Source: Streptomyces rapamycinicus NRRL 5491 (GTDB lineage: Bacteria > Actinomycetota > Actinomycetes > Streptomycetales > Streptomycetaceae). Taken from it: DNA of 64,000 bases. The notes under the pieces were generated by a model. The model worked only from the letters and a program-made list of their open reading frames with translations. It was not told the origin of the DNA and ran no database searches. The stretch spans positions 6,324,001-6,388,000 of the forward strand of contig NZ_CP085193.1 in assembly GCF_024298965.1 (NCBI RefSeq). Direction: 5' to 3'. The position numbers were made by a program, and so were the translations under genes. Below are positions 1 through 64,000 of the stretch, one piece after another; the stretch's first letter is position 1; each line of letters begins with the position of its first letter.

Positions 1-603
1 GATGATCTGCGCCGCATCCGGGAGTGCGTGGGCCCGTTCGACTGGGCCGCTCCGCAGGACTGGATGTGCGAGCCGATCATGGTCCAGGGCGGCACGGTCG
101 GCGGACAGCGCTTCGTCGGCACCCACCTGAGCATCGCGGAGCATCAGCGCCGCACCGTGGCCAACTACCTGGAGCTCCGGGAACTGGCGCCGGACCTGCC
201 GATCGTGCCCGTGCTCCAGGGCTGGGATCTCCCAGACTACGAACGGTGCGTGGCCCTGTATGAGCGGGCCGGGGTCGACCTGACCCGGGAACCCACCGTC
301 GGACTTGGCTCCGTCTGCCGACGGCAAGCCACCCGCGAAGCCGTCGCCATCGTCACCACCCTCGCCGGACACGGGCTGAAGCTGCATGGCTTCGGCTTCA
401 AGACCATCGGCCTACAGCGAGTCGGCCACCTGATGGCCTCCGCCGACTCCGCCGCATGGAGCTACCACGCCCGCAAGCGCCCGCCCATGCCCGGCCACAC
501 CCACAAGAACTGCGCCAACTGCCTGCCCTACGCGCTGGCCTGGCGCCTGCGCGTGCTCGCCGCGCTTCCCGGCTGGCAACAGCCCCTGCTCAACGCGGCC
601 TAA
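1..603 (+). CDS. DpdA/TGT-like DNA-modification family protein, 5' end missing
   Basis: The frame is open from base 1 and ends with TAA at 601-603, so the N-terminus lies outside the window. The visible 200 residues resemble the tRNA-guanine transglycosylase superfamily, specifically the DpdA-like branch that inserts 7-deazaguanine derivatives into DNA. Supporting features are the stretch VPVLQGWDLPDYERC followed by LYERAGVDL, the GLGSVCRR segment, the GFGFKTIG segment near residue 130 and a CANC pair near the end that could bind zinc. It sits 23 bp upstream of ssb in the same direction, inside the integrative element, so a role in modifying the element's own DNA is a reasonable inference. 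The family call is from memory of its motifs. The substrate and the partner enzymes that make the base are not visible here. Confidence 0.7.
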   Translation, partial: DDLRRIRECVGPFDWAAPQDWMCEPIMVQGGTVGGQRFVGTHLSIAEHQRRTVANYLELRELAPDLPIVPVLQGWDLPDYERCVALYERAGVDLTREPTVGLGSVCRRQATREAVAIVTTLAGHGLKLHGFGFKTIGLQRVGHLMASADSAAWSYHARKRPPMPGHTHKNCANCLPYALAWRLRVLAALPGWQQPLLNAA

Positions 604-626
604 CCCACATCCAAGGAGAGATCAGC

Positions 627-1073
627 ATGTCGTTCGGAGAGACCACGATCACCATCATCGGCAACCTGACCGCCGACCCCGAGCTGAAGTTCACCGACAA
701 CGGATCGGCGCTGGCGAAGTTCACCGTCGCCTCCACCCCGCGCACCTTCGACAAGGACTCCGGTCAGTGGCGCGACGGCACCTCCACCTTCTTCCGCTGC
801 GCCGCCTGGCGCTCCCTGGCCGAGCACGTCGCCGAGAGCCTGACCAAGGGTTCCCGCGTGGTGCTCTCCGGCCGGATCCGTCAGCACAACTGGCAGACCC
901 CGGAGGGTGAGAACCGGTCCATGCTCGCCGTCGAGGTGGACGACATCGGCGCCTCCCTCCGCTTCACCACCGTCGACATCAACGGCAAGCGCACCAACGG
1001 CCCCGCCCGCTCCGACTCCCCGTGGAACACCTCGGGCAACCCCGCGGAGCCGGGCAACGAGCCGCCGTTCTAA
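627..1073 (+). CDS. ssb: Single-stranded DNA-binding protein
   Basis: A 148-residue SSB. The start ATG at 627 is set by the ribosome site AAGGAGAG at 612-619. The OB-fold occupies roughly residues 1-110: an ITIIGNLTADPEL opening, an FRCAAWRSLAEHV segment and the KGSRVVLSGRI strand are typical of the family. After a short Gly/Pro/Asn-rich linker the protein ends in EPPF, a shortened form of the acidic C-terminal tip that recruits partner proteins. It lies at the head of the element's replication block, before the methyltransferase and the primase-polymerase, so it probably protects single strands during autonomous replication or transfer of the element rather than serving as the chromosomal SSB. 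A hairpin leader begins 5 bp after its stop codon. Confidence 0.92.
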   Translation: MSFGETTITIIGNLTADPELKFTDNGSALAKFTVASTPRTFDKDSGQWRDGTSTFFRCAAWRSLAEHVAESLTKGSRVVLSGRIRQHNWQTPEGENRSMLAVEVDDIGASLRFTTVDINGKRTNGPARSDSPWNTSGNPAEPGNEPPF

Positions 1074-1078
1074 CTGCG

Positions 1079-1156
1079 CCCGGGGCGACCGCCCGATCTC
1101 GCCAAAGACACGCGGTCGCCCCGGCCAACCAGTCCACAACCAACCTGTTGGAGGCA
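1079..1156. repeat. Duplicated hairpin leader, copy 1 (upstream of methyltransferase)
   Basis: This 78-bp segment recurs at 2447-2524 with only two mismatches (1141-1142 against 2509-2510). It contains a perfect 11-bp stem, 1082-1092 with 1112-1122, around a 19-base loop, and ends in a ribosome site (TTGGAGGCA) that serves the following ATG. It starts a few bases after the ssb stop codon. It could act as an attenuator, an RNA processing or stabilising element, or a translational control element. Confidence 0.85.
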
Positions 1157-1163
1157 CCCCAGC

Positions 1164-2441
1164 ATGACCCGCCACCCCACCGAGCCGCCGGAGGGCGGCA
1201 ACATCAGCCTGTGCACCGGATCCGGTGCGCTGGACCTGGCCGTGGAAGCCGTCACCGGCCTGCCCACGGTCATCGTCGGCGAAAAGGACCCGGCCGCCTC
1301 CCGGCTGCTGGCCACCCGCCTGCCCCACGCCCGGAACCTGGGTGACATCACGGCCGTCGACTGGCCGACGCTTTCCGCGGCGCTGCCGCGCCCGGCGGCA
1401 CTGACCGCCGGCTTTCCCTGCCAGGACATCTCCAACGCCGGACCTCGGGGAGGGATCGCCGGTGACCGCTCAGGACTGTGGAAAACCATCGCCCACGCCA
1501 TTCGCCATCTTCGACCCCGAATCGTCTTCCTGGAAAACGTCGCAGCCCTCCGAAGCCGCGGACTCGACGTCGTCGCAGCCGACCTGGCCGCGTGCGGGTA
1601 CGACGCACGGTGGATGTGCCTACGCGCTGGAGATCCCGAAATCGGAGCCTGCCACCGCCGAGACCGCTGGTTCGCCATCGCCTATCCCGCTGCTGAAGAC
1701 CCCCACATCCCAGCTGGGACGCAACGGCGGACCCCAGCACCCGGACAAACGCAAAGCGGGCGGACACGGGCCCACGCTGGAGGACGAAGTGGTCTTCTTG
1801 CTGCCCCCGACGGACGCATGAGCCTGCTGCCCACCCCCGCCGCCGCCGACGGAACCGGCGGCCCCGGAACCTCCCCCAAACGGCAGGGCGGCATGAACCT
1901 GCGCACCGCCGTCACCCTCCTGCCCACCCCCGCCGCACGCGACTGGAAGTCCGGCGCCTCCAACCTGATGGAGGCCAACTCCCGCCCGCTGAACGAAGTG
2001 GTGGTCAATCTGCTGCCCACCCCCAAGGCGTCGGACGGGCCGCACGGCGGGCCGAACCAGCGCGACAGGGCCGGAAACTACTACCTCCCCGGCCAAGCCG
2101 TCCGTCTGGACAGGCGGTGGATGGCCACCAACGGCACCGACTACGGGCCCGCCATCCGCCGCTGGGAAACAGTCCTGGGGCGCTCTGCCCCCGAGCCGAC
2201 CGAACCGGGCACCAAGGGCAACCGCCGCCTGTCCCCGGCGTTCGTCGAATGGATGATGGGCGCCGATCCCGGCTGGGTGACCAGCCCGGATCTGGGGCTG
2301 TCCCGCTCCGATCAGCTCAAGATCCTCGGCAACGGCGTCGTCATCCATCAGGCCGCCCACGCCTACCGGGCACTGCTCGGCGCCCTCGTCCCCGAAGCCG
2401 CTGCCCCCGCCACGTCCCAGCTCGCCCTGGACATCGCCTAG
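1164..2441 (+). CDS. DNA (cytosine-5-)methyltransferase
   Basis: A 425-residue C5 methyltransferase that transfers a methyl group from SAM to cytosine in DNA. Motif I is SLCTGSGALDLA (about residue 15), motif IV with the catalytic Cys is GFPCQDIS (about 88), motif VI is FLENVAAL (about 120), motif VIII is RRDRWFAIA (about 168) and motif X is ILGNGVVIHQ near the C-terminus. Between VIII and X the chain carries three LLPTP units at about residues 220, 251 and 283, 31-32 residues apart, where a target-recognition domain would be expected. No restriction enzyme gene is visible beside it, so it is probably an orphan methylase that protects the element. It lies between two copies of the same leader. 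Its middle part overlaps a second plausible reading frame (see 1462-1821). Confidence 0.88.
   Translation: MTRHPTEPPEGGNISLCTGSGALDLAVEAVTGLPTVIVGEKDPAASRLLATRLPHARNLGDITAVDWPTLSAALPRPAALTAGFPCQDISNAGPRGGIAGDRSGLWKTIAHAIRHLRPRIVFLENVAALRSRGLDVVAADLAACGYDARWMCLRAGDPEIGACHRRDRWFAIAYPAAEDPHIPAGTQRRTPAPGQTQSGRTRAHAGGRSGLLAAPDGRMSLLPTPAAADGTGGPGTSPKRQGGMNLRTAVTLLPTPAARDWKSGASNLMEANSRPLNEVVVNLLPTPKASDGPHGGPNQRDRAGNYYLPGQAVRLDRRWMATNGTDYGPAIRRWETVLGRSAPEPTEPGTKGNRRLSPAFVEWMMGADPGWVTSPDLGLSRSDQLKILGNGVVIHQAAHAYRALLGALVPEAAAPATSQLALDIA
1462..1821 (+). CDS. Alternative +1-frame ORF overlapping the methyltransferase
   Basis: A 119-codon frame starting at GTG 1462 and read +1 relative to the methyltransferase. 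Its translation contains SSSWKTSQ, then TWPRAGTTHGGCAY, then an LLKTPT unit with GGPQHPDKRKAGGH. From memory this order resembles a group of actinophage and element proteins of unknown function that also carry LLPTP repeats; I cannot check this here. By hand count, third-position GC between about 1670 and 1817 is near 80% in this frame and near 50% in the methyltransferase frame. The ORF stops in an ATGA junction at 1818-1821, where an ATG in the methyltransferase frame begins. It may be a real overlapping gene, a relic of frame slippage, or chance. Confidence 0.35.
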   Translation: MTAQDCGKPSPTPFAIFDPESSSWKTSQPSEAADSTSSQPTWPRAGTTHGGCAYALEIPKSEPATAETAGSPSPIPLLKTPTSQLGRNGGPQHPDKRKAGGHGPTLEDEVVFLLPPTDA

Positions 2442-2446
2442 AGACA

Positions 2447-2524
2447 CCCGGGGCGACCGCCCGATCTCGCCAAAGACACGCGGTCGCCCCGGCCAACCAG
2501 TCCACAACAGACCTGTTGGAGGCA
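2447..2524. repeat. Duplicated hairpin leader, copy 2 (upstream of prim-pol)
   Basis: Second copy of the 78-bp leader, exactly 1368 bp after the first. The stem is 2450-2460 with 2480-2490. It begins 6 bp after the methyltransferase stop codon and supplies the GGAGGCAT ribosome site for the primase-polymerase at 2531. Two copies in direct orientation on each side of one gene suggest that the methyltransferase was added as a cassette, or that it can be lost by recombination between the copies. Confidence 0.85.
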
Positions 2525-2530
2525 TCCAGC

Positions 2531-3454
2531 ATGACCCATCGCACCGCCACACGGCGAGTACACCTGCTCGCCGCCGCTCTGGCCGCCGCCGCACGCGGCT
2601 GGCACGTCCACCCGCTCCGCCCCGGCGGCAAAGGCCCCGCGCTCCACGGCGAACGCGCCTGCCCCCACACCGGCGAATGCGCCGACGGGCACGTGAAGTG
2701 GGAGCAGCGCGCCACCACCGACCCCGACCGTATCCGCGCCGCATGGTCGGCGGGCGCGTTCAACGTCGGCATCGCCACCGGCCCCTCCGGCCTGGTCGTC
2801 GTCGACCTGGACGTGCCCAAGGAGAAAGACGGGAAGGGCGGTTCGGACGCGCCTTGCGGCGCGACGTCCTTTGCGGCGCTCTGCGAGCGCGCCGGACAGC
2901 CAGTCCCCCTCACCTACACGGTGCGGACCCCCAGCGGCGGACTCCACCTCTACTACGCCACACCACCCGGTACCCACCTGCGCAACAGCGCGCGGACCCT
3001 GGCCCCGAACGTCGACACCCGCGCATGGGGCGGAAACATCGTGGCCGCGGGCAGCACCACCCCTCACGGCGCCTACGAGGTCATCAACGACGCCCCCGTG
3101 ACGGAACTGCCCGGCTGGCTGCTGCACCAGCTCCAGACCCCGCCGAAGCCGACAACGGCACCCGCTCCCCTCGCCATCCCCGGGGAGGCCACCCGCCGAG
3201 CCACAGTCGCCCTGGAACGGGAAGCAGCCGCGGTCAGCGGCACGTCTGAGGGCGGCCGGAACAACCGGCTGCTGACCGGCGCCCGCGCCATGGGGCGCTT
3301 CGTCGCCTGGAGCGAGATCACCCGGAACGTGGTCGAAGAGGCTTTTCAGGCCGCCGGCGAGGCGGCCGGACTCTCCCCGGCCGAGTGCCGGACCACCATC
3401 CGCAGCGCCCTGGACTGGTCCATCCGCACCGCCCGGCCACGGGAGGCAGCATGA
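2531..3454 (+). CDS. Bifunctional DNA primase/polymerase (prim-pol)
   Basis: A 307-residue protein of the archaeo-eukaryotic primase type found in plasmids and AICEs. The prim-pol domain covers about residues 10-190: an N-terminal RGWHVHPLRPGGK segment, a GLVVVDLDVP strand holding the metal-binding acidic residues, a TPSGGLHLYY segment and GGNIVAAGS. The C-terminal 100 residues look helical and may correspond to the small domain found after prim-pol modules. The start at ATG 2531 is supported by GGAGGCAT just upstream. Its stop overlaps the next ATG (ATGA 3451-3454), so the downstream gene is translationally coupled. It probably primes replication of the excised element from the iteron region near 5 kb. 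The family assignment is clear; its exact activity has not been shown. Confidence 0.88.
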   Translation: MTHRTATRRVHLLAAALAAAARGWHVHPLRPGGKGPALHGERACPHTGECADGHVKWEQRATTDPDRIRAAWSAGAFNVGIATGPSGLVVVDLDVPKEKDGKGGSDAPCGATSFAALCERAGQPVPLTYTVRTPSGGLHLYYATPPGTHLRNSARTLAPNVDTRAWGGNIVAAGSTTPHGAYEVINDAPVTELPGWLLHQLQTPPKPTTAPAPLAIPGEATRRATVALEREAAAVSGTSEGGRNNRLLTGARAMGRFVAWSEITRNVVEEAFQAAGEAAGLSPAECRTTIRSALDWSIRTARPREAA

Positions 3455-3825
3455 CCACCACCCCCGCCCGCGCGGGCCTGAAAAGCCTCCCCGACACCGC
3501 CGATCGGCCGGATCCCGCCGACAGCGCAGCACGCCCGGTTCCGGAGTGCGGCCAGGAAGAGACCGCCCGTCAGGGCGTCCTTTCAGCCCTTCCCCCGGAA
3601 CAGGACTCGACCACCCCGCCTCACGGTGACAAACGGTTCCCCGTGGCCTGGCTGCACATCCGCGCGCCCCACGGCGCCACCCCAACCGCCACCTCGAAGT
3701 GCCTGTGCGGCCGGGACCGCAACGCGGTCGGCCACCGCAAGGTGCTCGCCCTCATCGCCGACCACGAAGCCCACAAGAACGTCTGCCCGCTCCGGAGCTC
3801 CCAGGAAGGGAGGACCGCCGCATGA
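3451..3825 (+). CDS. Small Cys/His protein of the element
   Basis: A 124-residue protein of unknown function. The first 60 residues are hydrophilic and look disordered. The second half has KCLCGRD, a His at VGHRK, HEAHKN and a final CPL, a Cys/His spacing that could bind one zinc ion. It is coupled at both ends by ATGA overlaps: 3451-3454 with the prim-pol and 3822-3825 with the ATPase. This position, locked between two replication genes, suggests an accessory role in replication of the element. I do not recognise a named family. Confidence 0.75.
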   Translation: MTTTPARAGLKSLPDTADRPDPADSAARPVPECGQEETARQGVLSALPPEQDSTTPPHGDKRFPVAWLHIRAPHGATPTATSKCLCGRDRNAVGHRKVLALIADHEAHKNVCPLRSSQEGRTAA

Positions 3826-5081
3826 CCAGCACCACCCCACCCGCGCCGTCCATCGACGGCGCCGCCCTGCTCAACGAGGTCGAGCAGCACCACCGGCGCT
3901 TCAACGTCTTCCCCAGCGAGCACGCGTACGTGGCCGTCACGCTGTGGGACGCCCACGCGCATCTCATCAGCGCCTTCGACTCCACCCCCAGGATCGCCTT
4001 CCTGTCCCCCGAACCCGGCTCGGGGAAGTCCCGCGCGCTGGAGATCGTGGAGACCCTGGTTCCCAACCGGCTCGTGGCCGCGCACGCCACCGCCAACGCC
4101 ATGTACCGAGCCGTCGGCGACACCGACAACCTGCCCACGGTCCTGTTCGATGAGGTAGATACCATCTTCGGCCCCAAGGCCGGGGACAACGAGTCCCTGA
4201 GGGGCTTCATCAACGCAGGACACCGCCGGGGCGTCGGCGTCCTGCGCTGCGTCGGCGACGGCTCCAACCAGGAAGCGACTGAGTTCCAGACCTTCTGTGC
4301 CGTGGCCATGGCCGGACTCGGCTCGCTCCCGGACACGATCCTGACCCGCTCGGTCATCATCCGCATGCGCAAGCGCGCACCCAACGAGGACATCCAGTCC
4401 TACCGGCAGCGTGTCCACGAGAAGCAGGGCCACGCCCTGCGGGACCGGCTCGCCAAGTGGGCCGACCAGGTGCGCGACCAGGTGGAGAACGCTTGGCCGG
4501 AGCTGCCCGAGGGCATCAGCGACCGGCCCGCGGACGTCTGGGAGCCCCTGCTCGCCGTCGCCGACGCGGCCGGCGGCAACTGGCCCGAGCGGGCCCGCGC
4601 CGCATGCCTTGAGCTGGTCGCCGCGGCCAAGGAAGGCGACAAGGCGTCCGTAGGCGTGCAACTGCTGACCGACCTGCGGGACAAGGTGTTCTGCGGCGCG
4701 GACCGCATGCCCACCGCCGCGATCCTGGAATGCCTCCACGCGATCGAGGACGCCCCGTGGGGCGACATGGACGGCAACGGCAAGGAACTCACCCCCCGGG
4801 TGCTGTCCAAGATGCTGGGCGAGTACGTCACCGCAGCCAACAAGCCCATCCGGCCCCGCTCCATCCGCACGGCCGGCGGGGTGCCCAAGGGGTACTACGC
4901 CGAAGACCTCGCCGACGCTTGGTTGCGCTACTGCCCCCCGGCCCCGGAGAAGTCCGCTACATCCGCTACATCCGCTACACCGCAGGTCAGCAGGGGTGAA
5001 AACGTAGCGGATCCGCTTCCCGACATCCGCTACATCACCGACCGGCCCGCTACACCCGCTCTCGGCGTCCGTCGCGCATAG
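3822..5081 (+). CDS. DUF3631 ATPase, probable replication protein of the element
   Basis: A 419-residue protein with an N-terminal P-loop ATPase domain: Walker A PEPGSGKSR near residue 65 and Walker B VLFDEVDTIF near residue 107, followed by an arginine-rich SVIIRMRKR segment near 180. The C-terminal part (about 290-370) matches the DUF3631 pattern of helices ending in GYYAEDLADAW. Such proteins accompany prim-pol genes in plasmids and AICEs and probably act as a helicase or initiator, by analogy. It starts in an ATGA overlap with the preceding gene. The last 45 codons coincide with 9-bp DNA repeats, so the protein gains a SATSATSAT tract that is more likely a by-product of the DNA repeats than a functional motif. 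Confidence 0.82.
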   Translation: MTSTTPPAPSIDGAALLNEVEQHHRRFNVFPSEHAYVAVTLWDAHAHLISAFDSTPRIAFLSPEPGSGKSRALEIVETLVPNRLVAAHATANAMYRAVGDTDNLPTVLFDEVDTIFGPKAGDNESLRGFINAGHRRGVGVLRCVGDGSNQEATEFQTFCAVAMAGLGSLPDTILTRSVIIRMRKRAPNEDIQSYRQRVHEKQGHALRDRLAKWADQVRDQVENAWPELPEGISDRPADVWEPLLAVADAAGGNWPERARAACLELVAAAKEGDKASVGVQLLTDLRDKVFCGADRMPTAAILECLHAIEDAPWGDMDGNGKELTPRVLSKMLGEYVTAANKPIRPRSIRTAGGVPKGYYAEDLADAWLRYCPPAPEKSATSATSATPQVSRGENVADPLPDIRYITDRPATPALGVRRA

Positions 5082-5202
5082 CCACCGCCGAAGCCTCAAC
5101 CGCACGCTTCGCGTAGCGGCTCCTATCCGCTACATCCCGCACATCCGCTACACGAAACAGGCCCCTGACCTGCGATGTAGCGGATGTAGCGGATGTAGCG
5201 GA
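4953..5202. repeat. Iteron block with 38-bp inverted repeat, candidate replication origin
   Basis: The 9-mer TCCGCTACA occurs as three perfect tandem copies at 4953-4979 and singly at 5026, 5126 and 5144. Its complement TGTAGCGGA occurs as three perfect tandem copies at 5176-5202. Degenerate copies lie near 5003, 5046 and 5112. The outer triplets plus an adjoining 10-mer form an inverted repeat, 4953-4990 with 5165-5202, that matches at 37 of 38 positions. An AGCGGATCCGCT palindrome lies at 5006-5017. Iterons next to a prim-pol/ATPase module point to an origin or to autoregulatory binding sites for the element's own replication protein. Confidence 0.7.
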
Positions 5203-5265
5203 TCCCCCGGAAGGGGAGCAACGCCTCCCGCAGCTCTTGTAGTGAGACGAAGGAGCGCTCCGCCC

Positions 5266-5484
5266 ATGGACACCCCACAACTTGCTGAGGCCACTGATCC
5301 CACCCTCGTCCTGCTGACCGTCGAAGAAGCTGCCCGCCGACTCCGCATCGGCCGGACCACATGCTTCGCGCTCATCCGTGCCGGAGAGCTGGAGTCCATC
5401 CCGGTTGGCCGTCTTCGACGCGTCCCCGCTGACGCGCTCGCCGAATACGTCGCTCGCTGTCGCGCTCAGCAGCGCGCCGCCTGA
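5266..5484 (+). CDS. Excisionase-type HTH DNA-binding protein
   Basis: A 72-residue protein with the compact winged-helix pattern of MerR-like excisionases: LTVEEAARRLRIGRTT, then FALIRAGELESIPVGRLRRV, then a terminal helix. The ATG at 5266 has AAGGAGCG at 5250-5257. It stands 80 bp before the integrase in the same direction, the usual xis-int order. It is expected to bend DNA at the attachment site and bias the integrase towards excision. It lies directly downstream of the iteron block, so its expression could be tied to replication of the element. Confidence 0.85.
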   Translation: MDTPQLAEATDPTLVLLTVEEAARRLRIGRTTCFALIRAGELESIPVGRLRRVPADALAEYVARCRAQQRAA

Positions 5485-5564
5485 ACCACCTCACCTCTCT
5501 CGGAGCCCTGCCCCACGTGGGGCAGGGCTCCGCGCTTTCGCTGCACCCCAGAAGGAGCCTGCCT

Positions 5565-6851
5565 GTGGCAGAGAAAAAGAAGAAGGGCACCCGCCGCGCC
5601 AACGGCGAATCCGCGGTCTACCTCGGGAAGGATGGCCGTTGGCACGCTCGTGTGCCGATGGGCTACAAGGACAACGGGGAGCCGTACCGCCGACACGTGA
5701 CGCGCCCGACGCGCGACGAACTGGTTGACGAAGTCCGGCGGCTTGAGAAGCAGCGCGACGCGGGTTCGGCGGCCCAACCCGGCAAGCCGTGGACGGTTGA
5801 GAAGTGGCTTTGGCATTGGGCTGAGAACATCGCCAAGCCGACCGTGAGCGAGAACACGTTCGACGGCTATGAGGTCGCCGTTCGCGTTCACCTCGTGCCT
5901 GGTGTCGGCAAGCACCGCCTTGACCGCTTGCAGCCCGAGCACTTGGAGAGTCTGTATCGCCGTATGCAGGCGAACGGCGCGCGCAAGGCCGGCACGGCTC
6001 ACCAGGCTCACCGCACCGCCCGAACCGCTCTGGGGGAGGCGGTACGGCGCGGCTACGCGGCGAAGAATGCCGCAGCACTGGCGAAGCCGCCGCGGATGGA
6101 AGAGGACGAATCCGAGGTAGAGCCCTACTCCGTGGAAGAGGTTCAGTGCCTGTTGCTCGAAGCCAACAAGCGCCGCAACAGCGCCCGTTGGATGCTGGCG
6201 CTGGCGCTCGGACTACGGCAGGGCGAGACGCTCGGACTGCGCTGGTCTGACGTCGACCTGGACAACGAGTACCTGAAGCTGCGGAGGAACCGTCTGCGCC
6301 CCAGGTACGAGCACGGATGCCCGGAAGCCTCACCGTGCGGCCGGAAGGCTGGGTACTGCCCCGGCAAGGTGCAGGTCCGGCGCGAGACCAAGAACACCAA
6401 GTCCCGCGCCGGCCGCCGCGCCGTGCCCCTGCCCGGCCCGCTGGTCGCCATGCTCCGTGCGCACCGCGAGACGCAAGAGCGCGAGCGCAAGGCGGCTGGC
6501 GACCTGTGGACCGAGTCGGACTACGTGTTCACCAAGCCGCTCGGTGGCCCCCTGAGCCCGAACACGGACTATCACGACTGGAAGCGTCTGCTCGAAGACG
6601 CGAAGGTTCGGGACGGTCGGCTGCACGACGCCCGGCATACGGCCGCCACCGTTCTCATGCTGCTCGGGGTCCCGGCCCGCGTCATCGACCAGATCATGGG
6701 CTGGGAGCCGGGCACGTCCGCGAGCATGCGGGCGCGGTACCTCCACGTGCCGGACACCATGCTCAAGGACGTCGCCCGGAAGATCGCCGAAGCCATCTGG
6801 GGACCCCCGGACACACCCACTGTGGACAAAAACCAGGACAACGGGGTCTGA
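5565..6851 (+). CDS. Site-specific tyrosine integrase
   Basis: A 428-residue tyrosine recombinase. The GTG at 5565 is chosen because AAGGAG lies at 5552-5557; the frame extends further upstream but without a ribosome site. The N-terminal 60 residues form the arm-binding part, a SAM-like core-binding domain follows (about 80-180), and the catalytic domain holds Arg218 (LGLRQGE), His354 and Arg357 (LHDARHT), a Trp in place of the second His (IMGW) and the nucleophile Tyr near 392 (ARYLHV). It faces the 3' end of tRNA-Ser about 60 bp away, the standard position for an integrase at its own attachment site. A Cys-containing insert (CPEASPCGRKAGYC, about 255-268) is typical of actinomycete element integrases. 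Confidence 0.95.
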   Translation: MAEKKKKGTRRANGESAVYLGKDGRWHARVPMGYKDNGEPYRRHVTRPTRDELVDEVRRLEKQRDAGSAAQPGKPWTVEKWLWHWAENIAKPTVSENTFDGYEVAVRVHLVPGVGKHRLDRLQPEHLESLYRRMQANGARKAGTAHQAHRTARTALGEAVRRGYAAKNAAALAKPPRMEEDESEVEPYSVEEVQCLLLEANKRRNSARWMLALALGLRQGETLGLRWSDVDLDNEYLKLRRNRLRPRYEHGCPEASPCGRKAGYCPGKVQVRRETKNTKSRAGRRAVPLPGPLVAMLRAHRETQERERKAAGDLWTESDYVFTKPLGGPLSPNTDYHDWKRLLEDAKVRDGRLHDARHTAATVLMLLGVPARVIDQIMGWEPGTSASMRARYLHVPDTMLKDVARKIAEAIWGPPDTPTVDKNQDNGV

Positions 6852-6856
6852 GGACA

Positions 6857-6896
6857 ATGTCGAAGGGCCCCACCTCGCGGTGGGGCCCTTCGACAT
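6857..6896. terminator. Strong bidirectional hairpin between int and tRNA-Ser
   Basis: A perfect 18-bp stem (6857-6874 with 6879-6896) closes on a TCGC tetraloop. It sits 5 bp after the integrase stop codon and can end both the integrase transcript and the oppositely directed tRNA transcript. Confidence 0.85.
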
Positions 6897-6913
6897 CGTG
6901 CCCGGTGAGGCAC

Positions 6914-6972
6914 TGGCGGAGGATACGAGATTCGAACTCGTGAGGGGTTGCCCCCAACACGCTTTCCAAGCG
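6914..6972. other. Probable attachment site (attR) in the 3' half of tRNA-Ser
   Basis: Integrases of this type recombine within the 3' part of a tRNA gene, and the integrase here lies immediately beside that end. The identity block should therefore fall between the anticodon loop and the CCA end. The other copy (attL) must lie to the left of the window, so the exact block cannot be marked. Confidence 0.5.
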
Positions 6973-7001
6973 TGCGCCCTAGGCCTCTAGGCGAATCCTC
7001 C
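6914..7001 (-). tRNA. tRNA-Ser (anticodon GGA)
   Basis: On the minus strand the sequence begins GGAGGATTCG and ends in TCCTCC, discriminator G and an encoded CCA (6914-6916). The anticodon stem CACGC/GCGTG encloses the loop TTGGAAA with anticodon GGA. A long variable arm and the GTTCGAATC T-loop are present, as expected for a class II serine tRNA. A TAGAGT -10-like hexamer (complement of 7009-7014) lies just before the mature 5' end. The gene is intact although the integrative element ends at its 3' side, which means that the element carries the bases that restore the tRNA. Confidence 0.95.
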
Positions 7002-7476
7002 GCGGAACACTCTACCCCACTTGGAGGGGTGCGCTGACACCGTCGACGGTGCATACCGGGTGCTCTGTGGGGCGCGCCACTTTATTGGCCGGGGGAGGGT
7101 CAATGTCCGGCGGAATCGAGATAAACCGGACGGGGTGCCGTGGCCGATGGCCGATGGCTGCTGGGAGTGGCTTCGGGTTTACGGCCGGTGGTCCTCGCCG
7201 GATGTGGGCTCGGGGGCGGGCGGATGGTCCGTCGCGGGCGTTTTCGGGGGAAAGTACGGGTCCTCGGGCCGAACCGGCTCCGCCGTCCATTCGGGATATG
7301 TCGGAGGATCGGGCCGGTGTGGGTCGGGAAATCCGATGCAGAAGCCGGTATTCAGGATGTCTCTAAAGCCTGGGCTCTGGTGTATTCACTAGCGCCGTAA
7401 GGCGCGCCTCTGGTGCATTTACTAGCTTCGGGGGTCGGCGCTGTCCTTTTGTTCACCTGCTTGTTACTGTCTCGCC
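7002..7476. other. Non-coding stretch between tRNA-Ser and the phospholipid operon
   Basis: About 475 bp with no convincing gene on either strand; the short frames here have poor codon bias. It contains the upstream region of tRNA-Ser on the left and, on the right, a pair of operator-like direct repeats (described separately) and the promoter region of the gene at 7477. Confidence 0.6.
7375..7426. promoter_or_regulatory. Paired 19-bp direct repeats, operator-like
   Basis: The 19-bp sequence at 7375-7393 (CTCTGGTGTATTCACTAGC) recurs at 7408-7426 with two changes. The centres are 33 bp apart, about three helical turns, and each copy is nearly palindromic (TGGTG/CACTA). The pair lies 50-100 bp before the first gene of the phospholipid operon, a good position for a repressor or activator site. 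The regulator is unknown. Confidence 0.45.
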
Positions 7477-8133
7477 ATGAATGGGCTCTACGCGCTCAAA
7501 CCGTGGTTTGCCCGCCGATTAACCCTGCTCCGGCGATGGTTGATCCGGAGCGGTGTCTCTCCGAATGCGGTCACCATTGCGGGGATACTCTGTGCAGGCG
7601 CTGCCGGGGCATCTTTTGCTGTGCTGCCCGCTCCCTGGGCGGTAGTTCCCGTGGTGGTATTTCTGACGGCTCGGTTGGCCTGCGCGAATCTCGACGGTTC
7701 CATTGCCAGGGAAACCGGGAAACAGACCCGCCTGGGCTCGCTGCTGAATGAAATTGGTGATCGAGCGGCGGATCTCCTGGTGATTCTGGGTTTTCTGCCG
7801 CATACATCGCCTTCGCTCGTACTCGGCGCGCTGCTGGCCAGTTCGGCGCCGTCATGGATCTCCATCGCCGGGGCCGCGGCCGGGGTGCGGAGAATCAACG
7901 GCGGTCCGATGGGGAAGACCGAGCGCTGCCTCGTTGTCGCGGTCGCCGCGGCGTCCGGGTGGTACACGCCCGCCGCGGTGGTGATGGTGGTCGGTTCCGG
8001 GGTGACCGCCGGTGTGCGGCTGTTTCAGGTCGTGGCCCTCTGCAACCGCCGTGACGGCGAAGGTGGTCATGTCGGCGAGAGCGGCCGTGCCGGTGAGGAT
8101 CGTGACCACGATCCTCTGAGCGGTCGGCTGTGA
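7477..8133 (+). CDS. CDP-alcohol phosphatidyltransferase family protein (YnbA-like)
   Basis: A 218-residue integral membrane enzyme predicted to join a CDP-linked lipid to an alcohol. Several hydrophobic segments (about residues 30-75, 95-125, 150-185) surround the family signature. The signature is modified: [10 protein letters not shown], then [13 protein letters not shown], so the first Asp of the classical DxxDG is Ala and the third Asp is Asn. From memory, YnbA-like proteins share the N/LDG and GxxxN pattern, so this is more likely a subfamily trait than a defect. It heads an operon: its stop overlaps the next start (GTGA at 8130-8133), and the two following genes make or use phosphatidic acid and CDP-diacylglycerol. 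The alcohol acceptor is not known. Confidence 0.82.
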
Positions 8134-8978
8134 CCCCCTTCGCGGGGCCGCTTCCGCCGGAGATGGCGCGGGCCGTGCCGCTCCTCGCCGGGACGCTCAC
8201 GGTGAGCGGCCTCGTCCTTCTCTTCGTCCGCAACGTCGAACTGCGCCGCCGCTGGCGGACCTGGTGCGTCACCGCACTGGTCGTCTGCGGGACGCTGGGC
8301 TTCGGCGCACCAGGAGCCGCCCTGTTCGCGGCCGGGCTCGCGGTGGTGGGCTCCGTCGAGTACGTGCGCCTGGTGGGCCTGCGCCGTGCTGACGGCGCCG
8401 TACTGCTGGGTGCCGGGGTACTCCTGCCCCTCATCGCCTGGCTGCGACCCGGGGTGCTCACGCTGCCCATGGCCGGCGTCCTGCTCTGCGCCGCCGCGCT
8501 GCCGGCTCTGTTGGACCAGGACGTGGCCCATGGCGCCGACCGCGTGGCCAGGACCACCTTCGGCCTCATCTGGCTGCCCGTTGCCCTCACCGGACTGGTG
8601 TCTCTGGGGGACCTCGCCATCGCGATCTGCGTCAGCGTGGCCTTCGCGGACGTGGGCGGCTGGTGCGGCGGGCGGGCACTGGGCCGCTCCGGGCCCCTGA
8701 GCCGTCCGCTGTCCGCGCTCTCACCGGCCAAGACGTGGGGCGGAGTTGTGGGCTCCGCCGCTTTTTCCGGTCTGGCGCTGTGGGCCATGGACGCCTGGAC
8801 CCCGTTGCGCTGGCTTGCCGTGCTGTGCGGTTGCGCACTGGGCGACCTGCTCGAATCCATGATCAAACGAGGTGCCGGGGTCAAGGACGCGGGCCGTTGG
8901 CTGCCCGGTTTCGGGGGGCTCCTGGATCGCATCGACTCACTTCTCGTGACCCTTCTCCTGTTGGGAGCCATGCCATGA
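8130..8978 (+). CDS. Phosphatidate cytidylyltransferase family protein (YnbB-like)
   Basis: A 282-residue polytopic membrane protein that would convert phosphatidate and CTP to CDP-diacylglycerol. The C-terminus carries the CTP_transf signature in slightly altered form: [14 protein letters not shown], then [12 protein letters not shown], with Phe where most members have His. SPAKTWGG precedes it, as in CdsA. The GTG start overlaps the previous stop and the stop overlaps the following ATG (ATGA 8975-8978), so the three genes form one coupled operon. Streptomyces chromosomes also carry a separate cdsA for bulk lipid synthesis, so this copy probably serves a dedicated lipid route with its neighbours. 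Confidence 0.85.
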
Positions 8979-10306
8979 CGAAGGACGCGGCGACCGGGTC
9001 GTCATTCATGGTGCGTAGCGATACGGAGGGCGATGCGCGGCCGGAGGGCGATGCGCCACCCGAGGGCGATACGCGGTCCGAGGGCGATACGCGGCCCGAG
9101 CGGCTTGTCGGCGGCGAAGCGGAGGTCCCCGGACGGCGAGCCAGGCCCGCGTTCCGACTTCTGGTGACGGCGTGGCTGCGCCGGCGGCTCTGGCGGACCG
9201 TCCTCCTCCTCACCGGTGGTCTCACGGTCAAGGGGAAGCTGCCGAAGGGCGGTTGTGTGGTGGTGGCCAACCACTCCTCGCACGCGGACACGGCGGTGCT
9301 CCTCGCCGCGCTCAGCGTCGCCCGTGCTCCCCGGGTGGCGGCAGCGGCCGACTACTGGTTCCGGAACCGGGTGCGCCGCCTGGTGTGTTCGGTCCTGGCC
9401 GCCGCCTTTCCCGTACGCCGCCACGGTGGCGGTTACTCCGACCTCCAGGCCATCGCCGGTCCCATGCTGCGCGCCGGACACGCCGTCGTCGTCTTTCCCG
9501 AGGGCACCCGGGGAGCGGGCCGCGTGGGCACGTTCCGCCGGGGCGCGGTCGACCTGGCCGTCTCCAACGGTGTGCCGGTGGTGCCCGTTGCCCTGTCCGG
9601 CACCGCGGAACTGCTGCCCAAACGCGGCCGGTTGCGTCCGCACGCCGTGCGGGTGCGGATCGGGCGGCCGCTGACGAGCCCCGACGCCGACACCGCCCGC
9701 ACGGCGGTCCTCGAACTCCTGGCCGAGATCCGGCCCCGTGACAGCCGGGTCCGGCGTCGGATCGCCCGGCTGGCGGTGTCCTGGAAGGGCCTGGGGCTGG
9801 TCGCCGCCTGGTCCTTCACCGAGGCGCTGAGCTGGCCGCTGCTGCCGGAGCTCGCGCTCGCCGTCCTGTGCGTCGCCGCGCCCAGGGCGGGGCTGCGGCT
9901 GACCGTGAGCGCCGCCGTGGCCAGCGTCGCCGGAGGTCTGGTCGCACTCGCCCTGTACTCCGGGACTTCCGTCGACCTGCCGCAGCCGCTGACCACCACC
10001 CGCATGCACACCACGGCGCAGAAGGAGATCCGGTCGGAGGGTGCCCGCGCGGTACGGCACCAGCCCGCCAGCGGTATCCCGTACAAGGTGTACGCGGCCG
10101 AGGCGGGGCGAGCCGGGGTCCCCGCGGGCGAGTGGGCGCTGCGCTCCACGGCGGCCCGGGGGGAGCGCATCGTCGGCGTCGGCCTCGTGCTCACGCTGAT
10201 CGGCGTGCTCACCCAGCGCTGGCGGCGCTTCTTCCCGCAGTACCTGATCTTCGTGGGGGTTGCCTTCATCGCGTTGTTCACGCTGGTCATCGGCTCGTGG
10301 CGGTGA
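8975..10306 (+). CDS. Lysophospholipid acyltransferase (PlsC-type) with C-terminal membrane domain
   Basis: A 443-residue protein. Residues 1-50 are a hydrophilic tail with four EGD-type repeats encoded by about 18-bp DNA repeats (9026-9100). The acyltransferase domain follows: NHSSHADT (the NHx4D catalytic motif, about residue 100) and [17 protein letters not shown] (about 175), which bind glycerol phosphate and transfer an acyl group to lysophosphatidate. After about residue 265 comes an unusual extension with hydrophobic stretches ([20 protein letters not shown] and the final 40 residues) separated by a hydrophilic domain. This part is not found in ordinary PlsC enzymes. The gene is last in a coupled operon whose two other products use phosphatidate and CDP-DAG, so it likely supplies their substrate. 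Confidence 0.83.
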
Positions 10307-10371
10307 CCCGTACTTCCGTCGGACGGTCACCGCGCCCCCTGCCGTACGCCCTGCCGACGCGGCGTGCGCGC

Positions 10372-10506
10372 GCCGCCGGACCCGACAGCCGTGCGCGGGC
10401 CGCCGGACCCGACAGCCGTGCGCGGGCCGCCGGACCCGACAGCCGTGCGCGGGCCGCCGGACCCGACAGCCGTGCGCGGGCCGCCGGACCCGACAGCCGT
10501 GTGAGG
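10372..10506. repeat. 27-bp tandem repeat, five copies
   Basis: Five head-to-tail 27-bp units (10372, 10399, 10426, 10453, 10480), the first four identical and the last changed in its final six bases, followed by a partial sixth unit. Unit core: GGACCCGACAGCCGTGCGC. There are no spacers, so this is not a CRISPR array. It fills the gap between the PlsC gene and the MFS gene and is a likely length-variable locus. Confidence 0.9.
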
Positions 10507-10541
10507 ACGACCCCGACAGCCGTATGAGGAGCCGCGCGCCC

Positions 10542-11975
10542 ATGTCCATCCCGCCCATCCCCTCCACCCCGCAAGCGACGCCCCCGGCCGCATCCGCCCC
10601 GCCGGTAGCGGACGGAGATGCCCGCCGCATCCTGGCGCTGACCAGCCTCGGCGTGTTCATCGTCTTCCTCGACACCACAATCGTGAATGTCGCCTTCGAC
10701 ACGATCAGCACCAGCTTCGACGCCGGTATCACCCGCCTGGTGTGGGTCCTCAACGCCTACACCCTGGTCTTCGCCGCGTTCCTGATCCCGGCCGGGCAAC
10801 TGGCCGACGCCTACGGCCGCAAGCGCCTGTTCCAGATCGGTCTCATGGGCTTCGCGGTCAGCAGTGCCCTGTGCGGTCTCGCCCCCGGGCTCGGCGTCCT
10901 CATCGCTGCCCGGGCGGCCCAAGGTGTCTTCGGTGCCATCATCGTTCCGGCCTCATTGGCGCTTCTCCTGCCCGCCTTTCCCCTGGAGCGCCGGGCCACG
11001 GCGATCAGCACCTGGGGTGCCATGGCGGCCGTCGCCACCGCGATCGGCCCGACCCTGGGCGCGCTCCTGATCGAATACACCACCTGGCGCTGGGTCTTCC
11101 TGCTCAACGTCCCCGTCTGCCTGCTCACCGCGGCCTGGGGTGCCCGCCTGCTGACCGAGACCCGCGGCTCCCGGAACGGCGGCTTCCCCGACCCTCTTGG
11201 CGTCGCCATGAGCGCCGCCGCGCCCGCCTTGCTCAGCTTCGCCGTCATCTACGGGCCGCACCTGGGCTGGGACGACCCGCGTGTCCTGGCGACCGCGGTG
11301 GCCGGTGTCGTCCTGATCCCGGTGCTGATCCGCCGGTCCCGTTACGCCGCGCGGCCGGCACTCGACCTGAGCCTGTTCCGGATTCGCAACTTCCAGGCGT
11401 CCAACGTCGCCACACTGGTCTTCTCCGTGGCCTTCTTCGCCGTTCTGCTCTCCAGTCTGCTGTTCCTGCAGAACGTCTGGCACTACTCCGTGCTGAAGTC
11501 CGCACTGGCCGTCAGCCCCAGCGCACTCGTCACCGCGCTCGTGGCCCCGCTGGCCGGCCGGCTGGCCGAACGATTCGGCTACCGCCCGGTCTTCGTCGTC
11601 GGCGCCCTCTTCTACGCCGCGGGCGCCGCCGCTCTCGCCCTGCGCACCGGCGCCTCGCCGCACTGGGCCGCGCACTGGCTGCCCACCCTCGTGCTCAACG
11701 GCATCGGGGTCGGCCTGGCCCTCTCCACTCTCAACAGCGCCGCGGCGAAGGCACTGCCACCGGAGCGCTTCGGTGTCGGCACCGCCATCAACAACAGCTT
11801 CCGGCAGCTGGGCGCTCTGCTCGGCGTCAGCCTCTTCGTGGCCGTCCTGGGGACGCCGACAAGCGCGACGATCCTGGGGGACTACCACCGGGTCTGGTGG
11901 GTACTGGCCGTGATCCCTGTGATCAGCGCCGGGACGTACCTCGCCACCCATCGCGAGCGGGAAGCCGCCGGATGA
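10542..11975 (+). CDS. MFS transporter, drug exporter type (EmrB/QacA-like)
   Basis: A 477-residue permease of the DHA2 type, with about 14 hydrophobic segments. The N-terminal [13 protein letters not shown] motif is characteristic of the group, and the loop after the second helix has the GRKRLFQIG form of motif A. Such proteins use the proton gradient to export drugs or metabolites. ATG 10542 is preceded by GAGGAG at 10526-10531; the frame continues upstream through the 27-bp repeats, but that stretch has no transporter character. The gene follows the lipid operon by 235 bp and ends before the SRP RNA, so it is probably transcribed alone. The substrate cannot be predicted. Confidence 0.88.
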
Positions 11976-12163
11976 CGCCGGAAGCCATAGCCATCGGATG
12001 ACGCCTGCCGGGGGTGCCCCACTGGCCCACTGGCTGTCGGCCGAGCCCTGGCCTACCCCAGGCCGACCCCAGGCCGAGCCCTGGCCGAATCCTGGCCAAA
12101 AACGGTCCACGACCGGAAGGGGCACCCTCGGAGTCGTTCGCACCCCGGGCCATCCGCTAAGGT

Positions 12164-12262
12164 GGGGCGCAGCCCCTCACGTGGCGCTATCTCACCGAAC
12201 TCCCCCAGGGCCGGAAGGCAGCAAGGGTAAGTGAGCTCTGGCGGGTGCGTGAGGGGCCCCTT
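12164..12262 (+). ncRNA. ffs: Signal recognition particle RNA, small bacterial type
   Basis: The region contains the hallmark GGCCGGAAGGCAGCAAGGG of the SRP RNA apical domain (GGAA tetraloop and asymmetric loop that bind Ffh). The ends pair: 12172-12181 with 12248-12257. A TAAGGT -10-like hexamer at 12158-12163 sets the start within a few bases. Location just upstream of dnaX is usual for actinobacteria. The ends are approximate. Confidence 0.9.
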
Positions 12263-12338
12263 GCGTCTTCGGGGGCCGCGGGGGTGTGGGGATGCGGGTG
12301 TGGTCCGGTTGTCGGCGGTCCCCGATATCGTCGTAAGC

Positions 12339-15002
12339 GTGTCGTCCCTCGCGCTGTACCGCCGCTACCGCCCCGAGACCTTCGCGGAGGTCATTGGGCA
12401 GGAGCATGTCACCGGCCCGCTGCAGCAGGCGCTGCGCAACAACAGGGTCAACCACGCGTATCTGTTCAGCGGTCCCCGCGGGTGTGGCAAGACGACCAGT
12501 GCGCGCATCCTGGCCCGCTGCCTGAACTGTGAGAAGGGTCCCACCCCGGCGCCGTGCGGCGAGTGCCAGTCGTGCCAGGACCTCGCGCGGAACGGGCCGG
12601 GGTCTATCGATGTGATCGAGATCGACGCCGCGTCGCACGGTGGTGTGGACGACGCCCGTGAGCTGAGGGAGAAGGCGTTCTTCGGGCCCGCGTCCAGTCG
12701 CTACAAGATCTACATCATCGATGAGGCCCATATGGTCACCTCGGCCGGGTTCAACGCCCTGCTGAAGGTGGTCGAGGAGCCCCCGGAGCACCTCAAGTTC
12801 ATCTTCGCGACCACCGAGCCGGAGAAGGTCATCGGCACGATCCGGTCGCGTACGCACCACTATCCGTTCCGGCTCGTGCCGCCCGGGACGCTCCGCGACT
12901 ATCTGGGAGAGGTCTGCGGGCGCGAGGCGATTCCGATCGAGGACGGGGTGCTTCCGCTGGTGGTGCGGGCCGGGGCCGGGTCCGTGCGGGATTCGATGTC
13001 GGTGATGGACCAGCTGCTCGCGGGCGCGGCCGACGACGGCGTGACGTATGCCATGGCGACCTCGCTGCTCGGTTATACGGACGGCTCGCTGCTGGACTCG
13101 ATCGTGGACGCCTTCGCGGCGAGCGACGGGGCGGCGGCGTTCGAGGTCGTCAACCGTGTGATCGAGGGGGGCAACGACCCCCGGCGCTTCGTCGCCGATC
13201 TGCTGGAGCGGCTGCGCGATCTGGTGATTCTCGCCGCCGTGCCGGACGCGGCGGAGAAGGGGCTCATCGACGCCCCGGCCGATGTGGTGGAGCGGATGCA
13301 GGCGCAGGCGTCGGTCTTCGGCGGCGCCGAGCTGAGCCGCGCGGCGGACCTGGTCAACGAGGGGCTTACGGAGATGCGCGGCGCCACCTCGCCGCGGCTC
13401 CAGCTGGAGCTGATCTGCGCCCGGGTGCTGCTGCCCGCCGCCTTCGACGATGAGCGGTCCGTCCAGTCGCGGCTGGAGCGGCTGGAGCGCGGGGCCCTCG
13501 CGGGTGGCCTGGGCGGCGGAGCCGGTGCAGCCGGTGCCGGTGCCGGCGGTGTCGGTGGCGGGGTCGGCGGTGGTGGCGTTGGGGGGCCCGGGCCCGCCAT
13601 GGGGTACGTACCGGGGCCCGACGCTCACGCTCCCGTCGGTCCCCCGGCCGGTGGGCCGTCCGGTCCGGCCGCCGCGCGTGCGGCCATGGCCGGGGGCGGG
13701 CCCGGTCAGGGGCCGGCCCCGGGCGGTCCGGAGAGTTCGGGGAGTGGCGAGGCGCCCGGTGGGTGGCCTGCCGGGGCGCGGCCCGCCGCGGACAGTGGCC
13801 AGGGCGCCGCCGTGGACAGTGGACAGCAGGGCGGTGCACCGGCCGCGCCCGCGGCCGACGGTGGCGGGCAGCGGCCCGGAGCGTGGCCGTCGGGTGCCCA
13901 GGCCCCGGCCGCCGAGGGCGGCGGATCGCGGCCCGGAGCCTGGCCTGCCGCCTCCGCGCCCGGCTCCGGGGCTTCCGGAGCGGGCGGACCGTCCGGTGCC
14001 GGTGCTGGTCCCGGTGGCGCGTCCGGTGCGGGCGGTGCCTCTGGTGGTGGCGGTGGACAGGGCGCCGGGGCGCCCGCCCGGCAGCCCGGCGGCTGGCCCA
14101 CGGCCACCGCGCCGGGGCAGGGTGGCGGCCCCTCCGCGCAGACACCCGCGGCGCCCTCCGCCCCGACCACCCCGAGCGCCCCGACCGCGCCTTCCGCCCC
14201 CGCCGCGGGCCCCGCGCCCTCCGCACCCGCGCCGGGCGCACCGAGCATGGCGCAGGGCGCCGTCCAGGTGCGGCAGATGTGGCCGGACATCCTTGAGGCG
14301 GTCAAGAACCGCCGCCGCTTCACCTGGATCCTGCTGAGCCAGAACGCGACGGTGTCCGGCTTCGACGGCACCACCCTCCAGCTCGGCTTCTCCAACGCGG
14401 GCGCGCGCGACAGCTTTGTGGGCGGCGGCAGCGAGGACGTCCTGCGGCAGGCGCTCCAGGACGCCATAGGGGTGCAGTGGCGGATCGAGGCGATCGTCGA
14501 CCCCTCGGGCGGCGCCGGGCAACAGGGCGGCGGCCCAGGTGGTCCGGGCGGCTTCGGCGGCGCCGGTGGTCCTGGTGGCCTCGGTGGCCAGGGCGGTCCT
14601 GGTGGCTACGGCGGGGGCAGCGGTTACGGCGGTGCCGGTGCCGGTGGCGGAGGTGCCACCGGTGGTGGCGGCTTCGGCGGCGGAAGCGGCCCCGGTTCCG
14701 GCGGTGGCTCCGGTGGTGGTTTCGGTGGCGGCGGCCAGTCCGCCCCGCCCCGCCAGTCCGCGCCCCGGCCCGCTCCCGCCTCCCCGCCCCCGGCCGCGCC
14801 CTCCGCGCCGTCCGGCTCCGCGGACGCGGGCCCGCCCCCCGAGGCGGCGGCGTACCGGGAGCCCGAGCCGCCGCGGGTCTCGATCGAGGACGACATGCCT
14901 GCCGAGGACGACCCGGACCTGGACGAGACCGCGCTGAGCGGGCACGACCTGATCGTCCGCGAGCTCGGCGCCACGGTGATCGAGGAGATCGTCAACGAGT
15001 AG
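12339..15002 (+). CDS. dnaX: DNA polymerase III subunits gamma and tau
   Basis: The clamp-loader ATPase, 887 residues. GTG 12339 is chosen because the family begins with LALYRRYRPETFAEVIGQ; longer frames would run into the SRP RNA. Walker A is GPRGCGKTTSARI (about 45), a four-Cys zinc module follows (CLNCEKG...CGECQSC, about 65-80), Walker B is IDEAHMVT (about 128) and the SRC-like sensor region has IRSRTHHY. Domain III ends near residue 385. Two very long Gly/Ala/Pro-rich tracts (about 390-640 and 745-860) flank a tau-type domain (MWPDILEAVKNRRRFTW, about 650), making the protein clearly longer than most DnaX. Conserved neighbours are ffs upstream and ybaB and recR downstream. No frameshift signal for a separate gamma form was identified by eye. 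Confidence 0.93.
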   Translation: MSSLALYRRYRPETFAEVIGQEHVTGPLQQALRNNRVNHAYLFSGPRGCGKTTSARILARCLNCEKGPTPAPCGECQSCQDLARNGPGSIDVIEIDAASHGGVDDARELREKAFFGPASSRYKIYIIDEAHMVTSAGFNALLKVVEEPPEHLKFIFATTEPEKVIGTIRSRTHHYPFRLVPPGTLRDYLGEVCGREAIPIEDGVLPLVVRAGAGSVRDSMSVMDQLLAGAADDGVTYAMATSLLGYTDGSLLDSIVDAFAASDGAAAFEVVNRVIEGGNDPRRFVADLLERLRDLVILAAVPDAAEKGLIDAPADVVERMQAQASVFGGAELSRAADLVNEGLTEMRGATSPRLQLELICARVLLPAAFDDERSVQSRLERLERGALAGGLGGGAGAAGAGAGGVGGGVGGGGVGGPGPAMGYVPGPDAHAPVGPPAGGPSGPAAARAAMAGGGPGQGPAPGGPESSGSGEAPGGWPAGARPAADSGQGAAVDSGQQGGAPAAPAADGGGQRPGAWPSGAQAPAAEGGGSRPGAWPAASAPGSGASGAGGPSGAGAGPGGASGAGGASGGGGGQGAGAPARQPGGWPTATAPGQGGGPSAQTPAAPSAPTTPSAPTAPSAPAAGPAPSAPAPGAPSMAQGAVQVRQMWPDILEAVKNRRRFTWILLSQNATVSGFDGTTLQLGFSNAGARDSFVGGGSEDVLRQALQDAIGVQWRIEAIVDPSGGAGQQGGGPGGPGGFGGAGGPGGLGGQGGPGGYGGGSGYGGAGAGGGGATGGGGFGGGSGPGSGGGSGGGFGGGGQSAPPRQSAPRPAPASPPPAAPSAPSGSADAGPPPEAAAYREPEPPRVSIEDDMPAEDDPDLDETALSGHDLIVRELGATVIEEIVNE

Positions 15003-15130
15003 GAGGCGGGGCCCCGCACCCGCGTCTCACGTCGCCGGTTCTCCTCCGTACGGCGTAGAGCAAGGCGCTCTGGGAGCACGTAGGCTCGGGCTATCGAAGA
15101 GAACGACTGTCGAGCGCCAGGAGCGAAGCA

Positions 15131-15466
15131 GTGATCCCCGGTGGTGGCCAGCCGAACATGCAGCAGTTGCTGCAGCAGGCTCAGAAGATGCAGCAGGACC
15201 TCGCCGCGGCCCAGGAGGAGCTGGCCCGCACTCACGTCGAGGGTTCCTCGGGCGGTGGCCTGGTGAAGGCGACCGTGACCGGTTCCGGTGAGTTGCAGGG
15301 CCTGGTCATCGATCCCAAGGCCGTGGATCCTGAGGACACGGAGACCCTCGCGGATCTGGTCGTCGCGGCCGTCCGTGACGCCAACCACGCCGCGCAGGAG
15401 CTCCAGCAGCAGAAGCTCGGCCCGCTCGCCCAGGGGCTGGGCGGTATGCCCGGGCTCCCGTTCTGA
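15131..15466 (+). CDS. YbaB/EbfC family nucleoid-associated protein
   Basis: A 111-residue DNA-binding protein. The N-terminus has a Gln-rich helix ([15 protein letters not shown]), and the central ITG-like strand pattern [19 protein letters not shown] is the family signature. The GTG start at 15131 has CAGGAG at 15118-15123. It lies between dnaX and recR, its usual place in actinobacteria and many other bacteria. It probably binds DNA as a dimer and helps shape the nucleoid, perhaps in connection with RecR-dependent repair. Confidence 0.92.
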
Positions 15467-15688
15467 CCTTCGGGTCCTCCGGAGACCTCGGGTTCTCCGG
15501 GGTCTCGGGTCCCCCGGGTTCTCGGGCCACCCGGGCCCGACCGTAGGAGTCGCGGCGACCGCGTAGGAGTAGGAGTTGCGGCGGCCCGGCCGCAAGAGCG
15601 TGACGCCCCCTGGCCGTGAGGGCACGGCGCAACCGAATATTCATGTGAAGTACGGCCACCGCGTGTCGGCGCGAGATTGGATGAAGGC

Positions 15689-16288
15689 GTGTACGAGGGC
15701 GTGGTCCAGGACCTCATCGACGAGTTGGGCAGGCTGCCCGGCGTCGGTCCCAAGAGCGCGCAGCGGATCGCCTTTCACATCCTGCAGGCCGAACCCACCG
15801 ATGTCCGCCGTCTCGCGCAAGCGTTGACGCAGGTCAAGGAGAAGGTGCGGTTCTGCGCTGTCTGTGGGAACGTCGCCGAGGCCGAGCAGTGCCGCGTCTG
15901 CCAGGACCCCCGTCGCGATCCCGCGATCATCTGCGTGGTCGAGGAGCCGAAGGACGTTGTCGCGATCGAGCGGACGCGTGAGTTCCGGGGCCGCTATCAC
16001 GTGCTCGGCGGGGCGATCAGCCCCATCGAGGGCGTGGGCCCGGACGATCTGCGGATCAGGGAGCTGCTCGCGCGGCTCGCGGACGGTACGGTCACCGAGC
16101 TCATCCTGGCCACCGATCCGAATCTGGAGGGCGAAGCCACCGCCACGTACCTCGCGCGCATGATCAAGCCCATGGGTTTGAAGGTCACCCGCCTGGCCAG
16201 CGGCCTCCCTGTCGGTGGAGACCTGGAGTACGCCGACGAGGTCACGCTGGGTCGTGCCTTCGAAGGGAGAAGACTTCTCGATGTCTGA
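15689..16288 (+). CDS. recR: Recombination mediator protein RecR
   Basis: A 199-residue RecR, which works with RecO and RecF to load RecA at gaps. The helix-hairpin-helix is [14 protein letters not shown] (about 10-25), the four-Cys zinc finger is FCAVCGN...CRVCQD (about 55-72) and the Toprim part begins [10 protein letters not shown] (about 77) and includes [14 protein letters not shown] 15689 gives the canonical [13 protein letters not shown] start; a TTG four codons upstream is possible but unlikely. The stop overlaps the start of the next gene by 8 bp. Confidence 0.95.
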
Positions 16289-16949
16289 CGCAACGCTGCA
16301 CGACGCCCACCCGGACCCGGACGACTTCGCGGTCCAGATCTCCGACCAGATCGAGAGCTTCATCGTCGCGGTCACCGAAGTCGCCAAGGGGGACGAGCCG
16401 GACAGCGCTGTGCCGTTCCTGCTGCTCGAGCTGTCGCAGCTGCTCCTCGCGGGCGGCCGGCTCGGCGCGCACGAGGACTTCGTCCCGGACGAGCGGTACG
16501 AACCGGACGTCGGCCCGGAGCCGGACGTCGACGAGCTGCGTGAGCGCTTCGCCCAGCTGCTGGAGCCGGTGGACATCTACTCGGAGGTCTTCGACCCGTA
16601 CGTGCCGCGCAGCCAGCCCGTGGCCTGCCGGATCTCCGACGACCTGGCCGGGATCATCACCGATCTGCGGCACGGGATGGCGCACTACCGCGAGGGCCGG
16701 ATCAGCGAGGCGCTGTGGTGGTGGCAGTTCTCATACCTCTCCAACTGGGGGACGACCGCCTCGGCGGCCCTGCGCGCGCTGCAGTCGCTGGTCGCGCACG
16801 TACGGCTGGACAGCCCGCTGGACGAGCTGGACGGTCTGGACACGGACAGCAGCAGCGCGGGCGGTGACGAGGAGCTCGCGGAGGAGGCCGGGCGGGTCAT
16901 GGCGGCGGAGATCGCGGGACCGCTCGGACTGCGGTCGGGCCCGCACTGA
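16281..16949 (+). CDS. DUF5063 domain-containing protein
   Basis: A 222-residue, strongly acidic, mostly helical protein without signal peptide or membrane segment. GAAGGGAG at 16262-16269 supports ATG 16281, which overlaps the end of recR, so the two are translationally coupled. It matches the DUF5063 family that follows recR in Streptomyces; segments such as [22 protein letters not shown] are its most conserved part. The function is unknown. The link to recR suggests DNA repair or replication, but nothing in the sequence shows an activity. Confidence 0.88.
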
Positions 16950-17318
16950 GGAGCGCCGGAGACGGCCGCGGGGCGGACCCGCGGGAAGCCACGCGGAGCG
17001 GCCCGCGACACGGCCCGCGACACGCCCCGCGGAGCGGCCCGCCGGATGGTCTTCCGGACGACCGGCCAGGCCGCCCGATCCTGTGAGCTGGGTTACGTTC
17101 CCGTGTGCTTCGGCGGTAAGCGGGCAGGGTTCGTCGCTGAGCGGGTGGGAGGGATGCGGGGATCTCGCGTGTGCGTGGACGTTGCGCCGTGTGATGCCCC
17201 TCGTCCTCCCCTGATCACTTTGCGAGGCATTCGTCTCGCTATGTGATATTGGGAGGGCATATTCCGGCCGCTCGTTAGACTGAGCCGACCGCATTATTGA
17301 GAGCTGCGAGGAGCGCAC
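16950..17318. other. Intergenic region upstream of ask
   Basis: About 370 bp with no convincing gene. The left part (16990-17045) is a degenerate GC tandem of GCGGAGCGGCCCGC-like units. The right part, AT-richer, holds the dyad at 17214-17247 and a TTAGACT -10-like sequence near 17275, so it should contain the ask-asd promoter. Confidence 0.6.
17214..17247. promoter_or_regulatory. 34-bp interrupted dyad upstream of ask-asd
   Basis: The arms are ATCAC (17214-17218) and GCGAG (17222-17226), answered by CTCGC (17235-17239) and GTGAT (17243-17247), with equal 3-base gaps on both sides and an 8-base centre. The dyad lies about 30 bp before a -10-like TTAGACT and about 70 bp before the start codon. 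It could be an operator or form an RNA hairpin if transcription starts upstream of it. Confidence 0.5.
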
Positions 17319-18599
17319 GTGGGCCTTGTCGTGCAGAAGTACGGAGGCTCCTCCGTTGCCGATGCCGAAGGCATCAAGCGGGTCGCCAAGCGAATCGTGG
17401 AAGCCAAGAAGAACGGCCACCAGGTGGTCGTCGTGGTCTCCGCGATGGGCGACACAACGGACGAGCTGATCGATCTCGCCGAGCAGGTATCCCCGATTCC
17501 TACTGGGCGCGAGTTCGACATGCTGCTGACCGCGGGAGAGCGGATCTCCATGGCCTTGCTGGCGATGGCGATCAAAAACCTCGGTCACGAGGCGCTGTCG
17601 TTCACCGGCAGCCAGGCGGGAGTCATCACCGACGCGGTTCACAACAAAGCACGGATCATCGACGTCACACCGGGCCGCATCCGTGACGCGCTCGAACTCG
17701 GCGCGGTCGCGATCGTCGCGGGCTTCCAGGGCGTGTCCCAGGAGAGCAAGGACATCACCACCCTCGGCCGGGGCGGTTCCGACACCACCGCGGTCGCGCT
17801 GGCCGCGGCCCTGGACGCCGAGGTGTGCGAGATCTACACCGACGTGGACGGCGTGTTCACCGCCGATCCGCGCGTGGTGAAGAAGGCTCGCAAGATCAAC
17901 GAGATTCCGTACGAGGACATGCTGGAGCTCGCCGCGAGCGGCTCCAAGGTGCTGCACCTGCGCTGTGTGGAGTACGCGCGCCGGTACACCATCCCCATTC
18001 ACGTACGGTCGTCTTTCTCCGGTCACCAGGGCACCTGGGTGCGCAACCGGCCGGAAGCGGGAGAAGGAGAAGAAGGCATGGAGCAGGCGATCATCTCCGG
18101 AGTCGCGCACGACACGTCCGAGGCCAAGGTCACGGTCGTCGGGGTGCCGGACAAGCCGGGTGAGGCCGCGGCCATCTTCCGCACCATCTCCGACGCCGAG
18201 ATCAACATCGACATGGTGGTGCAGAACGTCTCCGCCGCGTCGACCGGACTGACCGACATCTCCTTCACGCTGCCGAAGACGGACGGCCACCGGGCGATGG
18301 AGGCGCTGACCAAGTCCAAGTCGCTGATCGGCTTCGACTCGCTGCGCTACGACGACCAGATCGCCAAGATCTCCCTGATCGGTGCCGGTATGCGCACCAA
18401 CCCGGGGGTCACCGCGACCTTCTTCGAGGCGCTGTCGAACGCCGGGGTCAACATCGAGCTGATCTCGACCTCCGAGATCCGCATCTCGGTCGTCACCCGC
18501 GCCGACGATGTGAAGGACGCGGTCGTGGCCGTGCACAGCGCCTTCGGCCTGGACAGTGAGACCGACGAAGCGGTGGTCTACGGAGGGACCGGACGATGA
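17319..18599 (+). CDS. ask: Aspartate kinase
   Basis: A 426-residue aspartokinase, which phosphorylates L-aspartate at the head of the lysine, threonine, methionine and diaminopimelate pathway. The kinase domain starts [13 protein letters not shown] and includes the nucleotide-binding [12 protein letters not shown] (about 150) and [15 protein letters not shown] (about 170). Two ACT domains (about 265-335 and 345-415) provide feedback control, probably by lysine and threonine as in other actinobacteria. The GTG at 17319 has GAGGAG just upstream. An internal start at 18078 would give a separate regulatory subunit. The stop overlaps the asd start (ATGA 18596-18599), so the first two enzymes of the pathway are coupled. 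Confidence 0.95.
18078..18599 (+). other. Internal in-frame start for the Ask beta subunit
   Basis: ATG 18078 lies in the ask frame, preceded by a purine-rich AGAAGGAGAAGAAGGC ribosome site. Translation from here gives 173 residues, beginning [12 protein letters not shown] and containing both ACT domains. Actinobacterial aspartokinases of this type are alpha2-beta2 enzymes whose beta chain arises in this way, so the site is probably used. Confidence 0.7.
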
Positions 18600-19687
18600 C
18601 CGGCCATGGCGGTGCCGGCGGTGGCGACAAGCCCACCCTCGCGGTCGTCGGGGCCACCGGCGCGGTCGGCACCGTCATGCTCTCGATCCTCTCCGAGCGC
18701 GCCGACATCTGGGGCGAGATCCGGCTGATCGCCTCGCCCCGCTCGGCCGGCCGGAAGCTGACCGTCCGGGGTGAGCAGGTCGAGGTCGTCGCGCTGAGCG
18801 AGGAGGCGTTCGAGGGCGTCGACGTCGCGATGTTCGACGTCCCCGACGAGGTCTCGGCGCGGTGGGCGCCCATCGCGGCGAGCAGGGGCGCGGTGGCCGT
18901 CGACAACTCCGGCGCCTTCCGGATGGACCCCGATGTCCCCCTGGTGGTGCCGGAGGTGAACGCGCACGCGGCCCGGGTCCGCCCGCGCGGCATCATCGCC
19001 AACCCCAACTGCACCACCCTGTCGATGATCGTCGCGATGGGCGCGCTGCACGCCGAGTTCGGGCTGAGCGAGCTGATCGTCTCCTCGTACCAGGCGGTCT
19101 CCGGCGCGGGCAAGGAAGGCATCGACGCCCTGCGCGAGCAGATCGCGCTGGTCGCCGGTACGGAGCTGGGCACCCACCCCGGGGACGTACGGCGGGCGGT
19201 GGGCGACACCGGGCCGTTCCCGGCGCCGATGGCGCTCAATGTGGTGCCGTTCGCCGGTTCGCTCAAGGAGGACGGCTGGTCCTCCGAGGAGCTCAAGGTG
19301 CGGAACGAGTCCCGCAAGATCCTCGGGCTGCCGGAGCTGAGGGTCACCGCGACCTGTGTACGGGTGCCCGTGATCACCACGCATTCGCTGGCCGTGCACG
19401 CGCGGTTCGAGAACGAGGTGACGGTCGAGGCGGCGCACGAGATCCTGGCGGGCGCCCCCGGGGTGGTGCTGTGCGACAACCCGGCGGAGGGCGAGTTCCC
19501 GACGCCCGCCGACGCCGTGGGCACCGACCCCACCTGGGTCGGCCGGGTGCGGCGGTCGCTGGACGATCCGAAGGCGCTGGAGCTGTTCGTCTGCGGTGAC
19601 AACCTGCGCAAGGGCGCGGCGCTGAACACCGCGCAGATCGCGGAGGTCGTCGCGGCCGAGCTGACGGGCGGGGCCGCCGCGCGCTGA
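18596..19687 (+). CDS. asd: Aspartate-semialdehyde dehydrogenase
   Basis: A 363-residue NADPH-dependent enzyme that reduces aspartyl phosphate to the semialdehyde. The Rossmann start is [18 protein letters not shown] (about 15), the catalytic Cys is in [11 protein letters not shown] (about 140), the Gln in [13 protein letters not shown] (about 167) and the His in ITTHSLAVH (about 265). It is translationally coupled to ask. The product feeds both diaminopimelate for the cell wall and the threonine/methionine branch. A hairpin terminator follows 160 bp downstream. Confidence 0.95.
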
Positions 19688-19745
19688 GAGGCGGCCGGCG
19701 CGCTGAGACGGGGCCGGGGCGCTGTAACGTGAGCGATCGTCTTAA

Positions 19746-19759
19746 AGTGACGTTTCACC
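19746..19759. promoter_or_regulatory. AGTGA-N4-TCACC dyad upstream of the sigma factor gene
   Basis: AGTGA (19746-19750) and TCACC (19755-19759) form a short dyad resembling the early published BldD operator consensus AGTgA-n-TCACc. It lies about 280 bp before the sigma factor start, beyond the hairpin that ends the ask-asd transcript. Similarity of so short a site is weak evidence. Confidence 0.3.
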
Positions 19760-19849
19760 AGTGCGTCGTCCGGCAGATTGTGAATATCCTGTGCGCGTGT
19801 CACTGGCCTGGACCAGCTGAGCTGGGCCGTTGATGTGATCGACGTATTC

Positions 19850-19886
19850 GCTCCCCGTTCGCTGCAACCGGCAGCGGGCGGGGAGC
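19850..19886 (+). terminator. Hairpin terminator after ask-asd
   Basis: The outer stem GCTCCCCG/CGGGGAGC and an inner CGCTGC/GCAGCG stem form a long hairpin, followed by GTCTTT. It would end the ask-asd transcript before the sigma factor gene. Confidence 0.65.
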
Positions 19887-19950
19887 GTCTTTCCAGCCGT
19901 CCCGCAGTGGGTGCTGGGATAACTGGGGCATTGGGGAAGAGTTGGTGCGC

Positions 19951-20115
19951 ATGGGGGCATTCAACGCATCGTCAAAAGCGGTGCCTCACGCGTACAACCC
20001 TGACAGGGGGCGGCGTGTCCAACAGGCGTGGCAGAGGTATTCGGCATCGCAACGGTTCCAGGGCATGGCGGCGCGGCAGTACGCCCCCCGCGTGCCCCAG
20101 GTGGCATGCCGGTGA
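19951..20115 (+). CDS. Possible 54-codon ORF overlapping the sigma factor 5' end
   Basis: ATG 19951 opens a 54-codon frame ending at TGA 20113-20115. The product would be small and basic (RVQQAWQRYSASQRF) with no known motif. Hand-counted third-position GC is about 78%, better than the overlapping first codons of the annotated sigma factor frame. It could be a leader peptide or small protein, in which case the sigma factor would start at ATG 20181. It lacks a well-placed ribosome site. Confidence 0.25.
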   Translation: MGAFNASSKAVPHAYNPDRGRRVQQAWQRYSASQRFQGMAARQYAPRVPQVACR

Positions 20116-20681
20116 TCGCGCCATGGCCGTCGGCCCGCCCCGCGCACATCACAACAGGGCGCGAGGACACTGACGACGCGATGGCAGCGGGCACCACAGT
20201 CGATCACCTCACCGAGACCTACCGCGCCCATTACCGGTCGCTGCTCGGTCTCGCCGCGCTCCTTCTCGACGACACCGCGTCCTGCGAGGACGTCGTGCAG
20301 GAAGCGTTCATCCGTGTGCACTCGGCGCGCAAGAGAGTCCGGGATCCCGAGAAGACCCTCGCCTATCTGCGGCAGACGGTCGTCAATCTCTCCCGCTCCG
20401 CGCTGCGCCGGCGCATCCTCGGGCTGAAGCTGCTCTCCAAGCCGATGCCCGATATGGCCAGTGCCGAGGAGGGGGCGTACGAACAGCTAGAACGCGATCA
20501 ACTGATCAAGGCGATGAGGGGACTTCAGCGCCGTCAGCGCGAGGTTCTCGTGCTGCGCTACTTCGCCGATATGACCGAGGCCCAGGTGGCCGAGACGCTG
20601 GGCATTTCGCTCGGCTCGGTCAAGGCGTACGGCTCGCGCGGCATCGCGGCGCTCCGCGTCGCCATGGAGGCTCCGGCATGA
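20028..20681 (+). CDS. ECF RNA polymerase sigma factor, SigE-family size class
   Basis: A sigma-70 family factor with region 2 (YRAHYRSLLGLAALLLDD, then EDVVQEAFIRVHS) and region 4 (RRQREVLVLRYFADMTEAQVAETLGISLGSVKAYGSRG) and no region 3, i.e. an ECF factor. As drawn from GTG 20028 it has 217 residues, of which the first 51 are low-complexity and Pro-rich; ATG 20181 would give a 166-residue protein of standard ECF length and is a serious alternative. It is coupled by ATGA (20678-20681) to a gene for a membrane-anchored protein, which may act as its anti-sigma factor or sensor. The signal it answers is unknown. Confidence 0.88.
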   Translation: MAEVFGIATVPGHGGAAVRPPRAPGGMPVIAPWPSARPAHITTGREDTDDAMAAGTTVDHLTETYRAHYRSLLGLAALLLDDTASCEDVVQEAFIRVHSARKRVRDPEKTLAYLRQTVVNLSRSALRRRILGLKLLSKPMPDMASAEEGAYEQLERDQLIKAMRGLQRRQREVLVLRYFADMTEAQVAETLGISLGSVKAYGSRGIAALRVAMEAPA

Positions 20682-22081
20682 ACCACAACACATCTGCGAC
20701 GGACCCGGGGGATTCCGGCCGGCGGCACGGCCACGAGCCGGAATCCAGGGAGCCGACGGGGTCCGGGGAGACCACGGGGCCCATGGAGCCGGTAGAGGCG
20801 ACGGAGGCCGCGGAGAGCGCGGAGACCGCGGCGGATGGGGAGTCCACGGCGGGCGGGGAGTCCGCCGGGTCCGCGGAGTCTCCGGAGGCCCGTGAGTCGG
20901 CCGGGTCCGCGGAGAACCGTGAGCCCGCGGAGTCCGCGGGCACCGAGGAGCGCACCGCGTCCGCCGAGGAGCCCACCGGGTCCGCCGAGGCCGCGGAGGG
21001 CAGGAAGTCCGCCGGGGCCGAGCCGGGGCGGGTGACGCCCCTCCGCATTCAGCTGGACGACGACGAGCCCGGTGGTGAGGGCGAGGATGCGCTGCGGCGG
21101 CTGCTGCACCGCGCCGTCGACGAGCTCGAGCCGTCCCCCGAGTCCCTCGACCATCTGCGGCGCGCCGTGCCCGCCCGCCGTGCGCGGCGGCGCCAGGCCC
21201 TGGTCGGGGCCGCCGCGGCGCTGGTGCTCGGCTGTGCGGCCGTACCGGCGCTGGTGCACGTCGCGACCACCGGCGACAGCTCGAACGGCCGCCCGGCCAA
21301 CGCCGCCAGCAGCCACCGCACCCCTGAGGCCAGCGGCGGCCGGCACGGCGAGGGCAGCGGCGGCAAGGACGCCGACGGGCCCTCCGACACGGTCGAAGAG
21401 CACAAGGGCGGCAAGGGCAAGGACGACGAGAAGGACAAGCCGTCGAAGGGCGAGGAGGGCGGCTCCGGCGGTACGGCCCCCGACCCCACCAACACGCTGA
21501 ACGCCACCTCTCCCACCTGCAGCCGCGCCCAGCTCACCAGCGGTGGCGCCGGATCGGTCGGAGCGGCCGACGCCGAGGGGCGGGTCTACGGCTCGTTCCG
21601 CGTCGTGAACGTCTCGGACCGGGCCTGCACGGTCGAGGGCAGCGGCTCGGTGGGCGCCAGCGCCCAGGGCGGCGCGGACGGCTCGCGGATCCTGGTCGTG
21701 GACCATACGGCGGGGGACGCGGCGGCGGGGCTGCCCGACCCCTCCATCCAGCCGGGCACGCTCATCCTCAAGCCCGGCCAGGCGTACGAGGTGAAGTTCG
21801 CCTGGATCCCGGCGTCGGGCGGCGGCACCAGCGGCTGCTCCACCACCGGCACCCCGACCCCCGACCCGTCCACGGGCTCGGCCCAGGACGGACCGCAGGA
21901 CGACCCCAGCACGGGCGATCCGGGCGGCACCCCGGGCGGTGGCGGCGGTGGCGGTGAGCCGCAGGACGCGAGCGTCCTGGTCAGCCACACACCGGAGGCG
22001 GGCGACCCGGCCGCGGCGAGCGTGACGGTCGGCGGCGCCTGCGCCGGAACGATCTACCGCACCGGTCTGCTGGCGTCCTAG
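20678..22081 (+). CDS. Membrane-anchored protein coupled to the sigma factor
   Basis: A 467-residue protein of unknown function. Residues 1-115 are a low-complexity acidic tract rich in Glu, Ser, Ala and Gly, encoded by degenerate repeats. A helical stretch (LLHRAVDELEPSPESLDHLRRAVPARRARRR) precedes one membrane helix (about 178-200: ALVGAAAALVLGCAAVPALV). The rest is extracellular: a Lys/Asp/Gly linker, then a beta-rich domain with four or more Cys (TCSRAQL, ACTVEG, GCSTT, GACAG). The start overlaps the sigma stop. The layout of a cytoplasmic helical region, one membrane span and an outside domain suits an anti-sigma factor, but no ZAS zinc motif is present. Confidence 0.8.
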   Translation: MNHNTSATDPGDSGRRHGHEPESREPTGSGETTGPMEPVEATEAAESAETAADGESTAGGESAGSAESPEARESAGSAENREPAESAGTEERTASAEEPTGSAEAAEGRKSAGAEPGRVTPLRIQLDDDEPGGEGEDALRRLLHRAVDELEPSPESLDHLRRAVPARRARRRQALVGAAAALVLGCAAVPALVHVATTGDSSNGRPANAASSHRTPEASGGRHGEGSGGKDADGPSDTVEEHKGGKGKDDEKDKPSKGEEGGSGGTAPDPTNTLNATSPTCSRAQLTSGGAGSVGAADAEGRVYGSFRVVNVSDRACTVEGSGSVGASAQGGADGSRILVVDHTAGDAAAGLPDPSIQPGTLILKPGQAYEVKFAWIPASGGGTSGCSTTGTPTPDPSTGSAQDGPQDDPSTGDPGGTPGGGGGGGEPQDASVLVSHTPEAGDPAAASVTVGGACAGTIYRTGLLAS

Positions 22082-22285
22082 CGCGCACTGCCTTCCCTCC
22101 AAAGCCCGCCGACGTCTCTCCGGAGCCGCGGAGCAGCGGTCTCCCGGGACCTCGAGCCCGACCTCGAGCCCGGGAGCCCCGTGGCGGTCCGGGCGCGCCC
22201 TGCGGGCGTCCTGGGGCCGCGGCACGGGGCTCTGTGGGGCGGCCCCGCCGCCGGGGCCGGGACGCGAAGCCCGTACCGTGGGGGT

Positions 22286-23260
22286 GTGTATCGGTTTCTG
22301 CTGACGCCCCGCTGGTGGGTGATCAACGTATTCACCCTGTTGGCGATCCCGGTCTGCCTCTTCATGGGCAGCTGGCAGCTCAGCCGCTTCGAGACGCGTG
22401 TCAACACGCACAACCAGCAGCAGGACGAGGCGTCCGCCGCGCGCAAGGCCGCGGCCCGGCCGCTGGGCGATCTGCTGCCGGTCACCGCGAAGACCTCCGG
22501 GGAGCGGGCCACCGCCACCGGCCGATACGACACCGCACATCAACTCCTCGTGCCCGACCGGCGGCTGGACGGCCGCGACGGCTTCTATGTGCTGACTCTG
22601 CTGCGCGTGGACGAGGTCAAGGACGGGGCCAAGGACGAGGTCAAGGACGGGGCCAAGGACGGGGCCAAGGACGGGGGCAAGGACGGAGCCAGAGGCGAGG
22701 GCGAGGGCAAGGACGCGGCCGGGGGCGGCGCCAAGGCGCTGCCCGTCGTCCGCGGCTGGCTCCCCGGCGACGCCGACGATCCGGCGGTCACCGCCAAGGT
22801 GCCCGCACCCCCCTCCGGCGAGGTGACCGTCACCGGTGCGCTGCAGGCGTCCGAGCACCAGGGCGGCGACGGGGTGAGCGCGAGCGGCGGCCTCCCCCGC
22901 GGTCAGCTGGGCATGATCAGCGCCGCCTCCCTGGTCAATCTGGTGCCGTACCAGGTGTACGACGCCTGGGTCACCTCCGCCGAGGCTCCCGGGGCCCTGA
23001 AGCCGGTGCCCCCCACGGCGGCGGAGGGCACCGGGCTCGACATCAAGGCGTTCCAGAACCTGGGTTACACCGGTGAGTGGTTCGTCTTCGCGGGCTTCGT
23101 GGTCTTCATGTGGTTCCGGCTGTTCCGCCGGGAGGCCGAGACGGCCCGCGATCTGGCCCTCGGCATCACGCCACCCGAGCCGACGGCTCCGGCGGCGCCG
23201 GGTGCGGACCCGACCCCAGATGACGCCGAGCGAACTCGATCTCCAAGCGCAACTGCTTGA
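22286..23260 (+). CDS. SURF1 family cytochrome oxidase assembly protein
   Basis: A 324-residue protein with the SURF1 plan: one membrane helix near each end (WWVINVFTLLAIPVCLFMG at about 10-28 and EWFVFAGFVVFMWF at about 265-280) and an extracytoplasmic domain containing GSWQLSRF, RPLGDLLP, GFYVLTLLRV, LPVVRGWLPG and LVPYQVYDAWV. It helps insert haem a into cytochrome c oxidase. GTG 22286 puts the family start YRFLLTPRWW at residue 2. An insert of about 40 residues, rich in KDGAKDE repeats and coded by 12-bp DNA repeats (about 22618-22690), interrupts the domain. The 3' end overlaps the convergent peptidase gene by 95 bp. Confidence 0.85.
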   Translation: MYRFLLTPRWWVINVFTLLAIPVCLFMGSWQLSRFETRVNTHNQQQDEASAARKAAARPLGDLLPVTAKTSGERATATGRYDTAHQLLVPDRRLDGRDGFYVLTLLRVDEVKDGAKDEVKDGAKDGAKDGGKDGARGEGEGKDAAGGGAKALPVVRGWLPGDADDPAVTAKVPAPPSGEVTVTGALQASEHQGGDGVSASGGLPRGQLGMISAASLVNLVPYQVYDAWVTSAEAPGALKPVPPTAAEGTGLDIKAFQNLGYTGEWFVFAGFVVFMWFRLFRREAETARDLALGITPPEPTAPAAPGADPTPDDAERTRSPSATA

Positions 23261-25031
23261 TCCGCTCCTCGACGACCAGTGAGCCGTGCCCCGCGTCATA
23301 GCGGTAGACCTCATGCGGGGTGCCGCGCCGCTCGAGCCGCTCCACATAGTTGTCGATCTGCCGTATGGGGCAGCGCGGGTCGTTCACCCCCGCCGAGATG
23401 TAGACCGGCGCCCGCACGTCCTCCACATAGGTCAGCGGGGACGATGCCTCGAACCGCTCCGGCACCTCCTCCGGGGTGCCGCCCAGCAGGGTGCGGTCCA
23501 TCGCCTTCAGGGCCTCCATCTCGTCGTGGTAGGCCGTCACATAGTCCGCGACCGGGACCGCGGCCAGCCCCAGCGCCCAGGAAGCGGGCTGGGTCCCCAG
23601 CCCCAGCAGCGTCAGATAGCCGCCCCAGGAGCCGCCGGCCAGCACCAGCCGCTCGGGGTCGGCGAGCCCGGAGGCCACCGCCCACTCCCGTACGGCCGCG
23701 ATGTCCTCCAGCTCGATCAGCCCGACCCGGTGCTTGAGCGCGTCCGTCCACGCCCGCCCATAGCCGGTGGAGCCGCGGTAGTTGACCCGCACGACGGCGA
23801 AGCCGTGGTCCACCCAGGCCGCGGGGCCCGCCGCGAAGGCGTCGCTGTCGTGCCAGGTCGGCCCGCCGTGGATGTCGAAGACGGTGGGGAAGGGGCCCTC
23901 GCCCGCGGGCTTCTGCACCAGCGCGTGCACCCGCCCACCGGGGCCGTCCACCCAGACGTCGGTGACCGGCACCGACTCCGGGGCGGTGAAACCGGGCGGG
24001 TCCAGCACCGTCCGCCCGCTCGTCGACCGCACCTGGGGCGGCTTCTCGGCCGACGACCACAGGAACTCCACCGTGCCGTCCGGCCGTGCCGTGGCGCCCG
24101 AGATCGTGCCCGCCGGGGTCTCCAGACGGGTCAGCTCGCCGGAGGCGAGGTCGTACCGCCACAGCTCGCTGCGGGCCTGATGGCTGTGCTCGACCAGCAG
24201 GGCCGAGCCGTCCGGGAACCAGTCGGCCCCGACGTCACCGGGCAGATCGATCGCCAGCGCGGTCTCCACACCGGTCGTCGGATCCCACACCATGGGCTCC
24301 CACCGGCCGCGCCGCTGATGCCCGACCAGCAGCCGGGTGTCGCCCGCCACGGGCGCGAAGCCCATCACAGCCAGGCCCAGCTCCTCCGTGCCGCCCTTGG
24401 TGTCGTCCAGCTCCGCGACGGCCGTCCCGTCCGGCCGCAGGACCCGGATCGCCGAGTGCATCGCGTCGCCGTGCTCGGTGTGCTCGACCGCGATCAGCGT
24501 CCCGTCATGGGAGAGATCGCCCACTCCGGCGGACTCGCGGTGCCGGTAGATCTCCTCGGACTCGCCACCCGGCCGCACCACATGGATGGTCGAGCCGTCC
24601 TCGTCGGTGGACCGTCCGACGACCGCCGTGCCGTCGCGGCCCAGCGCGAGCCCCGCGGGGTAGGAGGGCTCCAGGCCCGGGGTCGCGGGCTCGTCGGCCG
24701 GGCGCTCGCCACCCTCGTCGCCCTCGCCGCCGCTGAACGGCTGACGCAGCCACACCCCGAACTCGTCGCCGTCGGTGTCCGAGAACCACCAGATCCACCG
24801 GCCGTCCGGCGACAGCACCCCGTCGGTCGTCCCGTTCGGCCGGTCCGTGACCTGCCGCTGGGCACCGGCGGCCCGATCCCATGCGTACAGCTCGTACGTA
24901 CCCGTGGCGTTCGAGACGAACAGCGAGTGGTCCGGGGCGTCTTCCGCCCAGTCGGGCAGCCCCACTCGCGGCGCCCGGAAGCGCTTTTCCCAGTCCGGCA
25001 TGGACTCCGTGCTCTCAGTCATGCCCACCAT
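23166..25031 (-). CDS. S9 family prolyl oligopeptidase-type peptidase
   Basis: A 621-residue peptidase with an N-terminal beta-propeller (about 20-360) and a C-terminal alpha/beta-hydrolase domain. The nucleophile Ser is in LAGGSWGGYLTL (about 470), the Asp near GVNDPRCPI (about 565) and the His in DAGHGSLV (about 595). It should cleave short peptides after proline or similar residues; there is no signal peptide, so it is probably cytoplasmic. The start at 25031 is preceded by GGAG; ATG 25022 is a close alternative, while the extended frame to 25169 overlaps the divergent gene and is unlikely. Confidence 0.88.
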   Translation of the reverse strand: MVGMTESTESMPDWEKRFRAPRVGLPDWAEDAPDHSLFVSNATGTYELYAWDRAAGAQRQVTDRPNGTTDGVLSPDGRWIWWFSDTDGDEFGVWLRQPFSGGEGDEGGERPADEPATPGLEPSYPAGLALGRDGTAVVGRSTDEDGSTIHVVRPGGESEEIYRHRESAGVGDLSHDGTLIAVEHTEHGDAMHSAIRVLRPDGTAVAELDDTKGGTEELGLAVMGFAPVAGDTRLLVGHQRRGRWEPMVWDPTTGVETALAIDLPGDVGADWFPDGSALLVEHSHQARSELWRYDLASGELTRLETPAGTISGATARPDGTVEFLWSSAEKPPQVRSTSGRTVLDPPGFTAPESVPVTDVWVDGPGGRVHALVQKPAGEGPFPTVFDIHGGPTWHDSDAFAAGPAAWVDHGFAVVRVNYRGSTGYGRAWTDALKHRVGLIELEDIAAVREWAVASGLADPERLVLAGGSWGGYLTLLGLGTQPASWALGLAAVPVADYVTAYHDEMEALKAMDRTLLGGTPEEVPERFEASSPLTYVEDVRAPVYISAGVNDPRCPIRQIDNYVERLERRGTPHEVYRYDAGHGSLVVEERIKQLRLEIEFARRHLGSGPHPAPPEPSARVA

Positions 25032-25129
25032 TCTGCTCCGCACCCCGACATGCGCGCTGGCGTCGTCCCGCGCCTGTGGATAACGTTCCCGGCGGGATGG
25101 ACGCCAGGCCGCACACCGAGGGGGAGCTG

Positions 25130-25504
25130 ATGGCCGACATACGCGCGACGGTGGAGACGTATTGGGCAACGGCCCAGGCCAGGGACTGGCGGGCGTTCGG
25201 CGCCACCCTCGCCGACGACGTCCGCTACGAGCTGCCGCAGACCCGCGAGCGGGTGCTCGGCCGGGACGGCGTGGTCCGCTTCAACGCGGAGCACGTGGGT
25301 GAGTGGAGCCTGAAGGTCGAGCGCGTCATCACCGACGGCGATCAGGCGGTCTCCTGGGTGAGTTTCAGCGTGGACGAGGAGGAGACGCAGGCGATCAGCT
25401 TCTTCACTGCCTCGGCGGACGGCCGGATCCAGACCATCACCGACTTCTGGCCGACGTCGTACGAGCCCCCGCGTGAGCGCGCGCACTTGGTCGAGCGCTT
25501 CTGA
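25130..25504 (+). CDS. NTF2-like (SnoaL-type) protein
   Basis: A 124-residue small alpha+beta-barrel protein: an N-terminal helix (TVETYWATAQARDWRAFGATL), then strands ending in ITDFWP. The family includes small isomerases, cyclases and proteins of unknown role. ATG 25130 has GGGGAG just before it; ATG 25097 is a weaker alternative. It is transcribed divergently from the peptidase gene. No catalytic residue can be assigned with confidence. Confidence 0.8.
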   Translation: MADIRATVETYWATAQARDWRAFGATLADDVRYELPQTRERVLGRDGVVRFNAEHVGEWSLKVERVITDGDQAVSWVSFSVDEEETQAISFFTASADGRIQTITDFWPTSYEPPRERAHLVERF

Positions 25505-25514
25505 ATACCCTCCC

Positions 25515-25563
25515 GGTATCCGACGCCGGATACCCGATGTCCGATACCGGATGTCCGATACCG
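25515..25563. terminator. Hairpin and tandem repeat between convergent genes
   Basis: GGTATCCG/CGGATACC (25515-25522 with 25527-25534) forms a hairpin with a 4-base loop. It is followed by two exact copies of GATGTCCGATACCG (25536 and 25550). The block lies between the ends of the NTF2-like gene and the P450 gene and probably terminates both. Confidence 0.55.
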
Positions 25564-25633
25564 ATACCCTCCCGCCCCCTGCCCCTCCGGCCCCCTGTCC
25601 CTCCCTTTCGCCCCGTCCCCTTCCCGGGCTCGG

Positions 25634-26911
25634 CTACTTCAGCAGCACCGGCAGCTCGTCCACGCCGTAGACGATGGAGAGCTTGCGGAACGAGAGCTTC
25701 TCCGCCGGTACCGCGAGCCGCATCCCCGGGAACCGCCGTATGAGCGCGGGGTAGGCGGCCCGGAGCTCCATTTTGGCCAGCTCGGCGCCGATGCAGCGGT
25801 GGATGCCGTACCCGAAGGCCAGATGAGAGGGGGCCTGCCGGTGCGGATCGACCCGCTCCATGTCCGGGCCCAGCTTCTCGTCCCGGTTGGCCCCGCTCAG
25901 TGAGCACAGCACCAGATCACCGGCGGATATCCGGGTGCCCGCGATCTCCATGTCCTCGCGGGCGAACCGCGGGAAGGCCACCTGCACCACCGTGAGATAG
26001 CGCAGCAGCTCCTCCACGAACGGGTCCACGACCTCGTCCTGGTCACGTATCGCGGCGAACTGCTCGGGGGCCTGGAGCAGCACCAGCGTGCCGAGCGCCA
26101 GCATGCTCGCGGTCGTCTCCAGACCGCCGGTCAGCACCCCGTCTGCGAGCCCGGCCAGCTCATGGTCGTCGAGCTCGTCGCCGTGCTCCTTCACCAGCAT
26201 GCCGAGCAGCCCGTCGCCGGGCGTCTCACGCTGCTTCCGCACGATCCCGTGCAGATAGGAGAGGGAGTCCGACATCGCGCCGAAGGAGGCGTTCGCCCCG
26301 TCGAAGAGGTCGAACCGCGCCGTGCTGTGGCGCTGGAAGTCGTCGCGGTCCTCGTACGGCACACCGAGCAGTTCGCAGATGACCAGCGCGGGAATGGGAA
26401 GCGCGAACGACTGCACGAGATCCACCGGGCCCTCGGCCGCGGCCATCTCCTCGAGGCGCTCCTCCACGATGGAGTGGATGCGCGGGGTGAGCCTGCTGAG
26501 TCGCCGCATGGTGAATTCGGGCGTCAGCAGGCGTCGCAGTCTCGTATGCGTCGGTGGATCGCTGAAACCGAGGCCTCCCGGATTCTGCTGCGGGGCGACG
26601 CCGATGTTCCGTTCCGCGAGGTTGGTGAAATCGGAGCTGAAGCCCTTCGCCTTTCCGAGCACCGCCTTGGTCTCGTCATATCCGGTGACAAGCCAGGCAT
26701 TGATCCCGAAAGGCAGCCATATCTTGCTGATGGGTTCCTTTGCCCTGGTTCGGGACAGATCGGCAATGGGGTCGAGGCCATCGCGCCTCATCGGTGCCAG
26801 TGTGGCGTCCGGGAGGAACGACATCTTGGACAAGTCGAAGCCGTTCTTCTGAATTCTCGTAAAGTACTTGCGGCCCAGCCAGGCGACGATGTTTGAGCGG
26901 AGATTCGACAT
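25634..26911 (-). CDS. Cytochrome P450
   Basis: A 425-residue bacterial P450 monooxygenase. The haem-binding loop is FGYGIHRCIGAELAKMEL with the axial Cys (about 365), the I-helix oxygen-binding segment is LTGGLETTAS (about 250) and the K-helix ExxR is EELLRYL (about 292). FSDPPTHTRLRRLLTPEFT is the typical C-helix region. The substrate is unknown, and no ferredoxin gene or biosynthetic cluster is beside it. ATG 26911 is chosen because the frame upstream (to 27061) is basic low-quality sequence without P450 character. Confidence 0.9.
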   Translation of the reverse strand: MSNLRSNIVAWLGRKYFTRIQKNGFDLSKMSFLPDATLAPMRRDGLDPIADLSRTRAKEPISKIWLPFGINAWLVTGYDETKAVLGKAKGFSSDFTNLAERNIGVAPQQNPGGLGFSDPPTHTRLRRLLTPEFTMRRLSRLTPRIHSIVEERLEEMAAAEGPVDLVQSFALPIPALVICELLGVPYEDRDDFQRHSTARFDLFDGANASFGAMSDSLSYLHGIVRKQRETPGDGLLGMLVKEHGDELDDHELAGLADGVLTGGLETTASMLALGTLVLLQAPEQFAAIRDQDEVVDPFVEELLRYLTVVQVAFPRFAREDMEIAGTRISAGDLVLCSLSGANRDEKLGPDMERVDPHRQAPSHLAFGYGIHRCIGAELAKMELRAAYPALIRRFPGMRLAVPAEKLSFRKLSIVYGVDELPVLLK

Positions 26912-27179
26912 GGCGCAATACTGCCCTGCCGCGCCCGGGTGGCCGTGCCCCGATGCCGGACGCGCCCCGGTGTGATGCGCCACAACGGCGTGTGCGCCCT
27001 CCCCGCGTGGGCGCTCGGGGGCAGGCGCACGGGTGGGCATCAACGCGCCGGTGGGTACCAAGGTGGCGCCGACCGCGAAATCGGAGGAAGGTGTAGATAT
27101 CGGGCGTGAAGCCCGAGCGATGACGGCTGCCTGCGGGAGGCCTGTGGCGCCCCCAGGGATATGAGTGAGGTGAGCGGCC

Positions 27180-28007
27180 TTGCGGGAGAGGTTCCGTGCT
27201 GTCCAGGGCGCGCCCTGCTGGGTGAGTCTGATGGCAGCGGATCTGGACCGCGCGCACCACTTCTACGGAGAGCTCTTCGGCTGGGGCTTCCGCCCCACCC
27301 GGCAGGGTCACGGCCGTTACACCATCGCGTACACCGAGGGCGGCGTACCGACCGTCGGCATCGGCGCCTCGTCCCCGTCGGCGGGGGTGAGCCTGCCGGT
27401 CATCTGGACCACGTACTTCGCGGCGGACAGCGCGGACGAGGTGGCCTCGCGCGTCCAGGAGCGCGGCGGCACGGTCGCGGTCGGGCCGCTGGAGTTCGGC
27501 AGCGGCCGGGTGGCCTGGGCGGCCGACCCGGACGGGGCCAACTTCGGCATCTGGGAGGGCGATCTGACCTCCGCCTGGTGGGGCGAGCGCAGACCTGGCG
27601 CGCCCGTATGGCTGGAGCTGCGCACCCGTGACGCCTTCGAGGCGGCGCTCTTCTACGGTCAGGTCTTCGGCTGGGACACCCAGGGGCGGGAGCGCTGCGA
27701 CGTCCGCTTCGAACACGACCGGGTGGTGCTCCATATCGACGGTAAGGCCGTCGCGGGGCTGCGCGGGGGCGCCATCGAGGCCGCCCCGGACCCGAACGTC
27801 CGGCCCCGCTGGCGGGTCTACTTCTGCGTGAAGGACGTCGACGAGGTCGCCGAACGCGCCGAGGAACTCGGCGGCGGCGTCATCTCCCTGCCGGCCGACA
27901 CCCCCTATGGGCGCGTCGCGGCGCTGCGCGACCCGGAGGGCGGGATCTTCAGCGTGGCGGCCGTGCGGAAAGGGCCCGCGGACGGGGATCCCGGCGGTCG
28001 TGGCTGA
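27180..28007 (+). CDS. VOC family protein with two glyoxalase-like domains
   Basis: A 275-residue protein with two vicinal-oxygen-chelate domains: PCWVSLMAADLDRAHHFYGELFGW (start of the first) and PVWLELRTRDAFEAALFYGQVFGW (start of the second, about 140). Each domain ends in a DPxG motif followed by an F-x-I/V strand (DPDGANFGIWE and DPEGGIFSVAA). Such tandem proteins are common in Streptomyces and have no assigned reaction. The start is probably TTG 27180, since an in-frame stop lies at 27171-27173 and the protein needs this N-terminal strand. It is transcribed divergently from the P450. Confidence 0.82.
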   Translation: MRERFRAVQGAPCWVSLMAADLDRAHHFYGELFGWGFRPTRQGHGRYTIAYTEGGVPTVGIGASSPSAGVSLPVIWTTYFAADSADEVASRVQERGGTVAVGPLEFGSGRVAWAADPDGANFGIWEGDLTSAWWGERRPGAPVWLELRTRDAFEAALFYGQVFGWDTQGRERCDVRFEHDRVVLHIDGKAVAGLRGGAIEAAPDPNVRPRWRVYFCVKDVDEVAERAEELGGGVISLPADTPYGRVAALRDPEGGIFSVAAVRKGPADGDPGGRG

Positions 28008-28145
28008 CCGGAGGGGGAGCGGGCTGGGGCCCTCGACGGCTGTGGGCGTCGGCGCCTACGATCGGAAGTACGGCATCGCGTGTCGGTCACCGGCTGGGTG
28101 AGGCATGGAGGTGCCCGTGAGATTGCCTTACGGAGGCATTCCACA

Positions 28146-28532
28146 GTGTCTGTCGAGTTGAATCACACGATCGTCCATTCTCTGGACAACCACGAATCCG
28201 CGGAATTCCTGGCGAATATCCTTGGCCTCGAGGTGGGAGAAGAATGGGGCCCGTTCGTTCCGGTGGCGACCAGTAATGGTGTCACCCTGGACTTCGCCAC
28301 CATTCCCGGCGAGTCGATCGTCATGCAGCATTACGCGTTCCTCATCTCGGACGAGGAGTTCGACGCGGCCTTCGGGCGGATCCGGGAGCAGGGGGTCACG
28401 TACTACGCCGATCCCCATCTGAAGCAGCCGGGCGAGATCAACCACCATCATGGCGGGCGCGGGCTGTACTTCATGGACCCGGCCGGTCATGGCATGGAGA
28501 TCATCACTCGCCCGTACGGCAACGAGGAGTAG
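28146..28532 (+). CDS. VOC family protein, single domain
   Basis: A 128-residue glyoxalase/fosfomycin-resistance-type protein: VELNHTIVHSLDNHESAEFLANILGL opens the domain, and GLYFMDPAGHGMEIITRPYG closes it, with His 7, the HHHGGRG region and the final Glu as possible metal ligands. The GTG at 28146 has GGAGG at 28132-28136, so the longer frame from 28080 is rejected. The enzyme activity is unknown. Confidence 0.85.
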   Translation: MSVELNHTIVHSLDNHESAEFLANILGLEVGEEWGPFVPVATSNGVTLDFATIPGESIVMQHYAFLISDEEFDAAFGRIREQGVTYYADPHLKQPGEINHHHGGRGLYFMDPAGHGMEIITRPYGNEE

Positions 28533-28625
28533 CCCGAGCAGTCCGGGGAGGCCGAGTAGTCCCAGGAGGCCCTGAGGCTCCGGACTACGGGTGGGCCGGG
28601 GCGCCGTACGCCCCGGCCCACCCGC

Positions 28626-29045
28626 TCAGTCCTCCTCCGCCCGCTCGCGGTCCCGGCGCTCCCGCCACGCCCGTACGGCCTCGTCGATGTCGAACGGCGC
28701 GAGATTGAGCGGCGGGCCGGGCGGGGGCCGCCGGATCGCCTCACGGATCTTGTCATTGACCTCCGAGAGGATCTCCCGCACCATCCGTTCCGACGGTGCC
28801 TTCTCCACGGCGGCGAGCGCGTCCTCCGCCTCTTTTCGCAGTACAAGTGACGGTGGCAGAAACGACAGATTCTCGCGAGCCATCTTCTCCTTGACCCACC
28901 ACAGGTCGTCATAGGGCTTGTCGAGGTTGGGGAGGGGTTTTCCCTTCCCCTGGAGGTTGGCGAACGCGCCGCGTTCCTCCGCCTCGCGGATCTGCCGGTC
29001 GGCCCACGTTTCGAAACTGATGCCCGGTGGCTTTCGCTCGGTCAC
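28626..29045 (-). CDS. DUF1992 (DnaJ homologue subfamily C28-type) protein
   Basis: A 139-residue protein containing the DUF1992 domain shared with the DNAJC28 conserved region, without a J domain. The signature is SFETWADRQIREAEERGAF, then LQGKGKPLPNL and WWVKEKMARE. The C-terminal half is helical and charged and ends in REERDRERAEED-like sequence. GTG 29045 starts VTERKPPG; the frame upstream to 29207 overlaps the next gene's end and lacks family character. The function is unknown. Confidence 0.82.
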   Translation of the reverse strand: MTERKPPGISFETWADRQIREAEERGAFANLQGKGKPLPNLDKPYDDLWWVKEKMARENLSFLPPSLVLRKEAEDALAAVEKAPSERMVREILSEVNDKIREAIRRPPPGPPLNLAPFDIDEAVRAWRERRDRERAEED

Positions 29046-29103
29046 CCTCAGATTCTCCCTCAGGCTGCACGAAACGCGCCACCGGCCGTATGGGAACGGG
29101 AGG

Positions 29104-29700
29104 TCAGAGGTGGGAGGCGAGGACCGGCAGCAGATCCTGGAACGTCCGCCCGGTGGCGGGTGCACCGATCGCCGACATCTGCCAGGCGCTGCCCGCTCCG
29201 CCCCCACTCGCGCGGTGAACCTTGGCCATGATCTGGGCCGTGTACGGGCCGCCGCCGCTCAGCGTGTAGCGGGCCAGCTCCTGGCCGTTGGTCTCGTCGA
29301 CCAGACGGCAGAAGGCGTTCTGGACCTCGGCGAAGGTCTGCCCGGAGAAGGAGTTCACCGTGAACAGGATCTGATCGACATGGACCGGAACACGCTGCAG
29401 ATCGATCAGGATCGATTCGTCGTCACCGCCCTGGCCCGCGCCGCCGACGAGGTTGTCGCCGGTGTGCCGTACGGATCCGTCGTCGCTCGTCAGATGCTGG
29501 AAGAACACGACGTCCACGGCCTCGCGTCCGGCGAAGAGCACGGCCGAGGCGTCCAGGTCGATCTCCTTGGCGGTCAGCCGGGCGAGGAACCCCTTACGCG
29601 GTGCGGCCTGCCAGCCCAGGCCCATGCGCACCGCGGTGAGCTCACCCCCGTCGGACTTGGTCAGGCTGATCCGCTGGCCCTTGGCCAGGTTTACCGTCAT
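29104..29700 (-). CDS. TerD family protein (first of two in this region)
   Basis: A 198-residue TerD-fold protein. The family binds Ca2+ and is linked to tellurite resistance, stress responses and cell morphology. KGQRISLTKSDGG opens the fold; LDASAVLFAG and HTGDNLVGGAGQGGDDESILIDL hold the acidic Ca2+-binding loops; FAEVQNAFCRLVD follows. The C-terminus diverges from typical TerD (GAPATGRTFQDLLPVL). It starts in an ATGA overlap with the upstream membrane protein gene (29697-29700), so the two are coupled. Confidence 0.87.
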   Translation of the reverse strand: MTVNLAKGQRISLTKSDGGELTAVRMGLGWQAAPRKGFLARLTAKEIDLDASAVLFAGREAVDVVFFQHLTSDDGSVRHTGDNLVGGAGQGGDDESILIDLQRVPVHVDQILFTVNSFSGQTFAEVQNAFCRLVDETNGQELARYTLSGGGPYTAQIMAKVHRASGGGAGSAWQMSAIGAPATGRTFQDLLPVLASHL

Positions 29701-30461
29701 GTGGTTCCTCTCTCGCTCTGCTGACTCGTCCGGGACGGGCTGTGTGACCTCTCCAGCCGGTCGCGCAGGAACGGCAGGATGCCGCGGTGAAGAAGGGCCC
29801 TCAGCCAGGCGTCGCGAGCCGTGGCCACGGCCGCGTCATCCCGGCGCCTGAGGTGGGGCGGGTGCGTGGGTGGATGCCGGTGAAGACGTAGCCGCCCATG
29901 AGGGCGCGGACGCGGACACGGGCGCTGGTCGGGGGCCGGGGTTCGGTGGCGTACGGCGGTGACGAGCAGGCAGGCCACCCCCACCACCAGAGTGAACGCC
30001 GCGATCGTCGCGCTGGTCAGCCCGGCGGTCAACAGCGCGTCGGCCAGGTCGCGTTGGGAGTCGAGGAGTCCCAGCAGCCCGCCGAGGAGCAGAAAGGCCG
30101 CGGTCGAGGCCCCGGCCAGAGCCGGTGTGAGGACGGCGAGCACCGGCAGCAGTCCACGGACGCCTGCCGAGGGGGTGGGTGAGCCGGACAGGGCAGACGC
30201 GGTGGACACCGTGGACACCGTGGACGCGGTCGTCGTCGCGGCGGCGCGTTGCCGGAGGTACGCGGCGTATTCGGGCGCGGCGGCCGTCGCGATCAGCTCG
30301 CTCGCCACGAGCGCCTGGGCGCGCAGCCGTTGGATGTCCGCGTCCCCGGTGGCCCCGTCGCGCCGCAGGGCCTCACGGATCTCCGCCGTACGCAGCGCCT
30401 GGTGCAGCGCCCGCTCGAAGTCGGGCCTGTCCTCGGTCTGTAAGCCGGGTGGGGCGGTCAT
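29697..30461 (-). CDS. Two-helix membrane protein coupled to TerD
   Basis: A 254-residue protein of unknown function. The N-terminal 80 residues are helical and charged (FERALHQALRTAEIREALRRDG). A Thr/Ser/Val repeat (TASTVSTVSTAS, coded by 9-bp repeats near 30200-30235) leads to two membrane segments, about 103-128 and 142-167. The C-terminal 85 residues are basic and rich in Arg, Pro and His, and should be cytoplasmic. It lies between the two terD genes and is coupled to the second, which suggests a role at the membrane with TerD proteins. Confidence 0.75.
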   Translation of the reverse strand: MTAPPGLQTEDRPDFERALHQALRTAEIREALRRDGATGDADIQRLRAQALVASELIATAAAPEYAAYLRQRAAATTTASTVSTVSTASALSGSPTPSAGVRGLLPVLAVLTPALAGASTAAFLLLGGLLGLLDSQRDLADALLTAGLTSATIAAFTLVVGVACLLVTAVRHRTPAPDQRPCPRPRPHGRLRLHRHPPTHPPHLRRRDDAAVATARDAWLRALLHRGILPFLRDRLERSHSPSRTSQQSERGTT

Positions 30462-30561
30462 GTCCGCGCTTCCTCGATGAGCTCGATGAGTGGCAATGAA
30501 CCGGCCGCCGGGCCCGCCTCAGGGGGAAAGGCCGGGCCCGGCGACCGCGGGAGGGCGTCAG

Positions 30562-31137
30562 TCAGAGATTGACGCCGAAGTCGGAGGCGATGCCCGCGAG
30601 CCCCGAGGCGTACCCCTGGCCGACCGCGCGGAACTTCCACTCCGCGCCGTTGCGGTAGAGCTCGCCGAAGACCATCGCCGTCTCGGTCGCGGCGTCCTCG
30701 CTCAGGTCGTAGCGGGCGAGTTCGACGTTGTCGGCCTGGTTGACCACCCGGATGAAGGCGTTCTGGATCTGGCCGAAGTTCTGGCCGCGGCTCTCCGCGT
30801 CGTGGATGGAGACCGGGAAGACGATCCTGGCGATCTCGGCGGGCACGGCGGTCAGGTTGACCTTGATGGCCTCGTCGTCGCCCTCGCCCTCACCGGTGAG
30901 GTTGTCGCCGGTGTGCTCCACGGAGCCGTCGGGGCTGGTGAGGTTGTTGTAGAAGACGAAGTGCCGGTCGGACGCGACCTTACCGGCCTCGTCGCACAGC
31001 AGCGCGCTCGCGTCGAGGTCGTAGTCGGCGCCCGTCGTCGTCCGCACGTCCCAGCCCAGGCCGACGAGAACGGCGCTCAGACCCGGCGCCTCCTTGCTCA
31101 GCGAGACATTGCCGCCTTTGGACAGGGAAACTCCCAC
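30562..31137 (-). CDS. terD: TerD family protein
   Basis: A 191-residue protein, close to standard TerD length and sequence: [19 protein letters not shown], then [55 protein letters not shown] with the Ca2+-binding acidic loop, and ARYDLSED. The GTG at 31137 has GAGGAGAT just upstream on the minus strand. Streptomyces keep several terD copies, and the family is tied to stress responses, calcium and development. The usual tellurite operon (terABC) is not present, so the symbol reflects family only. Confidence 0.9.
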
Positions 31138-31417
31138 AATCTCCTCCTCGTGCTCGATGGACCGGAGTCAAAATCTACAGCACTGTAGAAGTTGACGGGG
31201 CGAGGGATGGAGGGGTTGGCGAGATCTGGGCGGGACGCAGACGAGGCGGGACGAGGGGAGGCAGGGCGAGGGGGAGGCAGGGCGAGGGGCGGCGGGGCGA
31301 AAGCGGGCCGGGGCGCGGGCGAGGCGAGACGGGGCGAAGTCGGTGGCCCATCTGGCCCATCTGGCCCACCGACTCACGCACACCACCGCCCCACCACCCC
31401 CCCGCCGCCCATAGGGC

Positions 31418-31840
31418 CTACCCGGTGGCGAGCGACACCTCGGTCGACTTGATCAGAGCGGTGACCCGGCTGCCCTCGGCGAGCCCCAGCTCCGTCGCCG
31501 CGTCCTGGGTGATGGCGGCCGTGAGCTCCTGGCCGCCGCCGATGTCGATGACGACGGTGGCCATGGCGGCCCCGAGAGTGAGGCGGCTGACGGCGCCCGG
31601 GAGGCGATTGCGGATGCTCAGCCCCGAGACCTCCCCGGTGGCCAGCGCCACCTCGGTGGCCTTGGCCAGCGCCGTCACCTCGGAACCCGCTCCGATGCCG
31701 AGTTCCCTCACGGCGCTCATGGTCATGGCGGCCGTCACCATCTGCCCCCCGGACAGCCGCCCCTGGACCGTGGCCATGGCCTCGCCAGGCGTCACGGACA
31801 CGACGGTGGCGGGGAGCTGATTGCGGATGCTGAGGCTCAT
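31418..31840 (-). CDS. Tandem TOBE-domain (molbindin-like) protein
   Basis: A 140-residue protein made of two similar TOBE domains, SIRNQLPATVVSVTPGEAMATV and SIRNRLPGAVSRLTLGAAMATV, each ending in TALxKxTEVxLATG. Di-TOBE proteins of this size bind molybdate or tungstate oxyanions and store or sense them. There is no HTH, so it is not a ModE regulator. No mod transport genes are adjacent. It is followed by a purine-rich intergenic stretch (31188-31417) with no gene. Confidence 0.85.
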   Translation of the reverse strand: MSLSIRNQLPATVVSVTPGEAMATVQGRLSGGQMVTAAMTMSAVRELGIGAGSEVTALAKATEVALATGEVSGLSIRNRLPGAVSRLTLGAAMATVVIDIGGGQELTAAITQDAATELGLAEGSRVTALIKSTEVSLATG

Positions 31841-32019
31841 GTGTGCACCACCCCGGAGGCGGAGGTCGAGGGCCTGATACCGCTCACCCTAGGCACCCGC
31901 CCGAGGATCCGCGCGCCGAGCACACCGGCCCGGCCCCATACGCCGCCCAGGGCTGGGCGGCGCCCCCGCACCCCCTCAGCCGCACCCAGCCACCCCACCC
32001 CCCACGTACGATCGGACGA

Positions 32020-32411
32020 ATGTGCCGCTCTCCCGCCGACCTCGTCCGTGAATTCCACCTGGCCTTCGGCCTCGACGCCCGTGAGACCCCCACCGAGGTC
32101 TCGCCCACCGCCAGGACCTCCTGGCCGAGGAGTGCGCCGAAGTGGCCGAGGCGAGCGCCCACAGCGCCCTCGGCCACCTCGCCCACGAACTGGCCGACGT
32201 CGTCTACGTCGCCTACGGCACCGCCCTGGTCCACGGCATCGACCTCGACGAGGTGATCGCCGAGATCCACCGGGCCAATATGACCAAACTCGGCCCCGAC
32301 GGCCGCCCCACCCTCCGAGCCGACGGCAAGGTCCTCAAGGGCCCCCACTACCAGGCCCCCGACATCCCGGCCGTCCTCCGCCGCCAGGGCTGGACCGACG
32401 CGGCCGAATAG
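32020..32411 (+). pseudogene. MazG-like nucleotide pyrophosphohydrolase, frameshifted
   Basis: ATG 32020 begins a frame MCRSPADLVREFHLAFGLDARETPTEV that matches the N-terminus of a MazG-like/phosphoribosyl-ATP pyrophosphohydrolase-type protein common in Streptomyces. At about 32100-32110 the reading frame must change by one to continue as LLAEECAEVAEASAHSALGHLAHELADVVYVAYG and end at TAG 32409-32411. The second half keeps the metal-binding EExxE...ExxD pattern. Either a short deletion has broken the gene or the assembly has an error here. No slippery sequence suggests programmed frameshifting. Confidence 0.7.
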
Positions 32412-32458
32412 GTGTCCCGTCCGGCCGGGGCGACTGGAAATCCTCGGTGCGGCGACCG

Positions 32459-33949
32459 ATGGTGATCGCTAACGTGCTCGAAATGGTGACCTACGACGAG
32501 CTCACGCAACCGGAACGCCGAGTGTGGGATGCCTTTCCAGCCGGCGTCGCTGTCGACTTCCGCGCCGCGCCCGAGGAGGACCCGGCGGAAGGCGTGGGTT
32601 GGGGGTCGGCGCGAACGGTGCGGGGCGAGGTGCTGCGCGCTCTTCTGCTCAGTCACCCCACCACCGCTGGGGAGGTGGCGAAGGTCGACGTCCGGGGAGC
32701 GCGGATCTCGGGACAACTGGACCTGCGGCATGGGGACATCACCTGCCCTGTGCACCTGACCCACTGTTACTTCGACGCCGAACCCGATCTGTACGCCGCT
32801 CGCCTCGGCGAGCTGCACCTGTGGCGGTCCGTCCTGCCGGGACTGGCCGCGGTCGGAACCCAGTTCGACAGCTTTGTCGCACTGAGCGAGTGCCGAGCGA
32901 CCGGAATGGTCAGCTTCAGCTTGGCCCGGATCGCGCGCACCCTCTACCTGGACCAGCTGCGGGCCGAATCAGCCCATGCCGAGGAGCAGGGAGTCGCCGT
33001 CGCGCTGAACCACACGGTGATCGGCGACGCGGTCGTGGCTACCGGGATGTCCGCCCGTGGCGAGGTCCGCTTGGACGGAGCAACGGTGACCGCTCAGGTT
33101 TCGCTGTCTTCGGCCCGGTTGCACAATCCCGGTGGCATGGCGCTGAACGCCGAAGGGCTCACGGTGGGGTCCGACCTGACCGTGCGCGGACTGTACGCCC
33201 AGGGCCGCATCACATTGCGCAGCGCCCGTATACCCGGGCAACTGGACCTGACAGAGGCCCGCCTGTCCAACCCTGACGGTATGGCACTGCGCGTCAGCGG
33301 CGCCGTCATCGGCGAAATGTGGCTGCGCGGCGCCGCCCCGATCGACGGCATCGTGAATCTCCGCCGCACCCAGCTCCAATTGCTCTACGCGGAACCGGCG
33401 TTGTGGCCGGAGCAAGTCCGGCTCGGCGAGCTCACCTACACCACTCTCCTGCCACATCTGCCCGCAGCCGATCGGCTGCCGTTGCTGGAGCGCGAGGAGT
33501 ACCTGCCACATGCCTACCAGCAGTTGGCCGCCGCCTATCAGCGCGTCGGCGACGACGCGGCCACACGCCTGGTACAGCTCGCCAAGCACCGACGCCACCG
33601 CACGACTCTCCCCGCGTACGCCCGAGCGTGGAGCTGGGCCCAGGACATCACCGTTGGCTACGGATTCCGCCCTCTCCGCGCGGCTGCCTGGCTCGGCGCA
33701 CTCCTGCTGATCGGCACCCTCACCTACGCCCTGCGCAACCCCGCTCCGCTCAAGCCGGGAGAGGCCCCCGACTTGAACCCGCTGTTCTACACCTTCGACC
33801 TGCTCCTGCCGATCATCGACTTCGGCCAAGAGCGCGCCTACGCGCCGCACGGTTGGTCTCAGTGGCTGAGCTACGCGCTGATCATCAGCGGCTGGCTCCT
33901 CGTGACCACGATCGTCGCCGGCATCACCCGAGCCATCAGCCGGTCTTAA
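32459..33949 (+). CDS. Repeat-fold membrane protein with channel-like C-terminus
   Basis: A 496-residue protein often labelled 'membrane-associated oxidoreductase' in databases, though no oxidoreductase motif is visible. Residues 45-310 consist of irregular strand repeats (VDVRGARISGQLDLR, SARIPGQLDLTEARL), as in a pentapeptide-like right-handed beta helix. A charged segment (HAYQQLAAAYQRVGDDAATRLVQLAKHRR) precedes two membrane helices, about 390-405 and 455-485, with FYTFDLLLPIIDFGQERA between them, a layout similar to a small pore module. ATG 32459 is taken; ATG 32483 is possible. Lower codon bias than its neighbours hints at horizontal transfer. Confidence 0.75.
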   Translation: MVIANVLEMVTYDELTQPERRVWDAFPAGVAVDFRAAPEEDPAEGVGWGSARTVRGEVLRALLLSHPTTAGEVAKVDVRGARISGQLDLRHGDITCPVHLTHCYFDAEPDLYAARLGELHLWRSVLPGLAAVGTQFDSFVALSECRATGMVSFSLARIARTLYLDQLRAESAHAEEQGVAVALNHTVIGDAVVATGMSARGEVRLDGATVTAQVSLSSARLHNPGGMALNAEGLTVGSDLTVRGLYAQGRITLRSARIPGQLDLTEARLSNPDGMALRVSGAVIGEMWLRGAAPIDGIVNLRRTQLQLLYAEPALWPEQVRLGELTYTTLLPHLPAADRLPLLEREEYLPHAYQQLAAAYQRVGDDAATRLVQLAKHRRHRTTLPAYARAWSWAQDITVGYGFRPLRAAAWLGALLLIGTLTYALRNPAPLKPGEAPDLNPLFYTFDLLLPIIDFGQERAYAPHGWSQWLSYALIISGWLLVTTIVAGITRAISRS

Positions 33950-34018
33950 GGCATGTTCGACGAATCCGGGGCCTCATGGCGAACAACGGCGGTTGCCACT
34001 CCAATAGCCCGGAAACGA

Positions 34019-34058
34019 GTCAGGGGCCCGATCCGCTTTCGCGGATCAGGCCCCTGAC
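34019..34058. terminator. Hairpin terminator next to tRNA-Pro
   Basis: GTCAGGGGCC (34019-34028) pairs with GGCCCCTGAC (34049-34058), and inside it GATCCGC pairs with GCGGATC around a TTTC loop. It can terminate both tRNA-Pro on the minus strand and the gene ending at 33949. Confidence 0.8.
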
Positions 34059-34073
34059 CTGGTGTTCCTTCAG

Positions 34074-34147
34074 TCGGGGTGGCGGGATTTGAACCCACGA
34101 CCTCTTCGTCCCGAACGAAGCGCGCTGCCAAGCTGCGCTACACCCCG
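34074..34147 (-). tRNA. tRNA-Pro (anticodon CGG)
   Basis: On the minus strand the sequence starts CGGGGTGTAGCGCAG and ends CACCCCGA. The anticodon stem CTTCG/CGAAG encloses TTCGGGA with anticodon CGG. The T-loop GGTTCAAATCC is present. CCA is not encoded. A TAAAGT -10-like hexamer lies just upstream on the minus strand (34160-34165). Confidence 0.95.
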
Positions 34148-34242
34148 AAGCAACGAGCTCTACTTTAGCGGACCTGTGGCCAGAGACGAAATCCGGTTTT
34201 CGAGGTCCCGCAGGTCGGGGCGGTCCGGTGGGTGGGGTGGGG

Positions 34243-35181
34243 TCAGGGGGTCTGGGGGGTGAGGGTGAGCAGAGTGGCTTCCGGGGGGCAGGCGAAGCGG
34301 ACCGGGGTGTAGCGGTTGGTGCCGCAGCCCGCGGAGACGTGGAGGTAGGAGGTGTGGCCGCCGGCCTGGTGCTGGGAGAGGCCCTTGACCCGGCGGGCGT
34401 CGAGGTCGCAGTTGGTGACCAGGGCGCCGTAGAAGGGGACGCACAGCTGGCCGCCGTGGGTGTGCCCCGCGAGGATCAGGGGGTAGCGGTCCGCGGTGAA
34501 GGCGTCGAGGACACGCAGATACGGGGCGTGGACCACGGCCAGGGAGAGGTCGGCGCCCGACTCGGGGCCGCCGGCCACCTCGGCGTAGCGGTCGCGCTTG
34601 ATGTGGGGGTCGTCGAGGCCGGTGAGGGCGATCTCGATGTCCTCCAGCTTCAGCCGGCCGCGGGTGTTGGACAGCCCGACCCAGCCGGCCGCGTCGAAGG
34701 CGTCGCGGAGCTCCGTCCACGGGTTGTGAATGGCGCCGACGACCGGGGGGTTGCCGTTCAGGCCGTGCTTTCCGCTGGCCTTCTCCAGCAGATAGCGGGC
34801 GGGGTTGCGCGGCTTCGGGCCGTAGTAGTCGTTCGAGCCGAAGACATACGCACCGGGGAACTCCATCAGCGGGCCCAGCGCGTCCAGGACCTCCGGCACG
34901 CCCTCCGGGTCCGAGAGGTTGTCCCCGGTGTTCACCACGAAGTCGGGGCGCAGTCCGGCCAGGGACTGGAGCCAGCGCTGCTTCTTGCGCTGGCCGCTCA
35001 CCATGTGGATGTCGGAGACCTGCAGGACACGCAGGGGGCGCATCCCGCGTGGGAGCACCGGCACGGTGATCCGCCGGAGCCTGAAGGACCGGACTTCGAA
35101 GCAGGCGGCGTAGGCGAGACCGGCCGCGCCGACCGCCGTGATTCCCAGGGGTACTCCGTATCGCGCGCGCATGTCGTCCAT
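34243..35181 (-). CDS. Membrane-tethered metallophosphoesterase
   Basis: A 312-residue calcineurin-like phosphoesterase with an N-terminal membrane anchor ([17 protein letters not shown]). Metal ligands are in VSDIHMVSG (about 57), VNTGDNLSD (about 87), GSNDYYG (the GNHD motif, with Ser-Asn in place of Gly-Asn, about 115) and [10 protein letters not shown] (about 240). It belongs to the YkuE/YaeI-like group, some members of which act on lipid phosphate esters; the substrate here is unknown. ATG 35181 (MDDMRARYG) is chosen over the longer frame to 35241, which would overlap the promoter of the divergent gene. Confidence 0.87.
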
Positions 35182-35249
35182 GGTCGCAGAACGCCGTCGC
35201 GGGAGAAATCTTCGGGTGATTCCCGGCCAGTGCTGGCACACTCGACGCC

Positions 35250-35720
35250 ATGACCACCACGCTCAAGTCCAGGCTGCAGGGCGATCTCACCGCGGCGATC
35301 AAGGCGCGCGACGAGTTGCGCTCCTCGACTCTCCGGCTCACCATCACCGCGATCACCAAGGAAGAGGTCGCGGGCGAGAGCGCACGTGAGCTGTCCGACG
35401 CCGAGGTGGAGAAGATCGTCGCGCGGGAGGCCAAGAAGCGCCGTGAGGCCGCCGAGGCGTTCGAGAAGGGTGGACGCGCCGCGCAGGCTGAGCGGGAGAA
35501 GGCGGAGGGCGAGGTGCTCGCCGAGTATCTGCCGAAGCCCCTTACGGATGACGAGCTGAACGCCCTGGTGGCCGAGGCCGTGCGGGAGGCCGCGGCGGGC
35601 GGCGCGGAAGGGCCGCGGGCCATGGGCGCCGTGATGAAGATCGTGAACCCGAAGATCGCGGGGCGGGCGGAGGGCGGCCGGGTCGCCGCCGCGGTGAAGC
35701 GGCAGCTCGCGGGCGGGTAG
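35250..35720 (+). CDS. GatB/YqeY domain-containing protein
   Basis: A 156-residue YqeY-like protein: LKSRLQGDLTAAIKARDELRSSTLRLTITAI, then the helical YqeY domain (KKRREAAEAFEKGGR, LAEYLPKPLTDDEL, MGAVMKIVNPKIAGRAEGGRV). It resembles the tail domain of the GatB amidotransferase subunit and may bind tRNA, but the role of the free-standing form is not settled. It is transcribed divergently from the phosphoesterase, 68 bp away. Confidence 0.92.
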   Translation: MTTTLKSRLQGDLTAAIKARDELRSSTLRLTITAITKEEVAGESARELSDAEVEKIVAREAKKRREAAEAFEKGGRAAQAEREKAEGEVLAEYLPKPLTDDELNALVAEAVREAAAGGAEGPRAMGAVMKIVNPKIAGRAEGGRVAAAVKRQLAGG

Positions 35721-35878
35721 TCCCCGCTCGGAGGGCGCCTTGTCGCGTTGTGTTATGGGCCGCGTGCTCAGCGTGCTCCGTGTGCTCAGCGTGCTCCGTG
35801 CGTTCCGCCATTGGGCGCATACGTAAGAAGGGCGCACACATAAAGAGTGGGTGCACATATAAGAGGTGCACATATAAG

Positions 35879-35910
35879 AAGGGGGCCGGACATCTCCGTC
35901 CGGCCCCCTT
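35879..35910. terminator. Bidirectional terminator between yqeY-like and PBP genes
   Basis: A 13-bp stem (35879-35891 with 35898-35910) around an ATCTCC loop. Just before it lie two near-exact copies of GTGCACATATAAGAG (35851 and 35866), and before those a GCGTGCTC-type tandem (about 35763-35800). Confidence 0.8.
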
Positions 35911-35933
35911 CAGCGCTCGATCACGAGCCACCG

Positions 35934-38189
35934 CTACCGCGGGAAGTTCCAGCCACCGTTCCCGTTGCCGTTCCCGCCGTTCCCATTGCCGCCGCCGATC
36001 AGGTCCGGCGGCAGGGAGATGTCCGGCCACGGGTTGTCCTGGCCGCCGTTGTCGCCGTTGTCGTTGCCCCTGTCGCGGCCCGGCTTGTGGTCGCCCGGCT
36101 TCTTGCCGTCGTGGGGCTTGCGCTGGTTCGGGTCCTTGATCTGGACGTTCACGAAGTTCGGCGCCGGCTTGCCGTCGAGCGCGCCGCTCATCGCGTCCTT
36201 CCAGATCGGGCCGGGGGTATCCGCGCCGTAGACCTTGTCGTGGGGGACGCCGCCGATGGTGATGTTCTCCATCTTGACGCCCTTGGAGCCCGGGCCGCCG
36301 ACCCACACCGCACCGGCCATGTTCGGGGTGTAGCCGACGAACCACGCGGCCCTGCGCTCGTCCGTCGTACCCGTCTTACCGGCGCTCGGGCGGCTCTGGA
36401 GCCCGGCCTGCTTGCCGGTGCCGTCCTCGACCACTCCGCGCAGCAGCGTGTTGATGGTGTCCGCGGTCTTCTCCGACATCGCGCGGGAGCACTTCGACTG
36501 TGGGACCTTCAGCTTCTTGCCGCCGGGGCCGGTGATCGACTCGATGAAGACCGGGGAGCAGTAGACACCGCGGTTGGCGAAGGTCGCGTAGGCGTTGGCC
36601 ATCGTCAGCGGGGAGAAGCCCTCGGAGCCGAGGGTGACCGAGGGCACCTGGTTGTGCTCCTGGCCGTCGGCGCGCTTCGCCCCCATCTTGTCGGCCATCT
36701 GCGTCACCGGGCAGACCCCGATGTCGCTGATCAGCTGGACGAAGTAGGTGTTGACCGACTTGGCGGTCGCCTCCTTCATCCCGTACGGGCCGACCTCCTT
36801 CTCGTTCTCGTTCTCGACGGTCGCGCCCTCGTCGTTGCTCCAGGTGCCCTTGCAGGTGGTGACCGGGCTCGGATACTTCATCTTGTACGGCGAGGAGTAG
36901 CGCTGGTACGGCTTCTTGCCCTGCTCGATGGCGGCCGCCGCGGTGATCGGCTTGAACGTGGAGCCGACCTGGAAGCCGTAGTTCGAGCCGCCCATGGACT
37001 TGTCCGCGGACAGGTTGATCTGGGTCTCGTTCTCGCCGAAGCCGTACGGCCTGGACTGGCCCATCCCCAGCACCTTGCCGGTGCCCGGCTCGACCAGCGT
37101 CACCGCGGTGGCCACCGGGTCGGACTGGTAGACATGCTTCTTGATCGACGTCTGGACCGACTCCTGGGCCTGCGGGTCGAGCGTCGTGCGGATCGTCAGT
37201 CCGCCCTGGGTCCAGCGCTTGGCGCGCGCCTCCGCGGTCTTGCCGAAGGTCGGGTCGTTGAGCAGGGTCTCGCGGACGTAGTCACAGAAGAACCCGGCGC
37301 CCTTGACGGCCGTGATGCAGCCGCTCCTGGGCATGCTGACCTTGAGGCCGAGCGGCTTCTTCTGGGCCGCGGCGGCCTGCGCCGGAGTGATGTCCTTCAC
37401 CTCGGCCATGCGCCGCAGCACGGTGTCGCGGCGTGCCTTGGCGGACTTCGGGGCGTTGATCGGGTCGTAGCGGCTGGGCGACTGGACGAGACCGGCCAGC
37501 AGCGCCGCCTGCTCCAGCTTCAGATCCTTGGCGGACTTGCTGAAGTAGCGCTGGGAGGCCGCCTCGATGCCGTATGCCTGCTGCCCGAAGAAGGTGATGT
37601 TCAGGTAGTTCTCGAGGATCCGCTTCTTGCCCAGTTCCTTCTCGACCTTGATCGCGTACTTCAGTTCCTTGATCTTGCGGCCGATGGACTGCCGGGTGGC
37701 CTGGGCGACCTTCTCCTTGTCGTTGCCCGCCTCCTCGACGAACACGTTCTTCACATACTGCTGGGTCAGGGTGGAGGCGCCCTGGGAGACCCCGCCGTCC
37801 TGCGCGTTGCTGTTGACCGCGCGCAGCACGCCCTTGAGGTCGACCGCCCCGTGCTCGTAGAAGCGGGCGTCCTCGATCGCGACGATCGCCTGCCGCATGT
37901 ACGGCGAGATGTCGTTCAGCTCCACGATCGTCCGGTCGCGCGAGTAGACCTTCGCGATCTCCCCGCCCTTGGCGTCCAGGATCGTAGTCCGCTGGCTGAG
38001 CGGCGGTGTCTTGAGATTGGCCGGAATTCCGTCGAACTCCTCGACCGTTCCCTTGGCCGCGAGGCCGAGCGCCCCGACGGCGGGAAGCGCGAGCCCGGCC
38101 ATCACGGCACCGGCCAGCGCGCTGACGCCGAGGAACTTGGCGGCCTGTTGAGCGGCGGACAGCCCTCCGCTCGAGCGCGTGTTTCCCAT
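35934..38189 (-). CDS. Class A penicillin-binding protein (glycosyltransferase/transpeptidase)
   Basis: A 751-residue bifunctional peptidoglycan synthase. An N-terminal membrane helix (SALAGAVMAGLALPAVGAL) is followed by the GT51 domain, with EDARFYEHGAVD and GASTLTQQYVKN (about 85-140), and then by the transpeptidase domain, with GSTFKP (active Ser, SxxK), KSVNTYF (SxN) and SAGKTGTT (KTG). The C-terminus is a Lys/Asp-rich then Asn/Gly-rich tail (GGNGNGG) that looks disordered and extracellular. ATG 38189 (MGNTRSSGG) is chosen over the longer frame to 38294. It is divergent from wblA across a 385-bp regulatory gap. Confidence 0.95.
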   Translation of the reverse strand: MGNTRSSGGLSAAQQAAKFLGVSALAGAVMAGLALPAVGALGLAAKGTVEEFDGIPANLKTPPLSQRTTILDAKGGEIAKVYSRDRTIVELNDISPYMRQAIVAIEDARFYEHGAVDLKGVLRAVNSNAQDGGVSQGASTLTQQYVKNVFVEEAGNDKEKVAQATRQSIGRKIKELKYAIKVEKELGKKRILENYLNITFFGQQAYGIEAASQRYFSKSAKDLKLEQAALLAGLVQSPSRYDPINAPKSAKARRDTVLRRMAEVKDITPAQAAAAQKKPLGLKVSMPRSGCITAVKGAGFFCDYVRETLLNDPTFGKTAEARAKRWTQGGLTIRTTLDPQAQESVQTSIKKHVYQSDPVATAVTLVEPGTGKVLGMGQSRPYGFGENETQINLSADKSMGGSNYGFQVGSTFKPITAAAAIEQGKKPYQRYSSPYKMKYPSPVTTCKGTWSNDEGATVENENEKEVGPYGMKEATAKSVNTYFVQLISDIGVCPVTQMADKMGAKRADGQEHNQVPSVTLGSEGFSPLTMANAYATFANRGVYCSPVFIESITGPGGKKLKVPQSKCSRAMSEKTADTINTLLRGVVEDGTGKQAGLQSRPSAGKTGTTDERRAAWFVGYTPNMAGAVWVGGPGSKGVKMENITIGGVPHDKVYGADTPGPIWKDAMSGALDGKPAPNFVNVQIKDPNQRKPHDGKKPGDHKPGRDRGNDNGDNGGQDNPWPDISLPPDLIGGGNGNGGNGNGNGGWNFPR

Positions 38190-38574
38190 AGGACGCAGCC
38201 TACGTCTCGAATCGCCGGACAGGGGACCGGGTGTTCGCATAAGCTGTTTCACGCCAGTCACAGCTGTGTGGCTGAGCCACACCTCCACCCTCACTCAAGT
38301 GAGTGATGAGACCTGCCCGGATTGCGGCCCCTGTCCTGAGCTGCCCGTTGTTCGGTGCGTGAACTGCCCGGATTTGCACTAGTAATCGCAAATGTCGTCA
38401 GCTCACTCCGTTGGGTGATCTGCCGCGTACCCATAGTCCGTTCGGACCATCCAAGATTGGGCCTGCAGGGGGTGTTGCGCTGTGTCTCGCTTCCGTAACG
38501 TCCTCAACTGGCGACGGTGAATATGCCGTTTGTCGCCGTGGGGGAGCTCCGATTCGGGAGAGGACGGCGCCAGC
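38190..38574. promoter_or_regulatory. Divergent regulatory region between PBP and wblA, with two palindromes
   Basis: 385 bp without a gene. It holds two adjacent palindromes: GTGTGGCT-G-AGCCACAC (38266-38282) and TCACTCA-AG-TGAGTGA (38291-38306). The half-sites TCACTC and GAGTGA of the second fit the TnACnC/GnGTnA half-sites reported for BldD, but the spacer is 4 bases instead of 1. A TTGGGT...ATAGTC pair (38411-38438) might be the wblA promoter, giving a long 5' leader. Confidence 0.5.
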
Positions 38575-38910
38575 ATGGGCTGGGTAACCGACTGGAGTGC
38601 GCAGGCCGCCTGCCGCACTACTGATCCAGATGAACTGTTCGTCCAGGGCGCGGCACAGAACAGGGCCAAAGCGGTCTGCACCGGATGCCCGGTGCGCACC
38701 GAGTGCCTTGCGGATGCCTTGGACAACCGCGTGGAGTTCGGTGTGTGGGGAGGGATGACCGAGCGCGAGCGGCGAGCACTGCTGCGCCGCCGGCCGACGG
38801 TGACCTCCTGGCGCAGGCTCCTGGAGACCGCGCGCATCGAGTACGAGCGCAGCGCGGGGATTCTGCCCTTCGACGACGAGGACTACGAGCGCTTCGCCGC
38901 GGTCGGATAG
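38575..38910 (+). CDS. wblA: WhiB-family iron-sulfur regulator WblA
   Basis: A 111-residue Wbl protein. Four cysteines (C13, C35, C38, C44; CTGCPVRTEC) should hold a [4Fe-4S] cluster; the GVWGG turn (56-60) and a basic RRALLRRR segment follow. The N-terminus MGWVTDWSAQAACRTTDPDELF and the C-terminal FDDEDYERFAAVG match Streptomyces WblA as I remember it. WblA is a pleiotropic regulator that promotes sporulation and lowers antibiotic production, acting through sigma-factor contact and redox state. A purine-rich GGGAGAGGAC stretch precedes ATG 38575. Its neighbours, a PBP on one side and ArsA-type ATPases on the other, are the conserved wblA setting. Confidence 0.92.
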   Translation: MGWVTDWSAQAACRTTDPDELFVQGAAQNRAKAVCTGCPVRTECLADALDNRVEFGVWGGMTERERRALLRRRPTVTSWRRLLETARIEYERSAGILPFDDEDYERFAAVG

Positions 38911-39525
38911 TTCGCCATCACCTCACCCACCTCTCGTCTCGGCACGAGTGGGGGTGCGAGTACGGGCGCGCCTCGTCAGGGGCGGGTACGGGTACGCGCA
39001 CGCCTCCGAGCACGACCGCGGCCCTGGCCGCGGTCGGCCGTGGGGCTGTGGGGGCGCGTGTGACACGGCGTCGGGTGACCTGGCTCCCTGTGGCATGGCA
39101 TGGTGGTGACATGGCCTGGTAGTGACATGCCAACAGGCCATCGCGGACCGGGGGTTGGTCCGCCGCCTAGGCCATTGGTGCCGCCTTCGGCCACCGGTGA
39201 CGCCCTGGGCTGACGGCTCGGCCACGGCTCGGCCGACGGTGACTGTGGCCTGCCTGCCCGCGTGTGGGCCGTGGGTTTGTCTGTGGGTGCCGTAGGCCGC
39301 CAGCCGGGCAGCCGTGTCCGCCGGAGCCCCGGAACCTGAGACCCCGGAATCTGAGGCCCCGAAGCCCGAGGCGGAACCTGATACCTCGGAGCCCCAGGCC
39401 CAGCTGTGGCGCCCGTGCGCCATGCGGTCCATCACCGCTGTCGCTGTTCGCTGTGCGTGCTGTCTGTCGTGCTGTTGTGCGTCTCCGTCCATGCGAGGGC
39501 GGCCGACCGCCCGGCGGGCACCGAC
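38911..39525. other. Non-coding stretch between wblA and the ArsA-type genes
   Basis: About 615 bp. A hairpin (39014-39023 with 39026-39035) follows wblA and may terminate it. Further on are degenerate tandem repeats: GGTGGTGACATGGCCTGGTAGTGACATG (39106-39128 region) and a CCGGAATCTGAGGCCCCGAAGCC-like series (39325-39400). Frames that cross it in both directions have repeat-derived, low-complexity products and no ribosome sites, so no gene is called. Confidence 0.55.
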
Positions 39526-40875
39526 TCAGCCCGCCACGCGATTGGTCCGCTCCGGCGGGACCGCGAGGCGTTCGCCGATCGCCCGCAGCCCTGCCAAGTC
39601 GTGTACGTCGCCAGGGAGTGCGGCCACTTGGGCCACCGGAACCTCGGGGTGGAGCGCCGTGAAGCGGTCGTGTGTGCGCTGCTCGCGTCCGAGCACCTGC
39701 ATACGCTCCGCGTGCAGCCGAAGCAGTCCCGCGGCGAGCCGCTCCGCCGACGAGTCCGCCGACGTGGGGGAGACGTCGGGGTCCACTGCCGAGGGGTTCC
39801 GCGCTTGAGCATTCCCTGAGGGGGGATCGACAAATCCGCTGTCGGCAAGATTTTCTGCCCCGGCGCCGTTCTTGGCCGGATCGATTCCCTCCGCGGCGTT
39901 CGCGAGCGCATCGTCCGGATCCGCGGGCTCGACCGCCAGGGTCAGGATCTCCGCGGCGGCCAACGCACGTTCCGCCGACAGCTGTTCGGCCCCGCTGCCG
40001 TGCACCCGGTTCAGTACCAGTCCGGCCAGCGGCATCTGGTCCGCGGCCAGCCGTTCCACGAAGTACGCGGCCTCCCGCAGGGCGTCCCGCTCGGGCGCGG
40101 CCACCACGAGGAAGGCCGTACCCGGAGCCTGTAGGAGCCGGTAGGTGGCCTCCGCGCGAGTACGGAATCCGCCGAACATGGTGTCCATCGCGGCAGCAAA
40201 CGTCTGAACGTCGCGCATCAGCTGCCCGCCGAGCACCTTGCTGACCGTGCCCGTCATCATCGAGACGCCCACGTTCAGGAACTTCATCCCGGCCTTGCCG
40301 CCCACCTTGGCCGGGGCCATCAGGACCTTGATGAACTTCCCGTCCAGGAAGGAGCCGAGACGTTTCGGCGCGTCCAGGAAGTCCAGCGCCGACCGGCTGG
40401 GCGGGGTGTCGACGATGATCAGGTCCCATTCGTCGCGGGCCCGGAGCTGGCCGAGCTTCTCCATGGCCATGTACTCCTGCGTACCCGCGAAACCGGCCGA
40501 GAGCGACTGGTAGAAGGGGTTCGCGAGGATCGCCCGGGCGCGCTCGGGGTCGGCGTGCGCCTCCACGAACTCGTCGAACGTCCGCTTCATGTCGAGCATC
40601 ATGGCGTGCAGTTCGCCGCCGTTCCCGCCGCCGACGCTCTCCACCCGGCGCGGGATGTTGTCCAGCGCGTCGATGCCCATGGACTGCGCGAGCCGGCGAG
40701 CCGGGTCGATGGTGAGGACGACGGCCTTACGGCCGCGCTCGGCGGCCCGTACCCCCAGGGCGGCGGCGGTGGTGGTCTTACCGACGCCACCGGAGCCGCA
40801 GCACACCACGATGCGGGTCTGCGGATCGTCCAGCAGGACATCGATGTCCAGCCGGGGTGCCACGTCCATGCTCAT
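39526..40875 (-). CDS. ArsA-type/MinD-superfamily ATPase, long form
   Basis: A 449-residue ATPase of the ArsA/GET3 group. The deviant P-loop is CCGSGGVGKTTTAAALG (about 22-38), switch II is IIVDTPPSRSALDFLD (about 145), and ATP-binding VLNRVHG occurs near 290. A poorly conserved 100-residue insert (about 315-415) precedes the final helices. The four bacterial arsenite-binding cysteines of ArsA are not apparent, and no arsB/arsC is nearby, so arsenite export is unlikely. ATG 40875 has AGGAGG upstream. It lies 53 bp after the related gene at 40929-41906 and forms an operon with it. The pair lies next to wblA in Streptomyces; its biochemical role is not known. Confidence 0.85.
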   Translation of the reverse strand: MSMDVAPRLDIDVLLDDPQTRIVVCCGSGGVGKTTTAAALGVRAAERGRKAVVLTIDPARRLAQSMGIDALDNIPRRVESVGGGNGGELHAMMLDMKRTFDEFVEAHADPERARAILANPFYQSLSAGFAGTQEYMAMEKLGQLRARDEWDLIIVDTPPSRSALDFLDAPKRLGSFLDGKFIKVLMAPAKVGGKAGMKFLNVGVSMMTGTVSKVLGGQLMRDVQTFAAAMDTMFGGFRTRAEATYRLLQAPGTAFLVVAAPERDALREAAYFVERLAADQMPLAGLVLNRVHGSGAEQLSAERALAAAEILTLAVEPADPDDALANAAEGIDPAKNGAGAENLADSGFVDPPSGNAQARNPSAVDPDVSPTSADSSAERLAAGLLRLHAERMQVLGREQRTHDRFTALHPEVPVAQVAALPGDVHDLAGLRAIGERLAVPPERTNRVAG

Positions 40876-40928
40876 GCCGCCTCCTGCGTACGACTCGTTG
40901 TCCGTGGCGCCCTTACGGCGGGCGCCGC

Positions 40929-41906
40929 TCACGCCGGCCACTGCTTGCGCAGATCCGCCGCGAGCCGGTACAGCCCGGCCAGGTCGATGCCATCCGTGAG
41001 CAGCTCCAACTCGTGCAACGGCAGTCCCAGGCCGGTCAGCTCGGCGCGCTGCGCCCGCTCCAGCGCCACCCGCTCGGCGTGCTCGCGCGCCTGCTCCAAC
41101 AGCGGGTCGACCAGCCGTTCGGCCATGCCGCCGCGGCGCGCACCGCCCAGGCCCGCCTGGGAGAGCGCCTTGGCGACGGCCGCGCGCTGCCCATTGGCGG
41201 CCACCTCGACGGCCTCGTGGTCGAGGATCGCGGGGCGGACCATGTTGATGATGACCCCGCCCGTCGGAAGGCCGTCGGCGTGCAGCTCGGCGATGCCGTC
41301 CGCGGTCTCCTGGACCGGCATCTCCTCCAGCAGGGTCACCATGTGGACCGCGGTCTGGGGGGACTTCAGGACGCGCATCACGGCCTGGGCCTGATTGTGT
41401 ATCGGGCCGGTCCTGGCCAGCCCGGCCACCTCGTGGTTGACGTTCAGGAAGCGGGTGATGCGGCCGGTGGGCGGCGCGTCCATGACCACGGAGTCGTAGA
41501 CGAAGCGGCCGTCCTTGCCCTTACGGCGCACCGCCTCGCACGCCTTGCCGGTCAGCAGGACGTCCCGCAGCCCCGGGGCGATGGTGGTCGCGAAGTCGAT
41601 CGCGCCGAGCTTCTTGAGGGCGCGCCCGGCCGAGCCCAGCTTGTAGAACATATGGAGGTAGTCCAGAAGTGCGAACTCCGGATCGATCGCCAGAGCGTGC
41701 ACCTCCCCGCCGCCCGGTGCGGTGGCGATCTTCCGCTCCTCGTAGGGCAGCGGCTCCGTCTCGAAGAGCTGCGCGATGCCCTGGCGGCCCTCGACCTCCA
41801 CCAGCAGGGTTTGCCTGCCATCGGCCGCGAGGGCCAGCGCGAGTGCGGCGGCGACCGTGGTCTTGCCGGTTCCGCCCTTGCCACTGATGACATGGAGCCT
41901 GCTCAC
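40929..41906 (-). CDS. ArsA-type/MinD-superfamily ATPase, short form
   Basis: A 325-residue ATPase. The P-loop with the signature lysine is ISGKGGTGKTTVAAALA (about 8-24), switch II is VVMDAPPTGRITRFL (about 140), and GVIINMVRP lies near 218. It is a paralogue of the following gene, with which it is co-transcribed; the two may form a heterodimer, as tandem ArsA halves do. The P-loop carries both the deviant Lys and the normal Lys, as in MinD/GET3. Client protein or substrate is unknown. Confidence 0.87.
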   Translation of the reverse strand: MSRLHVISGKGGTGKTTVAAALALALAADGRQTLLVEVEGRQGIAQLFETEPLPYEERKIATAPGGGEVHALAIDPEFALLDYLHMFYKLGSAGRALKKLGAIDFATTIAPGLRDVLLTGKACEAVRRKGKDGRFVYDSVVMDAPPTGRITRFLNVNHEVAGLARTGPIHNQAQAVMRVLKSPQTAVHMVTLLEEMPVQETADGIAELHADGLPTGGVIINMVRPAILDHEAVEVAANGQRAAVAKALSQAGLGGARRGGMAERLVDPLLEQAREHAERVALERAQRAELTGLGLPLHELELLTDGIDLAGLYRLAADLRKQWPA

Positions 41907-41978
41907 AGTGGGGAGCCTAACCAGTCCCCCCTCGCCCTACGCACCAGGGCCCGGCGGAGAGGCATTACAGTCGGCCCC

Positions 41979-42134
41979 ATGACCAAGTGGGAATACGCGA
42001 CCGTACCGCTGCTCGTGCACGCCACGAAGCAGATTCTGGACACCTGGGGCGAGGACGGCTGGGAGCTGGTCCAGGTGGTCCCCGGCCCGAACCCGGAGCA
42101 GCTGGTGGCCTATCTGAAGCGGGAGAAGGGCTGA
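41979..42134 (+). CDS. DUF4177 small protein
   Basis: A 51-residue protein: TKWEYATVPLLVHATKQILDTWGEDGWELVQVVPGPN is the complete DUF4177 domain, whose WEL(V/I) core is characteristic. It is divergent from the ATPase genes and its stop overlaps the next start by one base (TGATG at 42132-42136), so it is coupled to the RidA gene. The function is unknown. Confidence 0.87.
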   Translation: MTKWEYATVPLLVHATKQILDTWGEDGWELVQVVPGPNPEQLVAYLKREKG

Positions 42135-42604
42135 TGGCGGGCGGCACGGTCGAGGGCAGGCTCGCCGGGCTCGGTCTGACGCTCCCCGGGGTCGCGGCGC
42201 CCCTGGCCTCCTATGTGCCCGCGCTCCGCACCGGCCCGTACGTCTACACCTCGGGCCAGCTGCCGCTGGTCGAGGGGAAGCTGGCCGTGACCGGCAAGGT
42301 CGGCGCGGAGGTCACCCCCGAGGAGGCCAAGGACCTGGCGCGGGTCTGCGCGCTGAACGCGCTGGCCGCCGTGAAGTCGGTCGTCGGCGACCTCGACCGG
42401 ATCGTGCGGGTCGTGAAGGTCGTCGGCTTCGTCGCCTCCGCACCGGACTTCACCGGCCAGCCTGGTGTCATCAACGGCGCGAGCGAACTGCTGGGCGAGG
42501 CCCTGGGCGACGCGGGCGTGCACGCGCGCAGCGCGGTGGGCGTGGCGGTGCTGCCCCTGGACGCGCCGGTCGAGGTCGAGATCCAGGTCGAGGTCGCGGA
42601 CTAG
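42134..42604 (+). CDS. RidA family protein
   Basis: A 156-residue protein of the RidA/YjgF group. RidA hydrolyses reactive enamine/imine intermediates made by PLP enzymes. YVPALRTGPYVYTSGQLPLVEGKL and the C-terminal HARSAVGVAVLPLDAPVEVEIQV frame the domain. The catalytic Arg normally found before the last strand (SRxxV) corresponds to ARSAVGV and is present. This longer subgroup (with an N-terminal extension) is common next to DUF4177 in Streptomyces. It is coupled to the upstream gene. Confidence 0.87.
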   Translation: MAGGTVEGRLAGLGLTLPGVAAPLASYVPALRTGPYVYTSGQLPLVEGKLAVTGKVGAEVTPEEAKDLARVCALNALAAVKSVVGDLDRIVRVVKVVGFVASAPDFTGQPGVINGASELLGEALGDAGVHARSAVGVAVLPLDAPVEVEIQVEVAD

Positions 42605-42771
42605 CGGACGCCGGGTCGCGGACCGGCGAGCGGCCCCGCCGGCGGACCGGCGGACGCACGCGCGGGCGTACGTGGACGCGGACGGGTGTGACGGCCGGTG
42701 CGCGGACCGACCCTGGCGTGGCGCCGCGGGGGCCACTCGAACATCAGCCCGTAAGCGCATAGCATCCGGCC

Positions 42772-43848
42772 ATGTCCACTACGAATGGCCAGTGGTACCC
42801 ACCCGAGTGGCCAGAGCGGATCCGGCTCCTGTCGACCGGTGAGCTCACACCGGTGGCACCGCGCCGGGCCGCCACCGTCCTGCTGCTGCGGGACGGACCG
42901 TACGGAACGGCCGGGCAGCACGCACCACAGGACGCACAGGGCGGGGACGGGGAGCACACACCGGACGAGCCCGACGCGGCGGAGCAGCCCGGCACGGCGC
43001 GGGAGTCCGCGGGGGCGCCGGAGCCCGCAGAGGCCGCGGAAGGCTCTGAAACGCCCCCAGAGGGCGTGCAGGACGCGGCGGGAGGGGCCACCGGCCCCGC
43101 CGTCTACATGTTGCGCAGACGCGCCTCCATGGCCTTCGCCGGAGGCGCGTACGCCTATCCGGGCGGGGCCGTGGACCCGCGCGACGAGCGGATGGTCACC
43201 TGGGCCGGCCCCTCGCGGGCGCAGTGGGCGCGGCGGCTGGGCCTGGACCCGAGCGAGGGGACGCAGGCGCAGGCCATCGTGTGCGCGGCGGTCCGCGAGA
43301 CCTTCGAGGAGGCGGGGGTGCTGCTGGCGGGCCCGACGCCGCACACCGTGGTCGCGGACACGACGGGGGACGACTGGGAGGCGGACCGCGCGGCGCTGGT
43401 CGCCCGGGATCTGTCCTTCGCGGAGTTCCTGGACCGCCGGGGGCTCGTGCTCCGCTCGGACCTGCTGAGCTGCTGGGCGCGCTGGATCACCCCGGAGTTC
43501 GAACCGCGCCGCTACGACACCTGGTTCTTCGTGGCTGCGCTGCCGCGGGGGCAGCGCACCCGTAATGCCTCCACGGAGGCGGACCGGACCGTCTGGATCC
43601 GTCCGGGTGACGCGGCCGACGGCTACGACCGGGGCGAGCTGCTGATGATGCCGCCCACGATCGCGACGCTGCGCCAGCTCGCGGGCTACGGCTCGATCGC
43701 CGACGCGCTGGCCGCCGCGACGGACCGGGACCTGACGCCGGTGCTGGCCCGGGCGCGGGTGGAGAACGGGGAGCTGGTGCTGAGTTGGCCGGGCCATGAT
43801 GAGTTCACCAAGCACATCCCGGGAGCCACGGGGGGACCTTCCGCATGA
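42772..43848 (+). CDS. Nudix hydrolase, NUDT19-like, with an acidic insert
   Basis: A 358-residue Nudix protein. The split Nudix box is FAGGAYAYPGGAVDP and, after an insert, AAVRETFEEAGVLL (about 165). This broken arrangement is typical of the RP2p/NUDT19 coenzyme A diphosphatase group. Residues 45-105 are a Gly/Glu/Pro/Ala-rich insert (EPAEAAEGSETPPEG), absent from shorter homologues and probably disordered. The stop overlaps the next start (ATGA 43845-43848). The substrate is probably an acyl-CoA or other nucleoside diphosphate derivative, inferred from the subgroup. Confidence 0.84.
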   Translation: MSTTNGQWYPPEWPERIRLLSTGELTPVAPRRAATVLLLRDGPYGTAGQHAPQDAQGGDGEHTPDEPDAAEQPGTARESAGAPEPAEAAEGSETPPEGVQDAAGGATGPAVYMLRRRASMAFAGGAYAYPGGAVDPRDERMVTWAGPSRAQWARRLGLDPSEGTQAQAIVCAAVRETFEEAGVLLAGPTPHTVVADTTGDDWEADRAALVARDLSFAEFLDRRGLVLRSDLLSCWARWITPEFEPRRYDTWFFVAALPRGQRTRNASTEADRTVWIRPGDAADGYDRGELLMMPPTIATLRQLAGYGSIADALAAATDRDLTPVLARARVENGELVLSWPGHDEFTKHIPGATGGPSA

Positions 43849-44675
43849 CGTACGCATCCGCTCTGCCCGGCCAGCCGCGCGGGGGCACCATCGGTGGCCC
43901 GGCCACCGACCGGGCCGTCTGCGTCCTGGCGCCGAACGCTTCGCCCATGACCCTGGACGGCACCAACACCTGGATCGTCGCCGAGCCCGATTCCGACCTC
44001 GCCGTCGTCATCGACCCCGGGCCGCTGGACGACACCCATCTCGAGGAGGTCATCGCGACCGCCGAGCGGGCGGGCAGGCGGATCGCGCTGACCCTGCTCA
44101 CCCATGGCCACCCGGACCACGCGGAGGGCGCGGCGCGCTTCGCCGAGCTGACGCGGACGTCCGTAAGGGCGCTGGATCCGGCGCTGCGGCTGGGGGACGA
44201 GGGACTGGAGCTGGGGGACGTCATAACCACCGGCGGTCTGGAGCTGCGGGTGGTGCCCACGCCCGGTCACACCGCCGACTCGCTGTCCTTCCACCTTCCG
44301 GCCGACGGCGCGGTCCTTACGGGCGACACGGTGCTCGGGCGGGGCACGACCGTCGTCGCGCATCCGGACGGGCGGCTCGGCGACTACCTGGACTCGCTGC
44401 GGCGGCTGCGCTCGCTGGCGGTGGACGACGGGGTGGACACCGTCCTGCCGGGCCACGGACCGGTGCTGAACGACGCCCGGGGCGCCGTGGAGTACTACCT
44501 CGCGCATCGCGCCAACCGGCTCGCGCAGGTGGAGACGGCGGTCGAGGACGGCTACGGGACGCCGTCGGAGGTCGTGGCGCATGTGTACGCGGACGTGGAC
44601 CGGTCCCTGTGGCCGGCGGCGGAGCTGTCCGTCCGGGCCCAGCTGGACTATCTGCGCGAGCACGGGCTGATCTGA
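43845..44675 (+). CDS. MBL-fold metallo-hydrolase, LACTB2-like
   Basis: A 276-residue metallo-beta-lactamase-fold protein. Metal ligands are THGHPDHAEGA (about 85), PTPGHTADSL (about 145), LTGDTVLG (about 165) and LPGHGP (about 208). The C-terminal helical domain (EVVAHVYADVDRSLWPAAELSVRAQLDYL) is the LACTB2/RNase-like winged extension. In animals LACTB2 acts as an endoribonuclease; bacterial function is unproved. It is coupled to the Nudix gene upstream. Confidence 0.88.
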   Translation: MTYASALPGQPRGGTIGGPATDRAVCVLAPNASPMTLDGTNTWIVAEPDSDLAVVIDPGPLDDTHLEEVIATAERAGRRIALTLLTHGHPDHAEGAARFAELTRTSVRALDPALRLGDEGLELGDVITTGGLELRVVPTPGHTADSLSFHLPADGAVLTGDTVLGRGTTVVAHPDGRLGDYLDSLRRLRSLAVDDGVDTVLPGHGPVLNDARGAVEYYLAHRANRLAQVETAVEDGYGTPSEVVAHVYADVDRSLWPAAELSVRAQLDYLREHGLI

Positions 44676-44732
44676 GGCCGGCGTCCGGAGCCTCGTGGGC
44701 CCGCGGCTTGTGGGGCCGGCCGTTCATGAGTG

Positions 44733-44771
44733 CCGTAAGGGGCCCGCCGGAATCCGGCGGGCCCCTTACGG
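44733..44771. terminator. Strong bidirectional terminator between MBL and crp
   Basis: A perfect 18-bp stem (44733-44750 with 44754-44771) closes on a 3-base AAT loop. It separates the convergent MBL and crp genes. Confidence 0.88.
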
Positions 44772-44796
44772 TCGGTCTTCGCGTTTCCGTCCGGCG

Positions 44797-45471
44797 TCAG
44801 CGGGAGCGCTTGGCCAGCCGCTCGACGTCCAGCAGGATCACCGCGCGCGCCTCCAGACGCAGCCAGCCGCGGCCCGCGAAGTCGGCGAGGGCCTTGTTGA
44901 CGGTCTCGCGGGAGGCGCCGACCAGCTGGGCCAGCTCCTCCTGGGTCAGGTCGTGGACGACGTGGATGCCCTCCTCCGACTGCACGCCGAAGCGGCGCGA
45001 AAGGTCGAGCAGGGCCCTGGCGACCCGGCCGGGGACGTCGGAGAAGACCAGGTCGGACATCTGGTCGTTGGTCTTGCGCAGGCGCCGGGCGACCGCGCGC
45101 AGCAGCGCGGAGGCGACCTCGGGCCGGGCGTTCAGCCACGGCTGGAGATCGCCGTGGCCGAGGCCGAGCAGCTTGACTTCGGTGAGGGCGGTGGCGGTGG
45201 CGGTGCGCGGGCCCGGGTCGAACAGCGACAGCTCGCCGATCAGCTCGCCGGGGCCGAGCACGGCCAGCATGTTCTCGCGGCCGTCGGGAGAGGTGCGGTG
45301 GAGCTTCACCTTGCCCTCGGTGACCACGTACAGGCGATCGCCGGGGTCCCCTTCGTGGAAGAGTGCGTCACCCCGCGCGAGGGTGACCTCTCCCATGGAG
45401 GCGCGCAGCTCAGCGGCCTGCTCGTCATCGAGCGCCGCGAAGAGCGGGGCGCGCCGCAGAACGTCGTCCAC
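44797..45471 (-). CDS. crp: Crp/Fnr-family transcriptional regulator
   Basis: A 224-residue cAMP-receptor-type regulator. The cyclic-nucleotide-binding domain (about 10-125) contains LIGELSLFDPGPRTATATAL, the phosphate-binding cassette. A long dimer helix leads to the winged HTH (LTQEELAQLVGASRETVNKALADFAGRGWL). Length and sequence agree with the single Crp of Streptomyces, which controls germination, growth and antibiotic production. GTG 45471 (VDDVLRRAPLF) has GGAGAG just upstream, so the longer frame is rejected. It is divergent from nth; the 180-bp gap should hold both promoters. Confidence 0.93.
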   Translation of the reverse strand: MDDVLRRAPLFAALDDEQAAELRASMGEVTLARGDALFHEGDPGDRLYVVTEGKVKLHRTSPDGRENMLAVLGPGELIGELSLFDPGPRTATATALTEVKLLGLGHGDLQPWLNARPEVASALLRAVARRLRKTNDQMSDLVFSDVPGRVARALLDLSRRFGVQSEEGIHVVHDLTQEELAQLVGASRETVNKALADFAGRGWLRLEARAVILLDVERLAKRSR

Positions 45472-45650
45472 GAGTCTCTCCTTGTCGACATGCACAGGGG
45501 ACCGACGTCCCCATGATGCCGGACGGTAAAACAGTGCGATCAATCACAAGTTTGACGCACTGGCCTGCCGAGCTGTGCGGCAGGGGTCCGATTGGGGGCC
45601 TCTTCACGGCGGCCGGGCCGGATGTCAGTGGGTGGGCTTAGGCTGGCCGG

Positions 45651-46565
45651 GTGTCCAATACGCCGGTGAGAGCACAGGGCAAGGGGGCCGGACGGGTGAC
45701 CGCACCTCGTAATTCCGCTGTGGGCGAACAAGGTTCCGCCGACTCGACAGAAGCCTCGAAACCGCATAAATCGGTCAAGGGCTCGAAGGGCGCCCGCCCC
45801 GAGTCCCGGCTCGCCCTCGTCCGCCGCGCCCGGCGCATCAACCGCGAGCTCGCCGACGTGTATCCGTACGCCCACCCCGAGCTGGACTTCGAGAACTCGT
45901 TCCAGCTGCTGGTGGCCACGGTCCTGTCGGCCCAGACCACCGATCTGCGGGTCAACCAGACCACCCCCGCGCTCTTCGCCGCCTATCCGACGCCCGAGGA
46001 CATGGCCGCCGCCGACCCGGAGGCGCTGGAGCAGCTGATCCGGCCCACCGGCTTCTTCCGCGCCAAGGCCAAATCGCTGCTCGGCCTGTCCGCCGCCCTG
46101 CGCGACCGGTTCGGCGGCGAGGTCCCGGGCCGGCTCGAGGACCTGGTCACCCTGCCCGGTGTCGGCCGTAAGACGGCCAATGTGGTGCTCGGCAATGCCT
46201 TCGGAGTGCCGGGCCTGACCGTGGACACCCACTTCGGGCGGCTGGTGCGGCGCTGGAAGTGGACCGCCCAGGAGGACCCCGAGAAGGTCGAGGCGGCGAT
46301 CGCCGCGCTCTTCCCCAAGAGCGAGTGGACGATGCTCTCGCACCGCATCATCTTCCACGGCCGCCGCGTCTGCCACGCCCGCAAGCCCGCGTGCGGCGCC
46401 TGCCCGATCGCCCCGCTCTGCCCGGCGTACGGGGAGGGCGAGACCGACCCGGACAAGGCGAAGAAGCTGCTGAAGTACGAGATGGGCGGCCAGCCTGGCC
46501 AGCGCCTGCGCCCGCCGTCCGACTACCCCGGCCGTCCCGCCGCCCCTCTGGGGGCCGCCGAGTGA
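45651..46565 (+). CDS. nth: Endonuclease III
   Basis: A 304-residue base-excision repair glycosylase/AP lyase. Following a basic low-complexity N-terminal tail of about 55 residues, the HhH-GPD fold holds VLSAQTTD (about 105), [14 protein letters not shown] with the catalytic Lys (about 165), VDTHFGRL with the catalytic Asp, and the C-terminal [4Fe-4S] loop [17 protein letters not shown]. It removes oxidised pyrimidines and cuts the resulting abasic site. The GTG at 45651 lacks a strong ribosome site and the tail is poorly conserved, so a later start is possible. The stop overlaps the next start (GTGA). Confidence 0.92.
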
Positions 46566-47245
46566 CGAGCACGTACGGGGAAGTGGAGGTCAGCGTCCAG
46601 GGGCTGCCCGAGTGGCTGCTCCCGGTGGCCCGGCTGGCCGAGACGATCGAGCCGCGCCAGCTGAGCCGGTTTCTGCCGCCCGCGCATGGCGGAGGCCGCC
46701 CCTCCGCCGTGCTGGTGCTCTTCGGCGAGGGCCCCGGTGGCCCGGAGCTGCTGCTCATGGAGCGCTCCGGCTCGCTGCGCTCGCACGCCGGTCAGCCCTC
46801 CTTCCCCGGCGGTGCCCTCGACCCGGAGGACGGCGATCCGGAGGAGGAGGGTCCGCTGCGCGCTGCGCTGCGCGAGGCCGAGGAGGAGACCGGGCTCGAC
46901 CCCTCGGGGGTCCAGGTCTTCGCGGTGCTGCCGCGGCTCTACATCCCGGTGAGCGGCTTCGTCGTCACCCCGGTGCTGGGCTGGTGGCGCCGGCCCACCC
47001 CGGTCGGGCCGGTGGACCCGGCCGAGACGGCCCGGGTCTTCACGGTTCCCGTGGCGGATCTCACGGACCCGGCGAACCGGGCCACCACCGTCCACCCCAG
47101 CGGCCACCGCGGGCCCGCCTTCCTGGTGGGATCAGCTCTGGTCTGGGGTTTCACCGCCGGAGTGATCGATCGCATCCTGCATTACGCGGGGTGGGAGCGA
47201 CCGTGGGACCGAGCCAAGCGCGTCCCACTCGACTGGCGCGCGTGA
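46562..47245 (+). CDS. Nudix hydrolase, CoA pyrophosphatase type
   Basis: A 227-residue Nudix enzyme. It has [24 protein letters not shown] followed by [13 protein letters not shown]: the NuCoA motif combined with the Nudix box. The group hydrolyses CoA to 3',5'-ADP and phosphopantetheine. It starts at GTG 46562 inside the nth stop (GTGA) and precedes the protease gene by 12 bp, so three genes probably form one operon. Confidence 0.9.
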
Positions 47246-47257
47246 GACGGTGTTCCG

Positions 47258-48460
47258 GTGAATGTGCTGGACATCCTGCTGCTGCTCGCCGCCGTGTGGT
47301 TCGCGATCGTCGGCTACCGCCAGGGTTTCGTCGTCGGCGTGCTGTCGGTGACGGGGTTCATCGGAGGTGGGTTGATCGCGATCTATCTGCTGCCGCTCAT
47401 ATGGGACGGCACCACCGACGACAAGGCATCCCCCGGCACCGTCGGTGCCGTGGTGGCGATCGTCCTGGTGATCGTGTGCGCCTCGGTCGGCCAGGCGGCC
47501 ACCACCCACCTGGGGAACAAGCTGCGGCGGTACATCACCTGGTCACCGGCGCGCGCCCTGGACGCGACCGGCGGCGCGCTGGTGAACGTCCTGGCGATGC
47601 TGCTGGTGGCCTGGCTGATCGGCTCGCTGGTGGCCCAGACCTCGCTCCCCACCCTGGGCAGGGAGGTCCGCGACTCCAAGGTGCTGCTCGGGGTGTCCCG
47701 CGTCGTTCCCGACGAGGCGAACACCTGGTTCACCGACTTCTCCTCCGTGCTCGCGCAGAACGGCTTCCCGCAGGTCTTCTCGCCCTTCGCCAACGAGCCG
47801 ATCACCACGGTGCCGCAGCCCGACCCCGCGCTCGCCCAGTCGCCGGTGGCCACGCGGGCGCAGGAGAGCATCGTCAAGGTCGTCGGCACCGCTCCAAGCT
47901 GCGGCAAGGTCCTCGAGGGCAGCGGCTTCGTGTTCGCCCCGAACCGGGTCATGACCAACGCCCATGTCGTCGGCGGCGTCAGCGACCCGACCGTGCAGAT
48001 AGGCGGCGAGGGCCGGCTCTACGACGCCAAGGTCGTGCTCTACGACTGGAAGCGCGATATCGCGGTCCTCGATGTGCCCTCGCTGCAGGCCCCGGCGCTG
48101 CAGTTCGCGCAGGACGACGCGCGCACCGGTGACGGCGCGATCGTCGCCGGTTTCCCGGAGAACGGCGCCTTCGACGTGCGCGCCGCCCGCGTCCGCGGCC
48201 GTATCGAGGCCAATGGCCCCGACATCTACCGCCGCTCCACCGTGCACCGCGATGTGTACTCGCTGTACGCGACGGTGCGGCAGGGCAACTCCGGCGGTCC
48301 GCTGCTCACCCCGCAGGGGCGGGTGTACGGCGTGGTCTTCGCCAAGTCACTCGACGACGCCAACACCGGATACGCGCTGACGGCGGACGAGGTGAGCGAG
48401 GACATCCAGAAGGGGCGCACGGCCGACCAGCCGGTGGACAGCCAGGGGTGTGCTCTCTAG
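47258..48460 (+). CDS. MarP-like membrane serine protease (CvpA + trypsin domain)
   Basis: A 400-residue protein with four N-terminal membrane helices of the CvpA type (about 5-135) and an extracytoplasmic trypsin-like protease domain. The triad is His236 (TNAHVV), Asp in RDIAVLD (about 267) and Ser345 (GNSGGPLL). Two cysteines (PSCGK and QGCAL) may form the disulfide known from mycobacterial MarP, which is needed for acid and oxidative stress survival. It is last in the nth-Nudix-protease operon, a conserved actinobacterial arrangement. Confidence 0.9.
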   Translation: MNVLDILLLLAAVWFAIVGYRQGFVVGVLSVTGFIGGGLIAIYLLPLIWDGTTDDKASPGTVGAVVAIVLVIVCASVGQAATTHLGNKLRRYITWSPARALDATGGALVNVLAMLLVAWLIGSLVAQTSLPTLGREVRDSKVLLGVSRVVPDEANTWFTDFSSVLAQNGFPQVFSPFANEPITTVPQPDPALAQSPVATRAQESIVKVVGTAPSCGKVLEGSGFVFAPNRVMTNAHVVGGVSDPTVQIGGEGRLYDAKVVLYDWKRDIAVLDVPSLQAPALQFAQDDARTGDGAIVAGFPENGAFDVRAARVRGRIEANGPDIYRRSTVHRDVYSLYATVRQGNSGGPLLTPQGRVYGVVFAKSLDDANTGYALTADEVSEDIQKGRTADQPVDSQGCAL

Positions 48461-48502
48461 TTTCCGGTGTCGCCGTGGCCCCGGGCCGCGCCCGGGAAAC
48501 TG

Positions 48503-48706
48503 CTAGCGGCCGCGTGGATGGCGCAGTCGCGCCGAGACCCACCGGGCCCGGCGGCGGATGATGCGGGGAATCCCGATGTTCGGGTCATGGCCTTGGGTAG
48601 GCCCGGAGCCGCCCCGCTCGGAAACACTCAGCGCGGCATTGGCAGTAGCGGCGGCCTCGGGGCCGCGGCTGTTTGGTGCGTCACGGTAGTCGTGCGTCCA
48701 GCCCAT
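48503..48706 (-). CDS. Possible 67-residue basic protein
   Basis: The only frame in the 390-bp gap 48461-48849 with fair codon bias. The product begins MGWTHDYRDAPNSRG and ends in a basic segment (IPRIIRRRARWVSARLRHPRG). GAGG lies just before the ATG but too close for an ideal ribosome site, and an AT-richer promoter-like stretch (48770-48800) lies upstream on this strand. No family is recognised. Confidence 0.3.
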   Translation of the reverse strand: MGWTHDYRDAPNSRGPEAAATANAALSVSERGGSGPTQGHDPNIGIPRIIRRRARWVSARLRHPRGR

Positions 48707-48849
48707 ACCTCGGTGTGTGCCCCTGACCCAAGGTCCGTAATCGCCGCTGGCTGCGGCAATTGGCCTATGCTCCAGGCAATTGGCTGTTCGAAAAACAGAT
48801 GTTCGCCCATGCGTGGAAACGTGGTCGGAATGCGTACGTCCGATGACGC

Positions 48850-49776
48850 TCAGCGGTCGGGTTCGGGGTCCTTCAGCCAGTTGATCAGCTCGGTGGAGAA
48901 GGCCCGGGGGTCCTCCTCGTGCGGGAAGTGGCCGAGCCCGTCGAACAGCCGCCAGCGGTAGGGCGCCTCGACATACTCACCGGAGCCCGCCGCGCTGCGG
49001 GTGCGCGTCACCGGGTCGAGTGACCCGTGCAGATGCAGGGTCGGCACCCGCACCGGCCGCTTCATCCGCCGGTTGAACTGGAAACCGTCCGGCCGCGCCA
49101 GCGACCGCACCATCCAGCGGTACGGCTCGATCGAGCAGTGCGCGGTCGAGGGGATGCACATCGCCCGCCGGTAGACCTCCACCGCCTCGTCCTCGGGCAG
49201 CCGCGGTCCGGACCAGTCCCGGATCAGCCGCCCCACCGCCGCCGCGTCGTCCGCGACCAGCTGGCGCTCGGGCAGCCAGGGCCGCTGGAAGCCCCAGATA
49301 TGGGAGCTGGCGGCACTCTGCTTGACGTCCGCGACCATAGCCGAGCGCCAGCGGCGGGGATGCGGCATCGAGGCCACCGCGAGCCGCCGCACCAGCTTCG
49401 GCCGCATCACGGCGGCCGTCCACGCCAGATATCCGCCCAGGTCATGGCCGACGAGCGCGGCGTCCGGCTCACCCAGCGAGCGGATCACACCGGTGATGTC
49501 GAGAGCGAGGTTGGCCGGGTCGTAGCCCCGGGGCGTACGGTCGCTGCCGCCCACTCCGCGCAGATCCATCGCGACCGCGCGGTAGCCGGCGTCGGCGAGC
49601 GCGGGCAGCTGGTGCCGCCAGGTCCACCAGAACTGCGGAAAGCCGTGCAACAGCAGTACCAGCGGGCCGTCACCCAGCTCGGCGATGTGGAAGCGCGCGC
49701 CGTTGGCCGCGACATCCCGGTGGGACCAGGGGCCGTCGAGCCGTACGACCGACGCGGAGGTATCAGGGACGGTCAT
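48850..49776 (-). CDS. Alpha/beta hydrolase, epoxide hydrolase-like
   Basis: A 308-residue alpha/beta hydrolase. The oxyanion-hole segment is LLHGFPQFWWTWRHQ (about 37-51), MDLRGVGGSDR follows, and the nucleophile elbow is VGHDLGGYLAW (about 110) with Asp as the nucleophile, as in epoxide hydrolases and haloalkane dehalogenases. The acid is near HGSLDP and the His in LGHFPHEE. ATG 49776 overlaps the stop of the upstream holin-like gene (ATGA), so the two are coupled. The longer frame to 50007 overlaps that gene and is rejected. Confidence 0.88.
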   Translation of the reverse strand: MTVPDTSASVVRLDGPWSHRDVAANGARFHIAELGDGPLVLLLHGFPQFWWTWRHQLPALADAGYRAVAMDLRGVGGSDRTPRGYDPANLALDITGVIRSLGEPDAALVGHDLGGYLAWTAAVMRPKLVRRLAVASMPHPRRWRSAMVADVKQSAASSHIWGFQRPWLPERQLVADDAAAVGRLIRDWSGPRLPEDEAVEVYRRAMCIPSTAHCSIEPYRWMVRSLARPDGFQFNRRMKRPVRVPTLHLHGSLDPVTRTRSAAGSGEYVEAPYRWRLFDGLGHFPHEEDPRAFSTELINWLKDPEPDR

Positions 49777-50234
49777 GCCGACGAGCGTGTCACATCCCGC
49801 GCCGGGCGTCCGCCATTGCTCCCGGCACGCGGATGCGGCTTGACGCTCCCCAGTACGGCGGCCGTCTCCTTGGACGAGGAAATCGACCGCTTCGGCGCCT
49901 TGACCTTCTTGAACTTCAGCAGTGCCAGCAGACCCAGGATCCCGGCGAACAGCCAGTAGATCCCGCCCACGATCAGGAAGCACCAGGCGAGGCCGAGGCC
50001 GGTCCACGAGCGCATGCCGTAGGCGAGGGCGAAACTCAGCACCGGCAGCGAGAACAGCAGCAGCACCCCGGCCGCCATCCCCGCGCCGCTGCCGACCGCG
50101 GCCTTCTTGGCCCCCACCCGGAGCTCGGCCTTGGCCAGCGCGATCTCGTCGTGCACCAGCGCCGACAGCTCGGTGGTCGCCGTCGCCACCAGCTGGCCGA
50201 GGCTGCGGTTGCCGCCGTCGTCGGCTGCGCTCAT
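49773..50234 (-). CDS. Phage-holin-family (DUF1469-type) membrane protein
   Basis: A 153-residue protein. The N-terminal amphipathic helix (SLGQLVATATTELSALVHDEIALAKAELRVGAKKA) and two membrane helices (about 50-75 and 82-108) are typical of the 'holin superfamily III' protein that is widespread in actinobacteria and probably unrelated to lysis. The basic C-terminus is cytoplasmic. ATG 50234 is preceded by GGGAG at proper distance; ATG 50240 is too close to it. It is coupled to the hydrolase. Upstream, 50241-50391 holds CTACGTCTT/GCACGTCGTC-type degenerate repeats and no gene. Confidence 0.85.
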   Translation of the reverse strand: MSAADDGGNRSLGQLVATATTELSALVHDEIALAKAELRVGAKKAAVGSGAGMAAGVLLLFSLPVLSFALAYGMRSWTGLGLAWCFLIVGGIYWLFAGILGLLALLKFKKVKAPKRSISSSKETAAVLGSVKPHPRAGSNGGRPARDVTRSSA

Positions 50235-50391
50235 CGCCATCTCCCTCTGCTCTTGTGCGTCTTACCGCTCATGTCTTGTGCGTCTTGCGCTCGCGCTGCG
50301 CCGTTCGTGCTTGGTACGTCGTCAGTGCTCGGCACGTCGTCGGTGCTTGCTACGTCTTCTGCGCATTTCTGCGGGTGTCAAGCCTCTCAGA

Positions 50392-51783
50392 TCATGCCGG
50401 ACCATCGTCGCTGGAGTCGTTCGCGGCAGCCACTTCGGCAAGCCGCCGGTGCTCGGCGGCCTTTGCCTCGTGAATGGCGGCCATCCGCAGGTGGTACGCG
50501 GGGCTGTCGAGCTCGTAGATATCCGGGATGCCGTCCATGTCCTCGTCCCGCTCCTCCTCCTGACACAGCCGCTGGTACTTGGTGTTGCGCAGTTTGAGGA
50601 GGATCCCGGCGAACAGGGCGGCGGTCAGCGAGCCGATGAGGACCGCCGCCTTGACCTCCTCGGCGAGCGTGGGGTCGCCGAGGAAGGCGAGTTCGTCGAT
50701 GAGGAGGGAGACGGTGAAGCCGATTCCGGCGAGGGCGGCCACGGCGAAGACATCCGCCCAGGCCAGGTCTTCGTTCAGCTCGGCCCTGGTGAAGCGGGCG
50801 GCGCACCAGGAGCCGCCGAAGACGCCGACGGCCTTGCCCACGACGAGGCCGAGGACCACGCCGAGGGTCTCCGGGCGGGTGAAGACATCCGCCACGGCGC
50901 CGCCGGAGAGCGGCACCCCGGCCGCGAACAGCGCGAACAGCGGCACCGCCACCCCCGCCGACACCGGGCGCACCCGGTGCTCGACGCGCTCGGCGGGAGA
51001 GCGCTCCTCACCCTCCCGTACGGTGCAGCGCAGCATCAGGCCCATCGCGACGCCGGCGATGGTGGCATGCACACCGCTGGCGTGCATCAGCGCCCAGATC
51101 ACCACGGCGAGCGGGACGTATATCCAGGCCGTCCGGACGCCCTTGCGGTGCAGCAGCCAGAAGAGGGCTAGCGCGGCGACCGACAGGATCAGGGCGACGA
51201 AGTTGATGTGCTGGGTGAAGAAGATCGCGATGATGACGATCGCGCCGAGGTCGTCGACGACCGCGAGAGTGAGCAGGAAGGCGCGCAGCGCGGCGGGCAG
51301 CGCGGTGCCGATCACGGCGAGGACGGCGAGCGCGAAGGCGATATCGGTGGCGGTCGGCACGGCCCAGCCCTTGAGACTGCCGCCGCCGCTCACGCTGACG
51401 ATGACATAGACGAGCGCGGGTACGACCATGCCGCAGACGGCGGCGATCACGGGCAGCGCGGCGGCCTTGGGGTCGCGCAGCTCGCCCGCTACCAGCTCGC
51501 GCTTGAGCTCGATACCCGCGACGAAGAAGAAGATCGTCAGCAGGCCGTCGGTGGCCCAGGAGGCGACCGAGAGATGCAGATGCAGCGCCTGTGGGCCGAA
51601 GGAGAAGTCCCTGATGTCGCCGTAGACACCGCTGAGGGGGGTGTTGGCGAGGACCAGCGCCACGATGGCGGCCACCAGGAGGATCACACCGCCGACGGTC
51701 TCGGTGCGCAACGCGTCGATGACGAACGTCCGCTCGGGCAGCGACAGGCGTCCGAGAAACTTGCGGCTGGTGGGCGCGGCCAC
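50392..51783 (-). CDS. nhaA: Na+/H+ antiporter NhaA
   Basis: A 463-residue NhaA exchanger with about 11-12 membrane helices. VPTATDIAFALAVLA and TLAVVDDLGAIVIIA hold the two-Asp ion-binding site and the unwound helix pair. FFFVAGIELKRELVAGEL and the final LLIDELAF helix are further family marks. A 60-residue hydrophilic C-terminal tail (EEERDEDMDGIPDIYEL) contains a calcium-loop-like DEDMDGIPD. GTG 51783 has AGGAGG just upstream on this strand. It should export Na+ in exchange for protons. Confidence 0.93.
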   Translation of the reverse strand: MAAPTSRKFLGRLSLPERTFVIDALRTETVGGVILLVAAIVALVLANTPLSGVYGDIRDFSFGPQALHLHLSVASWATDGLLTIFFFVAGIELKRELVAGELRDPKAAALPVIAAVCGMVVPALVYVIVSVSGGGSLKGWAVPTATDIAFALAVLAVIGTALPAALRAFLLTLAVVDDLGAIVIIAIFFTQHINFVALILSVAALALFWLLHRKGVRTAWIYVPLAVVIWALMHASGVHATIAGVAMGLMLRCTVREGEERSPAERVEHRVRPVSAGVAVPLFALFAAGVPLSGGAVADVFTRPETLGVVLGLVVGKAVGVFGGSWCAARFTRAELNEDLAWADVFAVAALAGIGFTVSLLIDELAFLGDPTLAEEVKAAVLIGSLTAALFAGILLKLRNTKYQRLCQEEERDEDMDGIPDIYELDSPAYHLRMAAIHEAKAAEHRRLAEVAAANDSSDDGPA

Positions 51784-51880
51784 GGGCGGGCCTCCTGGGG
51801 GTCGAGGTGCGGATACACGTGTGGCGTATGCCGACCAGACTTCCCGGCGCTCCTGTCCATCATCTTGTCGCAATTTTTGC

Positions 51881-51983
51881 GCGGCAGCCACCTGCGGCAG
51901 CCACCTGCGGCAGCCACCTGCGGCGATCACCTGTGGCGGCCATCTGCGGCGGCCGCGCGTGACGGCCACCTGCGGCAGCCACC
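51881..51983. repeat. 13-bp tandem repeats between nhaA and acs
   Basis: The unit GCGGCAGCCACCT is repeated exactly at 51881, 51894 and 51907, followed by diverged copies to about 51983. It lies upstream of nhaA and downstream of acs on the minus strand, in a gap with no gene. Confidence 0.85.
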
Positions 51984-51987
51984 GCGA

Positions 51988-52018
51988 AGGGGCGCCCCCG
52001 CCAGGCGGGAACGCCCCT
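51988..52018 (-). terminator. Terminator after acs
   Basis: AGGGGCG (51988-51994) pairs with CGCCCCT (52012-52018), with an inner CCCGCC/GGCGGG stem. It lies 25 bp past the acs stop codon. Confidence 0.7.
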
Positions 52019-52043
52019 CGTCTGTTCGGCGCAGGTGCTGGGA

Positions 52044-54005
<1,962 letters not shown>

Positions 54006-54119
54006 GACATCTCCCATTCCCAGGGTGTCCGTTGTGTCCCAGGCCATAGCTCATCAGCCAACGGCACACCCTGACAAGGGCTGTCGCCGAAAATTGGTTT
54101 AGACCTCTAGTCGTGTACG

Positions 54120-55451
54120 TCACCGTCCCAGCTCCAGGGCGCCCTGGACGGGGTCGCCGCCCCGCTCCGCCACGCCGGAACGGCCGCTTCCGACCCGGGT
54201 GGGGGCCGCCGTGGTGGCGAGGCAGACGGGCATCGGCGCGCCATGGTCCGACCCGCCATGGTCCGGGTGGACGGGCAGAAACCTCGTCGTACCCGTGTCC
54301 AGGACATACGCCTGGGCCTCCGCCACCTGGAAATACATTCCGTGCAGCGCCAGCCCGCCCTCCGCCACCCGCCGTGCCACACAGCCGTGCTCCATCAGAT
54401 GGTCGAGCTGCTGTCTCACATTGACCAACGCCAGCCGCTCCACATCGTCGGCGATCGCCCGGCTCGACAGGGCGACCTCGCCGCGCCCCAGCCGACCGAT
54501 CCGCTCCATCCGTGCCAGCGCCGGTCTACCGTGGCGCAGCCAGCGCTCCAGCGGCGTCCGGTCCCCATTGGGGGACGCCCCGGGCCCGTCCGGGGGCGCC
54601 CCAGGGCCGCCGGATGCCCCGGCCCCGCCGGTGGACGTCCCGGGCTGGGACGGTGTGCGGACCGGCGCCGATGAGTCGAGCAGTGCCTGCATCGCACCGC
54701 ATCCGGAGTGGCCGCACACCGTGATGCTGCTGATCTTCAGCACCTCCACCGCGTACTCGATCGCCGCCCCCACCGAGTCGCAGGAGTCATCGGCGCCCGG
54801 CGGTGGCACCAGATTGCCGACATTGCGCACGGTGAACAGATCTCCTGGGCCGCTGGAGGTGATCATGCTGGTCACCAGGCGGGAGTCGGCGCAGGTGAGG
54901 AAGAGCTGGCTGGGTCGCTGCCCCTCCCGCGCCAGCCGGGCCAGCTCATCGCGGACCAGCGGTGCCGTATGGCGCTGGAACGCGCTCACCCCGCCGAGCA
55001 GCTGACCCCCCGCGTCGCCGCCGGCGGCGACGCTCGCTCCGATGCCCGCGGCCGCCGGGGCCGGACGGGTGCAGTGGTGATCACGCCAAGGCGTCCACGG
55101 CCGGCAGGCCCGGGCGCCGTCCGCCTCCGCGACCCGCCGCGCCGCCTGTCCATCGGCCGCTGCCCGCCCGGAGCCCGCCGTAAGCCCGGAGTCCGAAGGC
55201 CGCCCGGAGCCCGAGGGCGGCCGGGAGCCCGAGGGCCGGAGGAGCACTGTGAGGAGGGTGATCGCGAGGGCCGCCACGGCGGCCATGAGTCCGGCCCGGA
55301 ACGGGGCACCGCAGGCCGACGCGATGCCCAGTGAGACGGAGGCGATACCCAGTGAGAGAGGAACGGCGAACCGGAAGAGGGCGGCCGAGGCGGGGAGATC
55401 TCCCTGTCTGAAGTGGGAGACCCGGTGGATCCGGTCCAAGAGCTTCAACAT
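54120..55451 (-). CDS. Beta-type carbonic anhydrase with N-terminal SulP remnant
   Basis: A 443-residue protein. The C-terminal 290 residues are a beta-carbonic anhydrase: LFLTCADSRLV (first Cys and the Asp/Arg pair), VRNVGNLVPPP, and VCGHSGCGAM (His and second Cys, the other zinc ligands). The insert after the second motif is Pro/Gly/Ala-rich (PGTSTGGAGASGGPG). The N-terminal 70 residues, QGDLPASAALFRFAVPLSLGIAS and the following helix, resemble the first membrane helices of SulP anion transporters, which in Streptomyces often carry this same carbonic anhydrase at their C-terminus. The remaining SulP helices are missing. A 21-bp tandem duplication (55321-55361) doubles the SLGIAS segment. 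ATG 55451 has GGAGGAG upstream. Confidence 0.82.
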   Translation of the reverse strand: MLKLLDRIHRVSHFRQGDLPASAALFRFAVPLSLGIASVSLGIASACGAPFRAGLMAAVAALAITLLTVLLRPSGSRPPSGSGRPSDSGLTAGSGRAAADGQAARRVAEADGARACRPWTPWRDHHCTRPAPAAAGIGASVAAGGDAGGQLLGGVSAFQRHTAPLVRDELARLAREGQRPSQLFLTCADSRLVTSMITSSGPGDLFTVRNVGNLVPPPGADDSCDSVGAAIEYAVEVLKISSITVCGHSGCGAMQALLDSSAPVRTPSQPGTSTGGAGASGGPGAPPDGPGASPNGDRTPLERWLRHGRPALARMERIGRLGRGEVALSSRAIADDVERLALVNVRQQLDHLMEHGCVARRVAEGGLALHGMYFQVAEAQAYVLDTGTTRFLPVHPDHGGSDHGAPMPVCLATTAAPTRVGSGRSGVAERGGDPVQGALELGR

Positions 55452-55660
55452 TCCCGTCTCCTCCGGGGCTTCGGTCGCGGATGGGCGCGCGGCCGTGGGT
55501 CACGGCGTACTGCGGTACTGACTTCCAAGCGTTGGTAAATGAATCGTAATGCTGAGTAAAGTCGCTGGGAAGTCTTTTGGGGGAGAGTGGGTCAGTATTC
55601 CCTCTATGGGGTGAATAGTCATTTAAAACGCCTTGTTATCCCCTGTCTCTTTCTCCACTC

Positions 55661-56398
55661 ATGCGAGTTTTGCTCCTATCCGACCGACCGGATCTCCCGG
55701 GATGGAGCGCGATACGAGGAACGAGGTGGAGGCATGAGGGTCGGAGGAGGCGGAAGGGCCAGGAGCTCATCGGCGGTCGGGCACCCTGTCTCCAGGGGCA
55801 GAAGAACCTGATCCGGGCGGTCGCGAAGCTGGGCTGGCGCTATGACGCGAGCTCACCCGGCGGGCTTCAGGTCTGGCCCCGCAGGATCCACGGCATCTGG
55901 GACTTCCCGCTGCAGCAGATCCCGGTGCCGGGCCGCGCGTTCGAGACGCTCTCCATGGACTACAACTTCCTCGCCAACAAGCCGCGCAAGAAGAAGGGCA
56001 AGCGGCCCAAGCGCTCCACCTGGGGCCGTCCGATGCGCGACGGCATGCTCGCCGCCTTCGACCGGGCGTACGAGGGCAACCGGGCGCCGCTGTTCATCGG
56101 CAATCACTTCGAGTCCTGGAACGGCGGAACGTATATGCGTGCCGTGGAGTACGTCATCAAGAAGGTCTGCCCGCGCAAGGGGGTCCGCTGCGTCTCCTTC
56201 AAGCAGCTGGCCGACTGGCTGGATGCGCAGAACCCCCGCGTCCTGGAGAAGCTGCGGGTGCTGGACGTCGGGATGCGGCCACCGGGTGACTGGAAGAACT
56301 ACCTGGCCGCCGAGCCGGGGCGGACGTCCGATCGCGAAACGGCTCATGAGCGGACGTCCGGGCACCACGCGCGGACGGCTAAGCGGGAGCGGGAGTAG
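55661..56398 (+). pseudogene. Polysaccharide deacetylase-like gene, 5' half missing
   Basis: From about 55769 the frame matches the C-terminal half of a Streptomyces polysaccharide-deacetylase-type protein as I know it: GGRAPCLQGQKNLIRAVAKLGWRYDAS, GIWDFPLQQIPVPG, MDYNFLAN, NRAPLFIGNHFESWNGGTYMRAVEYV and ADWLDAQNPRVLEKL. The catalytic N-terminal part (TFDD and HxxxH motifs) and the signal peptide are absent. The sequence upstream is AT-richer, and the first 35 codons (WRHEGRRRRKGQE) look random. The 3' end overlaps the convergent ATPase gene by 20 bp. It is therefore probably a truncated remnant that no longer makes an active enzyme. Confidence 0.65.
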
Positions 56399-57383
56399 CC
56401 GCCGAACTCTCCTCCGGCGCGAACTCCCGCAGCCCGAAGGCGGGGTCGACCTGGGCGGCGAGGTCGGCACCCGTCTTCGCGTTCCCCCAGCTCTGCGCGT
56501 TCTTCAGATGGAAGTGCACCATCTGACGGGTGTACCGCTGCCAGTCGCGCCGCTCGTACGAGGCGTCGACCGCGCCTTGCAGTGTCCGCAGTGCCTCGCG
56601 ATTCGGCGCCTCCAGCTCCTCGAACCGGGGCGCACGGCCCTTCTCCACCGCCCGGATCCAGTCTGAGTAGCCGAACGTGACCAGCAGGTCATCGCCCACC
56701 TCCGCGCGGAGGAAGTCCAGGTCGTCCGGGCCCTGCACCTTGTTGCCGACCACCCGGAGCGCCACATCGAAGTCGTGGGCGTACTCCTTGTACTGGCGGT
56801 AGACGGAGACGCCCTTACGCGTGGGCTCGGCCACCAGGAACGTCATGTCGAAGCGGGTGAAGAGACCGGAGGCGAAGGAATCGCTGCCCGCCGTCATGTC
56901 GACGACGACGAACTCGCCGCGCCCGTCGACCAGATGGTTCAGGCAGAGCTCGATCGCCCCGACCTTGGAGTGGTAGCAGGCGACACCGAGGTCGGATTCG
57001 GTGAAGGGGCCGGTCGCCATCAGCCGCACCGACCCGTTGTCGAGCGGCAGGGTGCGGGCGCAGGCCTGGTAGATGGGGTTGTCCTCGCCGATCCGCAGCA
57101 GCCTCGAGCCCTCACCCGGCGGGGTCGTCTTGATCATGGTCTCGGCGGAGGAGATCCGGGGGTTCGTACCGCGCAAGTAGTCCTTGATCAGCGGTAGATG
57201 GGCGCCCATCGCGGGCAGTGCGGCGGCCTCCGCCTCGTCGAGCCCGAGCGCCACCCCCAGATGCTGATTGATATCGGCGTCGACGGCGACGACGGGGGCG
57301 TGGGTGGCGGCGAGATGGCGGATGAACAGCGACGACAGCGTGGTCTTGCCGCTTCCACCCTTGCCTACGAAAGCGATCTTCAT
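56379..57383 (-). CDS. CooC-like/MinD-superfamily P-loop ATPase
   Basis: A 334-residue ATPase. The P-loop is AFVGKGGSGKTTLSSLF (about 4-20), VVAVDADINQHLGVALGL carries the switch I-type Asp residues, and FVVVDMTAGSDSFASGLF is the switch II region. It resembles CooC-type ATPases that help load nickel into carbon monoxide dehydrogenase, but no such enzyme or CxC nickel site is visible. The C-terminal 80 residues are helical (RRDWQRYTRQMVHFHLKNA). ATG 57383 (MKIAFVGKG) is preferred to GTG 57389. The natural target is unknown. Confidence 0.82.
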   Translation of the reverse strand: MKIAFVGKGGSGKTTLSSLFIRHLAATHAPVVAVDADINQHLGVALGLDEAEAAALPAMGAHLPLIKDYLRGTNPRISSAETMIKTTPPGEGSRLLRIGEDNPIYQACARTLPLDNGSVRLMATGPFTESDLGVACYHSKVGAIELCLNHLVDGRGEFVVVDMTAGSDSFASGLFTRFDMTFLVAEPTRKGVSVYRQYKEYAHDFDVALRVVGNKVQGPDDLDFLRAEVGDDLLVTFGYSDWIRAVEKGRAPRFEELEAPNREALRTLQGAVDASYERRDWQRYTRQMVHFHLKNAQSWGNAKTGADLAAQVDPAFGLREFAPEESSAATPAPA

Positions 57384-57485
57384 GTTCACCTAGCGTAGGT
57401 GAGTGATCCCGGGCCATGAGGGATTTACGTGAAGAACACCACTCCAACGAGGGGCGCCCGGCGCGAGGTGCGTAGTGTCGTACTC

Positions 57486-58313
57486 ATGAGTACGTCAGCT
57501 GATCCGCTCGCCACCCTGGCCGCGCTGCCCGGCGTGGCCGAGTCCGTGAACGCCGTACGGACCGCCGTGGACCGGGTCTATGGGCACCGGGTGATGCGTC
57601 GGCGCAGCAATGAGGTCACCTCCGAGGCGGCGTTGCGCGGGGCACGGGGCTCCGCCGCGCTGGCCGGTGCGGACTGGGCCCTGGAAGAGGTGCGCCGGCG
57701 CACCGACTTCGGAGCCGAGGGCGAGCCGCGCACGGTGGGGGCGGCGCTACGGCTGACCGCCGAGGCGGGGCAGCTGCTGAGCATCTGGCGGCAGTCGCCG
57801 CTGCGGGTGCTGGCCCGGCTGCATCTGGTCGCGGCGGGCGGGGCGGAGGGCGACGAGAGGATCGGCCGCCCGCGGCATTCGGGTGAGCCGGTGGACGAGC
57901 CGCTGATCGGGTCCGATCTGCCGCTGCCGAACGCGGACGAGGTCGCGGGGCGGCTCGATGGGCTGGCCCGGCTGCTGCTCGCGGGCAGCGAGGCTCCGGC
58001 GCTGGTGACGGCGGCGGTGGTGCATGGCGAACTGCTCGCCCTGCGACCCTTTGTCTCCCGCAATGGCCTGGTGGCGCGCGCGGCCGAGCGGATCGTGCTG
58101 GTCGGCAGCGGTCTCGATCCGAAGTCCGTCTGCCCGGCCGAGGTGGGGTACGCGGAGCTGGGCGCCGCGCCGTACATGGCGGCGCTGGAGGGCTATGCGT
58201 CCGGGACGCCGGAGGGGATGGCGGTGTGGATCGCGCACTGTGGACGGGCGGTTGAGCTCGGGGTGCGGGAGTCCACGGCGGTCTGCGAGGCCCTGCAGCG
58301 CGGGGCGGCCTGA
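57486..58313 (+). CDS. Fic/DOC-like fold protein with degenerate motif
   Basis: A 275-residue, mostly helical protein. Its segment VVHGELLALRPFVSRNGLVARAAERIVLVG has the position and spacing of the Fic motif (HPFxxGNGRxxR), but the catalytic His is replaced by Arg and the second Arg by Leu, so AMP-transfer activity is unlikely. The segment VTSEAALRGARGSAALAGAD resembles the helical region ahead of the motif. ATG 57486 (MSTSADPLATL) is chosen over 57429. It is divergent from the CooC-like ATPase (103 bp). Confidence 0.7.
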   Translation: MSTSADPLATLAALPGVAESVNAVRTAVDRVYGHRVMRRRSNEVTSEAALRGARGSAALAGADWALEEVRRRTDFGAEGEPRTVGAALRLTAEAGQLLSIWRQSPLRVLARLHLVAAGGAEGDERIGRPRHSGEPVDEPLIGSDLPLPNADEVAGRLDGLARLLLAGSEAPALVTAAVVHGELLALRPFVSRNGLVARAAERIVLVGSGLDPKSVCPAEVGYAELGAAPYMAALEGYASGTPEGMAVWIAHCGRAVELGVRESTAVCEALQRGAA

Positions 58314-58756
58314 CGCGGATGGGCGTGGTCTGGTGTCGGAGGGGCGCGGGCTGACGCGGGAGGGCGCGGTCTTGCGTCGCAGGGGAGCGGGCTGACGCGG
58401 GACGGGTGCGGACTTACGCGCGACGGGGCGGTCTGACGTTGGACCAAGGCGGACCGGCCCCGGACAAGAGTTGCGGCGGTACCACGTGGGCACCGCCGCT
58501 GGCACAGCTGCCGGGTTACCATGCGTGCAATCTCATTCGCCCATCAGGTCGGGAACTTCTGCCCGTCACCTGGTGCGGCTGGCCCGTAATCGACGGGTCG
58601 ACGTCGCGTGGGTGCTCAGCATCTGTGCTCGGTCCGTGGGGCCTTGGCGTCTGGGGCTTTCCTCCCGGATACCCCTGGTCTCGCGGGCCGTCGATTCCTT
58701 TGTACTCCTGCGAGAGGTCAATCGGAACCCCTCACCGCAGATCTTTGCTGTTACCC
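58314..58756. other. Non-coding stretch before the HAD phosphatase gene
   Basis: About 440 bp. The left part (58320-58440) is a degenerate tandem of GGGCTGACGCGGGA-type units. The right part has mixed composition and no frame with proper codon bias; frames crossing it are low-complexity. No gene is called. Confidence 0.55.
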
Positions 58757-59593
58757 CTAAATGCGGGCATAAAGGGCGCGGCGCCGATTGGTGTACCACA
58801 GCAGTCCGGCGGTGGCGGCGGCCGCGCCGACGGCCGCCGCAACGGCGAGAACCGGGCGCGGTGGCATGGAGAGCGAGGGCCTGCGCTGCTTCAGCCGCAC
58901 CGGGCGGTTGAAGCAGAGCACCGGCCAGCCGCGGGTCCCCGCCTCGCGCCGCAGCGCCCGGTCCGGGTTGACCGTATGGGGGTGGCCGACCGACTCCAGC
59001 ATCGGGAGATCGGTCACCGAATCGCTGTAGGCGTAACAGCGCGACAAGTCGTAGCCCTCCGACTCCGCCAACTCGGCGATCGCCTCCGCCTTGGTCGGGC
59101 CATAGGCGTAGTACTCCACCTCTCCGGTGAACACTCCATCCTCGACCACCATGCGGGTGGCCACCACGCGGTCCGCGCCCAGGAGCTCGCCGATCGGCTC
59201 GACCACCTCAGCCCCGGAGGTGCTGACGATCACCACATCGCGGCCGGCGGTGTGATGCTCCTCGATGAGCGAGGCGGCCTCGTCGTAGATGATGGGGTCG
59301 ATGAGATCGTGCAGGGTCTCCGCGACGATCTCCTTGACCTGCTGGACATTCCATCCCCGGCAGAGTGCGGAGAGGTACTTGCGCATCCGCTCCATCTGCT
59401 CGTGATCGGCGCGGCCGGCGAGGAAGACAAACTGTGCATAGGCAGTACGCAGTGCGGCCCGGCGGTTGATCAGCCCACCCCGGTAGAAGGACTTGCTGAA
59501 GGTGAGAGTGCTTGACTTCGCAATGACCGTCTTGTCCAGGTCAAAGAAGGCAGCTGTCCGAGGCAAGGAGTGGTTTTCCACGACGCCGAGCAT
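58757..59593 (-). CDS. HAD-IB family phosphatase with C-terminal membrane helix
   Basis: A 278-residue HAD hydrolase. Motif I is AFFDLDKTVIAKSS (about 15), motif II is VIVSTSGAE (about 123), motif III is KAEAIAELAE and motif IV is YAYSDSVTDLPML (about 195). HAD-IB enzymes of this group include phosphoserine phosphatase-like and lipid phosphatase-like proteins. A single hydrophobic helix at the C-terminus (PVLAVAAAVGAAAATAGLLWY) would tether it to the membrane. ATG 59593 (MLGVVENHS) is preferred; ATG 59605 is possible. It is divergent from the ssd-tad cluster. Confidence 0.88.
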   Translation of the reverse strand: MLGVVENHSLPRTAAFFDLDKTVIAKSSTLTFSKSFYRGGLINRRAALRTAYAQFVFLAGRADHEQMERMRKYLSALCRGWNVQQVKEIVAETLHDLIDPIIYDEAASLIEEHHTAGRDVVIVSTSGAEVVEPIGELLGADRVVATRMVVEDGVFTGEVEYYAYGPTKAEAIAELAESEGYDLSRCYAYSDSVTDLPMLESVGHPHTVNPDRALRREAGTRGWPVLCFNRPVRLKQRRPSLSMPPRPVLAVAAAVGAAAATAGLLWYTNRRRALYARI

Positions 59594-59624
59594 AGGGCCC
59601 ACCATTCGGCGTAAGCTCAGGCGC

Positions 59625-59690
59625 GTGGGTTTGCCTGAGAAGGCTCTCGGGTACACCATGGAAGTCACGGATCGTTCGCGACCGTGCTAA
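59625..59690 (+). CDS. Possible leaderless 21-codon ORF
   Basis: GTG 59625 opens a 21-codon frame (VGLPEKALGYTMEVTDRSRP, then Cys and TAA). A TAAGCT hexamer at 59612-59617 ends 7 bases before the GTG, the spacing expected if transcription starts at the start codon, as in many leaderless Streptomyces mRNAs. Two strong hairpins follow the stop at once, which would make a short self-contained transcript. It may be a regulatory peptide, a small RNA or chance. Confidence 0.4.
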   Translation: MGLPEKALGYTMEVTDRSRPC

Positions 59691-59696
59691 CCCGGC

Positions 59697-59763
59697 CCGA
59701 CTCCTCCCCCCCCCGAGTCGGCCGTGGGGACGACCCCCGCTCTCCCCCCCGGCGGGGGTCGTC
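59697..59763 (+). terminator. Two tandem hairpins after the small ORF
   Basis: The first stem is CCGACTC/GAGTCGG (59697-59703 with 59715-59721); the second is 12 bp, GACGACCCCCGC with GCGGGGGTCGTC (59729-59740 with 59752-59763). Both loops are C-rich. There is no larger gene upstream on the + strand that they could serve. Confidence 0.6.
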
Positions 59764-60047
59764 GCATGTCCGGACGCATTTTCGGCGTTCTCATGAGATC
59801 TTGCTCCCCTTCCTCGGGCCCATGCGGCCCCGCCTCTCCACAGCTTGAGCGGTAACTGTACGTAATCGCTAGGCTGCTCTCCGGAAGTCACTGGTTTAGG
59901 TGACTGGGATATTCACAACTGATGAGTTGTCCACGGTTTTGGACCAAGATCCCCAAGATTTTCTGGATCGCAGCACGGTGATTCTCAGCGATGCTCGCAC
60001 TCGCCGTTCGCGGGAGTGAGAGCGCGTAACGGATATGGGAGGGGATC

Positions 60048-61157
60048 GTGACTGCATCCATCACACCGGAACGCCCTTCGGCGACCGAAGGACAGCGAAG
60101 CAGACCGCTCATCGTCACCGAGGACGAGGCACTTCTCGATGATCTGCTGCGGCTGTGCGCGGCCGCCGGAGCGGAACCGGAAGTGGCGCATGGCGCGCTC
60201 ACCCGCCGGGGCAGCTGGGAGGCCGCACCGCTGATTCTGGTCGGCGACGACTCGGCCGCCCGGCTGACCGACCGGGCACGCAGACAAGGGGTGCTGCTCA
60301 TCGGGCGCGATCTGGACGACCACGGCATCTGGCGGCGGGCGGTGGCGCTCGGCGCGGACAATGTGGCGTTCCTGCCCGATGCCGAGACCTGGCTGGTGGA
60401 CCGGATCGCCGATGTCGCCGAAGGCGTGGGACGGCAGGCCCTGACCGTCGGGGTCATCGGCGGCCGCGGCGGCGCGGGCGCCTCCACCCTCGCCTGCGCC
60501 CTGGCGGTCACCGCGGCCCGCTCCGGCCGGCGCACCATGCTGATTGATGCCGATCCGCTGGGCGGCGGGCTCGATGTGCTGCTCGGCGGCGAGGGGACGC
60601 AGGGGCTGAGATGGCCCGCCTTCGCCGAGTCGCGGGGGCGGGTCGCCGGAAGCGCCCTGGAGGAGTCGCTGCCCGAGCTGCACGCGCTGCGGGTGCTCAG
60701 CTGGGACCGTGGCGATTCGGTCGTCATCCCGTCGGCCGCGATGCGGGCGGTGCTGGCCGCGGCCCGACGGCGCGGCGGGGTCGTGGTGGTGGATCTGCCG
60801 CGCCGCGTCGACGACGCGGCGGCCGAGGCGCTGTCCCAGATCGACCTCGGGCTGCTGGTCGTCCCGGCGGAGCTGCGAGCTGTCGCGGCCGCCCACCGGG
60901 TGGCGTCCACGGTGGGCATGGTGCTGCGGGATCTGCGCGCGGTGGTGCGTGGCCCGTGCGGGCCGGAGCTCGGCGACGAGGAGATCGCGGAGCTGCTCGG
61001 GCTGCCGCTGGCCGGTCAGCTGCCACCGGAGCCCGGTCTGGCGGACGCGTTCGAGGGCGGGGAACCCCCGGGCGGCAGCCCCCGTGGACCGCTCGGCCGG
61101 TTCTGCGCCGAGTTCTGGGCGCGCGCCCTCACCGACGAAGGAGGTGTCACCGCATGA
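60048..61157 (+). CDS. ssd: Septum-site-determining/pilus-assembly ATPase-like protein (Ssd, CpaE-like)
   Basis: A 369-residue MinD/CpaE-type protein. An N-terminal receiver-like domain (PLIVTEDEALLDDLLRLCAAAG, about 20-125) precedes the MinD-type ATPase domain with a modified P-loop (VIGGRGGAGASTLACALA, where Ser replaces the usual Lys; about 140), MLIDADPLGGGLDVLLG and VVVVDLPRRVDD. The change at the P-loop lysine is shared by Ssd proteins as I recall, which may not hydrolyse ATP in the usual way. GTG 60048 has GGGAGGGG upstream. It begins an operon with cpaF, tadB and tadC, joined by ATGA overlaps, and probably guides assembly of the Tad apparatus at the cell pole or septum. Confidence 0.85.
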   Translation: MTASITPERPSATEGQRSRPLIVTEDEALLDDLLRLCAAAGAEPEVAHGALTRRGSWEAAPLILVGDDSAARLTDRARRQGVLLIGRDLDDHGIWRRAVALGADNVAFLPDAETWLVDRIADVAEGVGRQALTVGVIGGRGGAGASTLACALAVTAARSGRRTMLIDADPLGGGLDVLLGGEGTQGLRWPAFAESRGRVAGSALEESLPELHALRVLSWDRGDSVVIPSAAMRAVLAAARRRGGVVVVDLPRRVDDAAAEALSQIDLGLLVVPAELRAVAAAHRVASTVGMVLRDLRAVVRGPCGPELGDEEIAELLGLPLAGQLPPEPGLADAFEGGEPPGGSPRGPLGRFCAEFWARALTDEGGVTA

Positions 61158-62320
61158 GCGCCGTATCGCCGGATCTGCTGGACGCGGTGCGGCTGCGGCT
61201 GGCCGGGAGCGGCGCGGAGCCCACGCCCGCGCGGGTGGCGTCGGCCCTGCGCGAGGAGGGTCGGCTGCTCGGCGACACCGAGGTGCTCGGGGTCGTGGAG
61301 GCGCTGCGCTCGGAGCTGGTCGGCTCCGGCCCCCTGGAGCCGCTGCTGGCCGCCCGCGATGTCACGGACGTCCTGGTCACCGCCCCTGACGAGGTGTGGG
61401 TGGACCGCGGCTCGGGGCTGGAGCGCACGGATGTCACCTTCGTGGACGCGGCCGCCGTGCGCAGGCTCGCGCAGCGGCTCGCCGCGGTGGCCGGGCGGCG
61501 GCTGGACGACGCCCGGCCATGGGTGGACGCCCGGCTGCCGGACGGGACCCGGCTGCATGCGGTGCTCCCTCCGGTCGCGGTCGGCTCGACCTGCCTCTCG
61601 CTGCGGGTGGTGCGCCCCCGGGCGTTCTCCCTCGCGGAGCTGGAGGCGGCCGGGACGGTGCCGCCGGACGGCGCGCGGCTGCTGCGGGCCATGCTGGACG
61701 CCCGGCTGTCCTACCTGATCAGCGGCGGGACGGGCTCGGGGAAGACAACGCTGCTGAGCACCCTGCTCGGGCTGGTCGGGCACCAGGAGCGGATCGTCCT
61801 CGCCGAGGACTCGGCCGAGTTGCGGCCCGACCATCCGCATGTGGTCCGGCTGGAGACCCGCCCCGCCAACCAGGAGGGCCGGGGCCAGGTCACCCTGCGG
61901 GATCTGGTGCGGCAGGCGCTGCGCATGCGCCCCGACCGGCTGGTGGTCGGCGAGGTGAGAGGCGCTGAGGTCACCGACCTCCTGGGAGCCCTGAACACCG
62001 GCCATGAGGGTGGCTGCGGCACTGTCCACGCCAATACGGCGGCCGATGTGCCCGCGCGGCTGGAGGCGCTCGGCTCGACCGCCGGTCTGGACCGGGCCGC
62101 GCTCCACAGCCAGTTGGCGGCGGCGCTGTCGGTCGTGGTCCATCTGGTGCGCGACCGCGCCGGGCGGCGCAGGATCGCCGAGCTGCATGTGCTGGACCGG
62201 GACCGGGCGGGTTTCGTCACGACCGTCCCCGCGGCCGTCTGGAGCCCCGAGGGATTCGAGCGGGCGGCCGGCTGGCAGCGGCTGCAGCGGCTGTGCGCAC
62301 GGGGCGGAGGCGCGGCATGA
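61154..62320 (+). CDS. Type II/IV secretion ATPase, TadA/CpaF family
   Basis: A 388-residue hexameric secretion ATPase. Walker A is LISGGTGSGKTTLLSTLLG (about 190), the Asp box is ERIVLAEDSAELRPDHPHV (about 213), Walker B is RPDRLVVGEVRGAEV (about 258) and the His box is GHEGGCGTVHANT (about 280). The N-terminal helical domain is typical of CpaF. It powers assembly of Flp/Tad-type pili or a related surface structure. ATG 61154 overlaps the ssd stop (ATGA); the frame open from 60611 is only the shadow over ssd. Confidence 0.92.
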   Translation: MSAVSPDLLDAVRLRLAGSGAEPTPARVASALREEGRLLGDTEVLGVVEALRSELVGSGPLEPLLAARDVTDVLVTAPDEVWVDRGSGLERTDVTFVDAAAVRRLAQRLAAVAGRRLDDARPWVDARLPDGTRLHAVLPPVAVGSTCLSLRVVRPRAFSLAELEAAGTVPPDGARLLRAMLDARLSYLISGGTGSGKTTLLSTLLGLVGHQERIVLAEDSAELRPDHPHVVRLETRPANQEGRGQVTLRDLVRQALRMRPDRLVVGEVRGAEVTDLLGALNTGHEGGCGTVHANTAADVPARLEALGSTAGLDRAALHSQLAAALSVVVHLVRDRAGRRRIAELHVLDRDRAGFVTTVPAAVWSPEGFERAAGWQRLQRLCARGGGAA

Positions 62321-63279
62321 CGGGCGCGGGAGCGGACCCGGGGGCGTTGACGCTCTGCGCAGTGACGCTGTGCGTGGGGGCGGCCTTATGGTTGCTCACC
62401 GGGCGGGACCGGGAGCTGCGCCGGGCCAGGCTGCTGTTTGCGGGCGGCGGACCCGTCGAGCCCGCGGGAGCCGACCCGGTGCGGCGACTGTCCGAGACCG
62501 CCGCCTGGCTGCGGGAGCGCTGGCGGGTCAAGTACGGCGGGCGGATGGGGCGTGAGCTGCTGTGCCTGCCGGTCGGATGTGTGATCGCGCTGCTCGGCGC
62601 GTCGGTTCTGCCGCTGCTCGGGGCGGTGCTGGCCACTCCGGTCGTCGGCCGGTGGCTGCGGTCCCGGCGGGGCGAGCGGGATCGTGTGCGCCGCGCCACC
62701 GGGGTGATCCAGCTCTGTGCCACCGTGGCGGGCGAGCTGCGGGCCGGGCGCCATCCCGGCGAGGCGCTGCTGGCGGTGGACCCGGGGCATCTGAGGGAGC
62801 GTTGGGGGCTGGTGACGGCCGCGGCGCGGTTCGGCGGGGATGTGCCGGACGCGCTGCGGAGGGTGGCCCGGTTGCCGGGCGCCGAGGGGCTGACCGGGGT
62901 CGCCGCCTGCTGGCAGGTGGCGGTCGACGAGGGGGCGGGCCTGGCGGCGGGTCTCGACCGGGTGGCGGCGGCGCTGCGCGCCGAGCGGGACCAGCGGGAG
63001 AGCCTGGACGCCAAGCTGGCGGGCGCCAAGGCCACCGCCCTCGGGCTGGCGGTGCTGCCCATCGTCGGGCTGGTACTGGGCGGCCTGATGGGCTCCGATC
63101 CGCTGCATGTGCTGCTGCACACCCCGGCCGGGCTGATCTGTCTGCTGCTGGGCGGCCTGCTGGAGTGGGCGGGCCTGGTCTGGACCGGCCGGATGGTGCG
63201 AGCCGCGCGTGAGCCGGGGCGGCGGCAAGGGGATCCGCACCTGGGCCGAGGCCCAGCGGATCGCCGGGGTGGCCGATGA
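62317..63279 (+). CDS. Type II secretion system F family protein, TadB-like
   Basis: A 320-residue membrane protein of the GspF/TadB family: the platform on which pilins are assembled. One helix lies at the N-terminus (about 10-27), a hairpin at about 88-115, and two more at about 245-290. The cytoplasmic domain GVIQLCATVAGELRAGRHPGEALLAV is the T2SF signature. It is coupled on both sides by ATGA overlaps (62317-62320 and 63276-63279). Confidence 0.88.
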   Translation: MTGAGADPGALTLCAVTLCVGAALWLLTGRDRELRRARLLFAGGGPVEPAGADPVRRLSETAAWLRERWRVKYGGRMGRELLCLPVGCVIALLGASVLPLLGAVLATPVVGRWLRSRRGERDRVRRATGVIQLCATVAGELRAGRHPGEALLAVDPGHLRERWGLVTAAARFGGDVPDALRRVARLPGAEGLTGVAACWQVAVDEGAGLAAGLDRVAAALRAERDQRESLDAKLAGAKATALGLAVLPIVGLVLGGLMGSDPLHVLLHTPAGLICLLLGGLLEWAGLVWTGRMVRAAREPGRRQGDPHLGRGPADRRGGR

Positions 63280-64000
63280 GCGCCGGTGTTTTCCACAGCC
63301 TGGGGATTTCGCTGTCCCTCCTGGCGGCGGCCCTGTGCACGGCGATGGCGATGGCCGAGGCCCGTCGGGAGCGATGCGCCCGACGACGGCTGGCGGCGCT
63401 GCTTCCGGGCGCGGAGCACAGGCGGCCGCGGCGGGCCCGGCCGTGGCGGCGGTGGCGCGCCGGGTCCGGTGCGGGCGCTCTGCCCGCCTGGGCCGCCCCG
63501 GGCGGCGCGCTGACGATCGCCGTAGTCCTCGTCGGAGGGCCGCCGGGGTGGGTGCTGGGCCTCGCTGCGGCCTGCGGCCTCTGGCGGTGGCAGCGGCGCC
63601 GCCGGGCCACGGCTGGGCGGCCCGGCGGTGACCGGCACCTCGAGGCCCTCGCCGCGGGCCAGATTCCGCTGGCCGCCGATCTGCTGACGGCCTGCCTGGC
63701 GGCCGGAGCGGGCCCGCGGAGGGCGGCGGAGGCGGTGGGAGGTTCGCTCGGCGGCCCGGTCGGCGAGCGGCTCGCCCAGACCGCGGCGGAGCTGCGGCTG
63801 GGCGGGGAACCGGCCCACGCGTGGGGGCGCATCAGCGCCCTGCCCGGAGCGCAGGGGCTGGCACGCGCTCTGGAACGCGCCGGGACAACGGGCGCTCCAG
63901 CGGTGGAGCCGGTGTCCCGGCTGGCGGCCGAATGCCGGGCCGAGCAGGGGCGGGAGGCGATGAGACGGGCCGACCGCACCGGTGTGCTGGTCAACGCGCC
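63276..64000 (+). CDS. Type II secretion system F family protein, TadC-like, 3' end missing
   Basis: ATG 63276 starts inside the TadB stop (ATGA) and the frame stays open to the window end, about 241 codons. The product begins MSAGVFHSLGISLSLLAAALCTAMAMAEARRE (first membrane helix), then has a second hydrophobic region (GGALTIAVVLVGGPPGWVLGLAAACGL, about 75-105), and then the T2SF cytoplasmic domain, HLEALAAGQIPLAADLLTACLAAGAGPRRAAEAVGG, with LRLGGEPAHAW. The two final helices lie beyond the window. It should pair with TadB as the second platform protein. Confidence 0.88.
   Translation, partial: MSAGVFHSLGISLSLLAAALCTAMAMAEARRERCARRRLAALLPGAEHRRPRRARPWRRWRAGSGAGALPAWAAPGGALTIAVVLVGGPPGWVLGLAAACGLWRWQRRRRATAGRPGGDRHLEALAAGQIPLAADLLTACLAAGAGPRRAAEAVGGSLGGPVGERLAQTAAELRLGGEPAHAWGRISALPGAQGLARALERAGTTGAPAVEPVSRLAAECRAEQGREAMRRADRTGVLVNA

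Follow-up and report, generated by a model that had tools for sequence, protein, structure and literature searches.

We analysed a 64,000-nucleotide window of the Streptomyces rapamycinicus NRRL 5491 genome in which a gene for a C5-cytosine methyltransferase (frame 0) contains a second open reading frame, shifted by +1. The question that this locus raises is whether one stretch of DNA encodes two proteins. The initial annotation, which drew attention to the +1 frame, offered three answers: the region codes in two frames, the protein families are frame-shifted relatives of each other, or the arrangement is a relic of slippage that stayed open.

The methyltransferase gene and its surroundings

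The features of the locus, in window coordinates, are as follows.

1164-2441, forward strand: frame-0 C5-cytosine methyltransferase chain A-B2, 425 aa (PF00145, phrog_116, phrog_1008)
1449-1453, forward strand: Shine-Dalgarno-like GGAGG, 8 nt before GTG 1462, kept in 8/8 full copies
1462-1821, forward strand: B1, +1-frame ORF of 119 aa with a GTG start (WPxxG domain and putative recognition module 1)
1498-1674, forward strand: WPxxG domain in the +1 frame, overprinting frame-0 motifs VI-VIII (extent from a window-seeded profile)
1690-1806, forward strand: putative recognition module 1 (LLKTPTS..HPDKRKAGGHGPTLEDE..) in the +1 frame, with +1 constraint; the same peptide is in frame 0 in the viral relative L185
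1818-1821, forward strand: ATGA, the +1 stop over frame-0 linker codons that precede the next module
1824-2116, forward strand: three frame-0 LLPTP modules, starting at 1824, 1917 and 2010 (end approximate)
2244-2400, forward strand: motifs IX and X in frame 0 (frame-0 dN/dS 0.27 in 2211-2400)

The frame-0 chain contains the C5-cytosine methyltransferase motifs I, IV (PCQ), VI (ENV), VIII, IX and X in order, and its residues 14-194 match PF00145 (E 2.7e-27). Motifs IV, VI, IX and X were placed by pattern, at about 1410, 1524, 2244 and 2325, respectively. The chain runs from motifs I-VIII through an out-of-frame linker and the three LLPTP modules to motifs IX and X. Its residues 216-414 match phrog_1008 (PHROGs), as does B1 (E 1.7e-7), so that one phage protein family appears to be spread over two frames. 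In the phage records examined this family, named 'DNA methyltransferase', is one chain; in the window its parts are divided between the +1 frame (positions 61-151) and frame 0 (positions 130-327), which together cover 61-327 of its 329 positions. By this match, B1 would be the N-terminal WPxxG domain and one LLPTP module of the phage family.

As first described, the +1 ORF at 1462-1821 is open, lies inside the frame-0 ORF and has actinophage relatives; the hand-counted third-position G+C was also borne out, at 0.81 in the +1 frame against 0.53 in frame 0 over 1670-1817. In all full-length copies (8/8) the +1 frame stays open over 138 codons, measured from stop to stop. An assembly or sequencing error was considered and rejected, as 6 genome assemblies yield 8 full copies with the same layout, which phages have too.

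The genes around the methyltransferase encode DpdA, SSB, Prim-Pol, DUF3631, HTH_17 and integrase proteins, and a tRNA-Ser adjoins; the locus is apparently an integrated element. An 81-nt direct repeat (1079-1159 and 2447-2527, 96% identical) flanks the methyltransferase gene and carries a hairpin-like GGGGCGACCGC..GCGGTCGCCCC and an end that resembles a ribosome-binding site; between these repeats the gene looks as if it were a movable cassette. A DpdA-family gene (PF23859) occupies window positions 1-600, where it is cut by the window start, suggesting that the element may combine 7-deazapurine DNA modification with cytosine methylation. The genome also holds a second copy of the methyltransferase (L008, 7126235-7127506), 89% identical, in which the second frame-0 module differs from that of the window while its flanks are conserved. 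About 58 kb beyond the window lies another locus, of the phage-like type (L010-L012, 6446043-6447300), with separate, overlapping A and B chains.

Constraint in the two frames

From 199 genomes searched, we aligned by codon the window and 7 full orthologous copies (8 copies, 6 genomes); the counts of variable sites leave out one partial copy (L039) and one fragment (L041). Variable sites at frame-0 codon positions 1, 2 and 3 were as follows.

A-only part: 21/88, 17/87, 46/87
1465-1690: 12/75, 6/76, 25/75
1691-1817: 18/42, 4/42, 5/43
1822-2210: 36/126, 40/127, 82/127
2211-2400: 9/60, 10/60, 31/60

The pattern in 1691-1817 is that of the +1 frame. Selection on this segment is purifying in the +1 frame and not in frame 0: its dN/dS across the 8 copies is 0.12 in the +1 frame and 2.84 in frame 0, and frame-0 dN/dS outside it is 0.22-0.35. 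Two overlapping coding regions are therefore strongly supported for the module at 1691-1817.

For the WPxxG part (1465-1690) the signal in the window's own clade is mixed. Frame-0 third positions there vary at 25/75 sites compared with 159/274 outside the overlap (p=0.0002), and synonymous divergence is lower (pS 0.177 vs 0.235, 0.313 and 0.241). The +1 dN/dS of this part is 1.21, no drop relative to an upstream non-overlap control (1.24), and a wider set of the window's group gave the same picture (1.21 in the overlap vs 1.20 in the control). Of 10 groups of close relatives the 7 largest were compared: +1 dN/dS was lower in the overlap than in the upstream control in 6/7 (0.71-0.94 vs 1.21-2.20); frame-0 pS was likewise lower in 6/7 groups and higher in one (0.505 vs 0.459). 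Two-frame coding of 1465-1690 thus appears well supported across the family and more weakly in the window clade. The proposal that the region codes in two frames stands accordingly, strongly for 1691-1817 and less strongly within the clade for 1465-1690. The initial annotation had named as grounds for doubt a lack of homologues of the +1 product and normal third-position variability in frame 0. Neither was found: 62 phage records match the +1 product at E<=0.01, and over the whole overlap frame-0 third positions are variable at only 30/118 sites compared with the 159/274 outside it (p=3e-9).

These data also bear on the proposed relic. A frameshift could have fused the C-terminal part of an ancestral +1 recognition protein to the methyltransferase, leaving B1 unused; the layout matches what such a fusion would leave, and the WPxxG part, whose +1 dN/dS in the window clade is not below the control, is consistent with it. 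However, the +1 module is conserved as a protein while its frame-0 reading drifts, and the layout recurs in L020-L023 with a different +1 module, and it is also seen in independent assemblies and in phages of Propionibacterium, Mycobacterium and Gordonia. We therefore regard an unused relic as quite improbable, and the notion of slippage that merely stayed open did not hold up.

A short segment, 1767-1809, is nearly invariant among the 8 orthologous copies in either frame, and neither coding frame alone accounts for this: its +1 third positions are variable at 2/15 sites, compared with 14/23 just upstream (p=0.006). An RNA signal may lie here, or a frame-0 linker under constraint.

Codon choice across the family

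To score the WPxxG domain in the wider family, we shuffled the frame-0 codons among synonymous positions and compared the +1 reading with a profile of 50 sequences, all viral or phage, with the window not in the training set. The window's +1 reading scores 69.8 bits, compared with 29.9 +/- 8.2 in its shuffles, and 0/300 shuffles reach the real score (z 4.9). The same was true of all 27 loci chosen by hand from 141 (0/300 shuffles each, z 3.5-7.7), 10 of which are also in the training set. Among 67 distinct viral methyltransferase genes, drawn from 157 loci picked by frame-0 similarity only, codon choice encodes the +1 WPxxG domain better than all 100 shuffles in 63. The suggestion that the protein families are frame-shifted relatives is borne out in this sense: the WPxxG domain of phrog_1008 is read in the +1 frame over motifs VI-VIII in these 63 of 67 relatives. 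When only genes less than 70% identical to every training row are counted, 50/54 beat all their shuffles, and at less than 60% 32/36 do so, with the same four exceptions.

Control regions upstream of the overlap in 15 chosen loci gave z values of -0.9 to 2.2 in the +1 frame and -2.1 to 2.0 in the +2 frame. The +2 frame of the overlap itself also beats its shuffles (z 3.3-5.8), below the +1 frame in 14/15 loci and tied with it in one; we read this as two coding frames fixing bases, which makes the shuffle test less frame-specific.

Could the +1 resemblance be a shadow of DNA that is conserved for the frame-0 protein? Such a shadow is real and large: shuffled genes still average 15-35 bits among the 27 loci (the median of the means is 22 bits among the 67), and L185, at 24 bits, scores at the level of its shuffles. 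As an account of the locus we nonetheless consider it highly improbable, as 63/67 genes lie above all their shuffles and other loci read the window's +1 module in frame 0; for 1691-1817 it is refuted, since frame 0 is not constrained there (dN/dS values above). The same background affects simpler counts. A 15-bit cut-off finds the +1 domain in 154/157 viral loci, but this cut-off sits at shuffle level and the per-gene shuffle result is the one to be used; similarly, all 180/180 loci have a +1 B-domain match, but most were fetched by +1 queries or as close frame-0 relatives. Four Mycobacterium and Gordonia phage enzymes, presumed controls chosen by frame-0 similarity, turned out to carry the +1 domain at 55-79 bits (profile scores without individual shuffles), and their records annotate no such +1 product.

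Putative recognition modules in either frame and single-frame relatives

The window's +1 module is found in frame 0 of L185, where 34/39 residues are identical and the nucleotide differences fall 5, 3 and 17 times at module codon positions 1, 2 and 3. It also occurs in the main frame of a single-frame protein, P0172 (32/39 residues). Conversely, L020 has as its +1 module the one that the window reads in frame 0 at 1824, at 80% nucleotide identity. Among module clusters with at least 3 loci, formed by single linkage and in some cases loose, 19/41 occur in both frames. Because the LLPTP modules are located between motifs VIII and IX and are swapped like cassettes, we infer that each may read a DNA target.

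The four exceptions to the shuffle test are L210, L263, L185 and L308. Two of them, L210 and L263, are enzymes read in a single frame, in which W-P-R/A-A-G follows motif VIII and precedes the modules. The family of L263 is large, with 2080 homologues at E<=1e-3 among 7998 proteins scored. In 86/119 of the homologues listed, W[PTSA]..G follows within 150 residues of motif VIII (119 proteins were compared by motif and profile, 1 of 120 having been dropped). The profile of this family matches the B domain with a probability of 95.5 and an E of 1.6e-8 over 37 columns in a single profile-profile comparison; the B profile scores only 12 and 1 bits against the L263 and L210 sequences themselves. Traces of frame-0 motif VI-VIII coding were looked for in the DNA of these in-frame WPxxG domains and did not emerge (96/300 shuffles reach the real score in L210 and 86/300 in L263).

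The best segment of L185 is 50% identical to the window enzyme. All its modules are in frame 0, its +1 reading scores no more than its shuffles, and no WPxxG signal is seen by eye in frame 0, so a fused enzyme may manage without B1. L308 has no WPxxG domain and has stops in the +1 frame. AlphaFold2 models L210 with a confident core and motifs IX-X, most of residues 172-311 being below 50; HhaI and DNMT1 structures lead the matches for this model, which is of a related enzyme and not of the window protein. For the +1 protein of L085, AlphaFold2 gives a domain of four short strands with a pLDDT of 53-76 by block of ten, and modules at about 40-54. Neither the domain nor the modules thus obtained a confidently predicted fold.

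Layouts in phages and other genomes

In the Streptomyces phages Lilbooboo, phiBT1 and Samy and the Arthrobacter phage Colucci, the frame-0 chain A stops after motif VIII, and B is read in the +1 frame from inside A: a WPxxG domain (SSWRTS..TWPRSG-like), LLPTP-like modules and then motifs IX and X. As A of this type is without IX and X, it should need B to form the enzyme. The layout of the window is also that of Propionibacterium phage PFR1. The record of Microcystis phage Mwe-JY08 cuts the gene start; in this phage IX is in the +1 ORF, which ends inside A, and X is in A. The +1 chain of phiBT1 (L003, 1842-2771) is unannotated and its methylase is noted as 'may be inactive'; in Lilbooboo, Colucci and Samy (L001, L002 and L004) the +1 chain is annotated from a late start, which leaves out the overlapping WPxxG domain.

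Layouts were assigned by regular expressions in 116 distinct loci, a set mostly fetched with B queries or as close A relatives. Motifs IX and X lie in B, with modules only in B, in 19/116; the window-type layout, with IX and X in A and modules in both frames, accounts for 17/116; IX and X in A with modules only in B for 13/116; and IX in B with X in A for 6/116 (L006, L138, L141, L144, L148 and L130). The remaining 61/116 are incompletely recognised or mixed. The 40 genome loci, each with a B-domain match, come from groups such as Proteobacteria, Bacillota, Flavobacteriaceae, Gemmatimonadetes, actinomycetes and one Thermoplasmatota bin, and the G+C of the fetched loci is 0.40-0.76. A plasmid search with one +1 protein gave 2 records. 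Compared with Pfam, NCBIfam and PDB sequences, the +1 proteins gave only a PF00145 tail match below the cut-off (10.7 bits, E 0.35).

Two loci are arranged unusually. In L136 (2000-2974) the frame-0 N-terminal part joins the +1 protein in frame, skipping the rest of motifs VI-VIII, which continues in another ORF. In Gordonia phage Keitabear (L184, 1486-3309) the motif blocks of the frame-0 methyltransferase ORF stand about 500 bases apart, and a LAGLIDADG endonuclease is annotated in another frame across that gap.

Start and stop of B1

Across the family, 100 of 164 distinct loci have an ATG or GTG preceded by a 4-nt SD-like word 3-23 codons before the WPxxG domain, compared with an expectation of 29.8 +/- 4.2 loci (maximum 43) in 100 synonymous shuffles; the count requires an open +1 frame and leaves out 3 of 167 loci. 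Separate initiation of B1 therefore appears statistically supported. In the window clade, GTG 1462 and its GGAGG are suggestive only as the start of B1, because the same bases spell the conserved frame-0 codons G-G-I-A-G-D.

At the other end, the initial annotation had the two frames meeting in ATGA at 1818-1821. The ATGA is present in the window, but its ATG is not conserved: counting the window, 9 orthologous copies were compared, and the stop lies in ATGA in 4 of them, in CTGA in 4 and in TTGA in 1. In phage ShiLan, moreover, the +1 ORF extends beyond the start of the frame-0 module, and on these two grounds re-initiation at ATGA as a general mechanism was rejected.

B1 might instead be the first part of a longer, phage-like B chain, which would pass by a -1 shift or by re-initiation at NTGA into the frame-0 modules and motifs IX-X and would pair with A. 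In the Lilbooboo and Samy type, B indeed runs without a break from the domain through the modules to IX and X; in 9/9 copies the +1 stop directly precedes the next LLPTP module at NTGA, and 1767-1809 is almost invariant down to its +1 third positions. Against this, no standard X XXY YYZ heptamer is seen by eye, the restart codon would be ATG in only 4/9 copies and CTG in 4, and the junction is not tight, as ShiLan illustrates. The frame-0 codons for [V/L/M][S/T/R]LLPTP, furthermore, themselves spell TGA out of frame. We consider a continued chain of this kind unlikely, and favour B1 as a protein that ends at its own stop.

Discussion

Taken together, we estimate a probability of roughly 0.7 that two proteins are made here from the same stretch of DNA, forming a two-chain C5-methyltransferase, akin to M.EcoHK31I, whose modular recognition units are split between frames. 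The initial annotation had not recognised the +1 product as a part of a split enzyme. Frame 0 would give the C5-cytosine methyltransferase chain with its own recognition modules, and a second initiation at GTG 1462 would give B1, whose 119 residues combine the WPxxG domain with one more recognition module. The most likely role of B1 would be to dock on the catalytic chain via the WPxxG domain and to contribute a recognition module, whether additional or alternative; in the phage relatives, the recognition half that is encoded separately seems to work in this way. B1 is probably translated in the host; that it acts with the frame-0 chain in one enzyme is suggested by the phages in which IX-X are only in B and by the single-frame family. 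L185 favours B1 adding specificity rather than being required for all activity.

The multispecific phage C5-methyltransferases of the SPbeta/phi3T type are single-chain enzymes with several short recognition units, each thought to read its own target. The window enzyme resembles them in layout, with several short putative recognition units in one variable region. M.EcoHK31I and M.EaeI are both C5-methyltransferases of two polypeptides, and the small gene of M.EcoHK31I lies within the large one in another frame. According to the relevant passages of PMC3404938, the larger subunit of M.EcoHK31I contains motifs I-VIII, X and a predicted target-recognition domain, and the smaller only motif IX, whereas M.AquI is split in its variable region, with I-VIII in one chain and IX-X in the other. 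A C5-methyltransferase split over two polypeptides is thus already known from these two enzymes.

Likened to M.EcoHK31I by motif layout, the locus would share with it a catalytic and a smaller chain that together hold one enzyme's motifs; its second polypeptide, constrained as protein at 1691-1817, is a putative one. It differs in that IX and X are both in frame 0; the IX/X split reported in those passages is seen, by pattern, in six relatives, and Mwe-JY08 has it, with IX in its +1 ORF and X in A. The placing of the recognition domain may also differ: it is predicted in the larger subunit of M.EcoHK31I, whereas the window has three putative recognition modules in the large chain and one in the +1 chain. 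The chain split of M.AquI resembles the Lilbooboo and Samy layout, and nothing in the passages cited indicates an out-of-frame overlap or LLPTP modules in M.AquI. Among the papers listed in the searched literature, with most subscription journals outside its scope, we found no description of the nested arrangement in phages or actinomycetes. As far as searched, three things are new: motifs VI-VIII are overprinted in a fixed register across a family, modules are spread over two frames, and the window has a mixed layout.

A broader scenario, which we put forward tentatively and at somewhat less than even odds, is that the WPxxG domain arose by overprinting motifs VI-VIII and has since been locked in register, being lost or moving to an in-frame position in rare cases, while modules were shuffled between frames to give a combinatorial two-chain enzyme. 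If true, the WPxxG overprint would span phages, mobile elements and several bacterial phyla, and a second chain would be hidden behind an annotated single methyltransferase gene, perhaps in hundreds of genomes. To our knowledge, bacteria seldom show long out-of-frame overlaps in which there is evidence for each of the two frames. The recurrence of a fixed register over very divergent genes would allow overprinting to be studied with natural replicates, alongside lineages that have apparently broken free of it (L210, L263 and L185). Annotation would change as well, as for phiBT1, where the second half of the methylase sits in the +1 frame. If the modules set specificity, the methylation motifs of such phages and elements would not be predictable from the annotated gene alone.
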